NCBI GenBank assembly: GCA_028293825.1
Contig: JAQGNY010000038.1
Coordinates: 1-57,454 of the forward strand
DNA: 57,454 bases
Source of the DNA: Verrucomicrobiaceae bacterium
GTDB lineage: Bacteria > Pseudomonadota > Gammaproteobacteria > Pseudomonadales > CAMLJR01
Reading direction: 5' to 3'
In this document: positions 1 through 57,454 of the stretch, piece after piece
Position numbering within the stretch: position 1 is the first letter of the stretch
Layout: every line of letters begins with the position of its first letter
Translations under genes and position numbers: made by a program
The notes under the pieces: model-generated
The model's input: only the letters and a program-made list of their open reading frames with translations
Told to the model about the DNA's origin: nothing
The model's database searches: none

Positions 1-178
1 TTTAAACGCGGCAAAATGTACCGGCATTTATTGGCGAAAGCAGTTAGCTAGCAGCGGTTAATTTGCGAATCAGTTTGTGCGACGAAGATAATTCATCACT
101 GCCGAAATTGACAAACACGACTCGAAGCGCCAGCTTAGCCAACAACGTTATCTGCGCGATACCAACTGGAGAACAGCA

Positions 179-412
179 ATGGAACAGAGCCACCATATCT
201 TCAGCGACTTGTTCGCTCAATTAGGTTTGCCGAACAGTGACGACGCCATTCGCCAATTTTGCGCGGAGCATTCGCTCGACGACCATATTCGTCTGCCCGA
301 TGCCGAATTCTGGACACCGGCGCAGGCGCAATTTTTGCGCGATTCGTGGAGGCAGGATGCCGATTGGGCGGAGGTGATCGACCAATTGAACGCGAGCCTG
401 CATCGCACATGA
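179..412 (+). CDS. DUF2789 family small protein
   Basis: A 77-residue soluble protein that matches my memory of the DUF2789 family over its whole length. The N-terminal SHHIFSDLFAQLGLP stretch, the central AEFWTPAQAQFLRD and the C-terminal DADWAEVIDQLNA are the recognisable blocks. The function of the family is unknown. A GGAG ribosome site sits eight bases before the ATG. Its stop codon overlaps the ATG of the next gene (ATGA), so the two are probably translated together. The 178 bases upstream, at the window edge, contain nothing else I can support. Confidence 0.85.
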   Translation: MEQSHHIFSDLFAQLGLPNSDDAIRQFCAEHSLDDHIRLPDAEFWTPAQAQFLRDSWRQDADWAEVIDQLNASLHRT

Positions 413-1221
413 AATTTTTTGCACAAATTATTTTGCTCGGATTGCTGCTGATCAATACCGCAGTTGCGCAAGAACGCCATCTGCGCAATTACACCATGCT
501 ACACGCGCTGCCCGAACAAGTACTGCCAACAATAAACGCACAGTTGTCGGCGGGCAGCAGTGTGCAGCCATTTCGGCAGCAATTAATTTTAAATGTTACC
601 GACAGCGAATTTCGCGCAATCACTTCGCTGCTACAACAAATTGATACCGCCCCGCGCTCGCTATTAATCAGCGTGCGTAAACAAGGTCAGCAATTTCAGA
701 AAAATGAAAATTACGGTGTCGATGGCCGTATCGGCAACGGCGCTGTGCAAATACAAAATGGTGAAAACAACCAAAGCGGCGACGATCGTCAGCGCCGCAC
801 CGAAACACGCGTCACTATTAATCAAGGCAATATGCGCAGCAGTAGCGACGGTTCACAGCAAGTGCGCGCAGTCGAAGGCATGTCGGCATTTATCAGCGCT
901 GGCAATGCGATTCCGGTGCGCAGCGGCCCGTACGGCCAACAACAATTAACCGATGTCGACAGCGGATTTTTCGCGAACGCACGCATTGTCGGCGCTGAAG
1001 TGATTGTCGATATCGATCAGCACGACGATCGCGTTCAGCAGCGCAGTATCACAACGCAAAGTTTGCAGACACAGGTGCGCGGTCGCATTGGCGAATGGAT
1101 TTCACTGGGTGGGATTAGCGATCAGCGCGGCGGCAGCGATAGCAGTTACACCAGTTCGCGCAGCGGTAGTTCATCGGCGCTCGCCGATATCGCCATTAAA
1201 GTCGATGTAATAAACAATTAA
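409..1221 (+). CDS. Exported secretin-like N-domain protein
   Basis: The start was set at the ATG at 409 because it yields a classic signal peptide (MKFFAQIILLGLLLINTAVAQ region, cleavage near residue 20) and overlaps the preceding stop as ATGA. The mature protein of about 250 residues begins with a segment (residues 25-90) that looks like a secretin short N-domain: alternating hydrophobic strands and a helix ending in LLQQIDTAPRSLLISV. The rest is Gln/Arg/Ser/Gly-rich with beta-strand character (GMSAFISAGNAIPV, ARIVGAEVIVDID). The latter half resembles the start of a secretin barrel domain, but the protein is far shorter than true secretins (500+ residues) and no secretion operon is nearby. 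It is likely a periplasmic or outer-membrane protein. Role unknown. Confidence 0.7.
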   Translation: MKFFAQIILLGLLLINTAVAQERHLRNYTMLHALPEQVLPTINAQLSAGSSVQPFRQQLILNVTDSEFRAITSLLQQIDTAPRSLLISVRKQGQQFQKNENYGVDGRIGNGAVQIQNGENNQSGDDRQRRTETRVTINQGNMRSSSDGSQQVRAVEGMSAFISAGNAIPVRSGPYGQQQLTDVDSGFFANARIVGAEVIVDIDQHDDRVQQRSITTQSLQTQVRGRIGEWISLGGISDQRGGSDSSYTSSRSGSSSALADIAIKVDVINN

Positions 1222-1245
1222 AAAACTCGAAATTAATTTCGCGCT

Positions 1246-1926
1246 TTATCGTTTTAGTTTCTCTTCGAGTTGCGCCAATAACGCGTGCAGAAATCGCACA
1301 TCGTCGCGCGCGAAAGTGGCGCAGCGCTCATCGGCCCAGCGCGCTAATTTACTGTCGGCAGTAATATCCAGATTTTGCATTAATTGCGCGATGCGAATTT
1401 TCACTGCGCGCCATTCGCCGACCTCAGCATCGAGCGGCGCTTCCGTTTCAAAATGCGCCAGCTCGTACGCGTACAGCATTACTGCTTGCGCGAGATTTAG
1501 CGACGGATAATCAGTCGCCAGCGGAATGCAACTGAGCGCATCGCACAGTGCCAATTCGGCATTGCTCAAACCCGATTCTTCGCAACCGAACACAATGCCG
1601 ACGCGCGCCAATTGTTGTTGCTTGCTTGCGATGGTTTCGCGCAGTTGCGACGGCGTCAATTGATAACGGCGATTGTGTCGATCTTTCGCGGAAGTGCCGA
1701 CACTGAAATCGATATCGATTAACGCGCTGGCTAAATCGGGAAAGGTTTGCGCGTTTTCCAAAATCTCATTCGATGCATGCGCCAGAATGCGCGCCGGCTT
1801 TTCGCGATGCACGTCGCTGCCGACAATACGCAGCTTTTGAAAACCCATCGTCTTCAATGCGCGCGCCGCCGCGCCGACATTTTCCGGAACTGCCGGGCGC
1901 ACTAAAATAAAAATTATTTCGCTCAT
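1246..1926 (-). CDS. lasT: SpoU/TrmH-family RNA 2'-O-methyltransferase (LasT/TrmJ-like)
   Basis: A 226-residue member of the knotted SPOUT methyltransferases that transfer a methyl group from SAM to the 2'-OH of tRNA or rRNA ribose. The sequence shows the N-terminal substrate face (ILVRPAVPENVGAAARALKT), the central VFGCEESGLSNAEL motif and the C-terminal knot motif IPLATDYPSLNLAQAVMLY, which binds SAM. Length and sequence resemble E. coli YjtD (LasT) more than TrmJ, so the exact RNA target is uncertain. It is the last gene of a minus-strand run pip-dtd-lasT. The gap to dtd is 69 bp. Confidence 0.85.
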   Translation of the reverse strand: MSEIIFILVRPAVPENVGAAARALKTMGFQKLRIVGSDVHREKPARILAHASNEILENAQTFPDLASALIDIDFSVGTSAKDRHNRRYQLTPSQLRETIASKQQQLARVGIVFGCEESGLSNAELALCDALSCIPLATDYPSLNLAQAVMLYAYELAHFETEAPLDAEVGEWRAVKIRIAQLMQNLDITADSKLARWADERCATFARDDVRFLHALLAQLEEKLKR

Positions 1927-1995
1927 GGAGTAAAAAATATCGTATGGGTGGCGATGGATTTTTTGTTGGTGGGTTTTGAACTAAACGAAACGGTT

Positions 1996-2433
1996 TTAGG
2001 TTTCCAACAAAAACGTAACCGGACCGTCGTTAATTAAATGTACCTGCATATTGGCGCCGAAGCGTCCGCACGCGAGCGGTTGATGGCGCTGCGCCAACTC
2101 CGCCAAAAACCATTCGTACAAACGCCGCGCTTCATCGGGCGCAGCGGCACTGGAAAAACTCGGCCGCAAGCCTTTGCTGGTGTCCGCTGCAAGCGTGAAT
2201 TGTGAAACGATCAACAAGCCGCCGCCGGCTTCGGCCACATTGCGATTCATGCGCTGCTGCTCATCGGGGAAAATCCGATACGCCAATAATTTTTCCAGCA
2301 GCTTGATCGCGTTGGTTTCGCCATCGTGCTTTTCGACGCCGAGCAATACCAGCAGACCTTTGTCGATGCGACCAATGATTTCGTCGTCGACACTGACGTG
2401 CGCCGAGGTCACGCGTTGCAGCAAAGCCTTCAC
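1996..2433 (-). CDS. dtd: D-aminoacyl-tRNA deacylase
   Basis: A 145-residue Dtd, full length for the family. It hydrolyses D-amino acids (and glycine mischarged on tRNA-Ala) from tRNA in the cytoplasm. The two signatures of the active site are present: SQFTLAADTSKGLRPSF near residues 77-93 and the C-terminal NDGPVTF, which carries the Gly-cisPro element of the chiral selection pocket. The start codon is GTG, three bases after the pip stop, which implies translational coupling. The pip-dtd pairing is also found in Pseudomonas. Confidence 0.95.
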   Translation of the reverse strand: MKALLQRVTSAHVSVDDEIIGRIDKGLLVLLGVEKHDGETNAIKLLEKLLAYRIFPDEQQRMNRNVAEAGGGLLIVSQFTLAADTSKGLRPSFSSAAAPDEARRLYEWFLAELAQRHQPLACGRFGANMQVHLINDGPVTFLLET

Positions 2434-2436
2434 GAT

Positions 2437-3396
2437 TTACTCGTCGGCTTTCAACTCGCGCGCAAACCGATTGGTAGCGCGAATTAACGCATCGGTGATA
2501 CTCGGCTCCATCGCGGAGTGGCCGGCGTCGCGAATAATTTGCAGATCGCTCTCGGGCCACGCCTCGTGCAGCGCAAAGGCATTATCGAACGGACACACCA
2601 TGTCGTAGCGGCCATGAATGATGACGCCGGGAATGCCTTTCAGTTTTTGCGCGTCTTCGATGATTTGATTCGGCCGCATAAATGCATCGTTGACGAAATA
2701 ATGCGTTTCGATGCGCGCCAGCGCGAGCGCCATGCGCGGATCGGTGAAGTGATCGTAAAGCTGCTGATCGGGTTTCAGCGTCGAGCACTGCGCTTCCCAA
2801 CCGCTCCATGCTTTCGCCGCGCCCATGCGCGCCAGCTCGTTGGAGCCGGTCAGCAATTTGTAATAGGCGCGCATCATGTCGCCGCGTTCGGCAGGAGGAA
2901 TCGGCGCCAAAAATTGCTGCCAATAATCAGGGAACACGTGGCCGGCGCCGTCCTGGTAAAACCAAAGCAGATCCTGTTTGCGACACAGGAAAATACCGCG
3001 CAACACCAAGCCCAATACGCGCTCGGGGTAGCGCTCGGCGTAAATCAAACTCAGCGTCGAGCCCCACGAACCGCCGAACAGCAGCCATTTTTCGATGCCG
3101 AGTTTTTTGCGCAGCGTTTCGATATCGTCGACCAACGCGTCGGTGTTGTTGTCGGTCAATTCCGCGTGCGGTGTCGAACGCCCGCAGCCGCGCTGATCGA
3201 ACAGCACGATGCGGTATTGCAGCGGATCAAAGAAGCAGCGGTGTTTCGGCGTGCAGCCGGCACCGGGACCGCCGTGCACGAACAACACCGGAATGCCTTC
3301 CGGCGTGCCGCACTCCTCGACATACAGACTGTGTGGCGGCGCCACTTTGAGCTGGTGTTGAGCGTAGGGTTTGATATCGGGAAACAGTGTCGGCAT
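2437..3396 (-). CDS. pip: Proline iminopeptidase
   Basis: A 319-residue alpha/beta-hydrolase of peptidase family S33 that removes N-terminal proline from peptides. The ATG at 3396 (MPTLFPDIKPY) was preferred over an upstream in-frame start because known enzymes are 313-323 residues. Visible motifs are the oxyanion loop FVHGGPGAGC, the nucleophile elbow GGSWGSTL (Ser), the aspartate in IHGRYDMVCP and the catalytic histidine in DAGHSA. Cytoplasmic. It is followed almost directly by dtd. The 147 bp between it and the upstream ATPase gene show no clear terminator. Confidence 0.93.
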   Translation of the reverse strand: MPTLFPDIKPYAQHQLKVAPPHSLYVEECGTPEGIPVLFVHGGPGAGCTPKHRCFFDPLQYRIVLFDQRGCGRSTPHAELTDNNTDALVDDIETLRKKLGIEKWLLFGGSWGSTLSLIYAERYPERVLGLVLRGIFLCRKQDLLWFYQDGAGHVFPDYWQQFLAPIPPAERGDMMRAYYKLLTGSNELARMGAAKAWSGWEAQCSTLKPDQQLYDHFTDPRMALALARIETHYFVNDAFMRPNQIIEDAQKLKGIPGVIIHGRYDMVCPFDNAFALHEAWPESDLQIIRDAGHSAMEPSITDALIRATNRFARELKADE

Positions 3397-3543
3397 TACG
3401 TAATCCGAGGATGAATTAGGCGCAACGGTTGCTGACTTCCCAATCCGTGTTGTCGCGCCAGACCAAGACGGGCCCATGCCCGCGCAAGGCTTGTAGTATG
3501 CAGGTAGACCACGGCCAGCGCGAGCGCCGCCTTAGACTGAGGT

Positions 3544-5328
3544 TCAGGCTTTGTGCTGCGCTGGCGGCGCGACGCGCATGACTTCCTCGATAGTGGTATC
3601 GCCGGCCGCGACTTTGTGCGCGCCGGATAAACGTAACGTATGCATGCCCTCCTTCATCGCTTGGCGGCGAATCGAATCGAGGCCGGCGGTTTCGCTCACC
3701 AATTCCTGTACCGATTCGGTCATCAATAGAATTTCGTAAATGCCCTGGCGGCCGTAATAGCCGGTGTTACGGCATTCGAGGCAGCCCTTCGGCTTGTAGC
3801 CGGTTTTCGGCAGCACCGATTTCCACGGCGACACCAACTGCTGCCACGCGGCCGCGTCGAGCTGCGCCGGCTCCTTGCAATGCGGGCACAGCGTGCGCAC
3901 CAGCCGCTGCGCCATCACGCCCAGCACCGTCGCCTTCAATAAATAAGAAGGCACGCCAAGTTCGAGCAAGCGCGTGATCGCGCTCGGCGCGTCGTTGGTG
4001 TGGAGTGTCGAGAGAACCAAGTGGCCGGTCAGCGCGGCCTGAATCGCCATTTCGGCGGTTTCCAGATCGCGGATCTCGCCGATCATGATGATGTCCGGGT
4101 CTTGGCGCAGCAGCGAGCGCACGCCGCTGGCGAAATCCAGATCGATGTTGTGCTGCACCTGCATCTGGTTGAACGTGTCCTCTACCATTTCGATCGGGTC
4201 TTCGATGGTGCAGACATTCACTTCGCTGGTCGCCAGCTGTTTCAGGCTCGAATACAGCGTGGTGGTTTTGCCCGAGCCAGTCGGTCCGGTCACCAATACG
4301 ATGCCGTGTGGCTTGTTGATCATGCCCTGCCAGCGCTCGTAGTCGTCGTTCTCCAGACCGAGCTCCTTGAACGTGCGCAGCAACACGTCGGGATCGAAAA
4401 TCCGCATCACCATCTTTTCGCCGAACGCGGTCGGCAGCGTCGACAAACGCAATTCGATTTCAGCGCCGACCGAACTCACCGTTTTCAAGCGACCATCCTG
4501 CGGCCGGCGTTTTTCGGCGACATTCATGCGGCCGAGAATCTTGATCCGCGCGATCACCGCCATACCGACCTGGAATGGCAATTCGTACACGTTGTAGAGC
4601 ACGCCGTCGATGCGAAAGCGCACGTGCGCAACTTCGCGGCGCGGCTCAATATGAATGTCGCTGGCGCGCTGGTCGAATGCGTACTGCAACAGCCAATCGA
4701 CGATATTGACGATGTGCGAGTCGTTGGCGTCCGGGTCTTTCAGATTGCCAAGTTCGAGCAACTGCTCGAAGTTAGTGACGGCGCTGACTTTGCTGTCGCC
4801 GGTGGTGGCTTTGCGCACCGAGCGCGCCAGCGCGTAGAACTCGACGGTGTAGCGGTCCAGATCGGAGGATTTAGCCAGCACCCTTCGAATCGGCCGGCGC
4901 AGCGCGTGCTCCAAATTCATTTCCCAATGCGAAATGAACGGCTCGGCACTGGCGATGGTGACGCGCTCCGGCGACACATCGACCGCCAGAATGCGGTGCC
5001 GCTGTGCGAATTGAAACGACATCACATCGGTGATCGCGGTGACATTGATTTTGAGCGGATCGATATGAAAGTACGGTTGCTTGACCCGATTGCCGAGCCA
5101 GTTCAGCAGCGTTTCGGGCGTGAAGTACTTGCCGGGATTGGCTAAATCCTGCGATTTTTGCGCGGCGATCCACTCGGTCGGATGCAGCTTCGCCTCTTCG
5201 CCAAAGCGCGGCACGCGCAGAATGCGTTCGGCATCGTCGCCGCTGATACGGCCTTCGCGCAGCAATTCTTCCAGCAGCCAGCGACTGTCTAACGCGCGCT
5301 CGGCCGGCAGGGCACTGAGTTGAACCAT
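3544..5328 (-). CDS. Orphan GspE/PilB-family secretion ATPase
   Basis: A 594-residue traffic ATPase. After an N-terminal MshEN-like region (about 1-170) comes the GspE core: SDIHIEP, Walker A GPTGSGKTTTLYSSL near residue 345, the Walker B region DPDIIMIGEIRD and the His box GHLVLSTLHTND. The C-terminal metal-binding cysteines CPHC and CLEC also fit the family. Such enzymes power type II secretion or type IV pilus assembly at the inner membrane. No pil or gsp genes lie nearby, so this is an orphan. From memory, an orphan ATPase also occurs near argE/argA in Pseudomonas. It is divergent from argE, with 164 bp between the starts. Confidence 0.88.
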   Translation of the reverse strand: MVQLSALPAERALDSRWLLEELLREGRISGDDAERILRVPRFGEEAKLHPTEWIAAQKSQDLANPGKYFTPETLLNWLGNRVKQPYFHIDPLKINVTAITDVMSFQFAQRHRILAVDVSPERVTIASAEPFISHWEMNLEHALRRPIRRVLAKSSDLDRYTVEFYALARSVRKATTGDSKVSAVTNFEQLLELGNLKDPDANDSHIVNIVDWLLQYAFDQRASDIHIEPRREVAHVRFRIDGVLYNVYELPFQVGMAVIARIKILGRMNVAEKRRPQDGRLKTVSSVGAEIELRLSTLPTAFGEKMVMRIFDPDVLLRTFKELGLENDDYERWQGMINKPHGIVLVTGPTGSGKTTTLYSSLKQLATSEVNVCTIEDPIEMVEDTFNQMQVQHNIDLDFASGVRSLLRQDPDIIMIGEIRDLETAEMAIQAALTGHLVLSTLHTNDAPSAITRLLELGVPSYLLKATVLGVMAQRLVRTLCPHCKEPAQLDAAAWQQLVSPWKSVLPKTGYKPKGCLECRNTGYYGRQGIYEILLMTESVQELVSETAGLDSIRRQAMKEGMHTLRLSGAHKVAAGDTTIEEVMRVAPPAQHKA

Positions 5329-5492
5329 AAGGAATACTCAAGCAACAGAGAAAACACCGGGCAATTATGGTTGCCGCAGCGAGGTCTAGCCAGCGCAGGC
5401 CTGCGATTGTTCGCAATCGCGTTTATTGACGGTCCACGATTGCGCGCGCGGTGGTTACAATGTTCGCCCAGCCCGGTTTAAGGACCAACGCC

Positions 5493-6644
5493 ATGACTGC
5501 CAAATTGCCCGATATGTTCGGCATGCTGCAAGCGTTGGTCGGCACGCCCTCGGTCAGCTGCAGCTCGCCCAATCTCGATATGAGCAATCGGCCGGTTATC
5601 GATTTGCTGGCGCAGTGGCTCGAAACCTTGGGCTTCGCGGTGCAAATTCAGCCGCTCATATCGCAACCGCACAAAGCCAATTTAATCGCAACGCTCGGCA
5701 GCGGCCCGGGCGGTTTGGTGCTCGCCGGCCACACCGACACGGTGCCGTACAACGCCGAAAAATGGGCGAGCGATCCGTTCACGCTGAGCGAGCGCGACAA
5801 CCGCTGGTACGGCCTCGGCGCTACCGACATGAAGGGTTTTTTTCCCGTCGCGATTGAAGCGGCAAAAGCCTTTCTCGACCAGCCGCTGCAACAGCCTTTG
5901 ATTATTCTCGCCACCGCCGACGAGGAAACCTCGATGGATGGCGCGCGCGAGCTGGTCGCGCAAGGTTTGCCGAAGGCGCGCTTCGCGGTGATCGGCGAAC
6001 CGACCGACTTGCGCCCGGCGCGGCTGCACAAAGGCATGATGATGGAGGCGATCACCATCAACGGGCAGAGCGGCCACAGCTCCGACCCGAGCCTCGGCAA
6101 CAATGCGCTCGAAGCGATGCAGGAAGTGATGGGCGATCTGCTGCAATTTCGCGCCGAACTGCAGGCGCGCTATCGCAACCCGGCGTTCGATGTACAGGTG
6201 CCGACGCTGAATCTCGGCTGCATTCACGGCGGCGATAATCCAAACCGCATCTGCGGCGACTGCGAACTGCATTTCGACCTGCGCCCGCTGCCGGGCATGA
6301 ATATCGACGAGCTGCGCCACGCGCTGACGCTGCGACTGCAACCGCTGGCGGAAAAACGCAAAATCTCGATCCATTTGCGCTCGCTGTTTCCCGGCATTCA
6401 AGCCTTCGAACAACCGGCCGATTCGCCGCTGATTCGCGCCGTCGAGCAGCTCACAGGCTACAGCGCTAATGCGCTGAGCTTCGCCACCGAGGCGCCGTTT
6501 ATGCGCGAGCTGGGCATGGATACCGTGGTGTTCGGCCCGGGCAGCATTCGTCAGGCGCATCAACCGGACGAATATATCGACACCAAACAACTGCAGCCGG
6601 CAGTCGATGCGATCAAGGCGCTAATTCGCAAATTCTGTCTGTAG
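5493..6644 (+). CDS. argE: Acetylornithine deacetylase
   Basis: A 383-residue M20-family zinc hydrolase, the same length as E. coli ArgE. It converts N-acetylornithine to ornithine plus acetate in the linear arginine pathway. Motifs are LAGHTDTVPY (metal His and catalytic Asp), GLGATDMKGFF (bridging Asp) and TADEETSMDGA (general-base Glu and metal Glu). The ATG at 5493 was chosen because an AAGGA ribosome site lies about ten bases upstream and the N terminus then matches the family. argA follows 309 bp downstream. Confidence 0.94.
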   Translation: MTAKLPDMFGMLQALVGTPSVSCSSPNLDMSNRPVIDLLAQWLETLGFAVQIQPLISQPHKANLIATLGSGPGGLVLAGHTDTVPYNAEKWASDPFTLSERDNRWYGLGATDMKGFFPVAIEAAKAFLDQPLQQPLIILATADEETSMDGARELVAQGLPKARFAVIGEPTDLRPARLHKGMMMEAITINGQSGHSSDPSLGNNALEAMQEVMGDLLQFRAELQARYRNPAFDVQVPTLNLGCIHGGDNPNRICGDCELHFDLRPLPGMNIDELRHALTLRLQPLAEKRKISIHLRSLFPGIQAFEQPADSPLIRAVEQLTGYSANALSFATEAPFMRELGMDTVVFGPGSIRQAHQPDEYIDTKQLQPAVDAIKALIRKFCL

Positions 6645-6652
6645 TTATGACT

Positions 6653-6763
6653 GAAGTAACGACTGATCTGCGTGATGCGCGAATTATTGAAAATCGATAC
6701 GTAGAAATTGGCTGCCGCTTCGGCCTGATCATCAAACCAAAGACAGGCGCTGACTATTTGCAT
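6653..6763 (-). pseudogene. 5' remnant of a VOC/PhnB-like gene
   Basis: About 37 codons, read on the minus strand, match the N terminus of the VOC-superfamily proteins once annotated as 3-demethylubiquinone methyltransferase-like: MQIVSACLWFDDQAEAAANF, followed by YVSIFNNSRITQISRY. An AGGAGA ribosome site stands six bases before the ATG, so the 5' end is intact. The similarity stops about eight bases from the argE stop codon. The frame then runs antisense into argE for about 30 meaningless codons. The remaining ~75% of the gene is missing. It fills part of the 309-bp argE-argA gap, where nothing else is evident. Confidence 0.7.
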
Positions 6764-6953
6764 GACGCTCTCCTGCCGTCACGTTTTCATCAACCAGTGG
6801 GAATGCGTAATTAGTCGTGTAGCGCTCGATGAAATCGACAACGTTGCAGCGATCCGCACGCTGCGCCGAACTGTTTATTCCGCGGCGAAACGCTATTATT
6901 CCCCCATCGGTTATTTCTAACCAAAGATGCGCACCTGACCTACGGATCACGCA

Positions 6954-8264
6954 GTGGAAAACGCCAGCAAAGATTACGTCAAATGGTTCCGCAACTCGGC
7001 GCCCTACATCAACACGCACAGAGGCAAAACCTTTGTGCTGATGTTTGCCGGCGACGCCGTCGAGGACCCGAATTTTCGCAATATCATTCACGATATCGCG
7101 CTGCTGAACAGCCTCGGTGTGCGCCTGGTAATCGTGCACGGCGCTCGTCCGCAAATTGAAAGCCGCTGCAAATTGCGCGGTATCACGCCGCGCTTTCACA
7201 ACGACATGCGCATCACCGACGCCGACACGCTTGAGTGCGTCAAAGATGCCGCCGGCAGTTTGCGCACGCATATCGAAGCGCTGCTGACCACGGGCCTCGC
7301 CAACTCGCCAATGTATGGCGCGCAAATTCGCGTGTGCTCGGGCAATTTCGTCATCGCTAAACCGCTCGGCATTCACGACGGCGTCGATTTCTGCAACACC
7401 GGCGAAGTGCGTCGCGTCGATACCGAAGCCATCAATCGTTTGCTGCAGGCCGGCGCCATCGTGTTGTTGTCCGCGATCGGTTATTCGCCAACCGGCGAAG
7501 TCTTCAATTTGTCGTATGAAGATGTGGCGACGCAAACCGCCGTGTCGCTGCACGCCGATAAATTAATAGCGCTCGGGCATCAGGTCGGTTTACTCGACGA
7601 CAACGGCGATTTGATTCGCTTCGCCGAATTGAAAACCGTCAAACAAAAATTCACGACGTGTGACGATCAATATTTACTCGGCGTGATGCAAGCGCTGGTG
7701 CAGAGTTGCGAACACGGCGTCAAACGCAGCCATTTAATCAGCTACGTCGAAGACGGTGCGCTGCTACAGGAATTATTCACCCGCGACGGCGCCGGTACAT
7801 TAATTACCGAGGATCAGTACGAGCAAATTCGCACCGCGCAAATCAGCGACGTCGGCGGCATTCTTGAAATTATTCAGCCGCTCGAAGCCGAAGGAAAATT
7901 AGTAAAACGCTCGCGCGAAATGCTCGAGCAGGAAATCAATCATTTCACCGTGATCGACCGCGACGGCATGATCATCGCGTGCGCCGCACTTTACCCGTAT
8001 CCCGAAAACGGCAGCGGCGAAATCGCCTGCGTTGCCACGCACAACGACTATCGCGGTGCGGATCGCGGTGAACGTTTGCTGGCGGCACTGGAAACGAATG
8101 CGGCGGCGCTCGGTCTCAATAAAGTATTTATCCTGACCACGCGCACCGCGCACTGGTTTCAGGAGCAGGGTTTTCTGCCCGCAACACCGGAAGATCTACC
8201 ACCAAAAAAACAAGCGCTGTATAACTATCAACGCAACTCGAAGGTTTTTTTGAAGCAGATTTAA
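6954..8264 (+). CDS. argA: N-acetylglutamate synthase
   Basis: A 436-residue two-domain enzyme catalysing the first step of arginine synthesis (glutamate + acetyl-CoA). The amino-acid-kinase-like domain (about 20-280) contains LVIVHGARPQIE and the GAIVLLSAIGYSPTGEVFNL strand. The GNAT acetyltransferase domain (about 290-436) contains IACAALYPYPE and a CoA-binding stretch read here as YRGADRGERLL. The start is GTG, placed by family alignment (ENASKDYVKWFRNSAPYI). In this class of enzyme arginine inhibits by binding the kinase-like domain (family knowledge). Confidence 0.95.
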   Translation: MENASKDYVKWFRNSAPYINTHRGKTFVLMFAGDAVEDPNFRNIIHDIALLNSLGVRLVIVHGARPQIESRCKLRGITPRFHNDMRITDADTLECVKDAAGSLRTHIEALLTTGLANSPMYGAQIRVCSGNFVIAKPLGIHDGVDFCNTGEVRRVDTEAINRLLQAGAIVLLSAIGYSPTGEVFNLSYEDVATQTAVSLHADKLIALGHQVGLLDDNGDLIRFAELKTVKQKFTTCDDQYLLGVMQALVQSCEHGVKRSHLISYVEDGALLQELFTRDGAGTLITEDQYEQIRTAQISDVGGILEIIQPLEAEGKLVKRSREMLEQEINHFTVIDRDGMIIACAALYPYPENGSGEIACVATHNDYRGADRGERLLAALETNAAALGLNKVFILTTRTAHWFQEQGFLPATPEDLPPKKQALYNYQRNSKVFLKQI

Positions 8265-8298
8265 TCGTTTTTCCAATCCACATCGAAGGAGCAATACC

Positions 8299-8406
8299 AT
8301 GAGTAAAGGTATGGACAAGAAAAAAGAAGTTAAAAAGAAATCGGACAAAACCATGAAAGAAAAACGTGCGGAGAAGAAAGTTAAACAAACCACTCGCAAC
8401 GCATAA
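8299..8406 (+). CDS. Lysine-rich 35-residue protein
   Basis: A short gene with an AAGGA ribosome site eight bases upstream, starting 34 bp after argA. The product MSKGMDKKKEVKKKSDKTMK... is 35 residues, about 40% Lys, and ends RNA. Tiny MSKG-start Lys-rich proteins of this form recur as conserved hypotheticals in gammaproteobacteria (memory, not checked). A very basic peptide of this kind could bind nucleic acid or ribosomes, but nothing here proves it. It may be co-transcribed with argA. Confidence 0.6.
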   Translation: MSKGMDKKKEVKKKSDKTMKEKRAEKKVKQTTRNA

Positions 8407-8504
8407 CACGACAACAATTTCAGTAAAGAAGAATCAGCAAAGTAGTATCAGTAACAATCTATTTATTAGCGCTCAATGTCAGTATCAGTATTTCCATAAT
8501 AATG

Positions 8505-8523
8505 CCGGCACCACAGGTGCCGG
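8505..8523. repeat. 8-bp inverted repeat before the DUF1993 gene
   Basis: CCGGCACC and GGTGCCGG flank a three-base loop (ACA). The structure lies 25 bp upstream of the DUF1993 start codon and has no T-tract, so an operator or a leader hairpin is more likely than a terminator. Confidence 0.4.
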
Positions 8524-8547
8524 TAACTTCCCCACCGGAGTATCACC

Positions 8548-9060
8548 ATGTCTATTTCAATGTACGAATTAACCGTTCCTGTATTCACGCACAACCTGAC
8601 CAATTTAATTGCCATTCTGGAAAAAGGTGCAGCCTTTTCCGAAGCGAAAAACATCGATCCAAGCGTTTTACCAAACAGCCGTCTCGCACCGGATATGCAC
8701 CCGCTCAAAAAACAAGTTCAAATTACCTCCGACAATGTGAAAGGCGCACTGGCTCGACTCGCCGGCGTTGAGCTCCCGTCCTGGGAGGACAATGAAAATA
8801 CGTTCGCCGAATTAATTGCTCGCGTACAGAAAACCATCGATTACACAAAGACGTTTAAAGCGGCGCAAATCGACGGCTCCGAAAATAAAGCCATCGAATT
8901 GAAACTCGGCCCAAGCTTCGAAATGAACTTCGAAGGCATGGGTTTTCTGCAATTGATGGTGTTGCCGAATTTCTACTTCCACCTGTCGACCACCTACGAC
9001 ATTCTGCGTCACAACGGCGTCGACCTCGGCAAACGCGATCTGCTCGGCAAGATTCAGTAA
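8548..9060 (+). CDS. DUF1993 family protein
   Basis: A 170-residue cytoplasmic protein that I recognise as DUF1993, related to the DinB four-helix fold. The start MSISMYELTVPVFTHNL, the SRLAPDMHPL segment (residues 44-53) and the C-terminal PNFYFHLSTTYDILRHNGVD are the family blocks. Members are of unknown function, though the DinB-like fold often binds metal; the His at 52 and the His residues near 150-160 are candidate ligands. A GGAG site lies upstream of the ATG and a hairpin terminator follows at 9119. Confidence 0.85.
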   Translation: MSISMYELTVPVFTHNLTNLIAILEKGAAFSEAKNIDPSVLPNSRLAPDMHPLKKQVQITSDNVKGALARLAGVELPSWEDNENTFAELIARVQKTIDYTKTFKAAQIDGSENKAIELKLGPSFEMNFEGMGFLQLMVLPNFYFHLSTTYDILRHNGVDLGKRDLLGKIQ

Positions 9061-9118
9061 TAGAACGGCAACCGTAAAAATTCAGTAGTAATTTGCTGCT
9101 GACGCAACAAAGCCAATA

Positions 9119-9147
9119 AAGTCGATCGCCGCAATTGCGATCGACTT
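9119..9147 (+). terminator. Hairpin after DUF1993 gene
   Basis: An 11-bp perfect stem (AAGTCGATCGC / GCGATCGACTT) with a seven-base loop, followed by CACATTTTCCC. The short T-run makes it a plausible intrinsic terminator ending the 8548 gene. Confidence 0.6.
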
Positions 9148-9247
9148 CACATTTTCCCAACCCTTCTCGTTACCGACGCAGCCTCACTTTCGAAGCGCTG
9201 ACGATGGTCTATTCTTAGCCCAGTTTCATTAACAAACCGGTGAGTCA

Positions 9248-11665
9248 ATGGCTAGCGCGCAATTCAATGTCGCCGTAGACGGGCAACTATTGCCCGGCTT
9301 CGACTATGACACGGTATTAGCGCAGCTCCAGCAGCAACTAAAATTGCCGGAAGCCAAAGCACGACAATTGGTCGCGGGAAATATCGTTATCATCAAGCGC
9401 AGCGTCGCTGCCGAAGTCGCCGATGCCTATTGCAAAAGACTGATGAAAATAGGATTGAACGCACAGCGCGTGGCGTTACCTTTATCCGCATCCATACCTG
9501 TACCGGCATCCACATCTGCAAACGCAGAATCGGTTACGGCAATACCCAAATCCTCCACAGTAAAAACCATCGATTATTTCAGCGGTATCGCCACCCCGTT
9601 GCCGACGGCTGGCAATCGCATCGGCTATTTACGCGCACTGTACGGCGCGTTTTTTCGCGGTATTGGAATTGTCGCGGCTTATACAGCAGTCGTTTTGCTG
9701 GCGACGATCATCACGCTGTTTTACATCATCCATTTCGGCTATTTGTTAGTGGCCCCGCCGGTAGTTTTTAGCGCGACCGTTTTTTTACTGCCGTTACTCG
9801 CGCTGTTACTTTTATTGGCGTTGTTGTATCGACCTTTTTTACCGATAAAATCGAAACAGCCGGATTGGGTTTCGGTTGACCGCAGCGACCAACCGCAATT
9901 ATTTTTATTCGTCGAACGACTATGCGCTGCGCTAGCGATAAAGCCGCCACAGACCATAGCATTGAATTCGCGGCCAGCTATAACGATTGCACGCGCGCGC
10001 GGCTTTAAACAATTTTGGCGCGGCGATTATCAATTAACGCTGGGCTTACCGCTGCTCGACGCCAGCAGCGTCACTCAATTCGGCGGCATCCTCGCCGCGC
10101 AATTGCGCACGCAAGCAATACCAAGTGGTTTGCGCTACCTCACTTTACTTCAATCGATTCAAGCTCAACTGTGCGGCTGCATGAGTGGCGACGACTGGTT
10201 GTATCGCCGCGTTATGCACCTGTCATTACGCTGGAATAAAATCGTGCGCCTGGTGCAAATTATTCTCGAACAATCCAATCGATTTTTGCAGAAATTTTTG
10301 CTACGTAGCGATGCGGCGCATCTAAAGTTTCAACGCAATTTAATTCTGGAGCAAGATCGTTATCTGGCGCTACTGGCTGGCTCCTCGGCACTGCCGTCGG
10401 TATTGCTGCTGCAAGAAAAATTAATTACCGCTGCCGGTGATGCAATTGCGAAGAATACGGAAGATCGTATCGACAGCGGCCTGGTCGATAATTTACCGGC
10501 ATTGATTCGTCATTATTTTGAAAGTATCGATGAAAAATTCGAACACGACACACGGCGGCGCTGGAATAACGAAACTACTTCGCGACGTGGCGATGCGGCC
10601 ACTTCCCGCGAGCGTATTGAACAACTAGCACCGCAAACGCCGCTGCTAGAAATTACCGATACAGCATCAACGCTGCTGGAAAACTTTGCCGCAGTAGCGA
10701 GCGCCGCAACACAGCAAACCTATCGCGCGGCAGACATTGAATTCAATGCTGATAATTTATTACCGGCGGATTCACTGACTTACATTGCGACGCAAGATAT
10801 TGTGCAGCGCCAGCAAGCCGATGTGTATTTCAATAATTGGTTGAAGCCATTTCGCTTTTGGACATTGGCTAATTATCAATTAATTCGCGACATGCCATTA
10901 CAAGATGCTGCGGCGCAACTCAGCGTTTGCGTCAACGAAATTCGCCGCTTAACGCCGGATCGCTTTAAATTACTCGGCGAGTACGAGCGGTTACAAAACC
11001 AGATTCTCGAAATTTCACTGGCGCAGCATGTATTAGCGGCGGGTAAGAAATTTTCGTTTCGCTACATGAGTTACGATGGCGTCCCGTTGCAACCGGTACT
11101 CGAAGAGCGCCAACAACAATTAAATGCAGTGATGGAAAAACTGGCACTGCAAGAGACAGTGATGGGCGGACGCATCACGCTGGGCCTGCGCTTATCCGGG
11201 CAGTCCGAAAAAGACATCAGCGATTTACACGATGCGATGCGTTTGATTCAAGACAGCGGCACGCGACTGTATAAATTGTCGCTGGACGCTTACCAACTCG
11301 AAAACTTACTTGAGCGCCATCGGCTGCGCGAAGCCGATTACAGCGCGCCGATAAAACGTCTTGAAGAAAAAATGCGCGATGCAACGACATTATTATTGAC
11401 GCGGCTGAACGACATTCCCTGCCCGCTCGATGCGCGCTATCGCTCATTAAAAATTTATGTCGAAACCGCGCTGCAAAAACCATCGGCGCATTTAAGTACA
11501 TCGGTGAGCTTAAATAAATCGAGGGTGTTGCAACAGACGCGACGCTTGCTTGATGTGCTGTATGTCATTAATGAAAAACTTTCGCTACTGGCCGCCGACT
11601 ACGGCACCATCGCCGAGGAAGCGTATCGGATCGAACCGATAAAACTCGTGACCACGGCGAAATAG
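9248..11665 (+). CDS. Large membrane protein with inactive M48-peptidase-like domain
   Basis: An 805-residue protein. Residues 1-75 form a small domain (GQLLPGFDYDTVLAQLQQQL ... KRLMKIGLNAQRV) seen at the N terminus of other gammaproteobacterial membrane proteins. Residues about 125-200 hold two to three transmembrane segments. Residues 205-400 follow the plan of long M48-like proteins (LFVERLCAAL, LTLGLPLL, TQFGGILAAQLRTQ, EQDRYLALLAGS). Where active relatives have HEXXH, this protein has AQLRT (284-288), and the later Glu ligand is also absent, so peptidase activity is unlikely. The rest is helical and possibly coiled-coil. Single-gene unit; function unknown. Confidence 0.7.
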   Translation: MASAQFNVAVDGQLLPGFDYDTVLAQLQQQLKLPEAKARQLVAGNIVIIKRSVAAEVADAYCKRLMKIGLNAQRVALPLSASIPVPASTSANAESVTAIPKSSTVKTIDYFSGIATPLPTAGNRIGYLRALYGAFFRGIGIVAAYTAVVLLATIITLFYIIHFGYLLVAPPVVFSATVFLLPLLALLLLLALLYRPFLPIKSKQPDWVSVDRSDQPQLFLFVERLCAALAIKPPQTIALNSRPAITIARARGFKQFWRGDYQLTLGLPLLDASSVTQFGGILAAQLRTQAIPSGLRYLTLLQSIQAQLCGCMSGDDWLYRRVMHLSLRWNKIVRLVQIILEQSNRFLQKFLLRSDAAHLKFQRNLILEQDRYLALLAGSSALPSVLLLQEKLITAAGDAIAKNTEDRIDSGLVDNLPALIRHYFESIDEKFEHDTRRRWNNETTSRRGDAATSRERIEQLAPQTPLLEITDTASTLLENFAAVASAATQQTYRAADIEFNADNLLPADSLTYIATQDIVQRQQADVYFNNWLKPFRFWTLANYQLIRDMPLQDAAAQLSVCVNEIRRLTPDRFKLLGEYERLQNQILEISLAQHVLAAGKKFSFRYMSYDGVPLQPVLEERQQQLNAVMEKLALQETVMGGRITLGLRLSGQSEKDISDLHDAMRLIQDSGTRLYKLSLDAYQLENLLERHRLREADYSAPIKRLEEKMRDATTLLLTRLNDIPCPLDARYRSLKIYVETALQKPSAHLSTSVSLNKSRVLQQTRRLLDVLYVINEKLSLLAADYGTIAEEAYRIEPIKLVTTAK

Positions 11666-11677
11666 ATTTTAAATAAA

Positions 11678-12106
11678 TTAATGCGCTGAATATTTTTCCC
11701 GATCCGCCTGACTGGCTGCATCGCGACATTCGCCACGCACGATGTAGCTGCGTTGTTGCTCGTATTGTTCCAGCACCATGTAACCCTCGCGGCAATAATG
11801 ATTTTGCATCAGCATCGCCACCACGCCGCGCTCCGCCATCTTTTGCATTTGCTCCGTCTTGGGTCCGCGCTCGCCGCCGCGCTCTGGCGCACCGGCTTCG
11901 TTTTCGCGCGGCGGGCCGCCGAAGCCGCGCTGCCTGTAGGTAAATAATTTAGTGTCGTCGGCAAGAATATTAGTGATGAAGCTAGCGCCCGCTGGAATAT
12001 CTTCGGGGCTCGGCGTATGCGAGCACGCACTCAATGCCAACCAAGCCGGCGCGGCAAACACTGTTAAAACAATTCGTAACTTGGCGAACGCGACCAACTG
12101 CGTCAT
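11678..12106 (-). CDS. Putative small lipoprotein
   Basis: A 142-residue hypothetical protein with a signal peptide ending in the lipobox LSAC (Cys28), so it should be lipid-anchored. The mature part has a Gly/Pro/Arg/Glu-rich middle (residues 60-85) and a C-terminal segment with two further cysteines (HYCREGY and GECRD) that could form a disulfide. I recognise no family. It is convergent with the M48-like gene, 12 bp from its stop. Its ribosome site AGAGG is unusually close to the ATG, so the start is uncertain. Confidence 0.6.
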   Translation of the reverse strand: MTQLVAFAKLRIVLTVFAAPAWLALSACSHTPSPEDIPAGASFITNILADDTKLFTYRQRGFGGPPRENEAGAPERGGERGPKTEQMQKMAERGVVAMLMQNHYCREGYMVLEQYEQQRSYIVRGECRDAASQADREKYSAH

Positions 12107-12157
12107 TCCTCTGCATCAATAAATGGATATTAAATACATCAACGTTAAATTTACGCG

Positions 12158-12871
12158 CTAATTTTTTGCAGCGTGCAGTGCGACCAAATGAAAACGCGCA
12201 TTGATGGTATCGCCCACGCGTAAGCCGCCGCCGAGCACGCTATAAGGCGTCAATCCCAACTGCACTTGCGACAGCGGCACTTCGCCATCGATAAATAACG
12301 CACTGTCTTGCTCGCTGATATGCGCCGGCAGCGCAATTTGGCTATCGAATTCGCGCAATTTAATCGCCACCACAATTTGCACATCGGGCTCAGCGCCGCT
12401 GATGCTAATCGAGCGCAACGAAATAAGCGGATATTGCTGCGCCGCCAACAGCTTCGGACCGAGCATGTTTTCGCGCGTTCCGGCGATAGCTTCCGGCGTC
12501 ACCGCACTCGCAAAATCGGTACCAGCCTCAGCGCGGTCGTCGCTGCGATCGACCTGCATCGCTGCAACCGGGAAACTCAATTCAAATTCGGATTGCGCCG
12601 TTATTTTTTCGCGGTAAATCGTTCCACTTATTTGCTCGATGGCAATAACGTGATTGTGGCCGAGACGCGCGAGCGGACCATCCCGATAAACATTTAATTT
12701 AATCGACGAGCGACTACTGTCGAGCTGATAGATATCGGCATGCGCGTGCTTGATTTCAGCGCGCTGTACAACCGGCGTCGACGGCGTTGGTTTTGGCTGC
12801 GGTTGGCAGCCGCCGAATAATATGAGCGCCGCCGTCATCGCTGTTATTTCTATGTATTTTGCAAAATGCAC
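12158..12871 (-). CDS. YceI-like lipoprotein
   Basis: The start is a GTG at 12871 preceded by a perfect AGGAGG four bases upstream; this gives 237 residues and a lipoprotein signal peptide ending LILFGGC (Cys22). The mature domain (about 45-235) has the YceI lipocalin-like pattern: YQLDSSRSSIKLNVYRDGPL, then LGHNHVIAIEQISGTI, with the C-terminal GLTPYSVLGGGLRVGDTINA strand. YceI proteins bind isoprenoid or other long lipids in the periplasm; here the ligand is unknown. It lies 51 bp downstream of nothing related and is divergent from arfB. Confidence 0.75.
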   Translation of the reverse strand: MHFAKYIEITAMTAALILFGGCQPQPKPTPSTPVVQRAEIKHAHADIYQLDSSRSSIKLNVYRDGPLARLGHNHVIAIEQISGTIYREKITAQSEFELSFPVAAMQVDRSDDRAEAGTDFASAVTPEAIAGTRENMLGPKLLAAQQYPLISLRSISISGAEPDVQIVVAIKLREFDSQIALPAHISEQDSALFIDGEVPLSQVQLGLTPYSVLGGGLRVGDTINARFHLVALHAAKN

Positions 12872-13001
12872 GATACCTCCTGTAGTGATGTCATGAGCAA
12901 TGTCGTGCTGTCGATAACGATGCCGCAAGCGAGCGATATAGTTACTGAGCGCCGTGGATACTTTAGACTAGCCGCATCGAATAATTTTACGTGCGAAAGT
13001 C

Positions 13002-13415
13002 ATGCATTTTATTGCAAATAATTTCACCGTGCCGGACAGCGAAATCGAAATTAACGCGATTCGCGCCCAGGGCGCCGGTGGCCAGAATGTCAACAAGGTA
13101 TCGAATGCCGTGCATCTGCGTTTCGATATCGCTGCGTCGTCGTTGCCGCCATCGCTGAAAGAGCGCTTGCTGGCGATGAATCATCAGTACATTGGTAAAG
13201 ACGGTTTCGCGGTAATTAAAGCGCAACGCTTTCGCAGCCTTGAACTCAATCGTGCCGATGCCATCGAGCGTTTGTATCAATTAATCGAGCGCGCCGCATT
13301 CGTCCCAAAAATGCGCCGCGCCACCAAACCTACGCACGCGTCGCGCGTACGCCGCGTCGATCACAAAACCAAACGCGGCCAACTGAAAAACCTGCGGCGC
13401 ATACCCACCGAGTAA
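13002..13415 (+). CDS. arfB: Ribosome-rescue peptidyl-tRNA hydrolase ArfB
   Basis: A 137-residue release-factor-like protein with the catalytic GGQ loop (RAQGAGGQNVNKVSNA, GGQ at 26-28) and a basic C-terminal tail (MRRATKPTHASRVRR ... KTKRGQLKNLRR) that enters the mRNA channel of stalled ribosomes. It frees nascent chains on non-stop complexes without a stop codon (family knowledge). Length matches E. coli YaeJ/ArfB (140). It is divergent from the YceI-like gene. Confidence 0.93.
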   Translation: MHFIANNFTVPDSEIEINAIRAQGAGGQNVNKVSNAVHLRFDIAASSLPPSLKERLLAMNHQYIGKDGFAVIKAQRFRSLELNRADAIERLYQLIERAAFVPKMRRATKPTHASRVRRVDHKTKRGQLKNLRRIPTE

Positions 13416-13458
13416 ATCCATTAATTTTTTGCTTTGTTGGCGTATCAAAAAAGACGCG

Positions 13459-14115
13459 TCACGCCATATCGATTACGGTATTCACGCAATCATTAATGCC
13501 GTCGGCAGCTTCGCTGATGCGTTGCGCCAGCATGTACGCTGGTGTTGTGACTAACTTATTACGTTTATCGACGACAATTTTCTGTACAGCACAAGCAACA
13601 TGCTTGGCGCCGGTGGCTTCGATAGCTGCGGCCGTTTCGACATCGTTACCGATCGTACATTCGACGCCTTCGCCAAAAATTTTTGCGGACATGGCCGGGG
13701 CGATGCAAATCAGGCCGATTGGCTTGCCGGCCCGATGAAAAGCCTGCGCAAATTTAAGAAAATCCGGCTGCACCGTTAAAGCGCTGCCTTTTACGGCGAA
13801 ATCGGATAAGTTTTTTGCCGCGCCAAAACCTCCCGGGACGATAAGTGCATCGAAATCCTCCGCGCGTGCCTGCGCCAGATCCTGCACGTTGCCGCGCGCA
13901 ATGCGCGCCGCTTCAATCAACACATTGCGCGATTCGCCGGTGGCTTCCGCACCGGTTAAATGATTGATCACATGCAGCTGGTTAATATTCGGCGCAAAAC
14001 ACTGGTAACTAATGTCGCGGCGATCCAGCGCCAGTAACGTCAGCACCGCTTCGTGAATTTCAGAGCCGTCGTAAACGCCGCATCCCGCCAATACCACTGC
14101 CACTTTTTTACTCAT
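13459..14115 (-). CDS. elbB: ElbB glyoxalase-like protein
   Basis: A 218-residue DJ-1/PfpI-superfamily protein matching E. coli ElbB (217). The ATG at 14115 begins MSKKVAVVLAGCGVYDGSE, with GAGGAAA upstream. The nucleophile-elbow region is LICIAPAMSA and the nearby VPGGFGAAKNL helps form the active site. ElbB has weak glyoxalase activity and was linked to isoprenoid synthesis; its physiological role is not settled. Divergent from trxA with a 214-bp gap. Confidence 0.9.
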   Translation of the reverse strand: MSKKVAVVLAGCGVYDGSEIHEAVLTLLALDRRDISYQCFAPNINQLHVINHLTGAEATGESRNVLIEAARIARGNVQDLAQARAEDFDALIVPGGFGAAKNLSDFAVKGSALTVQPDFLKFAQAFHRAGKPIGLICIAPAMSAKIFGEGVECTIGNDVETAAAIEATGAKHVACAVQKIVVDKRNKLVTTPAYMLAQRISEAADGINDCVNTVIDMA

Positions 14116-14213
14116 CGTCAATTTCCTCAACTCGCTACAAACTGCACTGCTGACTTTAATAGACTGCGCCAATCGTTACGATAGCTGCAACTCTAGCGCA
14201 GCGAACGATGGTA

Positions 14214-14240
14214 TTGTCTGTTCCATGCGTGGTGTATGAT
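14214..14240 (+). promoter_or_regulatory. Candidate sigma-70 promoter for trxA
   Basis: TTGTCT (14214-14219) and TATGAT (14235-14240) are separated by 15 bp, shorter than ideal, with a TG before the -10 that can compensate. It sits 90 bp upstream of the trxA ATG. Confidence 0.35.
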
Positions 14241-14329
14241 TGCTGCCAAGTTAAGAACAGATACCCTCTTGTAGTTGGCGCCAACCGTCCCCATTTTCAT
14301 ATTCAGTTCGACCTTAGCGGAGATTAACC

Positions 14330-14656
14330 ATGAGCGACAAAATCGTTCACGTCACCGATACCAGCTTCGAAGACGAAGTGCTGAAATCTGACGTGCCTGT
14401 ACTAGTAGATTTTTGGGCAGCATGGTGCGGCCCTTGTAAAATGATTGCGCCGATTCTCGAAGACGTTGCCGGCACTTACGAAGGCAAAGTTAAAGTCGTT
14501 AAAGTTGATGTCGACGCTAACGGCGATACGCCAGCGAAATTCGGTGTACGCGGTATTCCGACACTGATTCTGTTTAAAGATGGCAATGCTGTTTCCACCA
14601 AAGTGGGTGCACTGTCCAAAACGCAGTTGACCGCTTTCATCGACGCCGCGCTATAA
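14330..14656 (+). CDS. trxA: Thioredoxin 1
   Basis: A 108-residue thioredoxin with the redox site WCGPC (Cys33, Cys36) in [16 protein letters not shown], and the cis-Pro turn [11 protein letters not shown]. It reduces protein disulfides in the cytoplasm using thioredoxin reductase. An AGCGGAG site precedes the ATG. It heads the trxA-rho-ubiD order common in pseudomonads; a strong hairpin separates it from rho. Confidence 0.97.
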
Positions 14657-14665
14657 AAATTTTCG

Positions 14666-14697
14666 AAGGGGGCTTCCGCCCCCTTGCTTGCGCAAGC
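14666..14697 (+). terminator. Tandem hairpins after trxA
   Basis: An 8-bp stem (AAGGGGGC / GCCCCCTT) with a TTCC loop at 14666-14685 is followed at once by a second hairpin, GCTTGCGCAAGC (14686-14697). The T-tract is weak (GATTTTC). It probably ends trxA, and could also serve as a control point in the 205-bp rho leader. Confidence 0.65.
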
Positions 14698-14861
14698 GGA
14701 TTTTCGGTGTTACAGTTTTAGCCACTCCCGACGCTTTCAGCTTATAACAACCAATCCGACTTTCTATTCCTTTACATATCTATCGTGTTGTTTACATGCG
14801 CCCCGCATGTGCGCTCGCTTTTTATTCACTCACTCTAACTCTCGTCTCGCTATAACTACCT

Positions 14862-16130
14862 ATGAATCTGACCGATCTCAAAACCAAACCATCCGTAGAA
14901 TTAATTACCATCGCCGAAAGCATGGGCCTCGAGAACATGGCCCGCTCGCGCAAACAGGACATTATCTTCGCCATTCTTAAGCGTCACGCCAAAAGCGGCG
15001 AAGACATTTATGGCGACGGCGTATTGGAAATTCTGCAGGACGGTTTTGGCTTTCTGCGCTCCGCCGACTGTTCGTATCTCGCCGGCCCCGATGACATTTA
15101 TGTTTCGCCGAGCCAGATTCGCCGTTTCAATTTACGTACCGGCGACACGATTTCCGGCAAGATCAGACCCCCAAAAGAAGGCGAGCGTTATTTCGCGCTG
15201 TTGAAAGTTAACGATATCAACTTCACCAAGCCTGAAAATTCCCGCAACAAAGTTCTGTTCGAAAACCTCACACCGTTATTCGCCAATCAACGCCTGCTGT
15301 TGCAAGCGGGTAATGGCGCGACCGAAGATTTAACGGCGCGCGTTATCGATTTGGTAGCGCCAATCGGCAAAGGCCAGCGCGGATTAATTGTCGCGCCGCC
15401 TAAAGCCGGTAAGACCATTATGTTGCAGCACATTGCCAGCAGTATTCTGCGCAACAATCCCGAGTGCTACATGATCGTGTTGTTGATCGATGAGCGCCCG
15501 GAAGAAGTAACCGAGATGTTGCGCTCAGTCGGTGCACGTGGTGCCGAAGTGGTTGCATCGACCTTCGATGAACCGCCCGCGCGTCACGTTCAAGTCGCAG
15601 AAATGGTGATCGAAAAAGCGAAACGTTTAGTCGAACACAAACGCGATGTCGTGATTTTGCTCGACTCGATCACACGCCTCGCGCGCGCTTACAACACCAT
15701 CGTGCCGTCGTCGGGCAAAGTGTTGACCGGCGGTGTCGATGCGCACGCATTGGAACGGCCGAAACGCTTTTTCGGCGCAGCGCGAAATGTGGAAGAAGGC
15801 GGCAGCCTGACCATTATCGCCACCGCGCTGGTCGATACCGGTTCGAAAATGGACGAAGTAATTTACGAAGAGTTTAAAGGTACGGGCAACATGGAATTGC
15901 ACCTCGACCGCAAGGTTGCGGAAAAACGTGTATTCCCGTCGATCAATATTCGCCGCTCCGGCACGCGTCGCGAAGAGCTGATTACCACCGAAGAAGAATT
16001 ATCGCGTATGTGGATTTTGCGCAAATTGCTGCACGGCATGGAAGATTTGCCGGCCATCGAATTCCTGATCGACAAACTCAAAGACACGAAAACCAACGAA
16101 GAGTTTTTCGACACGATGAAGCGCAGATAA
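14862..16130 (+). CDS. rho: Transcription termination factor Rho
   Basis: A 422-residue Rho (E. coli 419), the RNA-dependent hexameric ATPase that ends transcription. Domains in order are an N-terminal helix bundle (1-47), the RNA-binding cold-shock domain ([22 protein letters not shown]), Walker [11 protein letters not shown], Walker [17 protein letters not shown] and the Q/R-loop region [15 protein letters not shown]. The 205-bp leader between trxA and rho is long enough for the autoregulation known for rho, though I cannot show it here. ubiD follows after 12 bp. Confidence 0.97.
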
Positions 16131-16142
16131 TTTTTCTGCGCA

Positions 16143-17609
16143 ATGAAATATCGTGACCTGAGAGAGTTTATTGCCGAACTCGAAAAACGCGGCGAACTGA
16201 AACGGATCACCGCGTCCGTAGACCCCAAACTTGAAATGACCGAAATCGCCGACCGCGTTTTGCGCGCCGGCGGCCCCGCATTGTTGTTTGAAAATCCGAA
16301 AGGTTTTTCGATTCCGGTTTTAGTCAATTTATTCGGTACCGAACACCGCGTTGCGCTCGGCATGGGCCAGCAAAATGTAACGGCGTTGCGCGAAGTCGGC
16401 GAATTGCTCGCCTATTTGCGTCAGCCCGATCCGCCGAAAAGCTTGCGCGACGCGTGGGACAAAGCACCGATTTTAAAACAGGTGCTGAATATGGCGCCGA
16501 AAGTAGTGAGCAAAGCCGCCTGCCAAGTGCACGTGCAAAGCGGTGCCGATGTCGATTTAAATAAATTGCCGATTCAAACCTGCTGGCCGGACGACGTCGG
16601 GCCGTTAGTGACATGGCCGTTGGTAGTGACGCGCGGACCATTAAAAGAGCGACAAAACCTCGGCATTTATCGGCTGCAATTAATCGGTAAAAATAAATTA
16701 ATCATGCGCTGGTTGAGTCATCGCGGCGGCGCGCTCGATTTTCAAGAATTCAAACAGAAACATCCCGGCGAAAAATTTCCAGTCGCGGTTGCGCTCGGTG
16801 CTGATCCCGCCACGATTTTAGGCGCGGTGACGCCGGTGCCAGATTCGCTCAGCGAATACGGTTTCGCCGGTTTATTGCGCGGCAGCAAAACCGAAGTGGT
16901 GAAATGTTTAAGCTGCGATTTGCAGGTGCCGGCTTCGGCGGAATTTATTTTGGAAGGCTACATCGATCCAAGCGAAATGGCCGATGAAGGTCCGTTCGGC
17001 GATCACACCGGTTACTACAACGAAGTCGAACGCTTTCCGGTTTTCACCGTCACGCATTTAACGCATCGCGAAGAGCCGATTTATCACAGCACTTACACCG
17101 GTCGTCCGCCCGATGAGCCCGCTATTTTAGGCGCGGCGCTGAACGAAGTATTCGTGCCGATTCTGCAAAAACAATTTCCGGAAATCGTCGATTTTTATTT
17201 GCCACCCGAAGGCTGCTCGTATCGCATCGCGGTGGTGACGATCAAAAAACAATATCCCGGTCATGCCAAGCGCGTGATGTTTGGCGTGTGGTCATTTCTG
17301 CGTCAGTTCATGTATACAAAATTTGTCATCGTTACCGACGATGATGTGAATGCGCGCGATTGGAAAGATGTGATCTGGGCGATGACGACGCGTATGGACC
17401 CGGCGCGCGATACTTTGATCGTGGAAAACACGCCAATCGATTATCTCGATTTCGCGTCGCCGGTTTCTGGCCTCGGCGGCAAAATCGGTTTCGATGCCAC
17501 CAATAAATGGCCCGGTGAAACTACGCGCGAATGGGGCCGACCGATTGCGCGCGACCCCGCGGTTGTTGCTCACATCGACGCGATTTGGAATGAGCTCGGG
17601 CTCGATTAA
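16143..17609 (+). CDS. ubiD: 4-hydroxy-3-polyprenylbenzoate decarboxylase
   Basis: A 488-residue UbiD, full length. It decarboxylates the polyprenylated 4-hydroxybenzoate intermediate of ubiquinone synthesis using prenylated FMN supplied by UbiX. The sequence shows the N terminus [19 protein letters not shown], the [18 protein letters not shown] block that lies near the cofactor, and the [13 protein letters not shown] motif with the conserved acid residues. It starts 12 bp after rho and is likely in the same transcript. ubiH and ubiI lie 34 kb away. Confidence 0.95.
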
Positions 17610-17658
17610 CGCGGTTTAAAATCGGTTAAACGGCACGCTGTAGCAGAGCATAACGCGT

Positions 17659-17810
17659 AGCAGGGGGTCTCTTTTTCAGGACAAGAAAGTGATCTTTTCG
17701 AAGCTCGGTGCTATTCGTCATCGGAGATAATTGTCGAGCAACTCTAGGCCGATTACTGCTTGCTTTCGATGATGCTCGCCACGGATGTCCTGAAAAAGAG
17801 ATCCCCTGCT
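17659..17810. mobile_element. 152-bp MITE-like inverted-repeat element
   Basis: Two 24-nt arms, 17659-17682 and 17787-17810, are inverted copies of each other with 23 of 24 bases matching. The shared inner part reads TCTCTTTTTCAGGAC on the left arm. They enclose 104 bp with no ORF. It sits in the 253-bp gap between ubiD and the MFS gene. Size and terminal repeats fit a miniature inverted-repeat element; a large bidirectional hairpin acting as terminator is the alternative. I found no second copy and no clear target-site duplication. Confidence 0.6.
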
Positions 17811-17862
17811 CCGTCAACCCGCTGCAAGAATGGTGCTCTAGAACTCAACGAAAAAGCTCATT

Positions 17863-19083
17863 ATGCTGATCAACATTTCTCCGCTAAAAAAATACCGCGA
17901 TTTCCGTTTGCTGTTTATCGGCCAACTAATTTCTTTTCTCGGCACCATGGTCAGCTACATGGCGGTGCCGTATCAAATGTATCAATTGACGCATTCGAAT
18001 GTGTTGGTCGGTGCACTCGGTATCGCGCAATTTGTACCAGTGGTTATTTTTGGTTTGCTTGGCGGCACCGTGGCGGATCGCTTAAATCGGCGGCGACTGT
18101 TATTGGTTTCCGAATTTTTAATGGCGCTGCTGGTAATTCTGTTACTCGCCAATAGTTTATTGCCGCAACCATCGGTCATCGCCATATTTATTCTGGTGGC
18201 ATTGTTGCAGGCGGTATCTGGCTTTCATCGGCCGGCCATGGAAGCGTTGACGCAAAAAATGGTGCAGCTGAGCGACTATGCCGCCGTCGGCGCACTGGGA
18301 AGTTTTCGCTCGTCGGTCGGCGCGATTGCCGGACCTTTACTCGGCGGTGTATTAATTGCCACGTTCGGTTTAACCGGCGCGTATTTATTCGACGTCGTTT
18401 CATTCGTGGGCGCGTTGACGTGTATCGCATTAATGACGCGCGTGCCCGATCAAGTCCCGAGCGAAAGTTCGCCATTGGCGGATGCACTGGCCGGTATTAA
18501 ATTCGCATTATCGAAACCTGAATTAATCGGCACTTATTTAATCGATATCGCCGCGATGTTATTCGCTTATCCGATCGCGTTGTTTCCAGCGATGGCCGCA
18601 ACCTGGGGCGGCGCCGGCGTGGCCGGTTTATTATTTTCCGCCATGGCGGTGGGCAGTTTAATTGCCACGGTTTTCAGCGGCTGGAGTTCGAACGTACATC
18701 GTCACGGTCGCTACGTGGTTATCGCGGCGATGTGTTGGGGACTATGTATTATTGCGGTCGGTTTTAGTTCGAGCCTGTGGATGGCTGTGTTATTTCTCAT
18801 CTGCGCTGGCGCTGCCGACATGATCAGCGCATTGTTTCGCGGTGTCATCTGGAGTCACTCGGTGCCGAACGCAATGCGCGGACGTTTGTCCGGCATTGAA
18901 ATCATTTCCTACATGACCGGCCCATTACTCGGCAACGCGCGCGCCGGTTGGGTTGCCGCACAAAGCAGCGTGTCGGTAAGTTTATGGAGCGGCGGTATCG
19001 CCTGCGTGGTTGCCGTCGCGGCAACGTCGCTGCTATTACCGAAGTTTTGGCGCTATCGCGCAAGTGCCACACAGGCGGCGTAA
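17863..19083 (+). CDS. MFS exporter (EntS-like)
   Basis: A 406-residue major facilitator with about 12 hydrophobic segments. The N terminus LKKYRDFRLLFIGQLISFLG, the first-loop signature GGTVADRLNRRRLLL (residues 67-81) and FRSSVGAIAGPLLGGVL match the EntS/MdfA-like branch of MFS exporters. Family members export enterobactin or drugs; no siderophore genes are nearby, so the substrate is unknown. No good ribosome site precedes the ATG. hemW follows 54 bp downstream. Confidence 0.85.
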   Translation: MLINISPLKKYRDFRLLFIGQLISFLGTMVSYMAVPYQMYQLTHSNVLVGALGIAQFVPVVIFGLLGGTVADRLNRRRLLLVSEFLMALLVILLLANSLLPQPSVIAIFILVALLQAVSGFHRPAMEALTQKMVQLSDYAAVGALGSFRSSVGAIAGPLLGGVLIATFGLTGAYLFDVVSFVGALTCIALMTRVPDQVPSESSPLADALAGIKFALSKPELIGTYLIDIAAMLFAYPIALFPAMAATWGGAGVAGLLFSAMAVGSLIATVFSGWSSNVHRHGRYVVIAAMCWGLCIIAVGFSSSLWMAVLFLICAGAADMISALFRGVIWSHSVPNAMRGRLSGIEIISYMTGPLLGNARAGWVAAQSSVSVSLWSGGIACVVAVAATSLLLPKFWRYRASATQAA

Positions 19084-19137
19084 CATAAAAATGCCGCGTA
19101 TATTTTCGTCGCACAAACAATCGCTGGTATTAATTAT

Positions 19138-20280
19138 TTGAATCTCTCGCTGCCACCGCTGAGCCTTTATATTCATGTACCTTGGTGCGTGCGCAAATGC
19201 CCGTACTGTGATTTCAATTCGCATAAACAAGAGGGCGAATTACCCGAGCGCGATTATCTCGCCGCGCTGCTGGTCGATTTGCAAATGGATCGCCCGTTTG
19301 CACAACAGCGCGAATTACAGTCGATATTTTTCGGCGGCGGCACGCCTAGTTTATTATCGGCACATATTATTGCCGAGCTGCTCGACGGCCTTAATTCGCA
19401 AATTACGTTTGCCGACAATATTGAAATCACACTGGAAGCAAATCCCGGCACTACCGAGCAACAACGATTTGCCGATTTTCGCGCGGCCGGCATCAATCGT
19501 TTATCGCTGGGAATTCAAAGTTTGAATCCGCAGCATTTGCAGACACTCGGACGCATTCACGATCGCGACCAAGCCATTAATGCCGTGCATCAAGCGCGCA
19601 ATGCCGGCTTCGATAATATCAATCTCGATTTAATGCACGGCCTGCCGCAACAAAGTGTCGACGATGCCTGCGCCGATCTAACACAGGCGCTTGCGCTCGC
19701 GCCGGAACATTTGTCGTGGTATCAGTTGACGATTGAACCGAACACCGAATTTTATAAACGCCCACCGCAATTGCCCGAAGATGACACGCTGGCGGAAATT
19801 CAAGAAGCGGGTTTTGTGTTGCTGCAAAATGCAGGCTTCGAGCATTACGAAGTATCGGCGTTCTGTCAGCCCAGTCGCGCTGCCTTGCACAACTGCAATT
19901 ACTGGGAGTTCGGCGATTACATCGGCATCGGCGCCGGTGCACACGGCAAAATTACCCAGCACGACGGCACTATCGCGCGCACGCATAAAACGCGCTTGCC
20001 GAAAGATTATCTCGCCAGTGCCGGCCGCTGCGAACGCAACAGTGAAATTATTCCGGCGAGCTCGCTGCCATTCGAATTTATGATGAATGCATTGCGTTTG
20101 AATCGCGGGTTTGCGCGCGAATTATTTGCCGAGCGCACCGGGCTGCCGTGGCAACAAGTGGCGAAAAAAATCGATGGCCTCGCCAATCGCGGATTACTGC
20201 GTGTAACCGATGAAAGTGTTGCACCGACATTATTGGGCCAACGGTTTCTCAACGATGTGCTGGCTGAATTTCTCGATTAA
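19138..20280 (+). CDS. hemW: Radical SAM heme chaperone HemW
   Basis: A 380-residue HemN-like radical SAM protein. The iron-sulfur ligands CVRKCPYC (Cys17, Cys21, Cys24) are followed by FFGGGTPSLL and GIQSLNPQHLQTLGR. The length fits HemW rather than the longer coproporphyrinogen dehydrogenase HemN. HemW binds heme and passes it to target proteins (family knowledge). The start is TTG at 19138; no upstream ATG is in frame, and this start aligns with family N termini. Confidence 0.92.
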   Translation: MNLSLPPLSLYIHVPWCVRKCPYCDFNSHKQEGELPERDYLAALLVDLQMDRPFAQQRELQSIFFGGGTPSLLSAHIIAELLDGLNSQITFADNIEITLEANPGTTEQQRFADFRAAGINRLSLGIQSLNPQHLQTLGRIHDRDQAINAVHQARNAGFDNINLDLMHGLPQQSVDDACADLTQALALAPEHLSWYQLTIEPNTEFYKRPPQLPEDDTLAEIQEAGFVLLQNAGFEHYEVSAFCQPSRAALHNCNYWEFGDYIGIGAGAHGKITQHDGTIARTHKTRLPKDYLASAGRCERNSEIIPASSLPFEFMMNALRLNRGFARELFAERTGLPWQQVAKKIDGLANRGLLRVTDESVAPTLLGQRFLNDVLAEFLD

Positions 20281-20483
20281 TTATTCGTGGAGTTATTCGC
20301 GGCATCGACACTGAGTTTTTAAAAAAATACAGCCAGTGTTGCTATGCGTGCACTAACTGGAATTAATTTCTCCGCCTTTATTTGCTGCGCTCATTCGCCA
20401 TCGCAATTCGCGTTGTTATCGACAGCGACGCGGCGCTATCCTTCACTCCGTTGCATTTACTCATCGCCTTCGGAGCCTGCAAG

Positions 20484-21548
20484 ATGACTATAAAATTCGT
20501 TGACCGTTTCGGCGCCGCAGCGCTGCTCGCGTTGACATTGCTCAGCCCTAATTTCGCTATCGCAAAAAATATTTCACTACTGAATGTTTCCTACGATCCA
20601 ACCCGCGAGCTGTACGAAAATTACAATGCGCTATTCGCCGATTATTGGAAAACGAAAACCGGCGACACCGTTACCGTCAATCAATCGCACGGCGGTTCCG
20701 GCAAACAGGCGCGCTCGGTCATCGATGGCCTCGGTGCCGACGTGGTCACCCTGGCGCTGTCGCTCGACATCGACGAAATCGCGGCCATCACGCACAAAAT
20801 ACCGGCCGACTGGCAAGCGAAGCTGCCGAACAACAGCTCGCCATACACCTCGACGATTGTGTTTCTGGTGCGCAAAGGCAATCCGAAACATATCAAGGAC
20901 TGGGGCGATTTAATCAACGGCGATACGCAGGTGATAACACCGAATCCGAAAACCGGCGGCGCGCCGCGCTGGGCTTATCTGGCCGGCTGGGGTTGGGCGT
21001 TGAAAAAGGAACTGGGCGATCTGAGTCTGGTTAAAAATGCCGGAGATCCGAAAGTCGTCGCCGCGCAGAAACAGGCGCGCAGCTATATCCAGAAATTGTA
21101 CGAGCACGTCGCGGTGCTCGACTCGGGCGCGCGCGGCTCGACCACCACCTTCGTGCAACGCAACATCGGCGATGTGCTGCTGACGTGGGAGAACGAAGCG
21201 TTCCTGATCAAGAAGGAACTCGGCAACGATGAATTCGAAATCGTCGTGCCCTCGATCAGCATTCAGGCCGAGCCACCGGTAGCGGTAGTCGAGGGCAATG
21301 CCAAGGACCACGGCAACAGCGAGGTCGCCAAGGCTTATCTCGAATACCTGTATTCGCCAGTCGGCCAGAAACTGGTCGCCAAATATTTCTATCGGCCCAG
21401 CAAGCCGGAGTTTGCCGACAAGGCCGATCTGGCGCGCTTCCCGAATCTTCCGATGTTCAAAATCGACGAAGTATTCGGTTCATGGGCCAAGGCGCAGGCC
21501 GAGCATTTCGCCGACGGCGGCATTTTCGATCAGATTTACGCGAAGTAA
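20484..21548 (+). CDS. sbp: Periplasmic sulfate-binding protein
   Basis: A 354-residue ABC-transporter solute-binding protein. The ATG at 20484 yields a signal peptide ending in NFAIA. The mature start [17 protein letters not shown], the sulfate-contacting loop [17 protein letters not shown] and [19 protein letters not shown] are diagnostic of Sbp/CysP. It captures sulfate (or thiosulfate) for uptake. The usual cysT, cysW and cysA partners are not beside it, so they must be elsewhere. It is convergent with the next gene, only 10 bp apart. Confidence 0.93.
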
Positions 21549-21558
21549 TTGGAAGTAG

Positions 21559-22212
21559 TTACTGCGCGGCGGCGGGTGCCAACGGTGTCGTTGCCGCTGG
21601 CGCTTGTTGCACCGCGCCCATCGTATTACCCGTCGCCGGAGCACCTTGGTGACAACCCATGCAGCTCTGTCGCGGTGCGGTGATATCGCTACAAAGGTTG
21701 GTATCGCGCCAGCTTGTTTGCGCGGCATTGCTCTTCACCATCAGCACCGGCGGATCTTCATCGCGGCGTACGTAGCCGAGAAGATAAGCAGTTTGATTAG
21801 CCTCCTTCGAGCCATCGGGGTCGCCGGTCACGCGCTGAAACACCATAAATTGCTGCAAACTTTTCGCTGTGCCATGCGGCACCAGCACGTGACTCGGAAC
21901 GGTCTTGTCCTCGCTGACCATCATTTCGGTCGAGAGTCGCCAGTAATACGGCCACGGCGCGCGCGGGTCCAGACCTTCGTCGAGACTCACGCGCGCCGCG
22001 ATAAAATCGAAATTCTGGCTGGGCGGCACATTGTTGATTTCGCCGATTTCGAAGAATACATACGCCTTGTGCGGACCGGCGTCGCAGGCACCGACTTGGC
22101 TGTAATTGACCGTCGCGACCTTCTGATCGCAGCCTGCGCCCAGAAAAACCAGAAGTAATAGACCTAGGCGGGAAATTGAGCGGTTTACATGTATTGATGT
22201 CATCTCTCTCAT
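21559..22212 (-). CDS. Lipoprotein with a C-terminal CxxCH motif
   Basis: A 217-residue hypothetical protein. The signal peptide ends in the lipobox LGAGC (Cys28). Near the C terminus is CMGCH (184-188), the covalent c-type heme attachment motif, with a Met and a His available nearby; the tail after it is Ala/Pro/Gln-rich and probably disordered. The domain between (40-170) is not one I recognise. It may be a monoheme protein at the membrane, but one CxxCH can occur by chance. An alternative start is the ATG at 22203. Confidence 0.6.
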   Translation of the reverse strand: MREMTSIHVNRSISRLGLLLLVFLGAGCDQKVATVNYSQVGACDAGPHKAYVFFEIGEINNVPPSQNFDFIAARVSLDEGLDPRAPWPYYWRLSTEMMVSEDKTVPSHVLVPHGTAKSLQQFMVFQRVTGDPDGSKEANQTAYLLGYVRRDEDPPVLMVKSNAAQTSWRDTNLCSDITAPRQSCMGCHQGAPATGNTMGAVQQAPAATTPLAPAAAQ

Positions 22213-22378
22213 CCATTCGAGCGTGGATCAATTGGCGGGATTTGGCGGCCCAGGATCGCGGGGCGTCCTAGTATGTGACTAATCCGGCAGCGGGCCAACC
22301 GCCGAATAAGGGACCACTGTGCGGCCGTGGTTACTGGCCGCGCCCGGCGCGACTGCAGTCCGCGCGGCCTGCAGCGCA

Positions 22379-22406
22379 TTGGCTCGATTGCCCGCTGTGG
22401 TATCCT
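22379..22406 (+). promoter_or_regulatory. Candidate promoter for ilvD
   Basis: TTGGCT (22379-22384) and TATCCT (22401-22406) with a 16-bp spacer, 52 bp upstream of the ilvD ATG. Sequence match only. Confidence 0.3.
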
Positions 22407-22457
22407 GTCGCCCCCGCAAAATTCTTGATTTTTGTAACAACTTGCCGAGGTGCCGCA

Positions 22458-24293
22458 ATGCCTGACTACCGCTCGAAAACCTCCACCGCCGGTCGCAATA
22501 TGGCGGGTGCGCGCGCATTGTGGCGCGCCACCGGTATGAAAGACGGCGACTTCGGCAAGCCGATTATTGCGGTCTCCAACTCCTTCACTCAGTTCGTGCC
22601 CGGCCATGTGCATTTGAAAGACTTGGGTCAGCTGGTCTGCCGCGAGATCGAAAAAGCCGGCGCCATCGCCAAAGAATTCAACACCATCGCGGTCGATGAC
22701 GGCATCGCCATGGGCCACGACGGCATGCTCTATTCGCTGCCGTCGCGCGACATCATTGCCGACTCGGTCGAATACATGGTCAATGCGCATTGCGCCGACG
22801 CCATCGTCTGCATCTCCAATTGCGACAAAATTACCCCCGGCATGTTGATGGCGGCGATGCGCCTGAACGTGCCGGTCGTGTTCGTTTCCGGCGGGCCGAT
22901 GGAAGCCGGCAAAACCAAACTCGCCGGCCAAAAGCTCGACCTGATCGACGCCATGGTCATTGCCGCCGACGACACCGCCACCGATGAAGAGGTCAACGAA
23001 ATCGAACGCAGCGCCTGCCCGACCTGCGGCTCCTGCTCCGGTATGTTCACCGCCAACTCGATGAATTGCCTGACCGAAGCGCTCGGTCTGAGCCTGCCCG
23101 GCAACGGCACCGTGCTCGCCACGCACGCCGATCGCAAAGCATTGTTCGAGCGCGCCGGCCAGGTGATTGTCGACATCACCCGCCGCTACTACGAACAAAA
23201 CGACACGTCGGTATTGCCGCGCTCGGTCGCCAGCTTCAAGGCGTTTGAAAATGCGATGAGCCTTGATATCGCGATGGGTGGCTCGACCAATACGATTTTG
23301 CATTTGCTCGCGGCAGCGCAAGAAGGCGGCGTCGATTTCACCATGAAGGATATCGACCGGCTGTCACTGCGCGTACCGCAGCTGTGCAAGGTCGCGCCGA
23401 ACAGCCCGAAATACCATGTCGAGGACGTGCATCGCGCCGGCGGCGTAATGGGGATTCTCGGCGAGCTCGACCGCGCCGGCTTGCTGCACAGCGAAGTGCC
23501 GACCATTCACAGCAAAACCTTCAAAGCCGCTCTGGAGCACTGGGACATCAAACAGACCCAGGACAAAGCGGTGTTCCAATTTTATAAAGCCGGTCCCGCC
23601 GGCATTCCTACGCAGGAAGCGTTTTCGCAGGCCACGCGCTGGCCCAGCCTCGATGATGACCGCGCCGAAGGCTGCATTCGCGCCATCGGTCACGCTTACA
23701 GCAGCGAAGGCGGACTCGCGGTGTTACACGGCAATATCGCCGTCGATGGCTGCGTGGTAAAAACCTCCGGCGTCGACGACAGCATTCTGGTGTTCGAAGG
23801 CACCGCGCATGTCTGCGAAAGCCAGGAAGAAGCGGTCGAAAATATTCTGGCTGACAAGGTCAAAGCCGGCGACATCGTCGTAATCCGCTACGAAGGCCCG
23901 AAAGGCGGTCCCGGCATGCAGGAAATGCTGTATCCAACCAGTTATCTGAAATCAAAAGGACTCGGCAAAGCCTGCGCATTGCTGACCGACGGCCGCTTCT
24001 CCGGCGGCACCTCGGGTTTGTCGATCGGCCACGCATCGCCCGAAGCTGCTGCTGGTGGCGCCATCGGTCTGGTCGAAAATGGCGACAAAATTCTGATCGA
24101 TATTCCGCAGCGCACGATCAATCTTTTGGTGAGCGATGAGGAGTTGGCGAAGCGGCGCATTGCGCAAGACGCGAAAGGCTGGAAGCCGGTCAAAGCGCGG
24201 CCACGAAAAGTATCGCTGGCGCTGAAGGCCTACGCGAAAATGGTCACCAGCGCGGACAAAGGCGCGGTGCGCGACGTGAGTCTGTTCGATTAA
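22458..24293 (+). CDS. ilvD: Dihydroxy-acid dehydratase
   Basis: A 611-residue IlvD (E. coli 616). It dehydrates dihydroxy-isovalerate and dihydroxy-methylvalerate, the third step of valine and isoleucine synthesis, using an iron-sulfur cluster. Cluster and Mg-binding motifs visible are [13 protein letters not shown] and [19 protein letters not shown]. The ATG at 22458 was chosen by family alignment ([20 protein letters not shown]) and a GAGG seven bases upstream; a long in-frame upstream extension is not conserved. A clear terminator follows. Confidence 0.95.
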
Positions 24294-24393
24294 ATTCAAT
24301 CTCTTAAATTTAATCGATTGAATAACAATGGGCTCGCGCTGCCGGAACAGACGTGGCAGAAATAAACAGCAACAAAGCGTCACCAGAAACACC

Positions 24394-24423
24394 CGCGCCG
24401 TCCAGCAGCGGCGCGAATTTTTT
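24394..24423 (+). terminator. Rho-independent terminator of ilvD
   Basis: CGCGCCG (24394-24400) pairs with CGGCGCG (24409-24415) around an eight-base loop, followed by AATTTTTT. This is a standard intrinsic terminator, 100 bp after the ilvD stop. Confidence 0.75.
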
Positions 24424-24441
24424 GAAATGCGCGCGGTCGTA

Positions 24442-24523
24442 TGCCGACATGGCAAACAAATAGTGCCGATATGGCGAACAACACTATTGACATGGAAAAC
24501 AATCGTGCCGACGCGGCGAACAA
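24442..24523. repeat. Four imperfect ~22-bp direct repeats
   Basis: The motif TGCCGACATGGCAAACAA occurs at 24442-24459, then as TGCCGATATGGCGAACAA at 24464-24481, a shorter TGACATGGAAAACAA at 24488-24502, and TGCCGACGCGGCGAACAA at 24506-24523. The spacing is 18-24 bp. They lie 58-139 bp upstream of the adenylate cyclase gene, where promoter-proximal operators would be, and after the ilvD terminator. No convincing ORF contains them. Confidence 0.6.
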
Positions 24524-24580
24524 TGCGGTAGCCGTTGCGCGCATTACATAATTATTCACCGATCATAATTAGCGAAATAA

Positions 24581-26056
24581 ATGTCCGCATTCCGCTTACC
24601 TGCACAATTTTTTGCACGGTTTTCGCTGCAAATGCCGATCGCGGTAAAAATGGCAGCGGCGATTACCATCATTCTGGTCTTCGGTATGACCGTGCTGGCC
24701 GCCGTCGTCATCGGCAATCAGCAACGCTTGCTGCGCTCGCACATCGAAGAATTCGGTCAATTAATTAATTACCAATTGGCGCTCACCGCCACCGAACCCA
24801 TGTTCACCGATCAGCGCTACGAACTCGCCGCACTGGTAAAACGTTACGTCGATAGCCCGCGCGTGTTGGGCGCTGCTATTTACGATCACGAAGGCAACGT
24901 CAAAGTCGGCGCCGGTTTTTATCCGCCGTTTTCCGCGTTGCCCAGCGACGGCAGCGCGAGCGATCTGAATACCAGAGACATGATTTCCTCGGCACCGATC
25001 AAAGCGGAAAAACACGCCATTGTCGTAGTCGCGCCAATTACATTTCGCGGCACCACCGCCGGCAGCACCGTGCTGGTTCTGTCGCGACTGGCGCTCGACA
25101 GCGCGCAACGCGAAATTCTGCGCATCAGCGTATTGGTTGCGCTGGCGTTGAGTGTGGTGATTTGTGCGGTGGCAATTTTCTTGGGCCGCCGGCTGGCGCA
25201 ACCGATTCACTCGCTAGTGAATGCCGCGCGCTTGCTCGAACGCGGTGAGTTCGCGCAAATTCCGCAGCGCCGCAACGATGAGTTCGGCCAGATCGTCAAA
25301 GCACTCAATGTGATGGGAAAAGATCTGGTGCGCAAAGCGCAGGTCGAAGACATCATGCGGCGCGTGCTGGCGCGCGATGTCGCCAATAAATTGCTCGAAG
25401 AAATCGAACCAGTCAAAGTCGGCGGCGATCGCGTCGACGCCACCGTATTGTTCGCGGATATTGTCGGCTTCACCTCGCTGTCCGAAGATATGTCGCCTGA
25501 AGCCGTCAGCGCATTTCTCAACGAATATTTTCATTATCTTGACGCCTGCGCGCATTTTTATTTCGGCAGCATCGATAAATTTATCGGCGACGGCATAATG
25601 GTCGTGTTCGGCGCGCCGCGCCCCAATCCCGATCATCACTATCACGCCGTCGCCTGCGCGGTGTTAATGCAGCGTTTGATTCGCATCATTAACGTCGAGC
25701 GCGCCGCACGGCATATGCCTATCGCGCAATTGCGCATCGGTATTAACAGCGGCGAAATGCTGGCGGGATTAATCGGCTCGCACAAACGCATGGAATACAC
25801 CGTGGTTGGCGACGCGGTGAATCTCGCTTCGCGCCTGTGCAATGAAGCCGAACCCGATCAAATCATTATTGAAGAAAATTTATATCGCTGCCTGGCAAAA
25901 ACCCATGCGATTGCGGTAACCGCGCCGCGCCAAATCAAAGTGCGCGGCAAAGCGAATGCGGTGACGATTTACACCGTATCGGATATCGAACACAGTCATC
26001 CGCAAGTCGTAGAACAGATGATTGACGATGTCATGCATAACCGGAAAGCATCGTGA
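24581..26056 (+). CDS. Membrane sensor adenylate cyclase (class III)
   Basis: A 491-residue protein. Order: TM1 (about 22-45), a periplasmic sensor region (about 46-178), TM2 (about 182-205), a HAMP linker (205-260) and a class III nucleotide cyclase domain (about 285-470). Metal-binding aspartates are in VLFADIVGFTS and FIGDGIMVVFG; the Lys of SIDKFIGD and the Asp in YTVVGDAVNLASRL favour ATP over GTP, so the product is probably cAMP. It likely converts an extracellular signal into cAMP. Its stop overlaps the GTG of the next gene, so they are coupled. Confidence 0.88.
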   Translation: MSAFRLPAQFFARFSLQMPIAVKMAAAITIILVFGMTVLAAVVIGNQQRLLRSHIEEFGQLINYQLALTATEPMFTDQRYELAALVKRYVDSPRVLGAAIYDHEGNVKVGAGFYPPFSALPSDGSASDLNTRDMISSAPIKAEKHAIVVVAPITFRGTTAGSTVLVLSRLALDSAQREILRISVLVALALSVVICAVAIFLGRRLAQPIHSLVNAARLLERGEFAQIPQRRNDEFGQIVKALNVMGKDLVRKAQVEDIMRRVLARDVANKLLEEIEPVKVGGDRVDATVLFADIVGFTSLSEDMSPEAVSAFLNEYFHYLDACAHFYFGSIDKFIGDGIMVVFGAPRPNPDHHYHAVACAVLMQRLIRIINVERAARHMPIAQLRIGINSGEMLAGLIGSHKRMEYTVVGDAVNLASRLCNEAEPDQIIIEENLYRCLAKTHAIAVTAPRQIKVRGKANAVTIYTVSDIEHSHPQVVEQMIDDVMHNRKAS

Positions 26057-27096
26057 AAAAAATAATACTAATTGCGTTGTTAGCACTCACGGCCTGTACG
26101 CCCATCTTCAAACCAAAACCGGAAGCCAAACCCAGCTTTCAGGAATTGAGCAGCGAGCACCGCTATATTTCCGCGCTGAAAGTATTAACCGCGCAACGCA
26201 GCACCATGCCGGATTTCGACGTGCAGCGCGATGCGATTCTGGCGCAGGCGCGCGATTACGAAAATCAACTGATGCGCGATGTCGCCGAACTCGCCAAACA
26301 GCAGCAATTTATCAAGGCGATGACGCTGATCGAAAACGCGCAGATTGAATTGCCGCTGTCGCGCGAAATGTCGCAGCTGAACGAACAGCTCGCCACCTCG
26401 CGCGAGCGTTACACGCAGCGCTACCTTGACGATTTGATTCCGCAAAAAGCACTCGAGTTACAAAAAGAACACGCGCTGTATCTGGCGCTGCAAAAATCTG
26501 CGGCCGATTCCGAATTGCAAAATGCGATTGCGCGTCATCTGGCCGATGTCGAATATTTTTCGCCGCTGATTACAAAAGCCGGCAGTCAGGCATTAGCGCA
26601 AAACGATTTCGCCAAAGCGCAGCAGTTGCTATCGATCGCCAACCAATTAACGCCCTCGCCGCAAATTGCACAGCAACTCGCGCGCGCTGAACAGACGCTG
26701 TCGAACAGCCGTAAAAAACAACAAGTCGCACAAAGCGTGGAACGCGAACAGCGCTACCGCGATTTGAGCAATGCTCTACTGCAGTCATTGCAGCGGCGCG
26801 ATTTTTCAACCGCGCGCGAGCAACTGGCGCAGGCGCGCGAATTAAATGTGCATACCGATGAGATGGATAACGCTCAGCACTTACTCGACAACATCATCGC
26901 CAATTACGTGGTGCAGCAAGTCGATGCCGGCAATCAGTTTTATGCGGATGGACATATCGAAGAAGCATTGCGCTGTTGGCATTTGGCGGAAGCGCTGTCG
27001 CCGACTTCAGACATCAAAGAGAAAATCGATAAAGCGCAAAAATTTATCGACCGTTTACAACAACTGCAAAAACAGCCCGCCAAAGCATCAGAATAA
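26053..27096 (+). CDS. TPR-like helical lipoprotein
   Basis: A 347-residue protein starting with GTG inside the cyclase stop (GTGA overlap). The signal peptide ends in LTAC (Cys15). The rest is nearly all helix: Gln/Ala/Leu-rich segments of TPR-like character (ALAQNDFAKAQQLLSIANQL and QFYADGHIEEALRCWHLAEAL are the clearest). Tight coupling suggests that it works with the cyclase, perhaps as a periplasmic ligand-binding or scaffold partner; that is inference. No enzyme motifs. Confidence 0.75.
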   Translation: MKKIILIALLALTACTPIFKPKPEAKPSFQELSSEHRYISALKVLTAQRSTMPDFDVQRDAILAQARDYENQLMRDVAELAKQQQFIKAMTLIENAQIELPLSREMSQLNEQLATSRERYTQRYLDDLIPQKALELQKEHALYLALQKSAADSELQNAIARHLADVEYFSPLITKAGSQALAQNDFAKAQQLLSIANQLTPSPQIAQQLARAEQTLSNSRKKQQVAQSVEREQRYRDLSNALLQSLQRRDFSTAREQLAQARELNVHTDEMDNAQHLLDNIIANYVVQQVDAGNQFYADGHIEEALRCWHLAEALSPTSDIKEKIDKAQKFIDRLQQLQKQPAKASE

Positions 27097-27154
27097 ATTA
27101 ACCGCGTTGTCATTTAATTATTCGACGGCGCGTCAGCACTCACACTAACTGCCG

Positions 27155-28297
27155 CTATTTTGGCGCGTGATAGCCGATTCTATAAATAGCATTGGCGGTA
27201 TCGTCCGACACCAACAGCGCGCCATCGGGCATCAGCTGTACATCGACCGGTCGCCCCAATACCGTTTCATCGCCCTGCAACCAACCTTCCGCAAAAACGG
27301 ATACCGCCGCATCGCCGCTTTTCGATGGATCGACGCGTATTAATCGATAGCCAACTTTTTTACTGCGGTTCCACGAACCGTGCTGCGCAATAAATAATTG
27401 GTTGCGGTATTCGGCGGGAAATAAATTGCCGGTGTAAAAGCGCACGCCCAAGTTAGCCGAGTGCGCTTGTAAATTAGCGAATGGTGCGACGAACTCTTTG
27501 CAGTTGTGTTTGGCACCAAATTCCGGGTCTTCGATAGTACCCGCGTGACAATACGGATAACCGAAATGCTCACCTGCTCTACTGATGCGATTGAGTTCGT
27601 CCGGCGGCACATCATCGCCGAGTAAATCGCGACCGTTATCGGTAAACCACAATTTCTTGGATTGCGGCTGCCAATCGAAGCCCACCGTGTTGCGAATACC
27701 GCGCGCCACTATTTCCGGCTGCTGATTTATTTTATCGACATCGATGCGCGTAATGCTGGCGTATGGATCGCCGCGATCGCAAATATTGCACGGCGCGCCG
27801 ATCGGAACATATAACAAACCATCCGGGCCGAACTGAATAAATTTCCAGCCGTGGTGCGTTTCACTGGGAAATTGATCGTTGATCACAACCGGCTTTCCCG
27901 GCCGCTCTAAATTCGCTTCGATATTATCGAAACGCAATACGCGATTAACTTCGGCGACATAGAGTGCACCATTTCTAAACGCGACCCCATTAGGCATATT
28001 CAAGCCCGACGCGATAGTAAAGATTTGCTGCGCCTGTTTGCCATCGTGACGAATTGCATAAACCTTGCCCTCCGAACGCGTTCCGACAAACAGCGTTCCG
28101 TTGTCGCCGAGCGCCAGCGAACGCGCGTCTTTAACATTTTCCGCAAATACGGTGATTTCAAAACCCGGCGGCAGCTTGATTTTGTCGAGCGGCAATGCCG
28201 CTTGCGCAGCATTGATAAAACAAAAAATAACGACGACAAAGCGCATCAACAACACTGGTTTTGTTAACAGCGACAGTTTCGGCGATACGTGCTTCAT
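27155..28297 (-). CDS. PQQ-type sugar dehydrogenase (sorbosone dehydrogenase-like)
   Basis: A 380-residue exported six-bladed beta-propeller. The ATG at 28297 (MKHVSPKLSLL) is preceded by GAGGTGAA and gives a signal peptide ending near AAQA. Family marks are LPPGFEITVFAENVKDARSL, NDQFPSETHHGWKFIQFGPD, IGAPCNICDRGDPYASI and the FTDNGRDLLGDDVPPDELN block. Relatives are annotated L-sorbosone dehydrogenase, but substrates are usually unproven. It starts two bases after the YbdL stop, so the two form an operon. Confidence 0.85.
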   Translation of the reverse strand: MKHVSPKLSLLTKPVLLMRFVVVIFCFINAAQAALPLDKIKLPPGFEITVFAENVKDARSLALGDNGTLFVGTRSEGKVYAIRHDGKQAQQIFTIASGLNMPNGVAFRNGALYVAEVNRVLRFDNIEANLERPGKPVVINDQFPSETHHGWKFIQFGPDGLLYVPIGAPCNICDRGDPYASITRIDVDKINQQPEIVARGIRNTVGFDWQPQSKKLWFTDNGRDLLGDDVPPDELNRISRAGEHFGYPYCHAGTIEDPEFGAKHNCKEFVAPFANLQAHSANLGVRFYTGNLFPAEYRNQLFIAQHGSWNRSKKVGYRLIRVDPSKSGDAAVSVFAEGWLQGDETVLGRPVDVQLMPDGALLVSDDTANAIYRIGYHAPK

Positions 28298-28299
28298 AT

Positions 28300-29493
28300 T
28301 CACCTCGTGTGAAACAGTTGTGAAAGCTTTTCGGCTGCGAGCAACAACGTTGTTTCTTTTTTGGCAAAACAAAAACGCACCGTGCGCTCATCGAAAGCGT
28401 CGTGATAAAACGCCGACAGCGGAATACAACCGACGCCGACCGTGCGCGTTAAATATTCCGCGAAAGCGCGATCCGATAAATGCACGAACTGTGGCAACTG
28501 CGCATAACTCGCCGATACGAAATACGTACCCGCCGATTCAAGCCAACGCAAACCGTTATTGGGTAGACCATGGCCGTGTAAATCATTGCCGCGCATAGCC
28601 TGCAGAAAAAAATCACGCTTCGCTTGATAGAATGCCGCGAGCTGATTATGCGTGCCGTGCGCCATGTAATCGGCCAGCGCATATTGCGACGGAGTGTGCA
28701 CGCAAAAAACCACATACTGATGCGCTTTGCGAAATTCATTCATTAATTCGCGCGGCGCCAGACAGTACGCAATTTTCCAGCCGGTCACGTGATACGTTTT
28801 TCCAAACGATGAAATAACAAAGGCGCGTTCGGCCAACTCGGGAAAACGCGCCACACTTTCATGCCGCGCGCCGTCGTAAATCATGTGCTGGTAAACTTCA
28901 TCGCTGATAATAAAAATATTGGTGTCGCGCAACAGCGCAGCCAATTCGTGCAGATCGTCTGCCGGCCAAATAGTGGCGGTGGGATTGTGCGGCGTGTTAA
29001 ACATAATCGCACGCGTACGCGGCGTAATTAATGCGCGCACCTCATTCCAGTCAGGGCGATAATCCGGCGCGCGCAAACGCGCATAAACAGGTACGCCGCC
29101 ATTCAGACGAATCACCGGCTCGTAACTGTCATATACCGGCTCAAACACTATCACTTCATCGCCGGGATGCACGATAGCCGTCAATGCTGTTTGAATCGCC
29201 TGCGTTGCACCGGCGGTAATAGTGATTTCCGTCGCCGCGTCGTAGTGTTGTCCGTATAACGTCGCCACTTTTTCCGCGACCGCTTCGCGCAATGCGAGCA
29301 CGCCCGCCATCGGCGCATATTGATTGTGGCCGGCGCGCAGTGCCACATTCATTAAATCCAACAAGCGCGGATCGCAATCGAAATCGGGAAAACCCTGTCC
29401 CAAATTAACCGCACCGCACTCGTGCGCCAACGCCGACATGGTGGTGAATATCGTGGTACCGACGTGCGGAAGCTTCGATTCAATAACAGGCAT
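28300..29493 (-). CDS. ybdL: YbdL-like methionine aminotransferase
   Basis: A 397-residue fold-type I PLP aminotransferase very like E. coli YbdL. Family marks are KLPHVGTTIFTTMSALA, NLGQGFPDFD, the substrate loop NTPHNPTATIWPADD, the PLP aspartate in IISDEVYQHMIYD and the PLP lysine in SSFGKTYHVTGWK. YbdL prefers methionine and aromatic amino acids. The ATG at 29493 aligns with YbdL; a GTG 18 bp upstream is possible. First gene of a two-gene operon with the sorbosone-dehydrogenase-like protein. Confidence 0.88.
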   Translation of the reverse strand: MPVIESKLPHVGTTIFTTMSALAHECGAVNLGQGFPDFDCDPRLLDLMNVALRAGHNQYAPMAGVLALREAVAEKVATLYGQHYDAATEITITAGATQAIQTALTAIVHPGDEVIVFEPVYDSYEPVIRLNGGVPVYARLRAPDYRPDWNEVRALITPRTRAIMFNTPHNPTATIWPADDLHELAALLRDTNIFIISDEVYQHMIYDGARHESVARFPELAERAFVISSFGKTYHVTGWKIAYCLAPRELMNEFRKAHQYVVFCVHTPSQYALADYMAHGTHNQLAAFYQAKRDFFLQAMRGNDLHGHGLPNNGLRWLESAGTYFVSASYAQLPQFVHLSDRAFAEYLTRTVGVGCIPLSAFYHDAFDERTVRFCFAKKETTLLLAAEKLSQLFHTR

Positions 29494-29637
29494 AATTACG
29501 CGCCTACTCACCTATTTAATTAAGAACTATTTAATTGCGAGACAATTAATTACAAAATCTTAAATTAGAGAAAACTATTACAGAACATCTAATTACACAG
29601 CGTTAGTTGCAGAATTTTTCTACATCAATGAGCGCAA

Positions 29638-29892
29638 TTAATTAGGTTGCCACGACTCCGTCGCTACCAACACATCAATGCCTTCTTGCTCGATGGTATC
29701 CAGCAACTCGTCCAGCGCATCTTTATCGGTTTTGAAATGGTCGTCCCACACAGTGGAGTTATTAAAAGAATCCACTGCCTCTAATACCCAACCACCGGCA
29801 CCGTCTTCATAAATATCGGCCTGCACGGATTTACCGTCGCGCTCAATGGTTTGGCAGAGCGGTGAGCGTTTTGGTTCTGTTGTATCGGTCAT
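29638..29892 (-). CDS. Conserved hypothetical acidic protein
   Basis: An 84-residue acidic cytoplasmic protein. The ATG at 29892 (MTDTTEPKRSPLCQTIERDG) has a CAGGGA site upstream; an ATG 15 bp earlier is in frame. The pattern VQADIYEDGAGGWVLEAVDS followed by STVWDDHF resembles small proteins I recall from Pseudomonas with no assigned function. Single gene; the 144 bp on its upstream-gene side are very AT-rich without a clear signal. Confidence 0.65.
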   Translation of the reverse strand: MTDTTEPKRSPLCQTIERDGKSVQADIYEDGAGGWVLEAVDSFNNSTVWDDHFKTDKDALDELLDTIEQEGIDVLVATESWQPN

Positions 29893-29937
29893 GATGTATC
29901 CCTGCAATGATGAAATAACATAGGGCTGACGAATTAA

Positions 29938-30678
29938 TCAGTTCGATTTTCTTCGCGACAGTTTATACATGAAATTGTGGTAACTACTTTCGCCAAGAAG
30001 GGTAGCGAGCGCATAGCGATAGAAAAACTTAGTGGTGATATTTATCTGCCGCATGTAGTTGGTTCTTTTTTCGCGTTTGATCGCACGTACGCGTTCGATC
30101 AGGCGTGAGTCAATCTGTGCTTTTGTATTGCTGCTCATCTGGCTATTTAAGATTCCGACAAAATATAAATCTTTGGAAAACTTATTCAGCGTAAAGAAAT
30201 ACTCCGAAAAAAACTCCGGGAGATCCACTGCGCGCTTGAAATCGGCCGGCGTTAAATTTTTATAATAATCGGGGAAATTTTCCAGCGCGGTGAGCGATGC
30301 GCCGGGATTGGTGCGTTTGGTGCCGTGTTCGGATCGGCCCAGTGTCGCGCAGGTAATTACGCACAGGCCGCCCGGCTTGAGCAGGCGCAGCATATTTCTG
30401 AATGTCGCTTGCCACGCCGCGTTGTGCTCGAAACATTCGCAACTGATAACCACATCGAAACTGGCATCGGGCAATTGAATGGCCTCTCCCCGGCAGACCA
30501 AATCGACGCCCGGACCGGCAGCAACATCCGCACCGACATACTCGCAGTTTTTAAAAAAGCTGCGGACGCTGCCGTTGACATCCCAACTGCCAATTTCCAA
30601 TACTTTTTTGTTGGAAAAATAATCCGGCAAATTATCGGCTAATTCACTGACGAATTTTATTTGCTGATAATGCGCCAT
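29938..30678 (-). CDS. SAM-dependent methyltransferase
   Basis: A 246-residue class I methyltransferase of the Methyltransf_11 type. Motif I is VLEIGSWDVNGSV (residues 26-38), the acidic strand end is VGADVAAGPGVD, and motif IV/post-I is FDVVISCECFEHN with LLKPGGLCVIT. The C terminus (about 180-246) is basic and Tyr/Asn-rich. Substrate unknown; similar enzymes are found with glycan-synthesis loci, which are not present here. Confidence 0.8.
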   Translation of the reverse strand: MAHYQQIKFVSELADNLPDYFSNKKVLEIGSWDVNGSVRSFFKNCEYVGADVAAGPGVDLVCRGEAIQLPDASFDVVISCECFEHNAAWQATFRNMLRLLKPGGLCVITCATLGRSEHGTKRTNPGASLTALENFPDYYKNLTPADFKRAVDLPEFFSEYFFTLNKFSKDLYFVGILNSQMSSNTKAQIDSRLIERVRAIKREKRTNYMRQINITTKFFYRYALATLLGESSYHNFMYKLSRRKSN

Positions 30679-30753
30679 TGAATTTTTATCTCTGCAGAAG
30701 AAATTTTATTTCTTGTGGATAACTTCTTGTAAATAAAAATTGGATGCAATGAA

Positions 30754-31287
30754 TTATGCGCGTCGATACACCATCAATGTATAACCCGGCGTGTTCTCGT
30801 TTAATGCCGGAAAACTTTCTTCGCTGACTAACTGCCATTGCGCCCAATCGATACTGTCGAAATGCGCGTCGCCTTCGGCATCGAAATCGACGCGCGTGTA
30901 ATACAGCGTGTCGGTGAGTGGCAATGCCAACCGATAAATTTCGGCGCCGCCGGCAATCATGATTTCATCGACGCCATCGCGCTGCGCAATCTCATCGGCG
31001 TGCGCAATCGCTTCTTCCAATGTTGCTGCAACGACAACACCGTCGCGCGTGTAATTTTTAGCGCGCGTCACCACGATATTGGTACGGCGCGGCAACGGCG
31101 CGTTTAATGTCTCAAACGTTTTGCGGCCCATGATGACCGGCTTGCCGAGCGTCTTCGCCATGAAATATTTCATCTCGGCGGGAATGCGCCACGGCAGGCC
31201 ATCGCCTTTACCGATCACACCGTTGCGCGCGACCGCCACAATAATTGCCACCGATGTTTTGCTTGCGGTCATGGGGCTAGCAGTCAT
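30754..31287 (-). CDS. folA: Dihydrofolate reductase
   Basis: A 177-residue DHFR that reduces dihydrofolate with NADPH. Marks are [21 protein letters not shown] (the Met20-type loop; catalytic acid is the Asp/Glu after WRIP-A, here Glu), [11 protein letters not shown] and the glycine-rich [10 protein letters not shown]. The ATG overlaps the thyA stop (ATGA), giving a thyA-folA operon in which dihydrofolate made by ThyA is recycled. An ATG five codons later is the alternative start. Confidence 0.93.
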
Positions 31288-32123
31288 ATCGCAATCGGCG
31301 CCTTGATCGCGCCTTCCGGCGTGTAATCGACAAATTCGAAATCGTCGAATTCGTACTCGAAAATGCTCGCCGGTTTACGTTTGATCACCAGCTTCGGCAG
31401 CGGCTGCGGTTCGCGCTGCAATTGTTTGAACACAATCTCGTCGGTCAGATGATTGCTGTACAAATGTGTATCGCCGAGCGTGTGCACGAAATCACCGACA
31501 CCGAGATCGCATTGCTGCGCGATCATATGCGTGAGCAGCGCGTAACTCGCAATATTGAACGGCACGCCGAGGAAAAAATCGGCGCTGCGTTGATACAACT
31601 GACACGATAATTTTTTATTCGCGACGTAAAACTGAAACAGCGTATGACACGGTGGCAGCGCGGCTTTGTGATTGCGCACGTTATCCTGCGGGCTGAGTTT
31701 TTCGTCGGGCAGGTCGGCGGGATTCCACGCGTTGACCAGCAGTCGGCGCGAATCCGGTTTACGCTTAATTAAATCGATGACTTCGCTGATCTGATCGATA
31801 GCGCGGCCATCGGGACATTCCCAACTGCGCCACTGTTTGCCGTACACCGGGCCGAGGTCGCCGTCTTCCAACGCCCACTCGTCCCAGATAGTAACGCCGC
31901 GTTCGCGCAGCCAATTGTTATTGGTGCTGCCCTGCAGAAACCACAGCAGCTCGACAATAACCGAGCGTGTGTGCACTTTTTTGGTGGTCAGCAGCGGGAA
32001 GCCTTGTTCCAAATTGAACCGCAGTTGGCGGCCGAATACCGAGCGCGTGCCGACGCCGGTGCGGTCGCCTTTATCGACGCCGTTGTCGACGATATCGCGC
32101 ATCAAATCTAAATATTGCTTCAT
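31284..32123 (-). CDS. thyA: Thymidylate synthase
   Basis: A 279-residue ThyA that methylates dUMP with methylene-tetrahydrofolate. The nucleophile is Cys159 in [11 protein letters not shown], and [19 protein letters not shown] binds dUMP. It is about 15 residues longer than E. coli ThyA because of an insertion around residues 138-155 ([18 protein letters not shown]), known from some other ThyA subtypes. The start overlaps the lgt stop by four bases, so lgt-thyA-folA is one tightly packed operon. Confidence 0.95.
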
Positions 32124-32977
32124 ACCGTTTTCGCACTCTTGTTCGTTTTCGCGTTCGCGTCCGTTTTCACAGGCGTGGGATCGGCGCCGTTAGAACGGCT
32201 GGCGTATGCATAAATAAATAAACCGAGGCCGATGAAAATCATCGGCAACGATAACTCCTGACCGCGACTCATCCAGCCGAAGGCGGCGAAGCCGATCTGC
32301 GCATCGGGTTCGCGTACGAACTCGACCGCGAAGCGGAAGATGCCGTAGAAAATCAGAAACAGCGCGCCGACCGCGAACGGCGGGCGCGGCTTGCGCGAGA
32401 ACGTCCACACGATGGCGAACAGCACGATGCCTTCGAGAAATGCTTCATACAGTTGCGAGGGATGACGCACCAGCCGCAGCGGATCGGTGCGCGGAAACAC
32501 CATGCCCCACGCCGCGTCGGTTTGCCGGCCCCACAATTCCTGATTGAAAAAATTCGCCAGCCGACCGAGGAATAAACCGAGCGGCGCCAGCGGCGCGACG
32601 AAATCCCACAGCCGCGCAGGATGCACGCGCTGCCGCCACGCGTAAATTGCCATCGCCGCGATGACACCGAGAATCCCGCCGTGAAACGACATGCCGCCTT
32701 CCCAGACGCGGAATAACCACAGCGGATCGTGCAGGAATTGCTCGAAGTTATAAAACAGCACGTAGCCAAAACGCCCGCCGAGAATCACCCCGACCGCGCT
32801 GTAGAAAATGACGTCGTCGACCTGCTCCGGCGTGACCGGCGAATCGGCCCGCCGCGCGCGCGACCGCGCCAGCATCCAGGCAATCGCGAAAGCCGCGAGA
32901 TAGGCCAGACCGTACCAGTGCACGGCGACCGGACCGACTTTAAAGGCGATGGGATCGATATCGGGTTGTGTCAGCAT
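32120..32977 (-). CDS. lgt: Prolipoprotein diacylglyceryl transferase
   Basis: A 285-residue, seven-TM inner-membrane enzyme that attaches diacylglycerol to the lipobox cysteine of prelipoproteins. It carries the conserved GGMSFHGGI (essential His) and the Lgt signature [13 protein letters not shown], with HPSQLYEA further on. It would process the several lipoproteins predicted in this window. The last 25 residues are Lys/Asn/Thr-rich and probably a cytoplasmic tail. First gene of lgt-thyA-folA. Confidence 0.95.
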
Positions 32978-33111
32978 TGCGGGAGCGATTCTCTTCAGAG
33001 CCGTTGCATACAGCGGAAAGCGCCGCGAAATGGAGATCGATCAACGAAAACCCGGCGCGCGGAAAGCGGCTATTATCACCGCCGACTCCGCAAATGGAAA
33101 CGCACGTCCGC

Positions 33112-33936
33112 ATGTGCCTGATCCTATTCGCCATCGATAGCCATCCGGCGCTACCGTTAGTGGTCGCCGCCAACCGCGACGAACGCTACGCGCGCCCGAC
33201 TCAGCCGCTGCAATGGTGGGCCGACGCGCCGCAGCTACTCGCCGGCAAAGACCTGGAAGCCGGCGGTACGTGGCTCGGCATCACCCGCAACGGGCGCTTC
33301 GCCGCCATCACCAATGTGCGTGAAGGCGTGCGCCGCGAACAATGGCAGCGCTCACGCGGCGAATTGACCCGCGACTTTCTGCTCGGCGACATGACCGCTG
33401 CCGACTTTGCCGACTATGCCTACGCGCAGAGCGAGCACTTCGCCGGTTTTAATTTATTGCTCGGCGATTTAACACCCGGCGCCTCATTGGCCGCCGATTT
33501 AGCGCCACAAGCGCGCGGCGGCGTTTATTACTGCTCCAACCGCAGCCAGCCGCCACGCCGCCTACCCGCCGGCGTTTACGGTTTATCGAATGACAGCCTC
33601 GATTCCGCCTGGCCAAAAGTCGTCAGCGGCAAATTCGCGCTGAAACAGTTATTAAATGCGGGCACACCGAGCACCGACGACCTGCTGCAAATCCTGACGG
33701 ACACGCACCAACCCGCCGACAGCGAGCTGCCCGATACCGGCGTCGGTCTGCTGCTCGAGCGCCTGCTCGCCAGCGCGTTTATCGCGACTGACGAATACGG
33801 CACGCGCGCCTCGACCGCGCTGCTGGTGGCCCGCGACGGCCGCGTCGATATCGCCGAACAAAATTTTCGCAGCGGTGGCGTGGCGGCGGAGTTGTTTCGT
33901 TACCATTGGCAGCTCGAATCTCTCACGGACGGCTAA
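33112..33936 (+). CDS. NRDE family protein (TANGO2-like)
   Basis: A 274-residue protein of the NRDE family. The start was put at the ATG giving MCLILFAI, since members begin Met-Cys with the Cys placed as a possible Ntn-type nucleophile; an ATG 18 bp upstream is in frame. The NRDE motif occurs in VVAANRDERYARPT, followed by GGTWLGITRNGRFAAITN. Its animal relative TANGO2 has been linked to heme and lipid handling; the bacterial role is open. Divergent from lgt, and three bases before the next gene. Confidence 0.88.
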   Translation: MCLILFAIDSHPALPLVVAANRDERYARPTQPLQWWADAPQLLAGKDLEAGGTWLGITRNGRFAAITNVREGVRREQWQRSRGELTRDFLLGDMTAADFADYAYAQSEHFAGFNLLLGDLTPGASLAADLAPQARGGVYYCSNRSQPPRRLPAGVYGLSNDSLDSAWPKVVSGKFALKQLLNAGTPSTDDLLQILTDTHQPADSELPDTGVGLLLERLLASAFIATDEYGTRASTALLVARDGRVDIAEQNFRSGGVAAELFRYHWQLESLTDG

Positions 33937-33939
33937 ACG

Positions 33940-34614
33940 ATGACCGCATTTATCCTGCAACTGGATGGCAAACCCTTTCCGCACGCACTCGGCAAGATCG
34001 TCTGCGTCGGTCGCAACTACGCGGCGCACGCGGCGGAGCTGAACAATCCGGTGCCGAGCGAACCGCTGCTGTTCATCAAGCCGGCCAGCGCCGCCGCGCA
34101 TTTTAGCGAGCCGGTGCAACTACCGAGCGGACGCGGCTCGGTCCATCACGAACTGGAGATGGCGGTGCTGATCGGTGCGCCGCTGCGCGCGGTTGATGCT
34201 GCTTCCGCCCAACAAGCCATTGCCGGCATCGGTCTGGCGCTGGACCTGACGCTGCGCGAAGTGCAAGACAAACTGAAGCGCGACGCCCATCCGTGGGAGC
34301 GCTCGAAGGCCTTTGACGGCGCCTATCCGGTATCGCAGTTCATCGGCGCCGACGGTCTCGACCTGCACAACCTGACGCTGCAATTGTGGCGCGCCGGCCA
34401 TCTGCAACAGAGCGGCAACACCCGCGACATGCTGTTCGCGGTCAGCGCGCTGATCGCCGAAATCAGCCACAACTTCTCGCTGCAACCCGGCGACATCGTC
34501 TCCACCGGCACCCCCGCCGGCGTCGGCCCGCTGCAAAGCGGCGAATCGCTGATCGCGACCCTCGGTCAACACACGGCCGACGACCTGCTACGGGTGGAAG
34601 CGCGGGTTGCTTAA
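33940..34614 (+). CDS. Fumarylacetoacetate hydrolase family protein
   Basis: A 224-residue FAH-domain enzyme of the short acylpyruvate-hydrolase/YcgM type. Metal ligands are in VHHELEMAVLIG (E-x-E) and ALDLTLREVQ (Asp); the N terminus KIVCVGRNYAAHAAELNN and the C-terminal GDIVSTGTPAGVGPL are diagnostic. Likely cleaves or decarboxylates a beta-diketo acid (such as acylpyruvate or oxaloacetate). It starts three bases after the NRDE stop, so they are co-transcribed. The odd 21-bp array begins 65 bp downstream. Confidence 0.9.
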   Translation: MTAFILQLDGKPFPHALGKIVCVGRNYAAHAAELNNPVPSEPLLFIKPASAAAHFSEPVQLPSGRGSVHHELEMAVLIGAPLRAVDAASAQQAIAGIGLALDLTLREVQDKLKRDAHPWERSKAFDGAYPVSQFIGADGLDLHNLTLQLWRAGHLQQSGNTRDMLFAVSALIAEISHNFSLQPGDIVSTGTPAGVGPLQSGESLIATLGQHTADDLLRVEARVA

Positions 34615-34678
34615 CTAGGCGATCCTTGTGGATATCGCCCCCGGCACTGTTCGGCAACGACATATCTACCTCAAACAT

Positions 34679-35014
34679 AGCTGTAGCTCGTTCAAAGCCA
34701 GGATTAACTATCGCCGAGGTAGCTCGAGCTATAGCGCGCATAGCTCGAGCTTACTTTTTTATAGCTTGAGCTACCTTCGGTATAGATCGAACTATCTAAA
34801 TCAGAGCTCGAGCTAGCAAGAAGATAGAAAAAGCTGTTCCCGAATGAGCTCGAGCTCGCTTCGGCAGAGATCGAGCTAATACGAGCAGAGAAAAAGCTCC
34901 CTCCAAATAAGCTCAAACTAACTCGGAGCGAGCTTGTTCTCTCTTTCGATAAGCTTGTCGTGTCTTTTTGATGAAAGGAGCTTGCTGAAAGGAAGTTCGA
35001 GCTGGGTTTTAGGG
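34679..35014. repeat. Exact 21-bp-period array with palindromic core
   Basis: Sixteen units of exactly 21 bp, starting at 34679 and every 21 bp after it, with no insertions or deletions. The first ten bases are conserved around the palindrome AGCTCGAGCT; the last 11 vary. Exact cores begin at 34721, 34742, 34805 and 34847; one mismatch at 34763, 34868 and 34994; two at 34679, 34784 and 34910. Units at 34826 and 34889 share AGAAAAAGCT. The minus strand stays open over most of the array and would read as Ser-rich heptads (SSSYxxx), but only a TTG could start it. Fills most of the 538-bp gap after the FAH gene; the other bases in that gap show nothing. Confidence 0.8.
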
Positions 35015-35152
35015 AGAGAGAAGCCCTCCTCAATCGAAATCTCCGCCCTTAGGAAATTTCGCTGCTATATTTTTGCGGGCCCAATAAAAACCAACGACCC
35101 GAAATGTGTCATCCCGACACGCCTGGAAAGCAAAAATTAAAAAGGAATTTAG

Positions 35153-35248
35153 ATGTGCCAACCCCCCGCCTTACCGCAAAACAATTTCACTCTTTACAAC
35201 CACGCAAACCATTCCACCAACCTATCAGTCCCTGAAGGAAATATATGA
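35153..35248 (+). CDS. 31-residue leader ORF
   Basis: An ATG with an AAGGA site seven bases upstream opens a 31-codon frame (MCQPPALPQNN ... SVPEGNI). Its TGA overlaps the ATG of the next gene (ATGA), as in coupled leader peptides. The peptide is Asn/Pro/His-rich, with no membrane segment. The downstream gene also has its own GAAGGA inside this ORF. No family recognised. Confidence 0.45.
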   Translation: MCQPPALPQNNFTLYNHANHSTNLSVPEGNI

Positions 35249-35490
35249 GTAACTCATTGGCTTTTGTTGCCTATACCCAGATCGCGCTCTTGCTTTTAAT
35301 GTCCCTACCAATGGCCGTTACGGCATTCAAACTAGCCAGAGAAAAAGGTCGAAATGTACCCCTTTGGACAATAATCGCGTGCATACCCATTCTGAATTTT
35401 ATGTGCATGTGGTACTTCGTTGGTGCCGTGAATTTAAAAACAGAAAGAAAGCTGGATGAGCTGCTCCAGAGATTGAACGGTCAGCAGTAA
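35245..35490 (+). CDS. Small membrane protein
   Basis: An 81-residue protein with two hydrophobic segments (about 8-28 and 40-62) separated by a basic loop KLAREKGRNVPLW, and a charged C-terminal helix (LKTERKLDELLQRLNGQQ). The layout is that of a two-TM inner-membrane protein with the tail in the cytoplasm. GAAGGA precedes the ATG. It is coupled to the upstream leader ORF. Function unknown. Confidence 0.65.
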   Translation: MSNSLAFVAYTQIALLLLMSLPMAVTAFKLAREKGRNVPLWTIIACIPILNFMCMWYFVGAVNLKTERKLDELLQRLNGQQ

Positions 35491-35566
35491 CCATCTGCTG
35501 CCAGCTAATTCACGGCAACCAGTAACCGTGGCTGAGCATTGTGCGTCCGTAGCTTCTGTAATTTAA

Positions 35567-35941
35567 GTTCGGAGAAATAGTCAATCACCCTTTCACTTCG
35601 GTCCCGGCGCGGCGCTGCGTGCGCTCGCGCCTAAACGTATAAGTTTTGTTAGTTTCGCCACGGCCAATGTCTTAATCGATATTGAGTCGATCTATTACGT
35701 GACTACCAATCAATATCCGCTGCATCGTTTTTTCCATACTCATATTGGCGCTAGCGCTGTTTCCGTTGGCACTATTTTTCTTATTTTGACCTGTGGTCTT
35801 GCGGACAGTGTCATGCATAAAGATATACGACCGCTTGCATATTTTTCGCAAAGCAATAATTTACTTGGCGCGATACCGCTATCTGGCTTGCATTGGATGT
35901 GTATTGGCTTGGGCTTTTCGGCCTCACCATTTTTTGATTGA
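35567..35941 (+). pseudogene. Decayed membrane-protein gene (HFGPG/HRFFHT family)
   Basis: An open frame after the TAA at 35564 reads SPFHFGPGAALRALAPKR, then NVLIDIESIYY, PLHRFFHTHIGAS, DSVMHKDIRPLAYFSQSNNL and GLHWMCIGLG. These blocks match, in order, a family of roughly 170-residue membrane proteins I recall beginning MPFTPFH-GPG. Here no start codon precedes the first block, and about 50 residues expected between HRFFHT and DSVMH are missing. So it is a remnant. A GTG at 35699 could start a shorter frame. The remaining bases in the 35491-36066 gap hold nothing clear. Confidence 0.6.
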
Positions 35942-36066
35942 GGTATATGCTTAAATCTAAAACTACACATGAGTAAGCGACAGCCCTCCATTGTGCGTTT
36001 GTTAATACGCTGAATTTCAGCACCAAAATGTAGCTATAAAACAATCACAATAGCCATTAACAAATT

Positions 36067-36444
36067 ATGGAACGCCGGTGCAAAAAAGTTGCAAATGTTA
36101 ATTCTCTAGAGCAGACACACCAGATGAATGAAGAAATTAAAGAGCCAGATGGCCCGTTTACGGCAGATCAAGAAAAATTAGTTGCCGCATTAAATGAAGA
36201 GAAGGTGGCGGAGATCGATGCAGCGCTTTTGTTAAACGCTACTGATCAATGGCGCAAAGTTGCAATGATTGTCGGCATAACAATGAGCGATCTAAAGAAG
36301 CGCAAATTTAATATTCCTGATATTTTTTATTCGCAGCGTATTAGCAAGCTGGTATCAAGTGGGCAACTGGAATCTGCTGGCAATTTAGCTTACATGCGTT
36401 ACAGCGAGGTTCGTATTCCTCAATTAAAATCTGAGTCTAATTAA
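36067..36444 (+). CDS. DUF3658 domain protein
   Basis: A 125-residue protein whose residues 30-118 match DUF3658: FTADQEKLVAALNEEKVAEI, WRKVAMIVG, and the C-terminal DIFYSQRISKLVSSGQLESA with MRYSEVRIP. In other proteins this domain is fused to DUF1835 or stands alone, with helix-turn-helix-like character; function is unknown. No good ribosome site supports the first ATG; the ATG at 36124 (MNEEIKEPDG) is an equally good start. AT-rich surroundings suggest an acquired region. Confidence 0.7.
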   Translation: MERRCKKVANVNSLEQTHQMNEEIKEPDGPFTADQEKLVAALNEEKVAEIDAALLLNATDQWRKVAMIVGITMSDLKKRKFNIPDIFYSQRISKLVSSGQLESAGNLAYMRYSEVRIPQLKSESN

Positions 36445-36533
36445 AAGTAGCTGTACCCAGGCAGCGGAAATAAATTGAGTATGCGATTAGCGCAAAGATG
36501 CTAGGTGTGTTTTCGTTCACGACGCGCGCCCAT

Positions 36534-37058
36534 TCACCGCGCCACCCCCATGTTGTATTGCATTTCCCGTTGTTGCCTTTCTGCCTCCTGAATCTCGCCT
36601 GCTTTTTTAATGCCGTCCAAATACGCTTGTGCTTGAGCCTGCTGCGACTGATCGTATTGGCGATCCCAGTTTTGCCACTGCTGCGGGGTCCAGGTGATGT
36701 GTTGCGCTGCGAGCATTTGCTGTTGGCGTTGTTTGGCGAAGGCGTAGTCCTGCTGTAATTTTGCCTGCCGCTCCTGCCGCATTTTCGCGAAGCCCTGATT
36801 GATGTTGTTCAACGTTTCCTGGCGATGCAGTTTCTGTAATACGCCAGCATTTGGCACGGGTTCATTCGGATGTTGTTGCCGCCACTCCTGCTCCCAACGC
36901 TGACTTTGCTGTACCTGTGCGGAAACGCCGTGCGTGCGCTGGTAAGCTTCCATCTGTTGACGTTGATCGGCCTCGTACGGGGTTTCAGCGTGTACGCACA
37001 AAGTGTTTGCCGTCATCAAACCAAATAATAGTGCCAACGTCGGTAGTGTTATTTTCAT
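36534..37058 (-). CDS. Exported Gln-rich protein
   Basis: A 174-residue protein with a signal peptide (MKITLPTLALLFGLMTANTL, cleavage near VHA-E, residue 24). The mature part is about 20% Gln with many Arg and Glu, predicted long helix (QGFAKMRQERQAKLQQDYAF), resembling small periplasmic coiled-coil proteins. No known family. Divergent from the DUF1697 gene; a perfect palindrome lies between. Confidence 0.65.
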   Translation of the reverse strand: MKITLPTLALLFGLMTANTLCVHAETPYEADQRQQMEAYQRTHGVSAQVQQSQRWEQEWRQQHPNEPVPNAGVLQKLHRQETLNNINQGFAKMRQERQAKLQQDYAFAKQRQQQMLAAQHITWTPQQWQNWDRQYDQSQQAQAQAYLDGIKKAGEIQEAERQQREMQYNMGVAR

Positions 37059-37190
37059 TGTTGATACCCTCTGTTTTGGCAGTTAATGAAATGCAATCGA
37101 CCAAGCAATTTTGCATGTGCCAACGGGGAATTCGCAACCAGCGATTGCTCAACATTATTTGTTGCGATTCCACCTAGCGAGAAATTGTAG

Positions 37191-37209
37191 GGCGCAATAA
37201 TATTGCGCC
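37191..37209. promoter_or_regulatory. 19-bp perfect palindrome between divergent genes
   Basis: GGCGCAATA-A-TATTGCGCC is a perfect 9-bp inverted repeat about a central A. It lies 133 bp before the minus-strand gene start and 71 bp before the plus-strand start. It could be a regulator's operator; without a T-run it is a poor terminator. Confidence 0.45.
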
Positions 37210-37279
37210 GATTTGTCCGCTCCAGCTTTAATGCCATAAAAAATATCGCATAAATACAGGTAACGATTAATAAGCCATC

Positions 37280-37804
37280 ATGAAAACCTACATCGCACTC
37301 CTGAAAAGCATCAACGTCGGCGGCAAGAATTTACTGCCAATGAAGGAGCTCGTGGCCCTTCTCGAGGAAAATAGTTTTCTCAATATCAAAACCTATATTC
37401 AAAGCGGCAATGTGATTTTTCAAAGTAAAGTAAAGCCACAGGCGGTCGGCGAACTCATAGCGAATAAATTCGGCTTCAAGCCGGAGGTATTTATTTTGGA
37501 GAAGTCCGAGCTGGACGCGGCGATTAAACGTAACCCTTACAGTCCCGCCGAAGGAAAGTTAGTGCATTTTTATTTCTGCAATAAAACGCCGACATTAAAT
37601 ATGGATAGATTGAAAGCGCTAGCGGCGAAATCCGAACAGTATTTTTTGAAAGGAAAAGTTTTTTATTTGCATGCGCCCAATGGTGTCAGTCGATCGAAAT
37701 TAGTGGCAAATATAGAGTCTTGCCTCGGCATGCCCGCAACGGGTAGGAATTTAAATACCGTGAATAAACTAAAAGAAATGGCAGCGAATTTAGCGGCGCA
37801 ATAG
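37280..37804 (+). CDS. DUF1697 family protein
   Basis: A 174-residue cytoplasmic protein that matches DUF1697 throughout: YIALLKSINVGGKNLLPMKE, YIQSGNVIFQSK, HFYFCNKTP and the C-terminal NVVSRSK-type block seen here as GVSRSKLVANIE plus ATGRNLNTVNKLKEM. Function unknown for the family; it is widespread in bacteria as a single gene. AT-rich codons like its neighbours. Confidence 0.88.
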   Translation: MKTYIALLKSINVGGKNLLPMKELVALLEENSFLNIKTYIQSGNVIFQSKVKPQAVGELIANKFGFKPEVFILEKSELDAAIKRNPYSPAEGKLVHFYFCNKTPTLNMDRLKALAAKSEQYFLKGKVFYLHAPNGVSRSKLVANIESCLGMPATGRNLNTVNKLKEMAANLAAQ

Positions 37805-37863
37805 ACGCTGCGGCCTACACTCAATCAATCAAGTTCAGCAGTTAATGCGTAGGAAATAATTTT

Positions 37864-38337
37864 ATGTCGCGCGACCAGCAAATCGAGTCATTGCGCAAGA
37901 TGGCGTCGCGCAGTGTGATGCGGTGGCTTTTTTGGAGCTGTGTGGTCGGCGCTGCGCTGTGTGTAGTTGCAGGATTTAACGCAGGTGGAATCGGCTTTTA
38001 TATTTTGGCGGTGTTTTTAGTTTTTATTGCGCTGGTGGCGAGCCGAGCGCAGCCGCATATTCAGCGCGCCGCAAAAGCCATCGATTCGCCGCTGCGATCG
38101 ACGCTGTCAATTATTATCGAAATCACCGAGTGGTCAGATTCGCCGACATATCACGCAGTGATTGCTAATCCAGATACTGGCTCGTGGCGTATGGAATTTA
38201 TTCCGCAGTACTGGAAGCCTGTTGCCGGCACACTAGCGATCAACGCGCATTTCGTGCCCGGCATCGAATGGCCCGCTTTATTGGTTGCAGACGAAGCCAT
38301 TATTTATCCGCGCGAGAAACCCCAAAAAATTAATTGA
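37864..38337 (+). CDS. Two-TM membrane protein of unknown function
   Basis: A 157-residue protein. Two adjacent membrane segments (about 20-60) are followed by a soluble C-terminal domain of beta character (STLSIIIEITEWSDSPTYHA to EAIIYPREK), similar in plan to NfeD-type or DUF3592-type membrane proteins but not assignable. It starts 59 bp after the DUF1697 gene and may share its transcript. Confidence 0.65.
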   Translation: MSRDQQIESLRKMASRSVMRWLFWSCVVGAALCVVAGFNAGGIGFYILAVFLVFIALVASRAQPHIQRAAKAIDSPLRSTLSIIIEITEWSDSPTYHAVIANPDTGSWRMEFIPQYWKPVAGTLAINAHFVPGIEWPALLVADEAIIYPREKPQKIN

Positions 38338-38521
38338 GCGCGCGATATTAATTTCTCTGCAACAAACAGCATCGGTAGTGCTTTCGCTAATATTTAAATT
38401 ATCGAGCACGACAATGTCGAAATTACTTCCGTCCGCTCGATTAATAGATACAGCATCGGCATGCGCTTGATCGCCACGCTGCTTTTCGCATTTGCTGTTC
38501 ACTTATAAAAGGAGATATCCG

Positions 38522-38968
38522 ATGGCTACTAATTCCGTTCAACTGCACCGCGTGCTGCGCACGACGCCCGAAAAAATTTATCGCGCTTTTACCGATCCCG
38601 ACGCCTATGCGCGCTGGCTGCCGCCGTGCGGTTTCGTCGGCAAGGTTCAGCAGATGGATGCCAAAGTGGGTGGTGCGTATCGAATGTCATTTACCAATTT
38701 CAGCACCGGTCACAGCCATTCGTTCGGCGGCAAATATCTCGAACTAGTGCCGCACACGCGCGTCAGCTACAGCTCGACATTCGACGATCCGAATTTGCCG
38801 GGCGAGATGCGGACTACGGTGACGCTGAAGGCGGTGTCGTGTGGGACGGAACTGCATGTGGTGCAGGAGGGTATTCCAGAGATGATTCCCGTCGAGGGCT
38901 GTTATCTCGGCTGGCAGGAGTCGCTGGTATTTCTGGCTAAGCTGGTTGAGCCGGAAATTCCCGGCTAG
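38522..38968 (+). CDS. SRPBCC/AHSA1-family protein
   Basis: A 148-residue START-like protein. The ATG at 38522 has a strong AAGGAGATAT site. It starts with HRVLRTTPEKIYRAFTDPDA, continues with WLPPCGFVGKVQQMDAKVGG and YRMSFTNFSTGHSHSFGG, and ends near GCYLGWQESLVFLAKLVEPE; all are AHSA1 hallmarks. The fold holds a hydrophobic ligand pocket. Ligand unknown. It is convergent with the large lipoprotein gene. Confidence 0.88.
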   Translation: MATNSVQLHRVLRTTPEKIYRAFTDPDAYARWLPPCGFVGKVQQMDAKVGGAYRMSFTNFSTGHSHSFGGKYLELVPHTRVSYSSTFDDPNLPGEMRTTVTLKAVSCGTELHVVQEGIPEMIPVEGCYLGWQESLVFLAKLVEPEIPG

Positions 38969-39012
38969 CCGCTCTTCAATTTCAACTATTCAAACTCATC
39001 ACCAATCGTTTG

Positions 39013-39042
39013 AAAAATCCGGCGGCACCAGAGTGCCACCGG
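39013..39042 (-). terminator. Intrinsic terminator of the large lipoprotein gene
   Basis: CCGGCGGCAC pairs with GTGCCACCGG (9 of 10) around CAGA. On the minus strand the stem is followed by ATTTTTC (plus-strand AAAAA at 39013-39017), 28 bp past the stop codon of the 1135-residue gene. It also lies after the plus-strand AHSA1 gene. Confidence 0.65.
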
Positions 39043-39070
39043 TCGTTCCCGCAGTCGGATACGTCGCGCC

Positions 39071-42000
39071 TCAATCGGCCACTTTGCGCACCAATTGGAT
39101 ATTGGACAGCGAGCTTTGGCTATCAACATCGGGGTTCACCAAAACCGCCATGTATAAATCGCTGCCGACCACGCGCAATACCGAAGAGGAGCCGCGAGCG
39201 CGAACAATGCTATCCGGGTAGAACTGCGGAATGATGCCGATGCCGGCGCCGATCGGCGCCCAGCCCGCTGCCGTATTGCGTTGCACCACTGGTGCGTTGT
39301 TTAAATCTGGATTCATATCGCTTTCGAGCCACGTCATCACGCCTTCGTCCTGATAAACCGCGAAGCTGGCGATGTAATTGCTGATGTGCGGATTAATTCC
39401 GCCGAGCGGATGGTAGCCGCCGGTGGAGGACCAGGTGCTGCCGTCGTAGCGATAAACCGCCGTGCCGATATTGAAGGTGAAGCCGCCCTCACCGATAACG
39501 CTCGCGAAGAAGCCAATCAGCGGGTTGCCCGCGCTATTGAAGCGCAACTGGGGCCGATACAGACCCATGGTATTGGTCTCCGGCAACACGCCGCCGTTCG
39601 AACCGATGGTCTCCCAAGTCGGCGTTGCCGCCGTCGTCAATCGACGTACCACCGCCTGACCGGCCGGATCAGAGACACCGACCGCCAGCCACAGGCGATT
39701 ACTGGCATCAAAGCGCAAGTCGTAGGACGGCTGGGTGCCACTAGGGCTAAAGGTCGAGTTGCCGGCGACCACATCGCCCCACGCGCTGCCGTTGTAACGC
39801 TGCACGTGAATATCGTTGTTAAAGCGATAGGCCACTACCGGCTGGTCGTCGGTACCGATCTGCACGACCGGGGTTTGATCGCAGCTAGAAGAGGACGCAC
39901 TGGCACCATCGAACGGTAATTTGCCGCTGTTGGGTCCGACACCCTGCCACGCGCCGGCCACATAGCGGCTGACATAGGTCGAACTATTGCCGCTATTAAG
40001 ATACTCGTTGGTGCCGTAGGCAATGACCGGATTGTTGGTGCTATCGAACGCCACCGAAACGGCTTTTTGGGCGCTGCTGCAGGGCCAGTTGATCGCCAGC
40101 TCGCTCGCCACGTCCTCCCACGCTGTGCCGGTCCAGCGTTTGAGCACGACATTATTCGAGTAGTGGTTGCCGGGCACAGTCACAAGATATTGGCGGACGT
40201 AGGCAACCACCGCCTTGCCGTTACGGTCGGTCGTAAGATCGACCAAATCGTTAAAGGATGCGACGGCATTGAGTGGTAAGGCCGGCGCCACTGGCACCCA
40301 GGCCGTCTGCTGTACCGATAATCCAAAGTTCGATGCCACACCGCCGGTCGCGCCGAGCTCGACGGTATAGGTGCCGGCAGCCGGTAGTTCCACGATTTTG
40401 CTCACCAGCCCATAAGCAAGGGACGTTGCGGTATAGACATCCCCGTTGGGGCCGACAATGCGCACATCCGAAGTCTGGCCGAGCTGAGTAACCCCGAAGC
40501 TCACCGCACCAAGGGCGCCGATGGTGAAGCTGCCGCGGTAGGTGGTGAACTCCGGCAATGCCCGAGAGTAAATGCTGATCGGTAACGCCAGTGCCTCGCT
40601 TTGCAAACCACCGAGCATTTCGATTTTGGCGTGGTAGGTGCCGACCGCGCCGGGCGTGCCGGTAATCTCAACCGTGTAAGTACCATCGGCCGGTAAGTTC
40701 TGAATCAACGGCACCGGTGCGTTAGTGTTAACGAAGTTGGCAGTGCCGAGTACCGTCGAACCCTGCAGTAATCGCACTTGCCCCTGCAATGTCGAACCAT
40801 TGCCCGAGGAAACCGTGATCCGGGCATATTTAATGGCCGTGCCAGTGAACGTGAACCGCGCGACCTGATCCGGCTGTAGCGCGCGGGTGTCATCGAATGG
40901 CAGGGTAATCGCTTCTGGCGCGGGGCCGGTCCCGGCTACCGGCCGCAGCTTGATAACTTCCTCAGCCAGCACACCGACTGCGCCGTTGACGACTTTAGTG
41001 CCGGTCCAGGTGCCGTTCAGCACCGCAGCGCTGAGCCGGATATTGACGCCAGCCGGTACTGGAAAGACTTCGCCGCCGGCAATCGCCACTATCTTCCGGC
41101 GCGAAAAGCCGGCCAAGATGGGGTTGGTTGTCGTCGCCAGCTGGCGTCTCGTGCCGCTGCTCGCGGTGGTCCCGTTGCCGCCAAGATCGCGGTCGATTTC
41201 AGCGAGCATGTTGCAGATGGTGGCGGCGTTGAACGTGTCGATTGCCCCCGGAATGCCGATATCGCCGTCATAAATACATTTCGGTTCCGGCCCGTACGGA
41301 TCGAAGCCGAGGTCGGAGTTCCACCAGCTCAAGTGCGTGACGGTCGCGCGCAGCGCCAGACCGCTCGGCGACGCGGTTGATGCTACTACGGTGCCCTCGC
41401 CTTCCTGCACCCAGATGCCAGTGGTTTCATCGAGCGACCACAGCGGTGTGGTCGAGCCGACCGCAAGCACGCTGCCGTCCAGACTTTTGGTCGCATAGAG
41501 AGGAATATCGATGCTCGCGGTTTTACCCGGGGCCAGCTGCAATGCCTGCCCGCCGGCGGTGAGGATATATTCGGTGGTGCCATAACTGACAATCGACACG
41601 GTCGAACCATCGGGCTTGGTGCCGGCAAATTCGCCGGGGAAGCCGCCACCAAAAGGCTGCGTCGGATCGACCGGCGTCATCGCGATATCGACCGGGCCGG
41701 TTACCGCCGTGCCGGTGCTATCGACCAGCGCATTGGCGGGCAAGGTGATCGTCGCGCCATCGCGACCGGTCAATGCACCGCCAGCGGCGGCGTCCGGCAA
41801 GGTTTGCGCCGCATCGCGGGTGCGCATCGTCGCTTCAAAATAAGCATCGGCGCCGACGCTGCTCGGCACTTGCACGCTAAGAACCTGATCGGCGTAACCG
41901 GCCTTGGATAATTTCACCGTCAGCGGCACCCCAACGTTTACTGTCAACGCCACCTTGCCGGTTGAATCGGTGGTGCCGGTTGCACTCGATCCCACTACCG

Positions 42001-42478
42001 CCACGGTGACGCCAGGCAGTGCGGTGCCATCGAGCCCCGTCACCGAACCCTGCGCGGATTTAGTCGCCGGCGCGACTGCCGGCGCGGTAATCGTAATAGT
42101 TTGAGTTTTTGTCGCAGAGAGGCCGGCACTGTCGATCACGGTCAGCTTGACGGTGGTATCGCCAGCAATCGCAAACGAGCGCGCGATAATTTTGCCGCCG
42201 CCGCGCACGCCGCCGAAATCCCACACGTATTGCAACGCGCCGCCATCGGCTGCGGCCGAGGTGCTGGCGTCGAATATCACGGCGGTATTTTGCGCGGCGC
42301 TGGTCGCTGCGGTGAAAGAAGCCGTCGTTACCGTATTAGTTGGCGGCTCTACCGGAGGAGTTACGGGCGGTGTTACCGGTGGCGATTGCGGCGAAGAATC
42401 GGATGAACCACCGCTGTGATGACACGCTATTAAAGCGACCGAAAAAAACGACAACAACAAATAGCGTGCATACCGCAT
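39071..42478 (-). CDS. Giant multidomain surface lipoprotein
   Basis: A 1135-residue lipoprotein (lipobox ALIAC, Cys19), probably at the outer membrane. A Pro/Thr linker (PPVTPPVTPPVEPP) leads to a PKD-like domain (about 50-135), a carboxypeptidase-regulatory-like Ig domain (about 138-215), a ZU5-like segment with TITLPANALVDSTGTAVTGP, and a pre-peptidase C-like domain (about 545-630). The C terminus (about 750-1135) repeats a motif of the type RWTGTAWEDV / RYVAGAWQGVG / RYNGSAWGDVV, suggesting a beta-propeller. No catalytic motif seen. It may bind surface glycans or partners. GC is higher than in neighbours. Confidence 0.8.
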   Translation of the reverse strand: MRYARYLLLSFFSVALIACHHSGGSSDSSPQSPPVTPPVTPPVEPPTNTVTTASFTAATSAAQNTAVIFDASTSAAADGGALQYVWDFGGVRGGGKIIARSFAIAGDTTVKLTVIDSAGLSATKTQTITITAPAVAPATKSAQGSVTGLDGTALPGVTVAVVGSSATGTTDSTGKVALTVNVGVPLTVKLSKAGYADQVLSVQVPSSVGADAYFEATMRTRDAAQTLPDAAAGGALTGRDGATITLPANALVDSTGTAVTGPVDIAMTPVDPTQPFGGGFPGEFAGTKPDGSTVSIVSYGTTEYILTAGGQALQLAPGKTASIDIPLYATKSLDGSVLAVGSTTPLWSLDETTGIWVQEGEGTVVASTASPSGLALRATVTHLSWWNSDLGFDPYGPEPKCIYDGDIGIPGAIDTFNAATICNMLAEIDRDLGGNGTTASSGTRRQLATTTNPILAGFSRRKIVAIAGGEVFPVPAGVNIRLSAAVLNGTWTGTKVVNGAVGVLAEEVIKLRPVAGTGPAPEAITLPFDDTRALQPDQVARFTFTGTAIKYARITVSSGNGSTLQGQVRLLQGSTVLGTANFVNTNAPVPLIQNLPADGTYTVEITGTPGAVGTYHAKIEMLGGLQSEALALPISIYSRALPEFTTYRGSFTIGALGAVSFGVTQLGQTSDVRIVGPNGDVYTATSLAYGLVSKIVELPAAGTYTVELGATGGVASNFGLSVQQTAWVPVAPALPLNAVASFNDLVDLTTDRNGKAVVAYVRQYLVTVPGNHYSNNVVLKRWTGTAWEDVASELAINWPCSSAQKAVSVAFDSTNNPVIAYGTNEYLNSGNSSTYVSRYVAGAWQGVGPNSGKLPFDGASASSSSCDQTPVVQIGTDDQPVVAYRFNNDIHVQRYNGSAWGDVVAGNSTFSPSGTQPSYDLRFDASNRLWLAVGVSDPAGQAVVRRLTTAATPTWETIGSNGGVLPETNTMGLYRPQLRFNSAGNPLIGFFASVIGEGGFTFNIGTAVYRYDGSTWSSTGGYHPLGGINPHISNYIASFAVYQDEGVMTWLESDMNPDLNNAPVVQRNTAAGWAPIGAGIGIIPQFYPDSIVRARGSSSVLRVVGSDLYMAVLVNPDVDSQSSLSNIQLVRKVAD

Positions 42479-42971
42479 GAAAAAAATCTCTCCGTTGATT
42501 TCATTACCGGACCATGTGCCGAGCGCCGCAGTCTAACGCGCACTTTTAAATAAAAAGAAATGAAATTTTTAATGGAAAACGGGACACAAAATGGACTGTC
42601 TCTACAGTCAACTCTTCGAATAGAAATTATTTTTCTACAAAAAATCACCACGAATTTTTCTTTAAATTTACCTAAAGGCAATAGCTAAGATACTTTTTTG
42701 ATTAGCTTGCGCGCGCACAAATAAAATTATTATTCAGAAAAAAATTTATTGAAAACAAGGACCTAAAAGCTCTGTATTTTAAAAATTGCGCGGTGATTTA
42801 CGTGAGGATGACTTGCGGATAACGCATTGAAAAGGCTTAAGGCCATGAGATTTTTTTGCGTGGAGAAATCCATTGATTTTTTATTTTTAAAAAATCAGGG
42901 AATAAATTTACTGGGGAAGTGATCTTCGCGAATTTTTTTGATTTTTAAAAAAAATAAGAGGAAAAAAGTTC
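42479..42971. other. AT-rich intergenic region
   Basis: A 493-bp stretch with many A- and T-tracts, upstream of the large lipoprotein gene (start 42478, minus) and downstream of the MCP gene. No ORF here is credible. It presumably holds the lipoprotein promoter on the minus strand; A-tracts suggest bent DNA. I cannot assign a specific site. Confidence 0.5.
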
Positions 42972-43004
42972 AAAAAAAAGATCGGCAATGCCGATCTTTT
43001 TTTT
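42972..43004 (-). terminator. Bidirectional intrinsic terminator after the MCP gene
   Basis: GATCGGC-AAT-GCCGATC flanked by eight A's on one side and eight T's on the other gives a 15-bp potential stem and a T-tract on either strand. It lies 20 bp past the stop of the MCP gene (minus). Confidence 0.85.
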
Positions 43005-43023
43005 GTATTTACACGGTAGCGCG

Positions 43024-44670
43024 CTAACTGGTGCGAAACTCGTTGACCAATCCCGCTAAGCGCCCTGCCGCATCGCTCAATTCGCGGCTGGTTTTTTCCA
43101 CCTCTTGTACCGAATGTGCAGAGCTGCGCGCGACATCGGAAATATTCACCACGTTGCGCGAAATTTCCTGAGATACGGCCATCTGTTCTTCGGTGGCGCT
43201 GGCGATTTGCGTGTTCATGTCGTTGATCATCGCCACCGCTTGTTTGATCGCGACCAGCGATTCGCCGGCGTGCGAGGCCTGCGCCATGGTGCGTTGCATT
43301 TCCGCGCTGCCATCGGCCATCGAGCGCACCGCTTCGCGCGCGCCGGCTTGCAGGCGCTCGATCATGCCCTGAATTTCCTGTGTCGATTCCTGTGTCCGCT
43401 GTGCCAGCGAACGCACTTCATCTGCGACCACGGCGAAGCCACGGCCCTGCTCGCCGGCGCGCGCTGCTTCGATCGCCGCGTTCAACGCGAGCAAATTGGT
43501 TTGCTCGGCAATGCCGCGAATGACATCGAGCACGCTGCCGATCGAGGCGCTGTCGGTTTCCACGCGTTTGATCACTTGGCCAGCGTCATCGATGCGGCCC
43601 GACAAACTGTGAATCGACGCCAGCGCTTCATCGAGCACCTTGTTGCCGCTCTCGGTTTCACGATTGGCGTGATTGGCCGCGTCCGCCGCTTGATGCGCAT
43701 TGCGGCTGACTTCTTCGATGGCGTGGGTCATTTCAGTGGTGGCGGTGGCGACCTGATCGGTCTCGCGCATTTGCATCGCGGCGCCTTCGCGCGTCATTTC
43801 AGTAGTGTTCGCCAGTTGCTGCGCATTTTTTTGCAGATGCGCGCTGGTGTCGCGCACATCGCTCAAAATATCGCGGAAGCGATCGATCATGGCCTGGAAC
43901 GCGTGCGCAACACGGCCGATTTCATCGTTCTGATTAAGATCGACACGCACCGTCAAATCGCGATTGCGCTCGGTATTTTCGATTGCCGTACGCAGCTCCG
44001 CCAACGGCCGTGAAATGCTGGTCGCAACCAGCGAGCCGAACGCGACCATAACAATCGCTGCCACCACGGCGACACCGATCAGCGCCATAAAGGCGGTGTC
44101 GTAAATTTTTTGCACCGTTGCGCGCTCTTGACTCGCGACATCCTGCTGCAGATCGATCAGCTTTTGCAGGCGGCTGGTAATCGGATCGATGTACTCGTAC
44201 AGATCGCCGTTGTATTCCATGATCATCGGATCGCCGCTGCTGTTCAGCGCCATGCTGTCGCCCATCGGCTGCAGCAATGCGGCGGCAGAATCGATACGCG
44301 CCAAGGCTTTATCGGTATGCGCGCCAATTTCATCGACTAATTTGCGCTCGTCCGCGCTCATCGCTGTTTTCTGGTAGGCGTCCCAATTTTCTTTGGCTTG
44401 CTTTTCCGCCTGGCGAATCAGTTGATACGCCTCTTTCGGCGTCATCATGCCGATGGTGGCTTTGTTGATCGCGGTGACCATGTCGATGGCGTAAGCGTCG
44501 TTAACTTTTTTCAGTTCAATCAACGGCACGACATGCTCGTCGTACAGCGAACGCGCGCCGGCATTAATTTTTGAAAACGACGTCAGCGATGCAATCACCA
44601 ACAATAAAATTATGGCCAGCGGCAGCCCCACCAAAATTGCCAGTCGCTGTCCGACACTCAAATTATTCAT
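43024..44670 (-). CDS. Methyl-accepting chemotaxis protein
   Basis: A 548-residue chemoreceptor. TM1 (about 8-30), a four-helix-bundle ligand domain (about 32-180, 4HB_MCP type), TM2 (about 190-215), HAMP (215-268) and a long coiled-coil signalling domain with the hairpin tip [16 protein letters not shown] and [15 protein letters not shown]. It senses a periplasmic signal and controls CheA via CheW. No che genes are nearby. The ATG at 44670 ([12 protein letters not shown]) was preferred over an upstream TTG. Confidence 0.92.
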
Positions 44671-44796
44671 TTGTACGATTCTCACTGCCAAGTTGTTGCT
44701 GTTATTAAGAAAGCTGCCACCGAGGGTATCGGCAGCCTCTAGAAAGGCATTAGCAACTATAGCAGTGGATATGCAGAGGCGCCGGAGCGCGCGACG

Positions 44797-44868
44797 ATCA
44801 GTTTTCGCGGGCTTTCTGTTTTTTGCGAGACCGTCTGTTTTGCGAAACTATCTGTTTTGCGAGCCCGC
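44797..44868. repeat. Imperfect TCTGTTTTGCGA repeats inside an inverted repeat
   Basis: TCTGTTTTGCGA-like units start at 44815 (with two extra T), 44834 and 44851, with a weaker TCAGTTTTCGCG at 44798. They are enclosed by GCGGGCT (44806-44812) and AGCCCGC (44862-44868). This sits in the 216-bp gap between the MCP start and the rpiA stop, so it could be an MCP operator or an rpiA terminator. Confidence 0.45.
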
Positions 44869-44886
44869 CCTTTCTCGCGACGCTAA

Positions 44887-45564
44887 TTAATTTTCACGAC
44901 GCAGCGTTTTCACACCCGCCGCCGAACTAAGTAGCAATACATCGGCGGGGCGTAGCGCGAACAAACCGTTGGTGACGACGCCAGTGATTTGGTTGATGCG
45001 CGTTTCGATATCGCGCGGTGTGGCGATTGGAAAATTGTAGACGTCGAGAATAATGTTGCCGTTATCGGTAACGATGCCGTTGCGATACACCGGATCGCCG
45101 CCGAGCTTCACTAGTTCGCGCGCGACGAAACTGCGCGCCATCGGGATCACTTCGACCGGCAGCGGAAATGCGCCGAGTTGTTCGACCAATTTGCTTTCGT
45201 CAGCGATGCAGACAAATTCCTTCGCGCAGGCAGCGACGATTTTCTCGCGCGTCAGTGCAGCGCCGCCGCCCTTGATCAATTCCAAACGCTCATTCGCTTC
45301 GTCTGCCCCATCGATATAAATATCAAAGGTGCCGGTGCTGTTTAAATCGAGCACGTCGATGCCGTGTTTTTTCAGACGCTCGGCGGAGGCTTCGGAACTC
45401 GCCACCGCGCCGGCAAATTCATCGCGAATTTCGGCGAGATAATCGATGAAATAATTGGCGGTCGAACCGGTGCCGATGCCGAGCACGCTGGTCGCGTCGA
45501 TCCGCGTTTTCACATAATCGAGCGCGGCGCGCGCCACGGCTTGCTTCAGTGCGTCCTGGTTCAT
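44887..45564 (-). CDS. rpiA: Ribose-5-phosphate isomerase A
   Basis: A 225-residue RpiA (E. coli 219), interconverting ribose-5-phosphate and ribulose-5-phosphate. The ATG at 45564 ([18 protein letters not shown]) is set by family alignment. Marks are [36 protein letters not shown] (catalytic Asp region) and the Lys/Glu in [13 protein letters not shown]. Divergent from ilvA, the arrangement seen in Pseudomonas. Confidence 0.95.
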
Positions 45565-45688
45565 CGTCGATGGCTCACTAGTAAGAGAGGGATAGAGAGG
45601 GCGGCAAATTATATAGGAGAGCATAGGACGGCTGTCGGGTCTCGTTTACACTGTCCCGCTTTTGCTAGCGCTTTTAACAGGTTGGGCC

Positions 45689-47254
45689 ATGCTCCACGAA
45701 TACGTTAAAAAAATTCTCACCGCCCGCGTTTACGATGTCGCCATCGAAACCCCCATCGACGAGGCACGGCAGTTATCGAAGCGATTGGACAATCGCGTGC
45801 TGCTAAAACGCGAAGATTTGCAGCCGGTGTTTTCGTTCAAATTGCGTGGCGCCTATAACAAGGTCGCGCAATTGACGCCGGAACAACTCGCGCGCGGCGT
45901 CATTTGCGCGTCGGCCGGCAACCATGCGCAGGGGCTCGCGCTGGCCGCCGCGAAGGTCGGTATTAAAGCCACCATCGTGATGCCGAAAACCACGCCGAAT
46001 ATCAAAGTCGATGCGGTGCGTTCGCGCGGTGCGCGCGTGGTATTGCACGGCGACACCTACGACGAAGCGGCGGCGCACGCCAATCAGTTGGTCGAAGAAA
46101 AAGGCCTGGTGTACGTGCATCCGTTCGACGACCCCGATGTGATCGCCGGGCAAGGCACCATCGGCATGGAGATTCTGCGCCAGCACACCGGCCCGCTCGA
46201 TGCGATATTTATTCCGGTCGGCGGCGGCGGTTTGTGCGCGGGCGTGGCGGCGTACATCAAATATCTGCGCCCGGATATCAAGATTTTTGCGGTCGAAGCC
46301 GAAGACGCGGCGTGTTTGAAAGCGGCGATGGAGGCCGGCAAGCGCGTCACGCTGGCGCATGTCGGGCTGTTCGCCGATGGTGCTGCGGTCGCGCGCATCG
46401 GTAAAGAGACCTTTCGTATTCTGCGCAAAACCATCGACGGTGTGATCACTGTCAGCACCGATGAAATCTGTGCGGCAATCAAAGACATCTTCGACGACAC
46501 GCGTTCGATCGCCGAACCGGCCGGCGCGCTCGGCGTGGCCGGGCTGAAGAAATATGTCGAGTCCAGCGGCGTCAAAGGCCAAACGCTGCTCACCATCGAC
46601 AGCGGTGCCAATACCAATTTCGACCGGCTGCGTTATATCTCCGAGCGCACCGAAATCGGCGAACAACGCGAAGCGATTCTGACCGTCACCATTCCGGAAC
46701 AGGCCGGCAGCTTCAAAACGTTCTGCAGCGCGCTCGGCAAACGCAATATCACCGAATTCAATTACCGCTTCGCCGATAACAAATCAGCGCAAATTTTTGT
46801 CGGCGTGCAGGTCGCGCAGGGCGGCAGCGATCGCCTTGAGCTGGTGAGCGATCTGCAAAACAAGGGTTATGCAGTGCTCGACCTGACCGAGAACGAGATG
46901 GCGAAGCTGCATATTCGCCACATGGTCGGCGGCCATGCGCCGACGGTGGTGGATAACGAAGTGCTGTATCGCTTTGAGTTTCCCGAACGTCCGGGGGCGC
47001 TGCTGAATTTTCTGACGCAGCTCGGCGCGCGCTGGAATATTTCGATGTTCCACTATCGCAATCACGGCGCCGCATCGGGCCGCGTGCTAGTTGGCATTCA
47101 GGTGCCGAAGGCGGAGCACAAAGCGCTGAAGGCTTTTCTGCAGGGCTTGATCGGTTATCCGTTCCAAGAGGAGACCGACAATCCGGCGTACAAATTATTT
47201 CTCGGCCAAATTGGCGAACCCAATAAAGAGCCAAATAAAGAAAAAACAGGCTGA
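45689..47254 (+). CDS. ilvA: Threonine dehydratase, biosynthetic
   Basis: A 521-residue IlvA. The catalytic domain binds PLP through Lys51 in FSFKLRGAYNKV, with SAGNHAQG for the phosphate-binding asparagine loop and GGGGLCAG. Two ACT-like regulatory domains fill about 335-521 (EAILTVTIPEQAGSF and YRFEFPERPGALLNF), the basis of isoleucine feedback in this enzyme type. Makes 2-oxobutyrate for isoleucine; ilvD acts later in the same pathway. The C terminus ends with a short repeat EPNKEPNKEKTG. Confidence 0.95.
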   Translation: MLHEYVKKILTARVYDVAIETPIDEARQLSKRLDNRVLLKREDLQPVFSFKLRGAYNKVAQLTPEQLARGVICASAGNHAQGLALAAAKVGIKATIVMPKTTPNIKVDAVRSRGARVVLHGDTYDEAAAHANQLVEEKGLVYVHPFDDPDVIAGQGTIGMEILRQHTGPLDAIFIPVGGGGLCAGVAAYIKYLRPDIKIFAVEAEDAACLKAAMEAGKRVTLAHVGLFADGAAVARIGKETFRILRKTIDGVITVSTDEICAAIKDIFDDTRSIAEPAGALGVAGLKKYVESSGVKGQTLLTIDSGANTNFDRLRYISERTEIGEQREAILTVTIPEQAGSFKTFCSALGKRNITEFNYRFADNKSAQIFVGVQVAQGGSDRLELVSDLQNKGYAVLDLTENEMAKLHIRHMVGGHAPTVVDNEVLYRFEFPERPGALLNFLTQLGARWNISMFHYRNHGAASGRVLVGIQVPKAEHKALKAFLQGLIGYPFQEETDNPAYKLFLGQIGEPNKEPNKEKTG

Positions 47255-47284
47255 TTTGTGACCGCCTTGGCAATTACTGCTACG

Positions 47285-47329
47285 GGGTTTCCGCAGATTC
47301 GCTAAGCGACATGGCGAGCGCGGAAACCC
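47285..47329 (+). terminator. Long hairpin after ilvA
   Basis: GGGTTTCCGC (47285-47294) pairs perfectly with GCGGAAACCC (47320-47329); the 25-base loop itself contains TCGC-TAA-GCGA. It lies 30 bp past the ilvA stop. No T-run follows, so either a Rho-assisted end or a structured mRNA element. Confidence 0.45.
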
Positions 47330-47406
47330 TCATCTACGCTCACCTCACGAATCCCGAGTCGCCGAACAGTCACCAATCGGCGCTACATTTCTTGAGGTTG
47401 CCTGCC

Positions 47407-47508
47407 ATGTACGCCAAGTCCGCCAAACCCGATACCGTCACCGTTACCGTATTGCTGTTTACGCTGGGCACGCTGCTCACGGCGACCTTGAACGTGATGC
47501 TGGGCTAA
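47407..47508 (+). CDS. 33-residue single-TM protein
   Basis: ATG with GAGG nine bases upstream. Product MYAKSAKPDTVTVTVLLFTLG... then LLTATLNVMLG: a basic N terminus followed by one hydrophobic helix. It ends four bases into the convergent fau gene. A longer in-frame start at 47311 gives a less natural protein. No family recognised. Confidence 0.45.
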   Translation: MYAKSAKPDTVTVTVLLFTLGTLLTATLNVMLG

Positions 47509-48086
47509 CGCCGCACTCGTATCCACTGGCGCTCGGTTACCACTTCACGCAGCGGAATATCCCAGGCGTCACGCGGGATGTGCTCGCACTGTTGCAGGCT
47601 GTGCGCAAGACCGATAAGTCTCGGCCCATTCCAAGTCCGTCGCGCCAGAGTGCGGTCATAAAAACCACCACCCATCCCTAAGCGCCCACTAGCGCGATCA
47701 AAACCCACCAGCGGCAAACAAACCGCGTCCAACGCATTTAACGCGACCGGTAGCACGCCATACGGCTCGCTGATGCCAAGGCGATTCACGCGCATCGGTG
47801 AGCCGGCTCGATACTCCAAAAACACCAAACGATTACCGGCGCGCAAGCCCGGCAGGAATGTGCGTTTGCCGCAGCGCCAGGCGTGTTGAATGAGCGGAAA
47901 GGGATCAATTTCGCCATCGGCGGCGAGATAGAAAGCAATCGAGTTAGCTTGCAGAAACCACGGCAGACGAATGACGCGCTGCAGCAATTGGCGCGCGGCG
48001 CGGCGCTGTGCAAAAACAGATAACGCACGCCGCTGGGTGCGAAGTGTGCGGCGCAATTGGCGTTTATCGGTTTCGGAGGATGACAC
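47505..48086 (-). CDS. fau: 5-formyltetrahydrofolate cyclo-ligase
   Basis: A 193-residue enzyme (E. coli YgfA/Fau 182) that converts 5-formyl-THF to 5,10-methenyl-THF with ATP. Marks are KRQLRRTLRTQRRAL, the central FYLAADGEIDPFPLI and the ATP site VGFDRASGRLGMGGGFYDRTL. The start was placed at a GTG (48086) because everything upstream in this frame is 6S RNA; the GTG begins just four bases beyond the 6S 3' end. As in E. coli, ssrS and fau are likely one transcript, matured by processing. Confidence 0.9.
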   Translation of the reverse strand: MSSSETDKRQLRRTLRTQRRALSVFAQRRAARQLLQRVIRLPWFLQANSIAFYLAADGEIDPFPLIQHAWRCGKRTFLPGLRAGNRLVFLEYRAGSPMRVNRLGISEPYGVLPVALNALDAVCLPLVGFDRASGRLGMGGGFYDRTLARRTWNGPRLIGLAHSLQQCEHIPRDAWDIPLREVVTERQWIRVRR

Positions 48087-48089
48087 GTT

Positions 48090-48269
48090 GAAAGAGCCCC
48101 GAGATACCGCTGGCGGCATGGCCCTTGAACCCAGCGGTTCAAGGTGGCGGCTTCTGCAGTGTTTCAGGCTTTCCGACGAGCGGACATGCACACCAACACC
48201 AACGAGAAACCCCCAGTTTGTTTACTTATCGGCTCAGGGGTCTTAACCGCCTGGCGCATATCTCAGGGA
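48090..48269 (-). ncRNA. ssrS: 6S RNA
   Basis: About 180 nt between zapA and fau, the classic gammaproteobacterial position. Closing stem: CCCTGAGATATG at the 5' end pairs with GGTATCTCGGGG at the 3' end. Conserved blocks shared with E. coli 6S are CCCCTGAGCCGATA, GTGCATGTCCG, CGGAAAGCCT and ACCTTGAACC-CTGGGTTCAAGGG. The molecule mimics an open promoter and binds sigma-70 RNA polymerase in stationary phase. 5' and 3' ends are estimated to a few bases. Confidence 0.93.
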
Positions 48270-48274
48270 CGTCG

Positions 48275-48303
48275 ATTATAGACCTGCCCTTTCGCTTTCA
48301 GCC
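48275..48303 (-). promoter_or_regulatory. Sigma-70 promoter of 6S RNA
   Basis: Minus-strand perfect -10 TATAAT (48275-48280), 17-bp spacer, weak -35 GGCTGA (48298-48303). The -10 ends six bases before the predicted 6S start. Confidence 0.7.
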
Positions 48304-48318
48304 AACCTGGTTTTGCTT

Positions 48319-48630
48319 TTAGCCGATTTCCATTTGCCGAAAACGCTGCAGAGTATCTTCGATTCGATCGCTTAATTTCTTGATCTGTTCGACGCCGGCG
48401 CCAGCAGCCTCGGTGTCTTGCGTCGTTTTATTCAGCAACTCGTAAGCGGTGTTTAATGCCACCATCACCGCAATGCGTTCGAGCCCAATAACCTTGCCCG
48501 AATCGCGCACGCCGCGCATTTGTTTGTCGAGAAAGCGCGCCGCTTCGATCAAACTCTTTTCCTGATCGGGCGGACAGGCAACCTGATAATCCTTTTCGAG
48601 GATCTTTAACAGAACGGTATTCGCACTCAC
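48319..48630 (-). CDS. zapA: Cell division protein ZapA
   Basis: A 103-residue ZapA. It cross-links FtsZ filaments at the division site. The sequence starts VLLKILEKDYQVACPPDQEK, followed by LIEAARFLDKQMRGVRDSGK and the long C-terminal coiled coil (IAVMVALNTAYELLNK ...). It overlaps the gene before it by four bases. 6S RNA follows 50 bp downstream. Confidence 0.93.
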   Translation of the reverse strand: MSANTVLLKILEKDYQVACPPDQEKSLIEAARFLDKQMRGVRDSGKVIGLERIAVMVALNTAYELLNKTTQDTEAAGAGVEQIKKLSDRIEDTLQRFRQMEIG

Positions 48631-48836
48631 GATTCCTGCTCCATCGCCTTCAGGCGCACAATCATCGCTTCGACTTTAGTGCGCGCGATTTCGGTTTTCT
48701 GAATGAGTTGTTCGCGTTCTTGCTGCCAATCGGTGGCTGCCGTTTTGAGCACGCGATTTTCGCGATCGAGTTGTTCGCACAAGGCAATCAGATCGCCGAT
48801 CTTGCGCTCCAACTGTTTAAATTGCTGAGTTTCCAT
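48627..48836 (-). CDS. Small coiled-coil protein (TIGR02449/ZapB-like)
   Basis: A 69-residue, almost fully coiled-coil protein (FKQLERKIGDLIALCEQLDR ... MIVRLKAMEQES) directly upstream of and overlapping zapA. Proteins of this size in this place are annotated TIGR02449 in gammaproteobacteria and resemble ZapB, which bridges ZapA and MatP. A ZapB-like role is inference from shape and context. Confidence 0.8.
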   Translation of the reverse strand: METQQFKQLERKIGDLIALCEQLDRENRVLKTAATDWQQEREQLIQKTEIARTKVEAMIVRLKAMEQES

Positions 48837-49024
48837 AGTACCCGCGCCGGCAGTGGCAAATGCTTTCTACTATAGAGGCCGCCTGAAACCGGGTCAACGC
48901 AACAAAATAATGCGATTTCAATAACCTGTCGCGAGCTTCGCGACGCGGCCGCAATATTTGCCGCGCGTCGCCTTTTCGCGGCAACGGCGCTACCATGTGC
49001 CGCCTTATCGAGACGCTATCCGCC

Positions 49025-49648
49025 ATGAATTCAGCCACGCCCATCGATTTCGCGCAGCTGCGCGAATTACTGCAAAACTTCGGCGCATTGTTGGGCGCTG
49101 CGGAAGTGCACGGCTTCCTGGTGGGCCAGCTCGCAACCGGTAAACGCTTCAGCCGCAGCGAATGGCTGCGCGCCGCCAACGAACAAGCCGATCTCAGCCA
49201 AAGCCCGGACGAAGTCGCCGGCGACCGCCTCTACGACTTGTACAACACCACGCTGAATGCGCTGCAAAGCGGCGAACTCGATTTTCAATTACTGCTGCCG
49301 GAAGACGACGCAGCGCTGACCGAACGCGTCGAAAATCTCGGCCAATGGTGCCAAGGCTTTTTGACCGGCTTCGGGCTGGCCGGCACCAAGTTGAAAATCG
49401 ACAGTGAATTGGCCGAAGCGCTGCGCGATCTTTCCGCCGTCGCCCAGGTCGGCGCCAGCGACGACGAAGTGGAACAGGAAAGCAGCGAGAGCGACTTGTT
49501 TTCGATCAGCGAATACGTGCGCCTGACCGCGGCGGAGATTTTCTGGAGCCACAATACCGAGCGCAAAACGGCGCCGAAACCTGCGCCAACCGAAACACCC
49601 GCGCCATCCAATCCGGCCGACTTATTCAAGCGCAAAAAGCTGCATTGA
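49025..49648 (+). CDS. ygfB: YgfB/UPF0149 family protein
   Basis: A 207-residue protein of UPF0149. The ATG at 49025 starts MNSATPIDFAQLRELLQNFG; family marks follow: EVHGFLVGQLATG, the central LLLPEDDAALTERVENLGQW and CQGFLTGFGLAG, SISEYVRLTAAEIFW. The C terminus (about 180-207) is a Pro/Thr tail. In Pseudomonas, YgfB represses ampDh3 and so affects beta-lactam resistance (memory). It stands divergent from the zapA block and leads into pepP. Confidence 0.92.
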   Translation: MNSATPIDFAQLRELLQNFGALLGAAEVHGFLVGQLATGKRFSRSEWLRAANEQADLSQSPDEVAGDRLYDLYNTTLNALQSGELDFQLLLPEDDAALTERVENLGQWCQGFLTGFGLAGTKLKIDSELAEALRDLSAVAQVGASDDEVEQESSESDLFSISEYVRLTAAEIFWSHNTERKTAPKPAPTETPAPSNPADLFKRKKLH

Positions 49649-49697
49649 GCGTGATAAGCTTGCACGCACCCCTCTGATAATCGCTGTTCCCGACACC

Positions 49698-51029
49698 ATG
49701 ACGACAAAAATCAGCAAGCAGGAATTTGCCCGCCGCCGCCGCGATTTGATGGCACAGATGGAGCCCGACTCCATCGCCATCGTGCCCGCCGCGCGCGAAA
49801 AAATTCGCAATCGCGACGTCGAGTTTCCGTTCCGCCAGGACAGCGATTTTTATTACCTGACCGGCTTTCCAGAACCCGATGCAGTGCTGGTGTTATTGCC
49901 GGGCCGCGAGCACGGCGAGGTCGTGGTGTTCTGCCGCGAGCGCGATCCGGCGATGGAGTTGTGGAACGGCTACCGCGCCGGGCCGGAAGGTGTGTGCGAA
50001 CGCTATGGCGCCGACGATGCATTCCCCATCGGCGATATGGACGAAATTCTGCCGGGCCTGATCGAAGGCCGCGAGCGCGTCTATTACGCGATGGGGCGCA
50101 ACGCCGATTTCGATCGCCGCGTGATGCAGTGGATCAATGTGATTCGCTCGAAGGTTCGCGCCGGCGCGCATCCACCCGGCGAATTCCTCGACCTCGATCA
50201 TCTGCTGCACGACCTGCGTTTATTCAAAAGCGCGGCCGAGCTGCGCATCATGCGCGAAGCCGGCAAAATCTCCGCCGACGCGCACTGCCGCGCGATGACG
50301 TTCTGCCAGCCCGGCATGATCGAATATCAGCTCGAATCCGAAATCCTGCACGAGTTTTCCCGCAACGGCGCGCGCGATCCCGCATACGGCACCATCGTCG
50401 GCGCTGGCGCCAACGGCTGCATCCTGCACTACCGCGAAAACAACACGGAAATCCGCGATGGCGATCTGGTGCTGATCGACGCCGGCTGCGAACTTGAGCA
50501 TTACGCCGCCGATATCACGCGCACCTTTCCGGCCAACGGCAAGTTCAGCAAGGAACAGCAGGCGCTGTACGAATTGACGCTGGCCGCGCAGCTCGACGCC
50601 ATCGCCAGTATCAAACCCGGCGCGCATTGGAACGAAGCGCACGAAGTCACCGTGCGCGTTATCGCGCAGGGTTTGATCGATCTCGGTCTGCTCAGCGGCG
50701 AGCTGAAAGAAGTGATCGAAACCGAAACCTACAAACAGTTTTACATGCACCGCGCTGGCCATTGGCTGGGCATGGACGTGCACGATGTCGGCGATTACAA
50801 ACTCGGCGGCAGCTGGCGCGTGCTGGAAGAAGGCATGGTAATGACGGTCGAGCCCGGCATTTATGTATCGCCCAACAATACTGCGGTGGGGCGCAAATGG
50901 CGCGGTATCGGCATTCGTATCGAAGACGATGTCGCGGTGACGAAAAAAGCCTGCGAAGTGCTGACCGGCGATGTGCCGAAAGCGCCGCGCGATATCGAAA
51001 AATTGATGCGCGGCAGCCGCGCGGCGTGA
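49698..51029 (+). CDS. pepP: Xaa-Pro aminopeptidase
   Basis: A 443-residue M24B metallopeptidase (E. coli PepP 441) that removes N-terminal residues preceding proline. Dinuclear Mn ligands are in VLIDAGCELEHYAADITRTF (two Asp), HRAGHWLGMDVHDVG (His), VEPGIYV (Glu) and IRIEDDV (Glu). The N-terminal domain (1-170) has FPFRQDSDFYYLTGFPEPDA. 49 bp after ygfB; its TGA overlaps the GTG of ubiH (GTGA). Confidence 0.95.
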   Translation: MTTKISKQEFARRRRDLMAQMEPDSIAIVPAAREKIRNRDVEFPFRQDSDFYYLTGFPEPDAVLVLLPGREHGEVVVFCRERDPAMELWNGYRAGPEGVCERYGADDAFPIGDMDEILPGLIEGRERVYYAMGRNADFDRRVMQWINVIRSKVRAGAHPPGEFLDLDHLLHDLRLFKSAAELRIMREAGKISADAHCRAMTFCQPGMIEYQLESEILHEFSRNGARDPAYGTIVGAGANGCILHYRENNTEIRDGDLVLIDAGCELEHYAADITRTFPANGKFSKEQQALYELTLAAQLDAIASIKPGAHWNEAHEVTVRVIAQGLIDLGLLSGELKEVIETETYKQFYMHRAGHWLGMDVHDVGDYKLGGSWRVLEEGMVMTVEPGIYVSPNNTAVGRKWRGIGIRIEDDVAVTKKACEVLTGDVPKAPRDIEKLMRGSRAA

Positions 51030-52315
51030 GTCAAACCGGCGCGACCGAGAATGTCACCGGCGCCAGCGATTACGATGTCGTTATCGCCGGCGGCGGTATG
51101 GTCGGCATCAGCTTCGCGCTGCTGCTGAACCGCCTCAGCCGCGCGAATGTGCGCATTCTTGTCGCCGAAAGCTTCACAGTTCCCGCCAGCACCAACGGCA
51201 CGCCCGTTTACCGCCCCAGCTTCGATGCCCGCGCCACCGCGCTGTCGTACGGCAGCCGCTGCATTCTGGAAAACCTCGGCATCTGGAACACGCTGCAACA
51301 ACACGCCACGTCGATTACCGATATTCATGTATCCGAGCGCAATCGCTTCGGCAGCGTGGCGCTAAATGCGCAACAGCGCGGTTGGCCGGCGCTCGGCACC
51401 GTGGTCGAAAACGCCTGGCTCGGCAATGTGCTGATCAGCGAATTGCGCAAACAGCCCGGCATCGAATGGCTGAGTCCGGCGCAGGTGATCGACTGCCAGA
51501 ACGGCATCGATGGCGCGTGCATCACCATCGATCACGACGGCACGCAAAAAACCGTTACCACCAAATTGCTAGCGATTGCCGACGGCGCCCAATCCGGCCT
51601 GCGCACGCGGCTGAATATCGGCACGCGTGAGCACGATTATCAGCAGCAGGCCATCATCGCCAATATCTGCTGCGACAAACCGCACGCCGGCTGGGCTTAC
51701 GAGCGCTTCACCGATTGGGGTCCGATGGCATTATTGCCGCTGACGCCCGCCAGCGACGCCGCGCCGCGCATGGCCTTGGTGTGGACGATGAAAGGCGAGC
51801 GTGCGCAGGAACTATTGAGCAGCTCCGACGCCGAATTTCTGGCCACGCTGCAGCAGCGTTTCGGCCAGCGCCAGGGCCGCTTTACCCGCGTCGGTCAGCG
51901 CTACAGTTACGATCTCAAATTGACCGAAGCCAGCGAACAAATTCGCCGCCAGATCGTGCTGATCGGCAACGCCGCGCACAGTTTGCACCCGGTTGCTGGC
52001 CAGGGCTTCAATCTGGCGCTGCGCGACGTGCAACGTCTGGCCGAAGTGATTGCGCAAGCGACCGCCGAATGTGAATCCATCGGCGAGCTGACCGTGCTGC
52101 GGCGCTATCGCGAGCGCCAACAACTCGATCAAACGCGCACGCTGATTTTCTCGAATCGGATTACCGCGCTGTTCGAAAAACCCGGGCTGGTCGTCGGCGG
52201 CCTGCGCCACGTCGGCCTGCTTGCACTCGACCTCAATGTGGATTTAAAGAATCGCTTCGTCGATCAAACCGCCGGCTTTCATCCCGGCGCGGCGCTAGGC
52301 AATGCCATTGGATAA
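51026..52315 (+). CDS. ubiH: 2-octaprenyl-6-methoxyphenol hydroxylase
   Basis: A 429-residue FAD monooxygenase of the UbiH/UbiF family, with GTG overlapping the pepP stop. FAD motif: VVIAGGGMVGISFALLLNRL; second motif GNAAHSLHPVAGQGFNLALRD with the GD-type flavin contact. The segment FDARATALSYGSRCILENLG and ITDIHVSERNRFGSVAL mark UbiH rather than UbiI. It hydroxylates a ring carbon in ubiquinone synthesis. Longer than E. coli UbiH (392) mainly at the N terminus and in the C-terminal tail. Confidence 0.92.
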   Translation: MSQTGATENVTGASDYDVVIAGGGMVGISFALLLNRLSRANVRILVAESFTVPASTNGTPVYRPSFDARATALSYGSRCILENLGIWNTLQQHATSITDIHVSERNRFGSVALNAQQRGWPALGTVVENAWLGNVLISELRKQPGIEWLSPAQVIDCQNGIDGACITIDHDGTQKTVTTKLLAIADGAQSGLRTRLNIGTREHDYQQQAIIANICCDKPHAGWAYERFTDWGPMALLPLTPASDAAPRMALVWTMKGERAQELLSSSDAEFLATLQQRFGQRQGRFTRVGQRYSYDLKLTEASEQIRRQIVLIGNAAHSLHPVAGQGFNLALRDVQRLAEVIAQATAECESIGELTVLRRYRERQQLDQTRTLIFSNRITALFEKPGLVVGGLRHVGLLALDLNVDLKNRFVDQTAGFHPGAALGNAIG

Positions 52316-52318
52316 CCG

Positions 52319-53536
52319 ATGATTCCGCAAAAATTTGATGTAGTCATCGTCGGCGCCGGTTTGGCCGGCACTGCACTGGCCGTTGCCCTCGGCGGCAGCA
52401 CGCTGCGCGTTGCGCTGATCGAAGCGCAGCCGCTGTCGCTGCAATGGCCGGCGCTTAGCGACGATGTCAGCAGCTTCGATGCGCGGGTTAGCGCGCTGAC
52501 CTTGGCGTCGCAACAATGGCTGCAGCAGCTCGGTGCATGGAATTTAGTCGCCGCGCAACGCACCGCGCCGTATCGGCATATGCAGGTGTGGGACGGCGAA
52601 GGCACCGGCTTCATCGAGTTCGATGCGGCCGAAGTGAATCAGCCCGCGCTTGGCCATATCGTCGAAAACCGCTTGCTTCAAGTTGCATTACTGCAGAGCC
52701 TGAGTCGCCAGCACAACGTGCAGATTTTCAGTTCGACCACGGTTGAGCGCTACGAGCGCGACGCTCACGGCATGCGCGTTCATCTCAATAATCAAGCGCA
52801 GTTAGTTACGACACTGCTGGTCGGCGCAGATGGCGCCAACTCGCGCGTGCGCGACTGGGCGCAGTTCAAATTGCGCGAGTGGGATTACGGCCATATCGCG
52901 ATTGTCGCGACCGTTGCCACTGAACAGCCGCACGCGGCTACAGCGCGCCAGATTTTCCGCCGCCAGGGGCCGCTCGCCTTTTTGCCGCTGCGCACCAACA
53001 CGCCAGGTCAGCATTTGTCGTCGATTGTGTGGTCGACGCTGCCAGAAGAGGCCGAAGCTTTAATGCAACTAGACGATGCCGAATTTATGCAGACACTCGG
53101 TCGCGCCTTCGAACATCGGCTCGGCGCGATTACGGCGACCAGCACGCGGTTTAGTTTTCCGCTGCGCGCGCGCCACGCCAGCGATTATGTGCAGCCCAAT
53201 ATCGCGCTGATCGGCGATGCCGCGCATACGATTCACCCGCTGGCCGGACAAGGCATCAATCTCGGTTTTCTCGACGCACAGGCATTGGCGCAGGAAGTCT
53301 TGCGCGCCGCGCAACGCGGGCTCAGCGTTGCCGACGAATCAGTGTTGTCGCGCTACCAGCGCAGCCGCAAAACCGACAATCTCGCCATGCTCGCCGTGAT
53401 GGAAGGTTTCAAACGTCTGTTCGGCGCGCGGCAATTACCGTTGCGCTGGCTGCGCAATAGTGGCCTCAAGTGGGTCAACCGCAGCGCCGTGCTGAAGCGC
53501 ATATTAATTCGACAAGCGATGGGCGCTGCACCGTAA
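52319..53536 (+). CDS. ubiI: Ubiquinone-synthesis FAD hydroxylase (UbiI-type)
   Basis: A 405-residue paralogue of UbiH, three bases downstream. FAD motif VVIVGAGLAGTALAVALGGS; second motif LIGDAAHTIHPLAGQGINLG; also LVGADGANSRVRDWA. UbiI (VisC) hydroxylates C5 of the ring; the pepP-ubiH-ubiI order is the standard one. It could instead be a UbiF- or UbiM-like enzyme, since the paralogues are hard to separate by eye. Confidence 0.88.
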   Translation: MIPQKFDVVIVGAGLAGTALAVALGGSTLRVALIEAQPLSLQWPALSDDVSSFDARVSALTLASQQWLQQLGAWNLVAAQRTAPYRHMQVWDGEGTGFIEFDAAEVNQPALGHIVENRLLQVALLQSLSRQHNVQIFSSTTVERYERDAHGMRVHLNNQAQLVTTLLVGADGANSRVRDWAQFKLREWDYGHIAIVATVATEQPHAATARQIFRRQGPLAFLPLRTNTPGQHLSSIVWSTLPEEAEALMQLDDAEFMQTLGRAFEHRLGAITATSTRFSFPLRARHASDYVQPNIALIGDAAHTIHPLAGQGINLGFLDAQALAQEVLRAAQRGLSVADESVLSRYQRSRKTDNLAMLAVMEGFKRLFGARQLPLRWLRNSGLKWVNRSAVLKRILIRQAMGAAP

Positions 53537-53618
53537 ACCACACAACTCGGCTTGTTTTTCCGACTTTGCCCGGTAAAATGCCGGTCATTCCCTTTCATCT
53601 CTGCCCGAGCGCCCTGCC

Positions 53619-54008
53619 ATGAGCAACAATCCGACTGAATTGAAATACGCCAGCAGCCACGAATGGGCGCGCCTCGAAGAAGACGGCACCGTCACGGTCG
53701 GCATTACCGACCACGCGCAAAATGCATTAGGCGATGTGGTTTATGTCGAACTGCCGGAAGTCGGTGCGATCCTGACTGCCGGTCAGGAAGCGGGCGTGGT
53801 GGAATCGGTTAAAGCGGCATCGGATATTTACGCGCCGATTTCCGGCACCGTCATCGCGATTAACGAATTGCTCGAAGACGCGCCGGAAACCATCAACGGC
53901 GACGCCTATCACGAAGGCTGGTTTTATCGGCTTGAGCCGACCGACGCCGCCGAGCTCGACGACCTGCTCAGCGCCGAGGCGTATCAGGCCCAATGTGACG
54001 ACGAATAA
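53619..54008 (+). CDS. gcvH: Glycine cleavage system H protein
   Basis: A 129-residue lipoyl carrier, full length. The lipoylated lysine is Lys65 in [15 protein letters not shown]. The N terminus [17 protein letters not shown] and [19 protein letters not shown] are conserved. It carries the aminomethyl group from GcvP to GcvT. Neither gene is next to it here, and no glycine riboswitch precedes it. A hairpin follows. Confidence 0.95.
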
Positions 54009-54021
54009 TTCGAATTAATAC

Positions 54022-54045
54022 GCGGCGCCGAAACTTCGGCGTCGC
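54022..54045 (+). terminator. GC-rich hairpin after gcvH
   Basis: GCGGCGCCGAA pairs with TTCGGCGTCGC (10 of 11, the other a G-U) around AC. It starts 14 bp after the gcvH stop. No T-run, so termination may need Rho. Confidence 0.5.
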
Positions 54046-54142
54046 CATCTCCGCCAATCCATTCATCGCTAATCATCGACTCGGCAGTTTCAGCTGGGTG
54101 ACCGCAGCGTAAACCCCACCGATTTCGTGCGAGTACCCCGCC

Positions 54143-55336
54143 ATGGCCGATCCATTTCCCGAATTATTTTTGAATCCCAATGCCGAACGCCGTCTGCGCA
54201 GCGGCCATCCGTGGATTTACAGCAATGAAATCGACACCAAAAAATCGCCGCTGAAAAATTACACGCCGGGTCAGCAGGTGCAGGTGCACGCCAGCAACGG
54301 CAAGGCGATCGGCATCGCCTACATCAACCCGCACACACTGATTTGCGCGCGGCTGATCGGACGCGATCACGCGCTGGATAAATCGTTGCTGGTGCATCGC
54401 TTGAATATTGCGTTGGCGCTGCGCGAACGGTTGTTTCCGGGGCCATTTTATCGACTCGTATATGGCGACAGCGACGCGCTGCCAGGCTTGGTGGTCGATC
54501 GCTTCGGCGATTATGTGGTCGTGCAAATCAATACCGCTGGCATGGAGCTGGTGCTCGACGATATCGTCACGGCATTGACTCAAGTATTAAAACCGCGCGG
54601 CATTCTGCTGAAAAACGATTCGCGCGTGCGCGAGTCCGAAGGGCTCGACAGCTATGTGAAAGTCGCTTTCGGCGAAGTGCCGGAGCAGGTCGAGTTGATC
54701 GAAAACGGCTGCCGCTTTTTGGCGCCACTGTATTCGGGCCAAAAAACCGGCTGGTTTTACGATCATCGCAATGCGCGCGCACAGCTGGGGCCATACTCCA
54801 AAGGCCGCCGCGTGCTCGACGTGTTTTCTTACATCGGCGGCTGGGGCATTCAGGCCGCGTTGCACGGCGCCAGCGAAGTCACACTGCTCGACAGTTCCGC
54901 ACAGGCGCTGGAAATGGGCCTACGCAACGCCGAATTGAATGGCGTCGGCGACCGCGTGAAGACGCTAGAAGGCTCGGCTTTCGACGTGCTGAAAGAACTG
55001 CATGAACAGGGCGAACGCTTCGACACCATCATCCTCGACCCGCCAGCCTTTATTCCGCGCCGCAAAGATATTAAAGCGGGAGTGGAGGCGTATCGCCGCG
55101 TCAACGAACTCGCGATGCGGCTGCTCAATCGTGATGGCTTTTTGATTTCCGGTTCGTGCTCGCTGCATTTGGAGCGTGCGCAATTAGTCGAACTGCTGCG
55201 CGCCGGCTCGCGCCATGTCGATCGCCAATTACAGGTGCTCGAACAGCACGGTCAGGGCGCAGATCATCCGGTGCATCCGGCTATTCCGGAAACCGAATAT
55301 TTGAAGAGCGTGTTTTGTCGGGTGTTGGCGCCCTGA
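54143..55336 (+). CDS. rlmI: 23S rRNA (cytosine-C5) methyltransferase RlmI
   Basis: A 397-residue enzyme (E. coli RlmI 396) methylating C1962 of 23S rRNA. The N-terminal PUA-like domain (about 1-75) holds RLRSGHPWIYSNEID. The middle has YGDSDALPGLVVDRFGDYVV and SGQKTGWFYDHRNAR. The SAM fold has VLDVFSYIGGWGIQAAL and the catalytic DPPAF motif; the second conserved Cys is in SGSCSLHL. Last intact core gene before the disrupted right end. Confidence 0.95.
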   Translation: MADPFPELFLNPNAERRLRSGHPWIYSNEIDTKKSPLKNYTPGQQVQVHASNGKAIGIAYINPHTLICARLIGRDHALDKSLLVHRLNIALALRERLFPGPFYRLVYGDSDALPGLVVDRFGDYVVVQINTAGMELVLDDIVTALTQVLKPRGILLKNDSRVRESEGLDSYVKVAFGEVPEQVELIENGCRFLAPLYSGQKTGWFYDHRNARAQLGPYSKGRRVLDVFSYIGGWGIQAALHGASEVTLLDSSAQALEMGLRNAELNGVGDRVKTLEGSAFDVLKELHEQGERFDTIILDPPAFIPRRKDIKAGVEAYRRVNELAMRLLNRDGFLISGSCSLHLERAQLVELLRAGSRHVDRQLQVLEQHGQGADHPVHPAIPETEYLKSVFCRVLAP

Positions 55337-55398
55337 TTCAAGCGTCTATCCATCCCAATTGCGACGATGCTCCAAAACTAACCGAATGTGACGTTTCA

Positions 55399-55577
55399 AC
55401 CTCCCCCTTTGAAAAAGGGGATTGGGAGGGATTTGGGTTTGTCCTTAGAGAAATCCCCCTGCCTCCCTTTGGTTAAAGGCGGGGATGGATGGCTATTCGG
55501 ATGGTATTGAGTTTTGGTCGACGCACGGCGCCATCTTTAACGAAAGGAGGCAACGAGCAGCGTGAGCGGGGGATTTG
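55399..55577. repeat. REP-like palindromic repeat cluster
   Basis: CCCCTTT-GAA-AAAGGGG (55404-55420), continuing as ATTGGGAGGGATTT, is followed by the inverse form AAATCCCCCTGCCTCCCTTT (55451-55470) paired to AAAGGCGGGGA. A third, weaker copy (AACGAAAGGAGG ... GGGGGATTTGCC) lies at 55540-55577. CCCCCTTT-AAAGGGGG-type dispersed repeats occur in many bacterial genomes. They fill the 275 bp between rlmI and the radC remnant. Confidence 0.6.
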
Positions 55578-55611
55578 CCCTCGCAACTTCAACCGCCCTC
55601 CCACCGCCGAT

Positions 55612-55767
55612 CTACAACCACCCCCGCTCCGAAAACGACACACACTCCTGATCGCCAACAATCACATGGTCGAGCAAGCGAATATCGACCAGCGCCAGCG
55701 CATCGCGCAAACGCTCGGTGATGCGATGATCAGATTGACTGGGTTCGGCGACACCAGACGGATTTCC
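55612..55767 (-). pseudogene. radC: C-terminal remnant of radC
   Basis: The minus strand reads [20 protein letters not shown], then [20 protein letters not shown] and [10 protein letters not shown] before a stop. This is the end of the RadC (JAB/MPN) domain, starting inside its HNHPSG motif; the first His is replaced by Gly at the break. About 50 codons survive of ~225. Upstream on the minus strand there is no continuation, so the gene was cut here. The boundary is near 55767. Confidence 0.8.
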
Positions 55768-56046
55768 CTGTCAAGCATCTTGTGACAATTCAAATAGAAA
55801 AGCGCGGGGGATCCGCGTATTGGGTATATGTTGATTGCCGTGAGTATTTGATCCCACGTTTCCAAGGGGCATTGACCCAGTGGGCAACATTTAAAATGTT
55901 GCTCGATCAATAAAATAATTCGATGACAGCGGGTCAGTGCATTCCGGCATTATTCTATTAGCTGGGTCAATTAGATGCGGAATCCAGCACCCTAGGACCC
56001 CATATAGGAATGGTTAGGTTGCACTGCGCTGTTGAATCGCCTGATG
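55768..56046. other. Junction region with inverted repeats and half-attC
   Basis: A 279-bp stretch between the radC break and the serine hydrolase stop. It holds a perfect 19-bp palindrome (GCAACATTT-A-AAATGTTGC, 55884-55902), 10-bp arms ATTGACCCAG (55871-55880) and CTGGGTCAAT (55962-55971), and GTTAGGT at 56013-56019, which on the minus strand reads ACCTAACCATTC, like the left end of an attC. No right attC end follows. A 43-codon GTG frame (55782-55913, plus) is open but unrecognised. Confidence 0.5.
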
Positions 56047-57126
56047 CTATCGAAGCATGTGGAATGCGAACGCACTGTGTTCTCCTGGAAGTACGATCTT
56101 CGTCAGTGGCTCCACCAGTGCCATTCCCTGTTCGCTGTTGGTCAGAATTACGACCGCATCGCCAGACGAAGCTGAGGCCATGACGAAAGCTCGGTAGCCT
56201 GGATTGCTTCCCCACTGCCACAGGTTTGGCCCTGATGCACCGATTTCGACACCCCATCCGAGGCCCCACTGCAGCCCGAGTCGGCGGTTGGCCGTGGCAG
56301 GTTTTTCGATTGTGAGAGTCATTGCCGATGAATCGTTCAGGAGTCTCGCTACGAATTTTGCGTAGTCGTTCGCAGTTGTGTAGAGCGAGGCTGCAGCAAT
56401 TGGCTCTGGAAATCGGAGTTGACGCTTCTGGCCGGAACGAGACGTGCCTTGCACCAACTTGTCTGCCAAGGCAGCGTTCCATCGGAATTCACTACTGGCC
56501 ATGCCGATCGGGTCGAAGACCTCACGACGTATGAACTGGTCTAACGGCATGCCGGCGACAGTTTCGACCACGCGTTGCAGCAGCATGAAGCCTTCGCCTG
56601 AGTACTGCCACGATTTGCCTGGAGGGAAGGCAAAGACTAAGCGCTCAGTGGACCAGTTCGGGAGACCGGACGTGTGATTTAGAAGCATTCGCAGAGTGAC
56701 CCCCCTTAATTCTGGGGCGTCCACAAGTTCAGTGAGCACCGGTGGACGGTTGTCGAAGGGGTTCTTCAGACGTACATAGCCCTGGGGAAGATACGTGAGC
56801 ACAGGAGCCTCCAAGTCTAAGAGCCCGCGCTGGACGAGCTTCAGGACGCCATAGGCAACGACAGGCTTAGCCAACGATGCCGCTTGGAAGATTGAGTCGG
56901 GGGTCAGCTGTTGTGCAGGGTCGCATCCGGATGCGACGCCAGAGAATCTGGCTGAGCGGGCAGAAATCACCGCGTACGCAACTGCGCATACTCGATGCTC
57001 GACCGCAAGCGAGTCGGCCGCAGCCTGGAGCTGCTGTGGTGCGGCTTTCTTGTCTTCAGCGCGGCAAGGCGACCACACGAGCGCGGCTGCAACGAAAGCA
57101 TATCCCAAGACCGAGCAAGACTTCAC
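56047..57126 (-). CDS. Beta-lactamase-family serine hydrolase (gene cassette)
   Basis: A 359-residue exported protein (signal peptide ending SPCRA near residue 23). Class C beta-lactamase/esterase fold: SLAK with Ser84 and Lys87, the tyrosine motif YSG (175-177, in place of YxN), GLPNWS with MLLNHTSG, and the third motif region WQWGSNPGYRA in place of KTG/HxG. The changes suggest an esterase or peptidase rather than a lactamase. It starts 29 bp inside an attC boundary, so it looks like an integron gene cassette. Base and codon use differ from the core genes. Confidence 0.85.
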   Translation of the reverse strand: MKSCSVLGYAFVAAALVWSPCRAEDKKAAPQQLQAAADSLAVEHRVCAVAYAVISARSARFSGVASGCDPAQQLTPDSIFQAASLAKPVVAYGVLKLVQRGLLDLEAPVLTYLPQGYVRLKNPFDNRPPVLTELVDAPELRGVTLRMLLNHTSGLPNWSTERLVFAFPPGKSWQYSGEGFMLLQRVVETVAGMPLDQFIRREVFDPIGMASSEFRWNAALADKLVQGTSRSGQKRQLRFPEPIAAASLYTTANDYAKFVARLLNDSSAMTLTIEKPATANRRLGLQWGLGWGVEIGASGPNLWQWGSNPGYRAFVMASASSGDAVVILTNSEQGMALVEPLTKIVLPGEHSAFAFHMLR

Positions 57127-57154
57127 GAGGAAGGGAATGGGGTGTATTTGTGCG

Positions 57155-57294
57155 GCCTAACGCCGCGCTTTGGCGGTGCCGTGGAGCACAGTGCAACAGC
57201 AGGAAGCCTCCCCCCACTCATGACGCCCCACGTTTGAGATAACTGGATGTGCCTCAGCTTGCTGGAGCACGTCCAGTTGATTGAACGGTTATGC
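57155..57294 (-). other. Candidate integron attC site
   Basis: Read on the minus strand, 140 nt begin GCATAAC (57288-57294), continue CGTTCAATCAACTGGACG as in known attC left ends, and end GCGGCGTTAGGC (core GTTAGGC, 57155-57161). The TAA of the upstream ORF lies within GCATAAC, as is usual for cassettes. Inside is a 38-nt hairpin (57241-57278; AACTGGATGTGCCTCAGC with its near-exact complement). The R'' box has one off-consensus base. Confidence 0.65.
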
Positions 57295-57435
57295 ATCTGC
57301 GCTACGTGCCGGTACGAAAATGTATTGAAGACGCTCAATTAGCTCTGCACTCTTCTCGGCAGATGGCGCATTCGCCACTGCTATGTATAAGCACTCGTTC
57401 GTGATCAATTCCGGCGCTGCGCCAGCCAAATACAT
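57289..57435 (-). CDS. 3' end of an upstream cassette ORF
   Basis: The minus strand reads MYLAGAAPELITNECLYIAV, then ANAPSAEKSAELIERLQYIF and VPARSADA before TAA, 48 residues. An in-frame TGA lies at 57448, next to a run of six T, so this is either a short gene or the end of a larger one with a frameshift. Function unknown. The stop codon overlaps the attC. Confidence 0.4.
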   Translation of the reverse strand: MYLAGAAPELITNECLYIAVANAPSAEKSAELIERLQYIFVPARSADA

Positions 57436-57454
57436 CGATGCGTTTTTTCAGCAT

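Follow-up and report, generated by a model that had tools for sequence, protein, structure and literature searches.

Sixteen units of exactly 21 bp, most of them opening with a variant of the same palindrome, stand between two open reading frames in a 57,454-nucleotide stretch of contig JAQGNY010000038.1 (assembly GCA_028293825.1), which as a whole is called the window below. Such a locus raises the question of what keeps so regular a spacing in a sequence whose letters vary so much: a protein that reads the units, an RNA, a gene for a heptad-repeat protein, or simply the way in which the repeat multiplies. The features of the locus to which the text refers are the following.

33940 to 34614, plus strand: fumarylacetoacetate hydrolase family gene, upstream, with its stop 65 bp before the array
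34679 to 35014, no strand assigned: array of 16 units of 21 bp, each with a 10-bp dyad core and an 11-bp part with a second weak dyad
34704 to 35033, minus strand: Ser-rich 109-aa ORF with a TTG start and no Pfam match, judged not to be a gene
34721 to 34783, no strand assigned: three near-perfect cores in succession, including a hairpin (34721-34751) that resembles a terminator and precedes TACTTTTTT
34826 to 34898, plus strand: variant cores AGAAAAAGCT at 34826 and 34889
35245 to 35490, plus strand: 81-aa ORF, downstream, without a Pfam match, 231 bp past the array

Structure of the array in the window

The phase is unbroken across the 16 consecutive units from 34679 to 35014, and the absence of any indel in 336 bp, claimed by an earlier reading of the sequence alone, stands. 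Mean autocorrelation at lags of 21, 42, 63 and 84 reached 0.493 against 0.249 in 1000 dinucleotide shuffles (sd 0.014, maximum 0.29; z = 17.9), well above every shuffle, so that the check which the same reading had proposed upholds its exact 21-bp period. The highest-ranking lags were 21 and its multiples as far as 126, and the best period between 8 and 39 never exceeded 0.307 in 200 shuffles. Tandem Repeats Finder at its default score leaves the array out of its output because the units are merely about 47-49% identical to one another.

The core words of the array are AGCTCGAGCT, AGATCGAGCT and AGAAAAAGCT, and the 11-bp part resembles ATCTCCGAGAT. Eleven of the 16 units match AGCTCGAGCT at seven or more of ten positions (1.5% in shuffles) and four cores are perfect palindromes. 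Two related arrays, C19 and C40, have the A-rich variant AGAAAAAGCT as their majority core. When 88 units from six arrays are combined, the majority consensus reads AGCTCGAGCT then ATCTCCGAGAT, with A1, G2, A7, C9 and T10 each above 90%; the 11 bases once taken as variable are therefore non-random. They hold a second weak dyad (ATCTCCGAGAT), and dyads thus recur every 10.5 bp. A higher-order 63-bp pattern had also been suspected. It does not stand out in the window array, whose lags of 21, 42, 63 and 84 all lie at 0.48-0.50, and is present in another array of the genome, at C55:107049-107400 (L323:7049-7400), which has a 63-bp higher-order unit with GGTTCTA...AGAAC(C/T) at every third 21-bp unit (L323 7133-7322).

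Elsewhere in the window, the only Rfam match at gathering score is a 6S RNA (RF00013, 113.5 bits; 48092-48272, minus strand), and an 1135-aa ORF (39071-42478, minus strand) carries PKD and carboxypeptidase-regulatory-like domains.

Distribution of 21-bp arrays in the genome

Searches of the genome, as had been recommended, revealed arrays of the same pitch at about 20 places in the 4.34 Mb (56 contigs) of this genome, a count which adds up several searches and two 400-kb samples; the window array is therefore a member of a dispersed repeat family. Six places have the AGCTCGAGCT core, three are divergent, ten are copies or pieces of an element called F3 and two have other sequences. Blast and pattern searches gave five further strong arrays, on contigs C11, C18, C19, C40 and C45. 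A 63-nt profile of sequence alone matched weakly at C52 near 36.7k and C39 near 69.5k, and these matches, together with a blast match of the C40 array at C18 near 42.6k, led to the three divergent arrays. A 105-nt profile trained on nine arrays then matched C34 and C21 (E 0.03-0.05), where the consensus differs (GAGGATnTCCTC and CTTTTT).

A period scan of every period from 8 to 63, covering 20 samples of 20 kb and the window, passed 21 and its multiples alone at the first threshold and added two arrays with other consensus words, at C55:107k and C11:37k; a lower threshold gave a C34-like array at C55:396k and single matches of periods 30, 39, 51 and 57. The second 400-kb sample, scanned at an intermediate threshold below which the C55:396k array also falls, held no clear 21-bp array; its matches were a coding 42-nt coiled coil and periods 9, 15, 24 and 30. 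The word AGCTCGAGCT does not occur in the 800 kb sampled.

Unit identity across the arrays is about 40-67%. F1 units (AGCTCGAGCT+ATCTCCGAGAT) are about 50-65% alike and keep phase over 12-17 units, adjacent units are identical in places, as in C40, and a single break in phase occurs among the arrays, in C11 near 70966. When F1 arrays were aligned to each other no offset was strongly preferred (highest z 3.1), and the window array is thus not a recent copy of another. Comparison of the flanks of nine arrays gave nothing strong in common except one inverted 54-bp stretch, 85% identical, which lies outside the arrays in the flanks of L058 and L059 (about C18:131750 and C19:112500) and is perhaps another dispersed repeat.

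Fourteen arrays were placed between the longest non-overlapping ORFs. ORFs sharing more than 60 bp with an array were ignored in this placement, and the label intergenic therefore depends on judging them to be chance. Several genes near arrays deserve mention in their own right: a CAP12/Pycsar-type TIR protein gene adjoins the C18 array (L058:2962-3804, minus strand); a SrpI-like type 2A encapsulin shell gene (L059:729-1661, plus strand) lies near the C19 array beside a class-V aminotransferase gene; and upstream of the C11b array an 864-aa ORF (L338:13731-16325, plus strand) combines two stretches of radical-SAM type with a CofH/MqnC region at its C terminus and may be an FO synthase fusion serving cofactor F420.

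The F3 element

Three arrays (C34, C21 and C55b) align end to end, with identity at the best offset of 0.67-0.72 against a mean over offsets of 0.47-0.49. Searching with the C21 copy located this F3 element at ten places in the genome it comes from. Four of these places lie close to or at the ends of contigs and may thus be pieces of the same copies; the count leaves out C21:204824-204940, which matches the gene flank of the query rather than the array. The same search in 36 other genomes gave nothing better than E 0.004. MITEs are bounded by terminal inverted repeats and a target-site duplication; F3 copies begin near TACCTACCTC, C34 ends near GAGGTAGGTA and the 3' ends vary.

Nine aligned copies share a mean pairwise identity of 0.80 (0.66-0.91). 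Substitutions between them number at least 125, whereas the internal gaps form just three blocks, one of 84 columns and two of 21, or 13 gaps when counted by row; F3 has gained or lost whole modules. Beyond this alignment there are a 3-nt gap near the 3' end and, in one copy, a 1-nt insertion in a G-run. With the C11 break, these make the phase less than absolute.

Coding capacity of the arrays

Since 21 bp is seven codons, the arrays might encode heptad-repeat proteins or be the decayed remains of their genes. Five of 15 array segments (C11, C40, C18b, C21 and C11b) do have at least one stop-free frame, and several arrays are overlapped by ORFs of 81-206 aa. Moreover, ten of 90 frame tests had fewer stops than column shuffles at P<0.05, with one more at 0.05, where 4-5 were expected; these tests include a Ser-rich plus frame in C36, C11 and C18b (C18 at 0.05) and one minus frame in C36, C19 and C40. 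These low stop counts weigh against a non-coding reading; we do not take them as coding because column shuffles also destroy the preferences of neighbouring bases.

Against genes stand the other ten segments, stopped in all six frames, and the lack of any frame open across the arrays. The most conserved bases would fall partly on third codon positions, none of 11 array-overlapping ORFs (81-206 aa) matched Pfam, and codon phase left no bias among the F3 copies (P 0.10). The genome does contain a real coiled-coil gene, at C18:237k, and it looks different: one of its frames runs without a stop for 166 codons, and the other frames have 3-12 stops. The Ser-rich minus-strand ORF of the window, with its TTG start and no Pfam match, is accordingly best seen as a by-product of the period, as had been proposed.

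RNA structure and DNA shape

The unit consensus shows more dyad symmetry than permutation of its columns would give in all but two of 15 array segments, C55a and C11b (P 0.016 or less in the other 13), F1 segments being related and the tests thus fewer than 15 independent ones. Symmetric units could be read as DNA or could fold as RNA, and the sequence-only reading had allowed for units that pair with one another in a transcript. Part of the evidence favours such a transcript. In 20 of 22 tests the fold of the native array was more stable than that of its column shuffles, most strongly in C34 (z -4.65) and C52 (z -4.2). Among 11 pairs tested around CTCNGAG, the one that lies five bases to each side covaries over 108 sites with one mismatch allowed (z 4.5) and less so at the 23 exact sites (z 2.2), and the core-centred dyad of C39 covaries with z 3.0, the highest among 42 centres in each of 11 arrays.

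Other results count against RNA. Covariation within units is absent at nearly all dyad pairs, including the neighbouring pairs at four and six bases from CTCNGAG; shuffling the order of units barely alters the fold energy (z -1.95 to 1.05); and the fold effect is present on both strands. The extra stability may come partly from repeated unit types, which leaves an RNA reading possible. Rfam gave no match on the window array, and a search at E 0.5 that covered this array together with four F3 loci returned one, at the 3' end of one F3 copy, with 25.9 bits against a gathering score of 58.8. Terminator-like sites occur at chance level, with one in the window region (1.3 expected) and none at one F3 locus (0.9 expected). 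At the loci scanned, known structured RNAs and intrinsic terminators thus find no support as identities for the arrays.

As for the shape of the DNA itself, the strongest harmonic of AA/TT steps falls at 10.5 bp (8.4, with 7.2 at 21), which makes simple intrinsic curvature possible, although WW, TA, GC and SS steps have no peak there.

Comparison with related genomes

A single congener, G001, was available among the relatives, and it is not a very close one, its G+C being 0.63 against 0.53 in samples of the present genome. Two gene pairs nevertheless permit a comparison of sites. The facing UDG-family and HDOD genes are 3 bp apart in G001 and 574 bp apart, with an array between them, in the present genome; matched stretches of DUF1289 and MiaE are separated by 39 bp in the former and 779 bp in the latter. 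G001 is therefore without array DNA at two orthologous gene pairs. The site of another array, between fliR and flhB, is uninformative because G001 has an SBF-type transporter gene there, and around the window array the hydrolase gene alone matches G001.

A period scan of G001 (212,605 readable of 219,669 bases taken) gave one period-21 match, L349, rejected as an array since it is the NAD(P) transhydrogenase beta-subunit gene, and 400 kb from five other genomes of the order gave none. With query R1, only the present genome matched at E 1e-3 among 56 relatives, at most 95 first-look candidates being scored per genome; against G001 alone at E 10 there were two weak matches (best E 0.046). Query R2 matched three of 390 genomes of the order at 1e-4, the present one, G115 and G071, the last two being by eye a near-identical tandem repeat and an alanine-rich, coding-like sequence; ten candidates were scored per genome, so that this is weak evidence of absence elsewhere. 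No plasmid homologues appeared at E 1e-5.

Look-alikes in other phyla

A pattern of four successive core-like words 21 bp apart matched at least 115 loci in genome contigs and 76 in viral contigs. Most of the higher-scoring ones inspected among the matches listed were open frames or tandem repeats with near-identical units. For 186 of the 191 loci we scored the 11-mer, which the pattern had not selected (mean -4.4, sd 3.3), and four outliers emerged at 4.5-6.7. L096, from Treponema MAG Cc175_bin57, reads AGATTAATCT AGCTCGGAGCT, has stops in all six frames and a mean identity of 0.73, and lies downstream of an ORF recognised by eye as dnaJ-like. L175, from Spirochaetaceae MAG Ncb351_bin45, reads AGAATAATCT CCCTCCGAGCT with a mean identity of 0.82 and two frames with one stop each. 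The third of these outliers is a short array in a Deltaproteobacteria MAG; the fourth, L170, was set aside because one stop-free frame makes it look coding.

L096 and L175 share with the arrays described here the 21-bp period, the division into a 10-mer and an 11-mer and a second half of CTCNGAG type; they differ in their more homogeneous units. Homology and convergence may either of them account for the Spirochaete look-alikes. The sequence-only reading had placed similar repeats in some Firmicutes; this was not confirmed among the matches listed, where the look-alikes belong to Spirochaete and Deltaproteobacteria MAGs. In the MAG of L096 another locus, L160, proved to be an ordinary repeat of identical units. 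Two contigs of Treponema MAG Kf353_bin92 carry related arrays, L115 and L167 (AGAATTAGCT AAGAATGAGTC and AGAATTAGCT GCGAGCGACTC), in which one frame has a single stop and none, respectively, and coding is possible there.

Relation to known repeats

Most of the intergenic repeats known from bacteria are short palindromes clustered in small numbers, such as REP/BIME (PMC2817692), and REP palindromes as tabulated measure about 20-40 nt, mostly start with GTAG, are separated by variable lengths and usually exceed 100 copies (PMC2817692; PMC3116915). The REP, BIME and REPIN elements linked to RAYT transposases are likewise extragenic, palindromic, dispersed and modular, with several classes per genome (PMC2817692; PMC3116915). 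The arrays of the present genome differ from the REP/BIME so described in having dyads of 10 and 11 bp at a fixed 21-bp pitch and units about 40-67% identical; the places found so far number about 20. The F1 unit is AGCTCGAGCT+ATCTCCGAGAT and not a REP; F3 does include GTAGG, but inside 21-bp modules; and the pitch is constant apart from the C11 break, in place of the variable spacing of REPs.

Other repeats come to mind as well. BOX elements of pneumococcus are dispersed and modular with a variable number of internal modules; their module length and sequence differ, and they have no helical pitch. Overall, the arrays somewhat resemble REP/BIME and BOX elements as dispersed intergenic modules but depart from REPs in unit and spacing. 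In MetJ operator arrays and ArgR boxes, dimers or hexamers read degenerate palindromes repeated in tandem with a helical spacing, which for ARG boxes is about 21 bp from centre to centre; such operators consist of few units at particular promoters, as opposed to 12-17 units at many intergenic places here. CRISPR arrays have near-identical direct repeats and unique spacers of about 30 bp, whereas neighbouring units here are 41-67% identical with a period of 21 bp, and a coiled-coil gene is set aside since no single open frame is common to the members. The literature searched, as far as its text was accessible, contained no 21-bp intergenic dyad arrays.

Origin and possible role of the arrays

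We regard the arrays as a dispersed, modular, apparently non-coding intergenic repeat, and tentatively, at a probability of about 0.4, as helix-phased arrays for a dimeric DNA-binding protein. The dyad symmetry of 13 segments out of 15, the maintained phase and the recurrence of the same pitch at dispersed places support the phased array proposed from the letters alone; the dimeric protein is what we infer from them. The building block is a 21-bp module carrying two dyads 10.5 bp apart and, since 21 bp makes two turns of B-DNA, all dyads would face one side of the helix, an arrangement that selection against phase shifts would maintain. The most likely reason would be cooperative binding by a dimeric or oligomerising protein along the array, with possible roles in organising the nucleoid or in silencing or insulating intergenic DNA. 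Modules would multiply by unequal exchange or slippage, and elements of the F3 type would in addition be copied to new places. Mostly absent covariation fits half-sites read by a dimer; the CTCNGAG covariation and the stable folds are unpredicted by a pure protein-site model.

Next in order comes a selfish or neutral satellite-like repeat, a possibility that we take seriously while ranking it lower, in which slippage or unequal exchange would multiply units, a transposition-like process would spread F3, and the constant 21 bp would reflect whole-unit amplification and not a cellular function. The ten F3 places in one genome, with nothing better than E 0.004 in 36 others, also fit a purely selfish element, and whole-unit gap blocks, identical neighbours as in C40 and the two G001 sites free of arrays point the same way. 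Such a repeat explains less readily why F1 units only 50-65% alike stay in phase over 12-17 units and why dyad symmetry recurs among arrays distinct in sequence. Unconstrained drift is expected to leave many small indels, an expectation that comes from the general bacterial ratio of substitutions to indels and is uncalibrated for these arrays. Third in order, and unlikely given the scarce covariation and the indifference to unit order, is a transcribed array whose units fold as hairpins and serve as 3'-end stabiliser, terminator cluster or regulatory RNA. A partition or replication site, parC-like or iteron-like, left by a plasmid is very improbable: such loci typically have phased tandem sites, but these arrays occupy about 20 separate places in one genome, and no par or rep family appears among the Pfam-searched ORFs flanking six of them. 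Given their stops in most segments, heptad-repeat genes are scarcely credible.

Beyond the preferred reading of sites for a dimeric protein, a more far-reaching proposal, which we consider doubtful, would make the arrays a new kind of element of chromosomal architecture, built of 21-bp double-dyad modules. A predicted protein would polymerise over them on a single helical face and serve to organise the nucleoid or to silence, with exchange of modules by whole turns and independent appearance in distant phyla, including termite-gut spirochaetes.

Several families in one genome thus follow a common rule, an exact two-turn pitch with dyads, kept despite the drift of the letters. The Spirochaete look-alikes open this rule to testing in other genomes. 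If no protein reads the arrays, they would offer a clean case of bacterial satellite-like DNA evolving in whole 21-bp steps; if one does, they would belong to an unrecognised chromosome-organising or silencing system and provide an easily assayed target for it.
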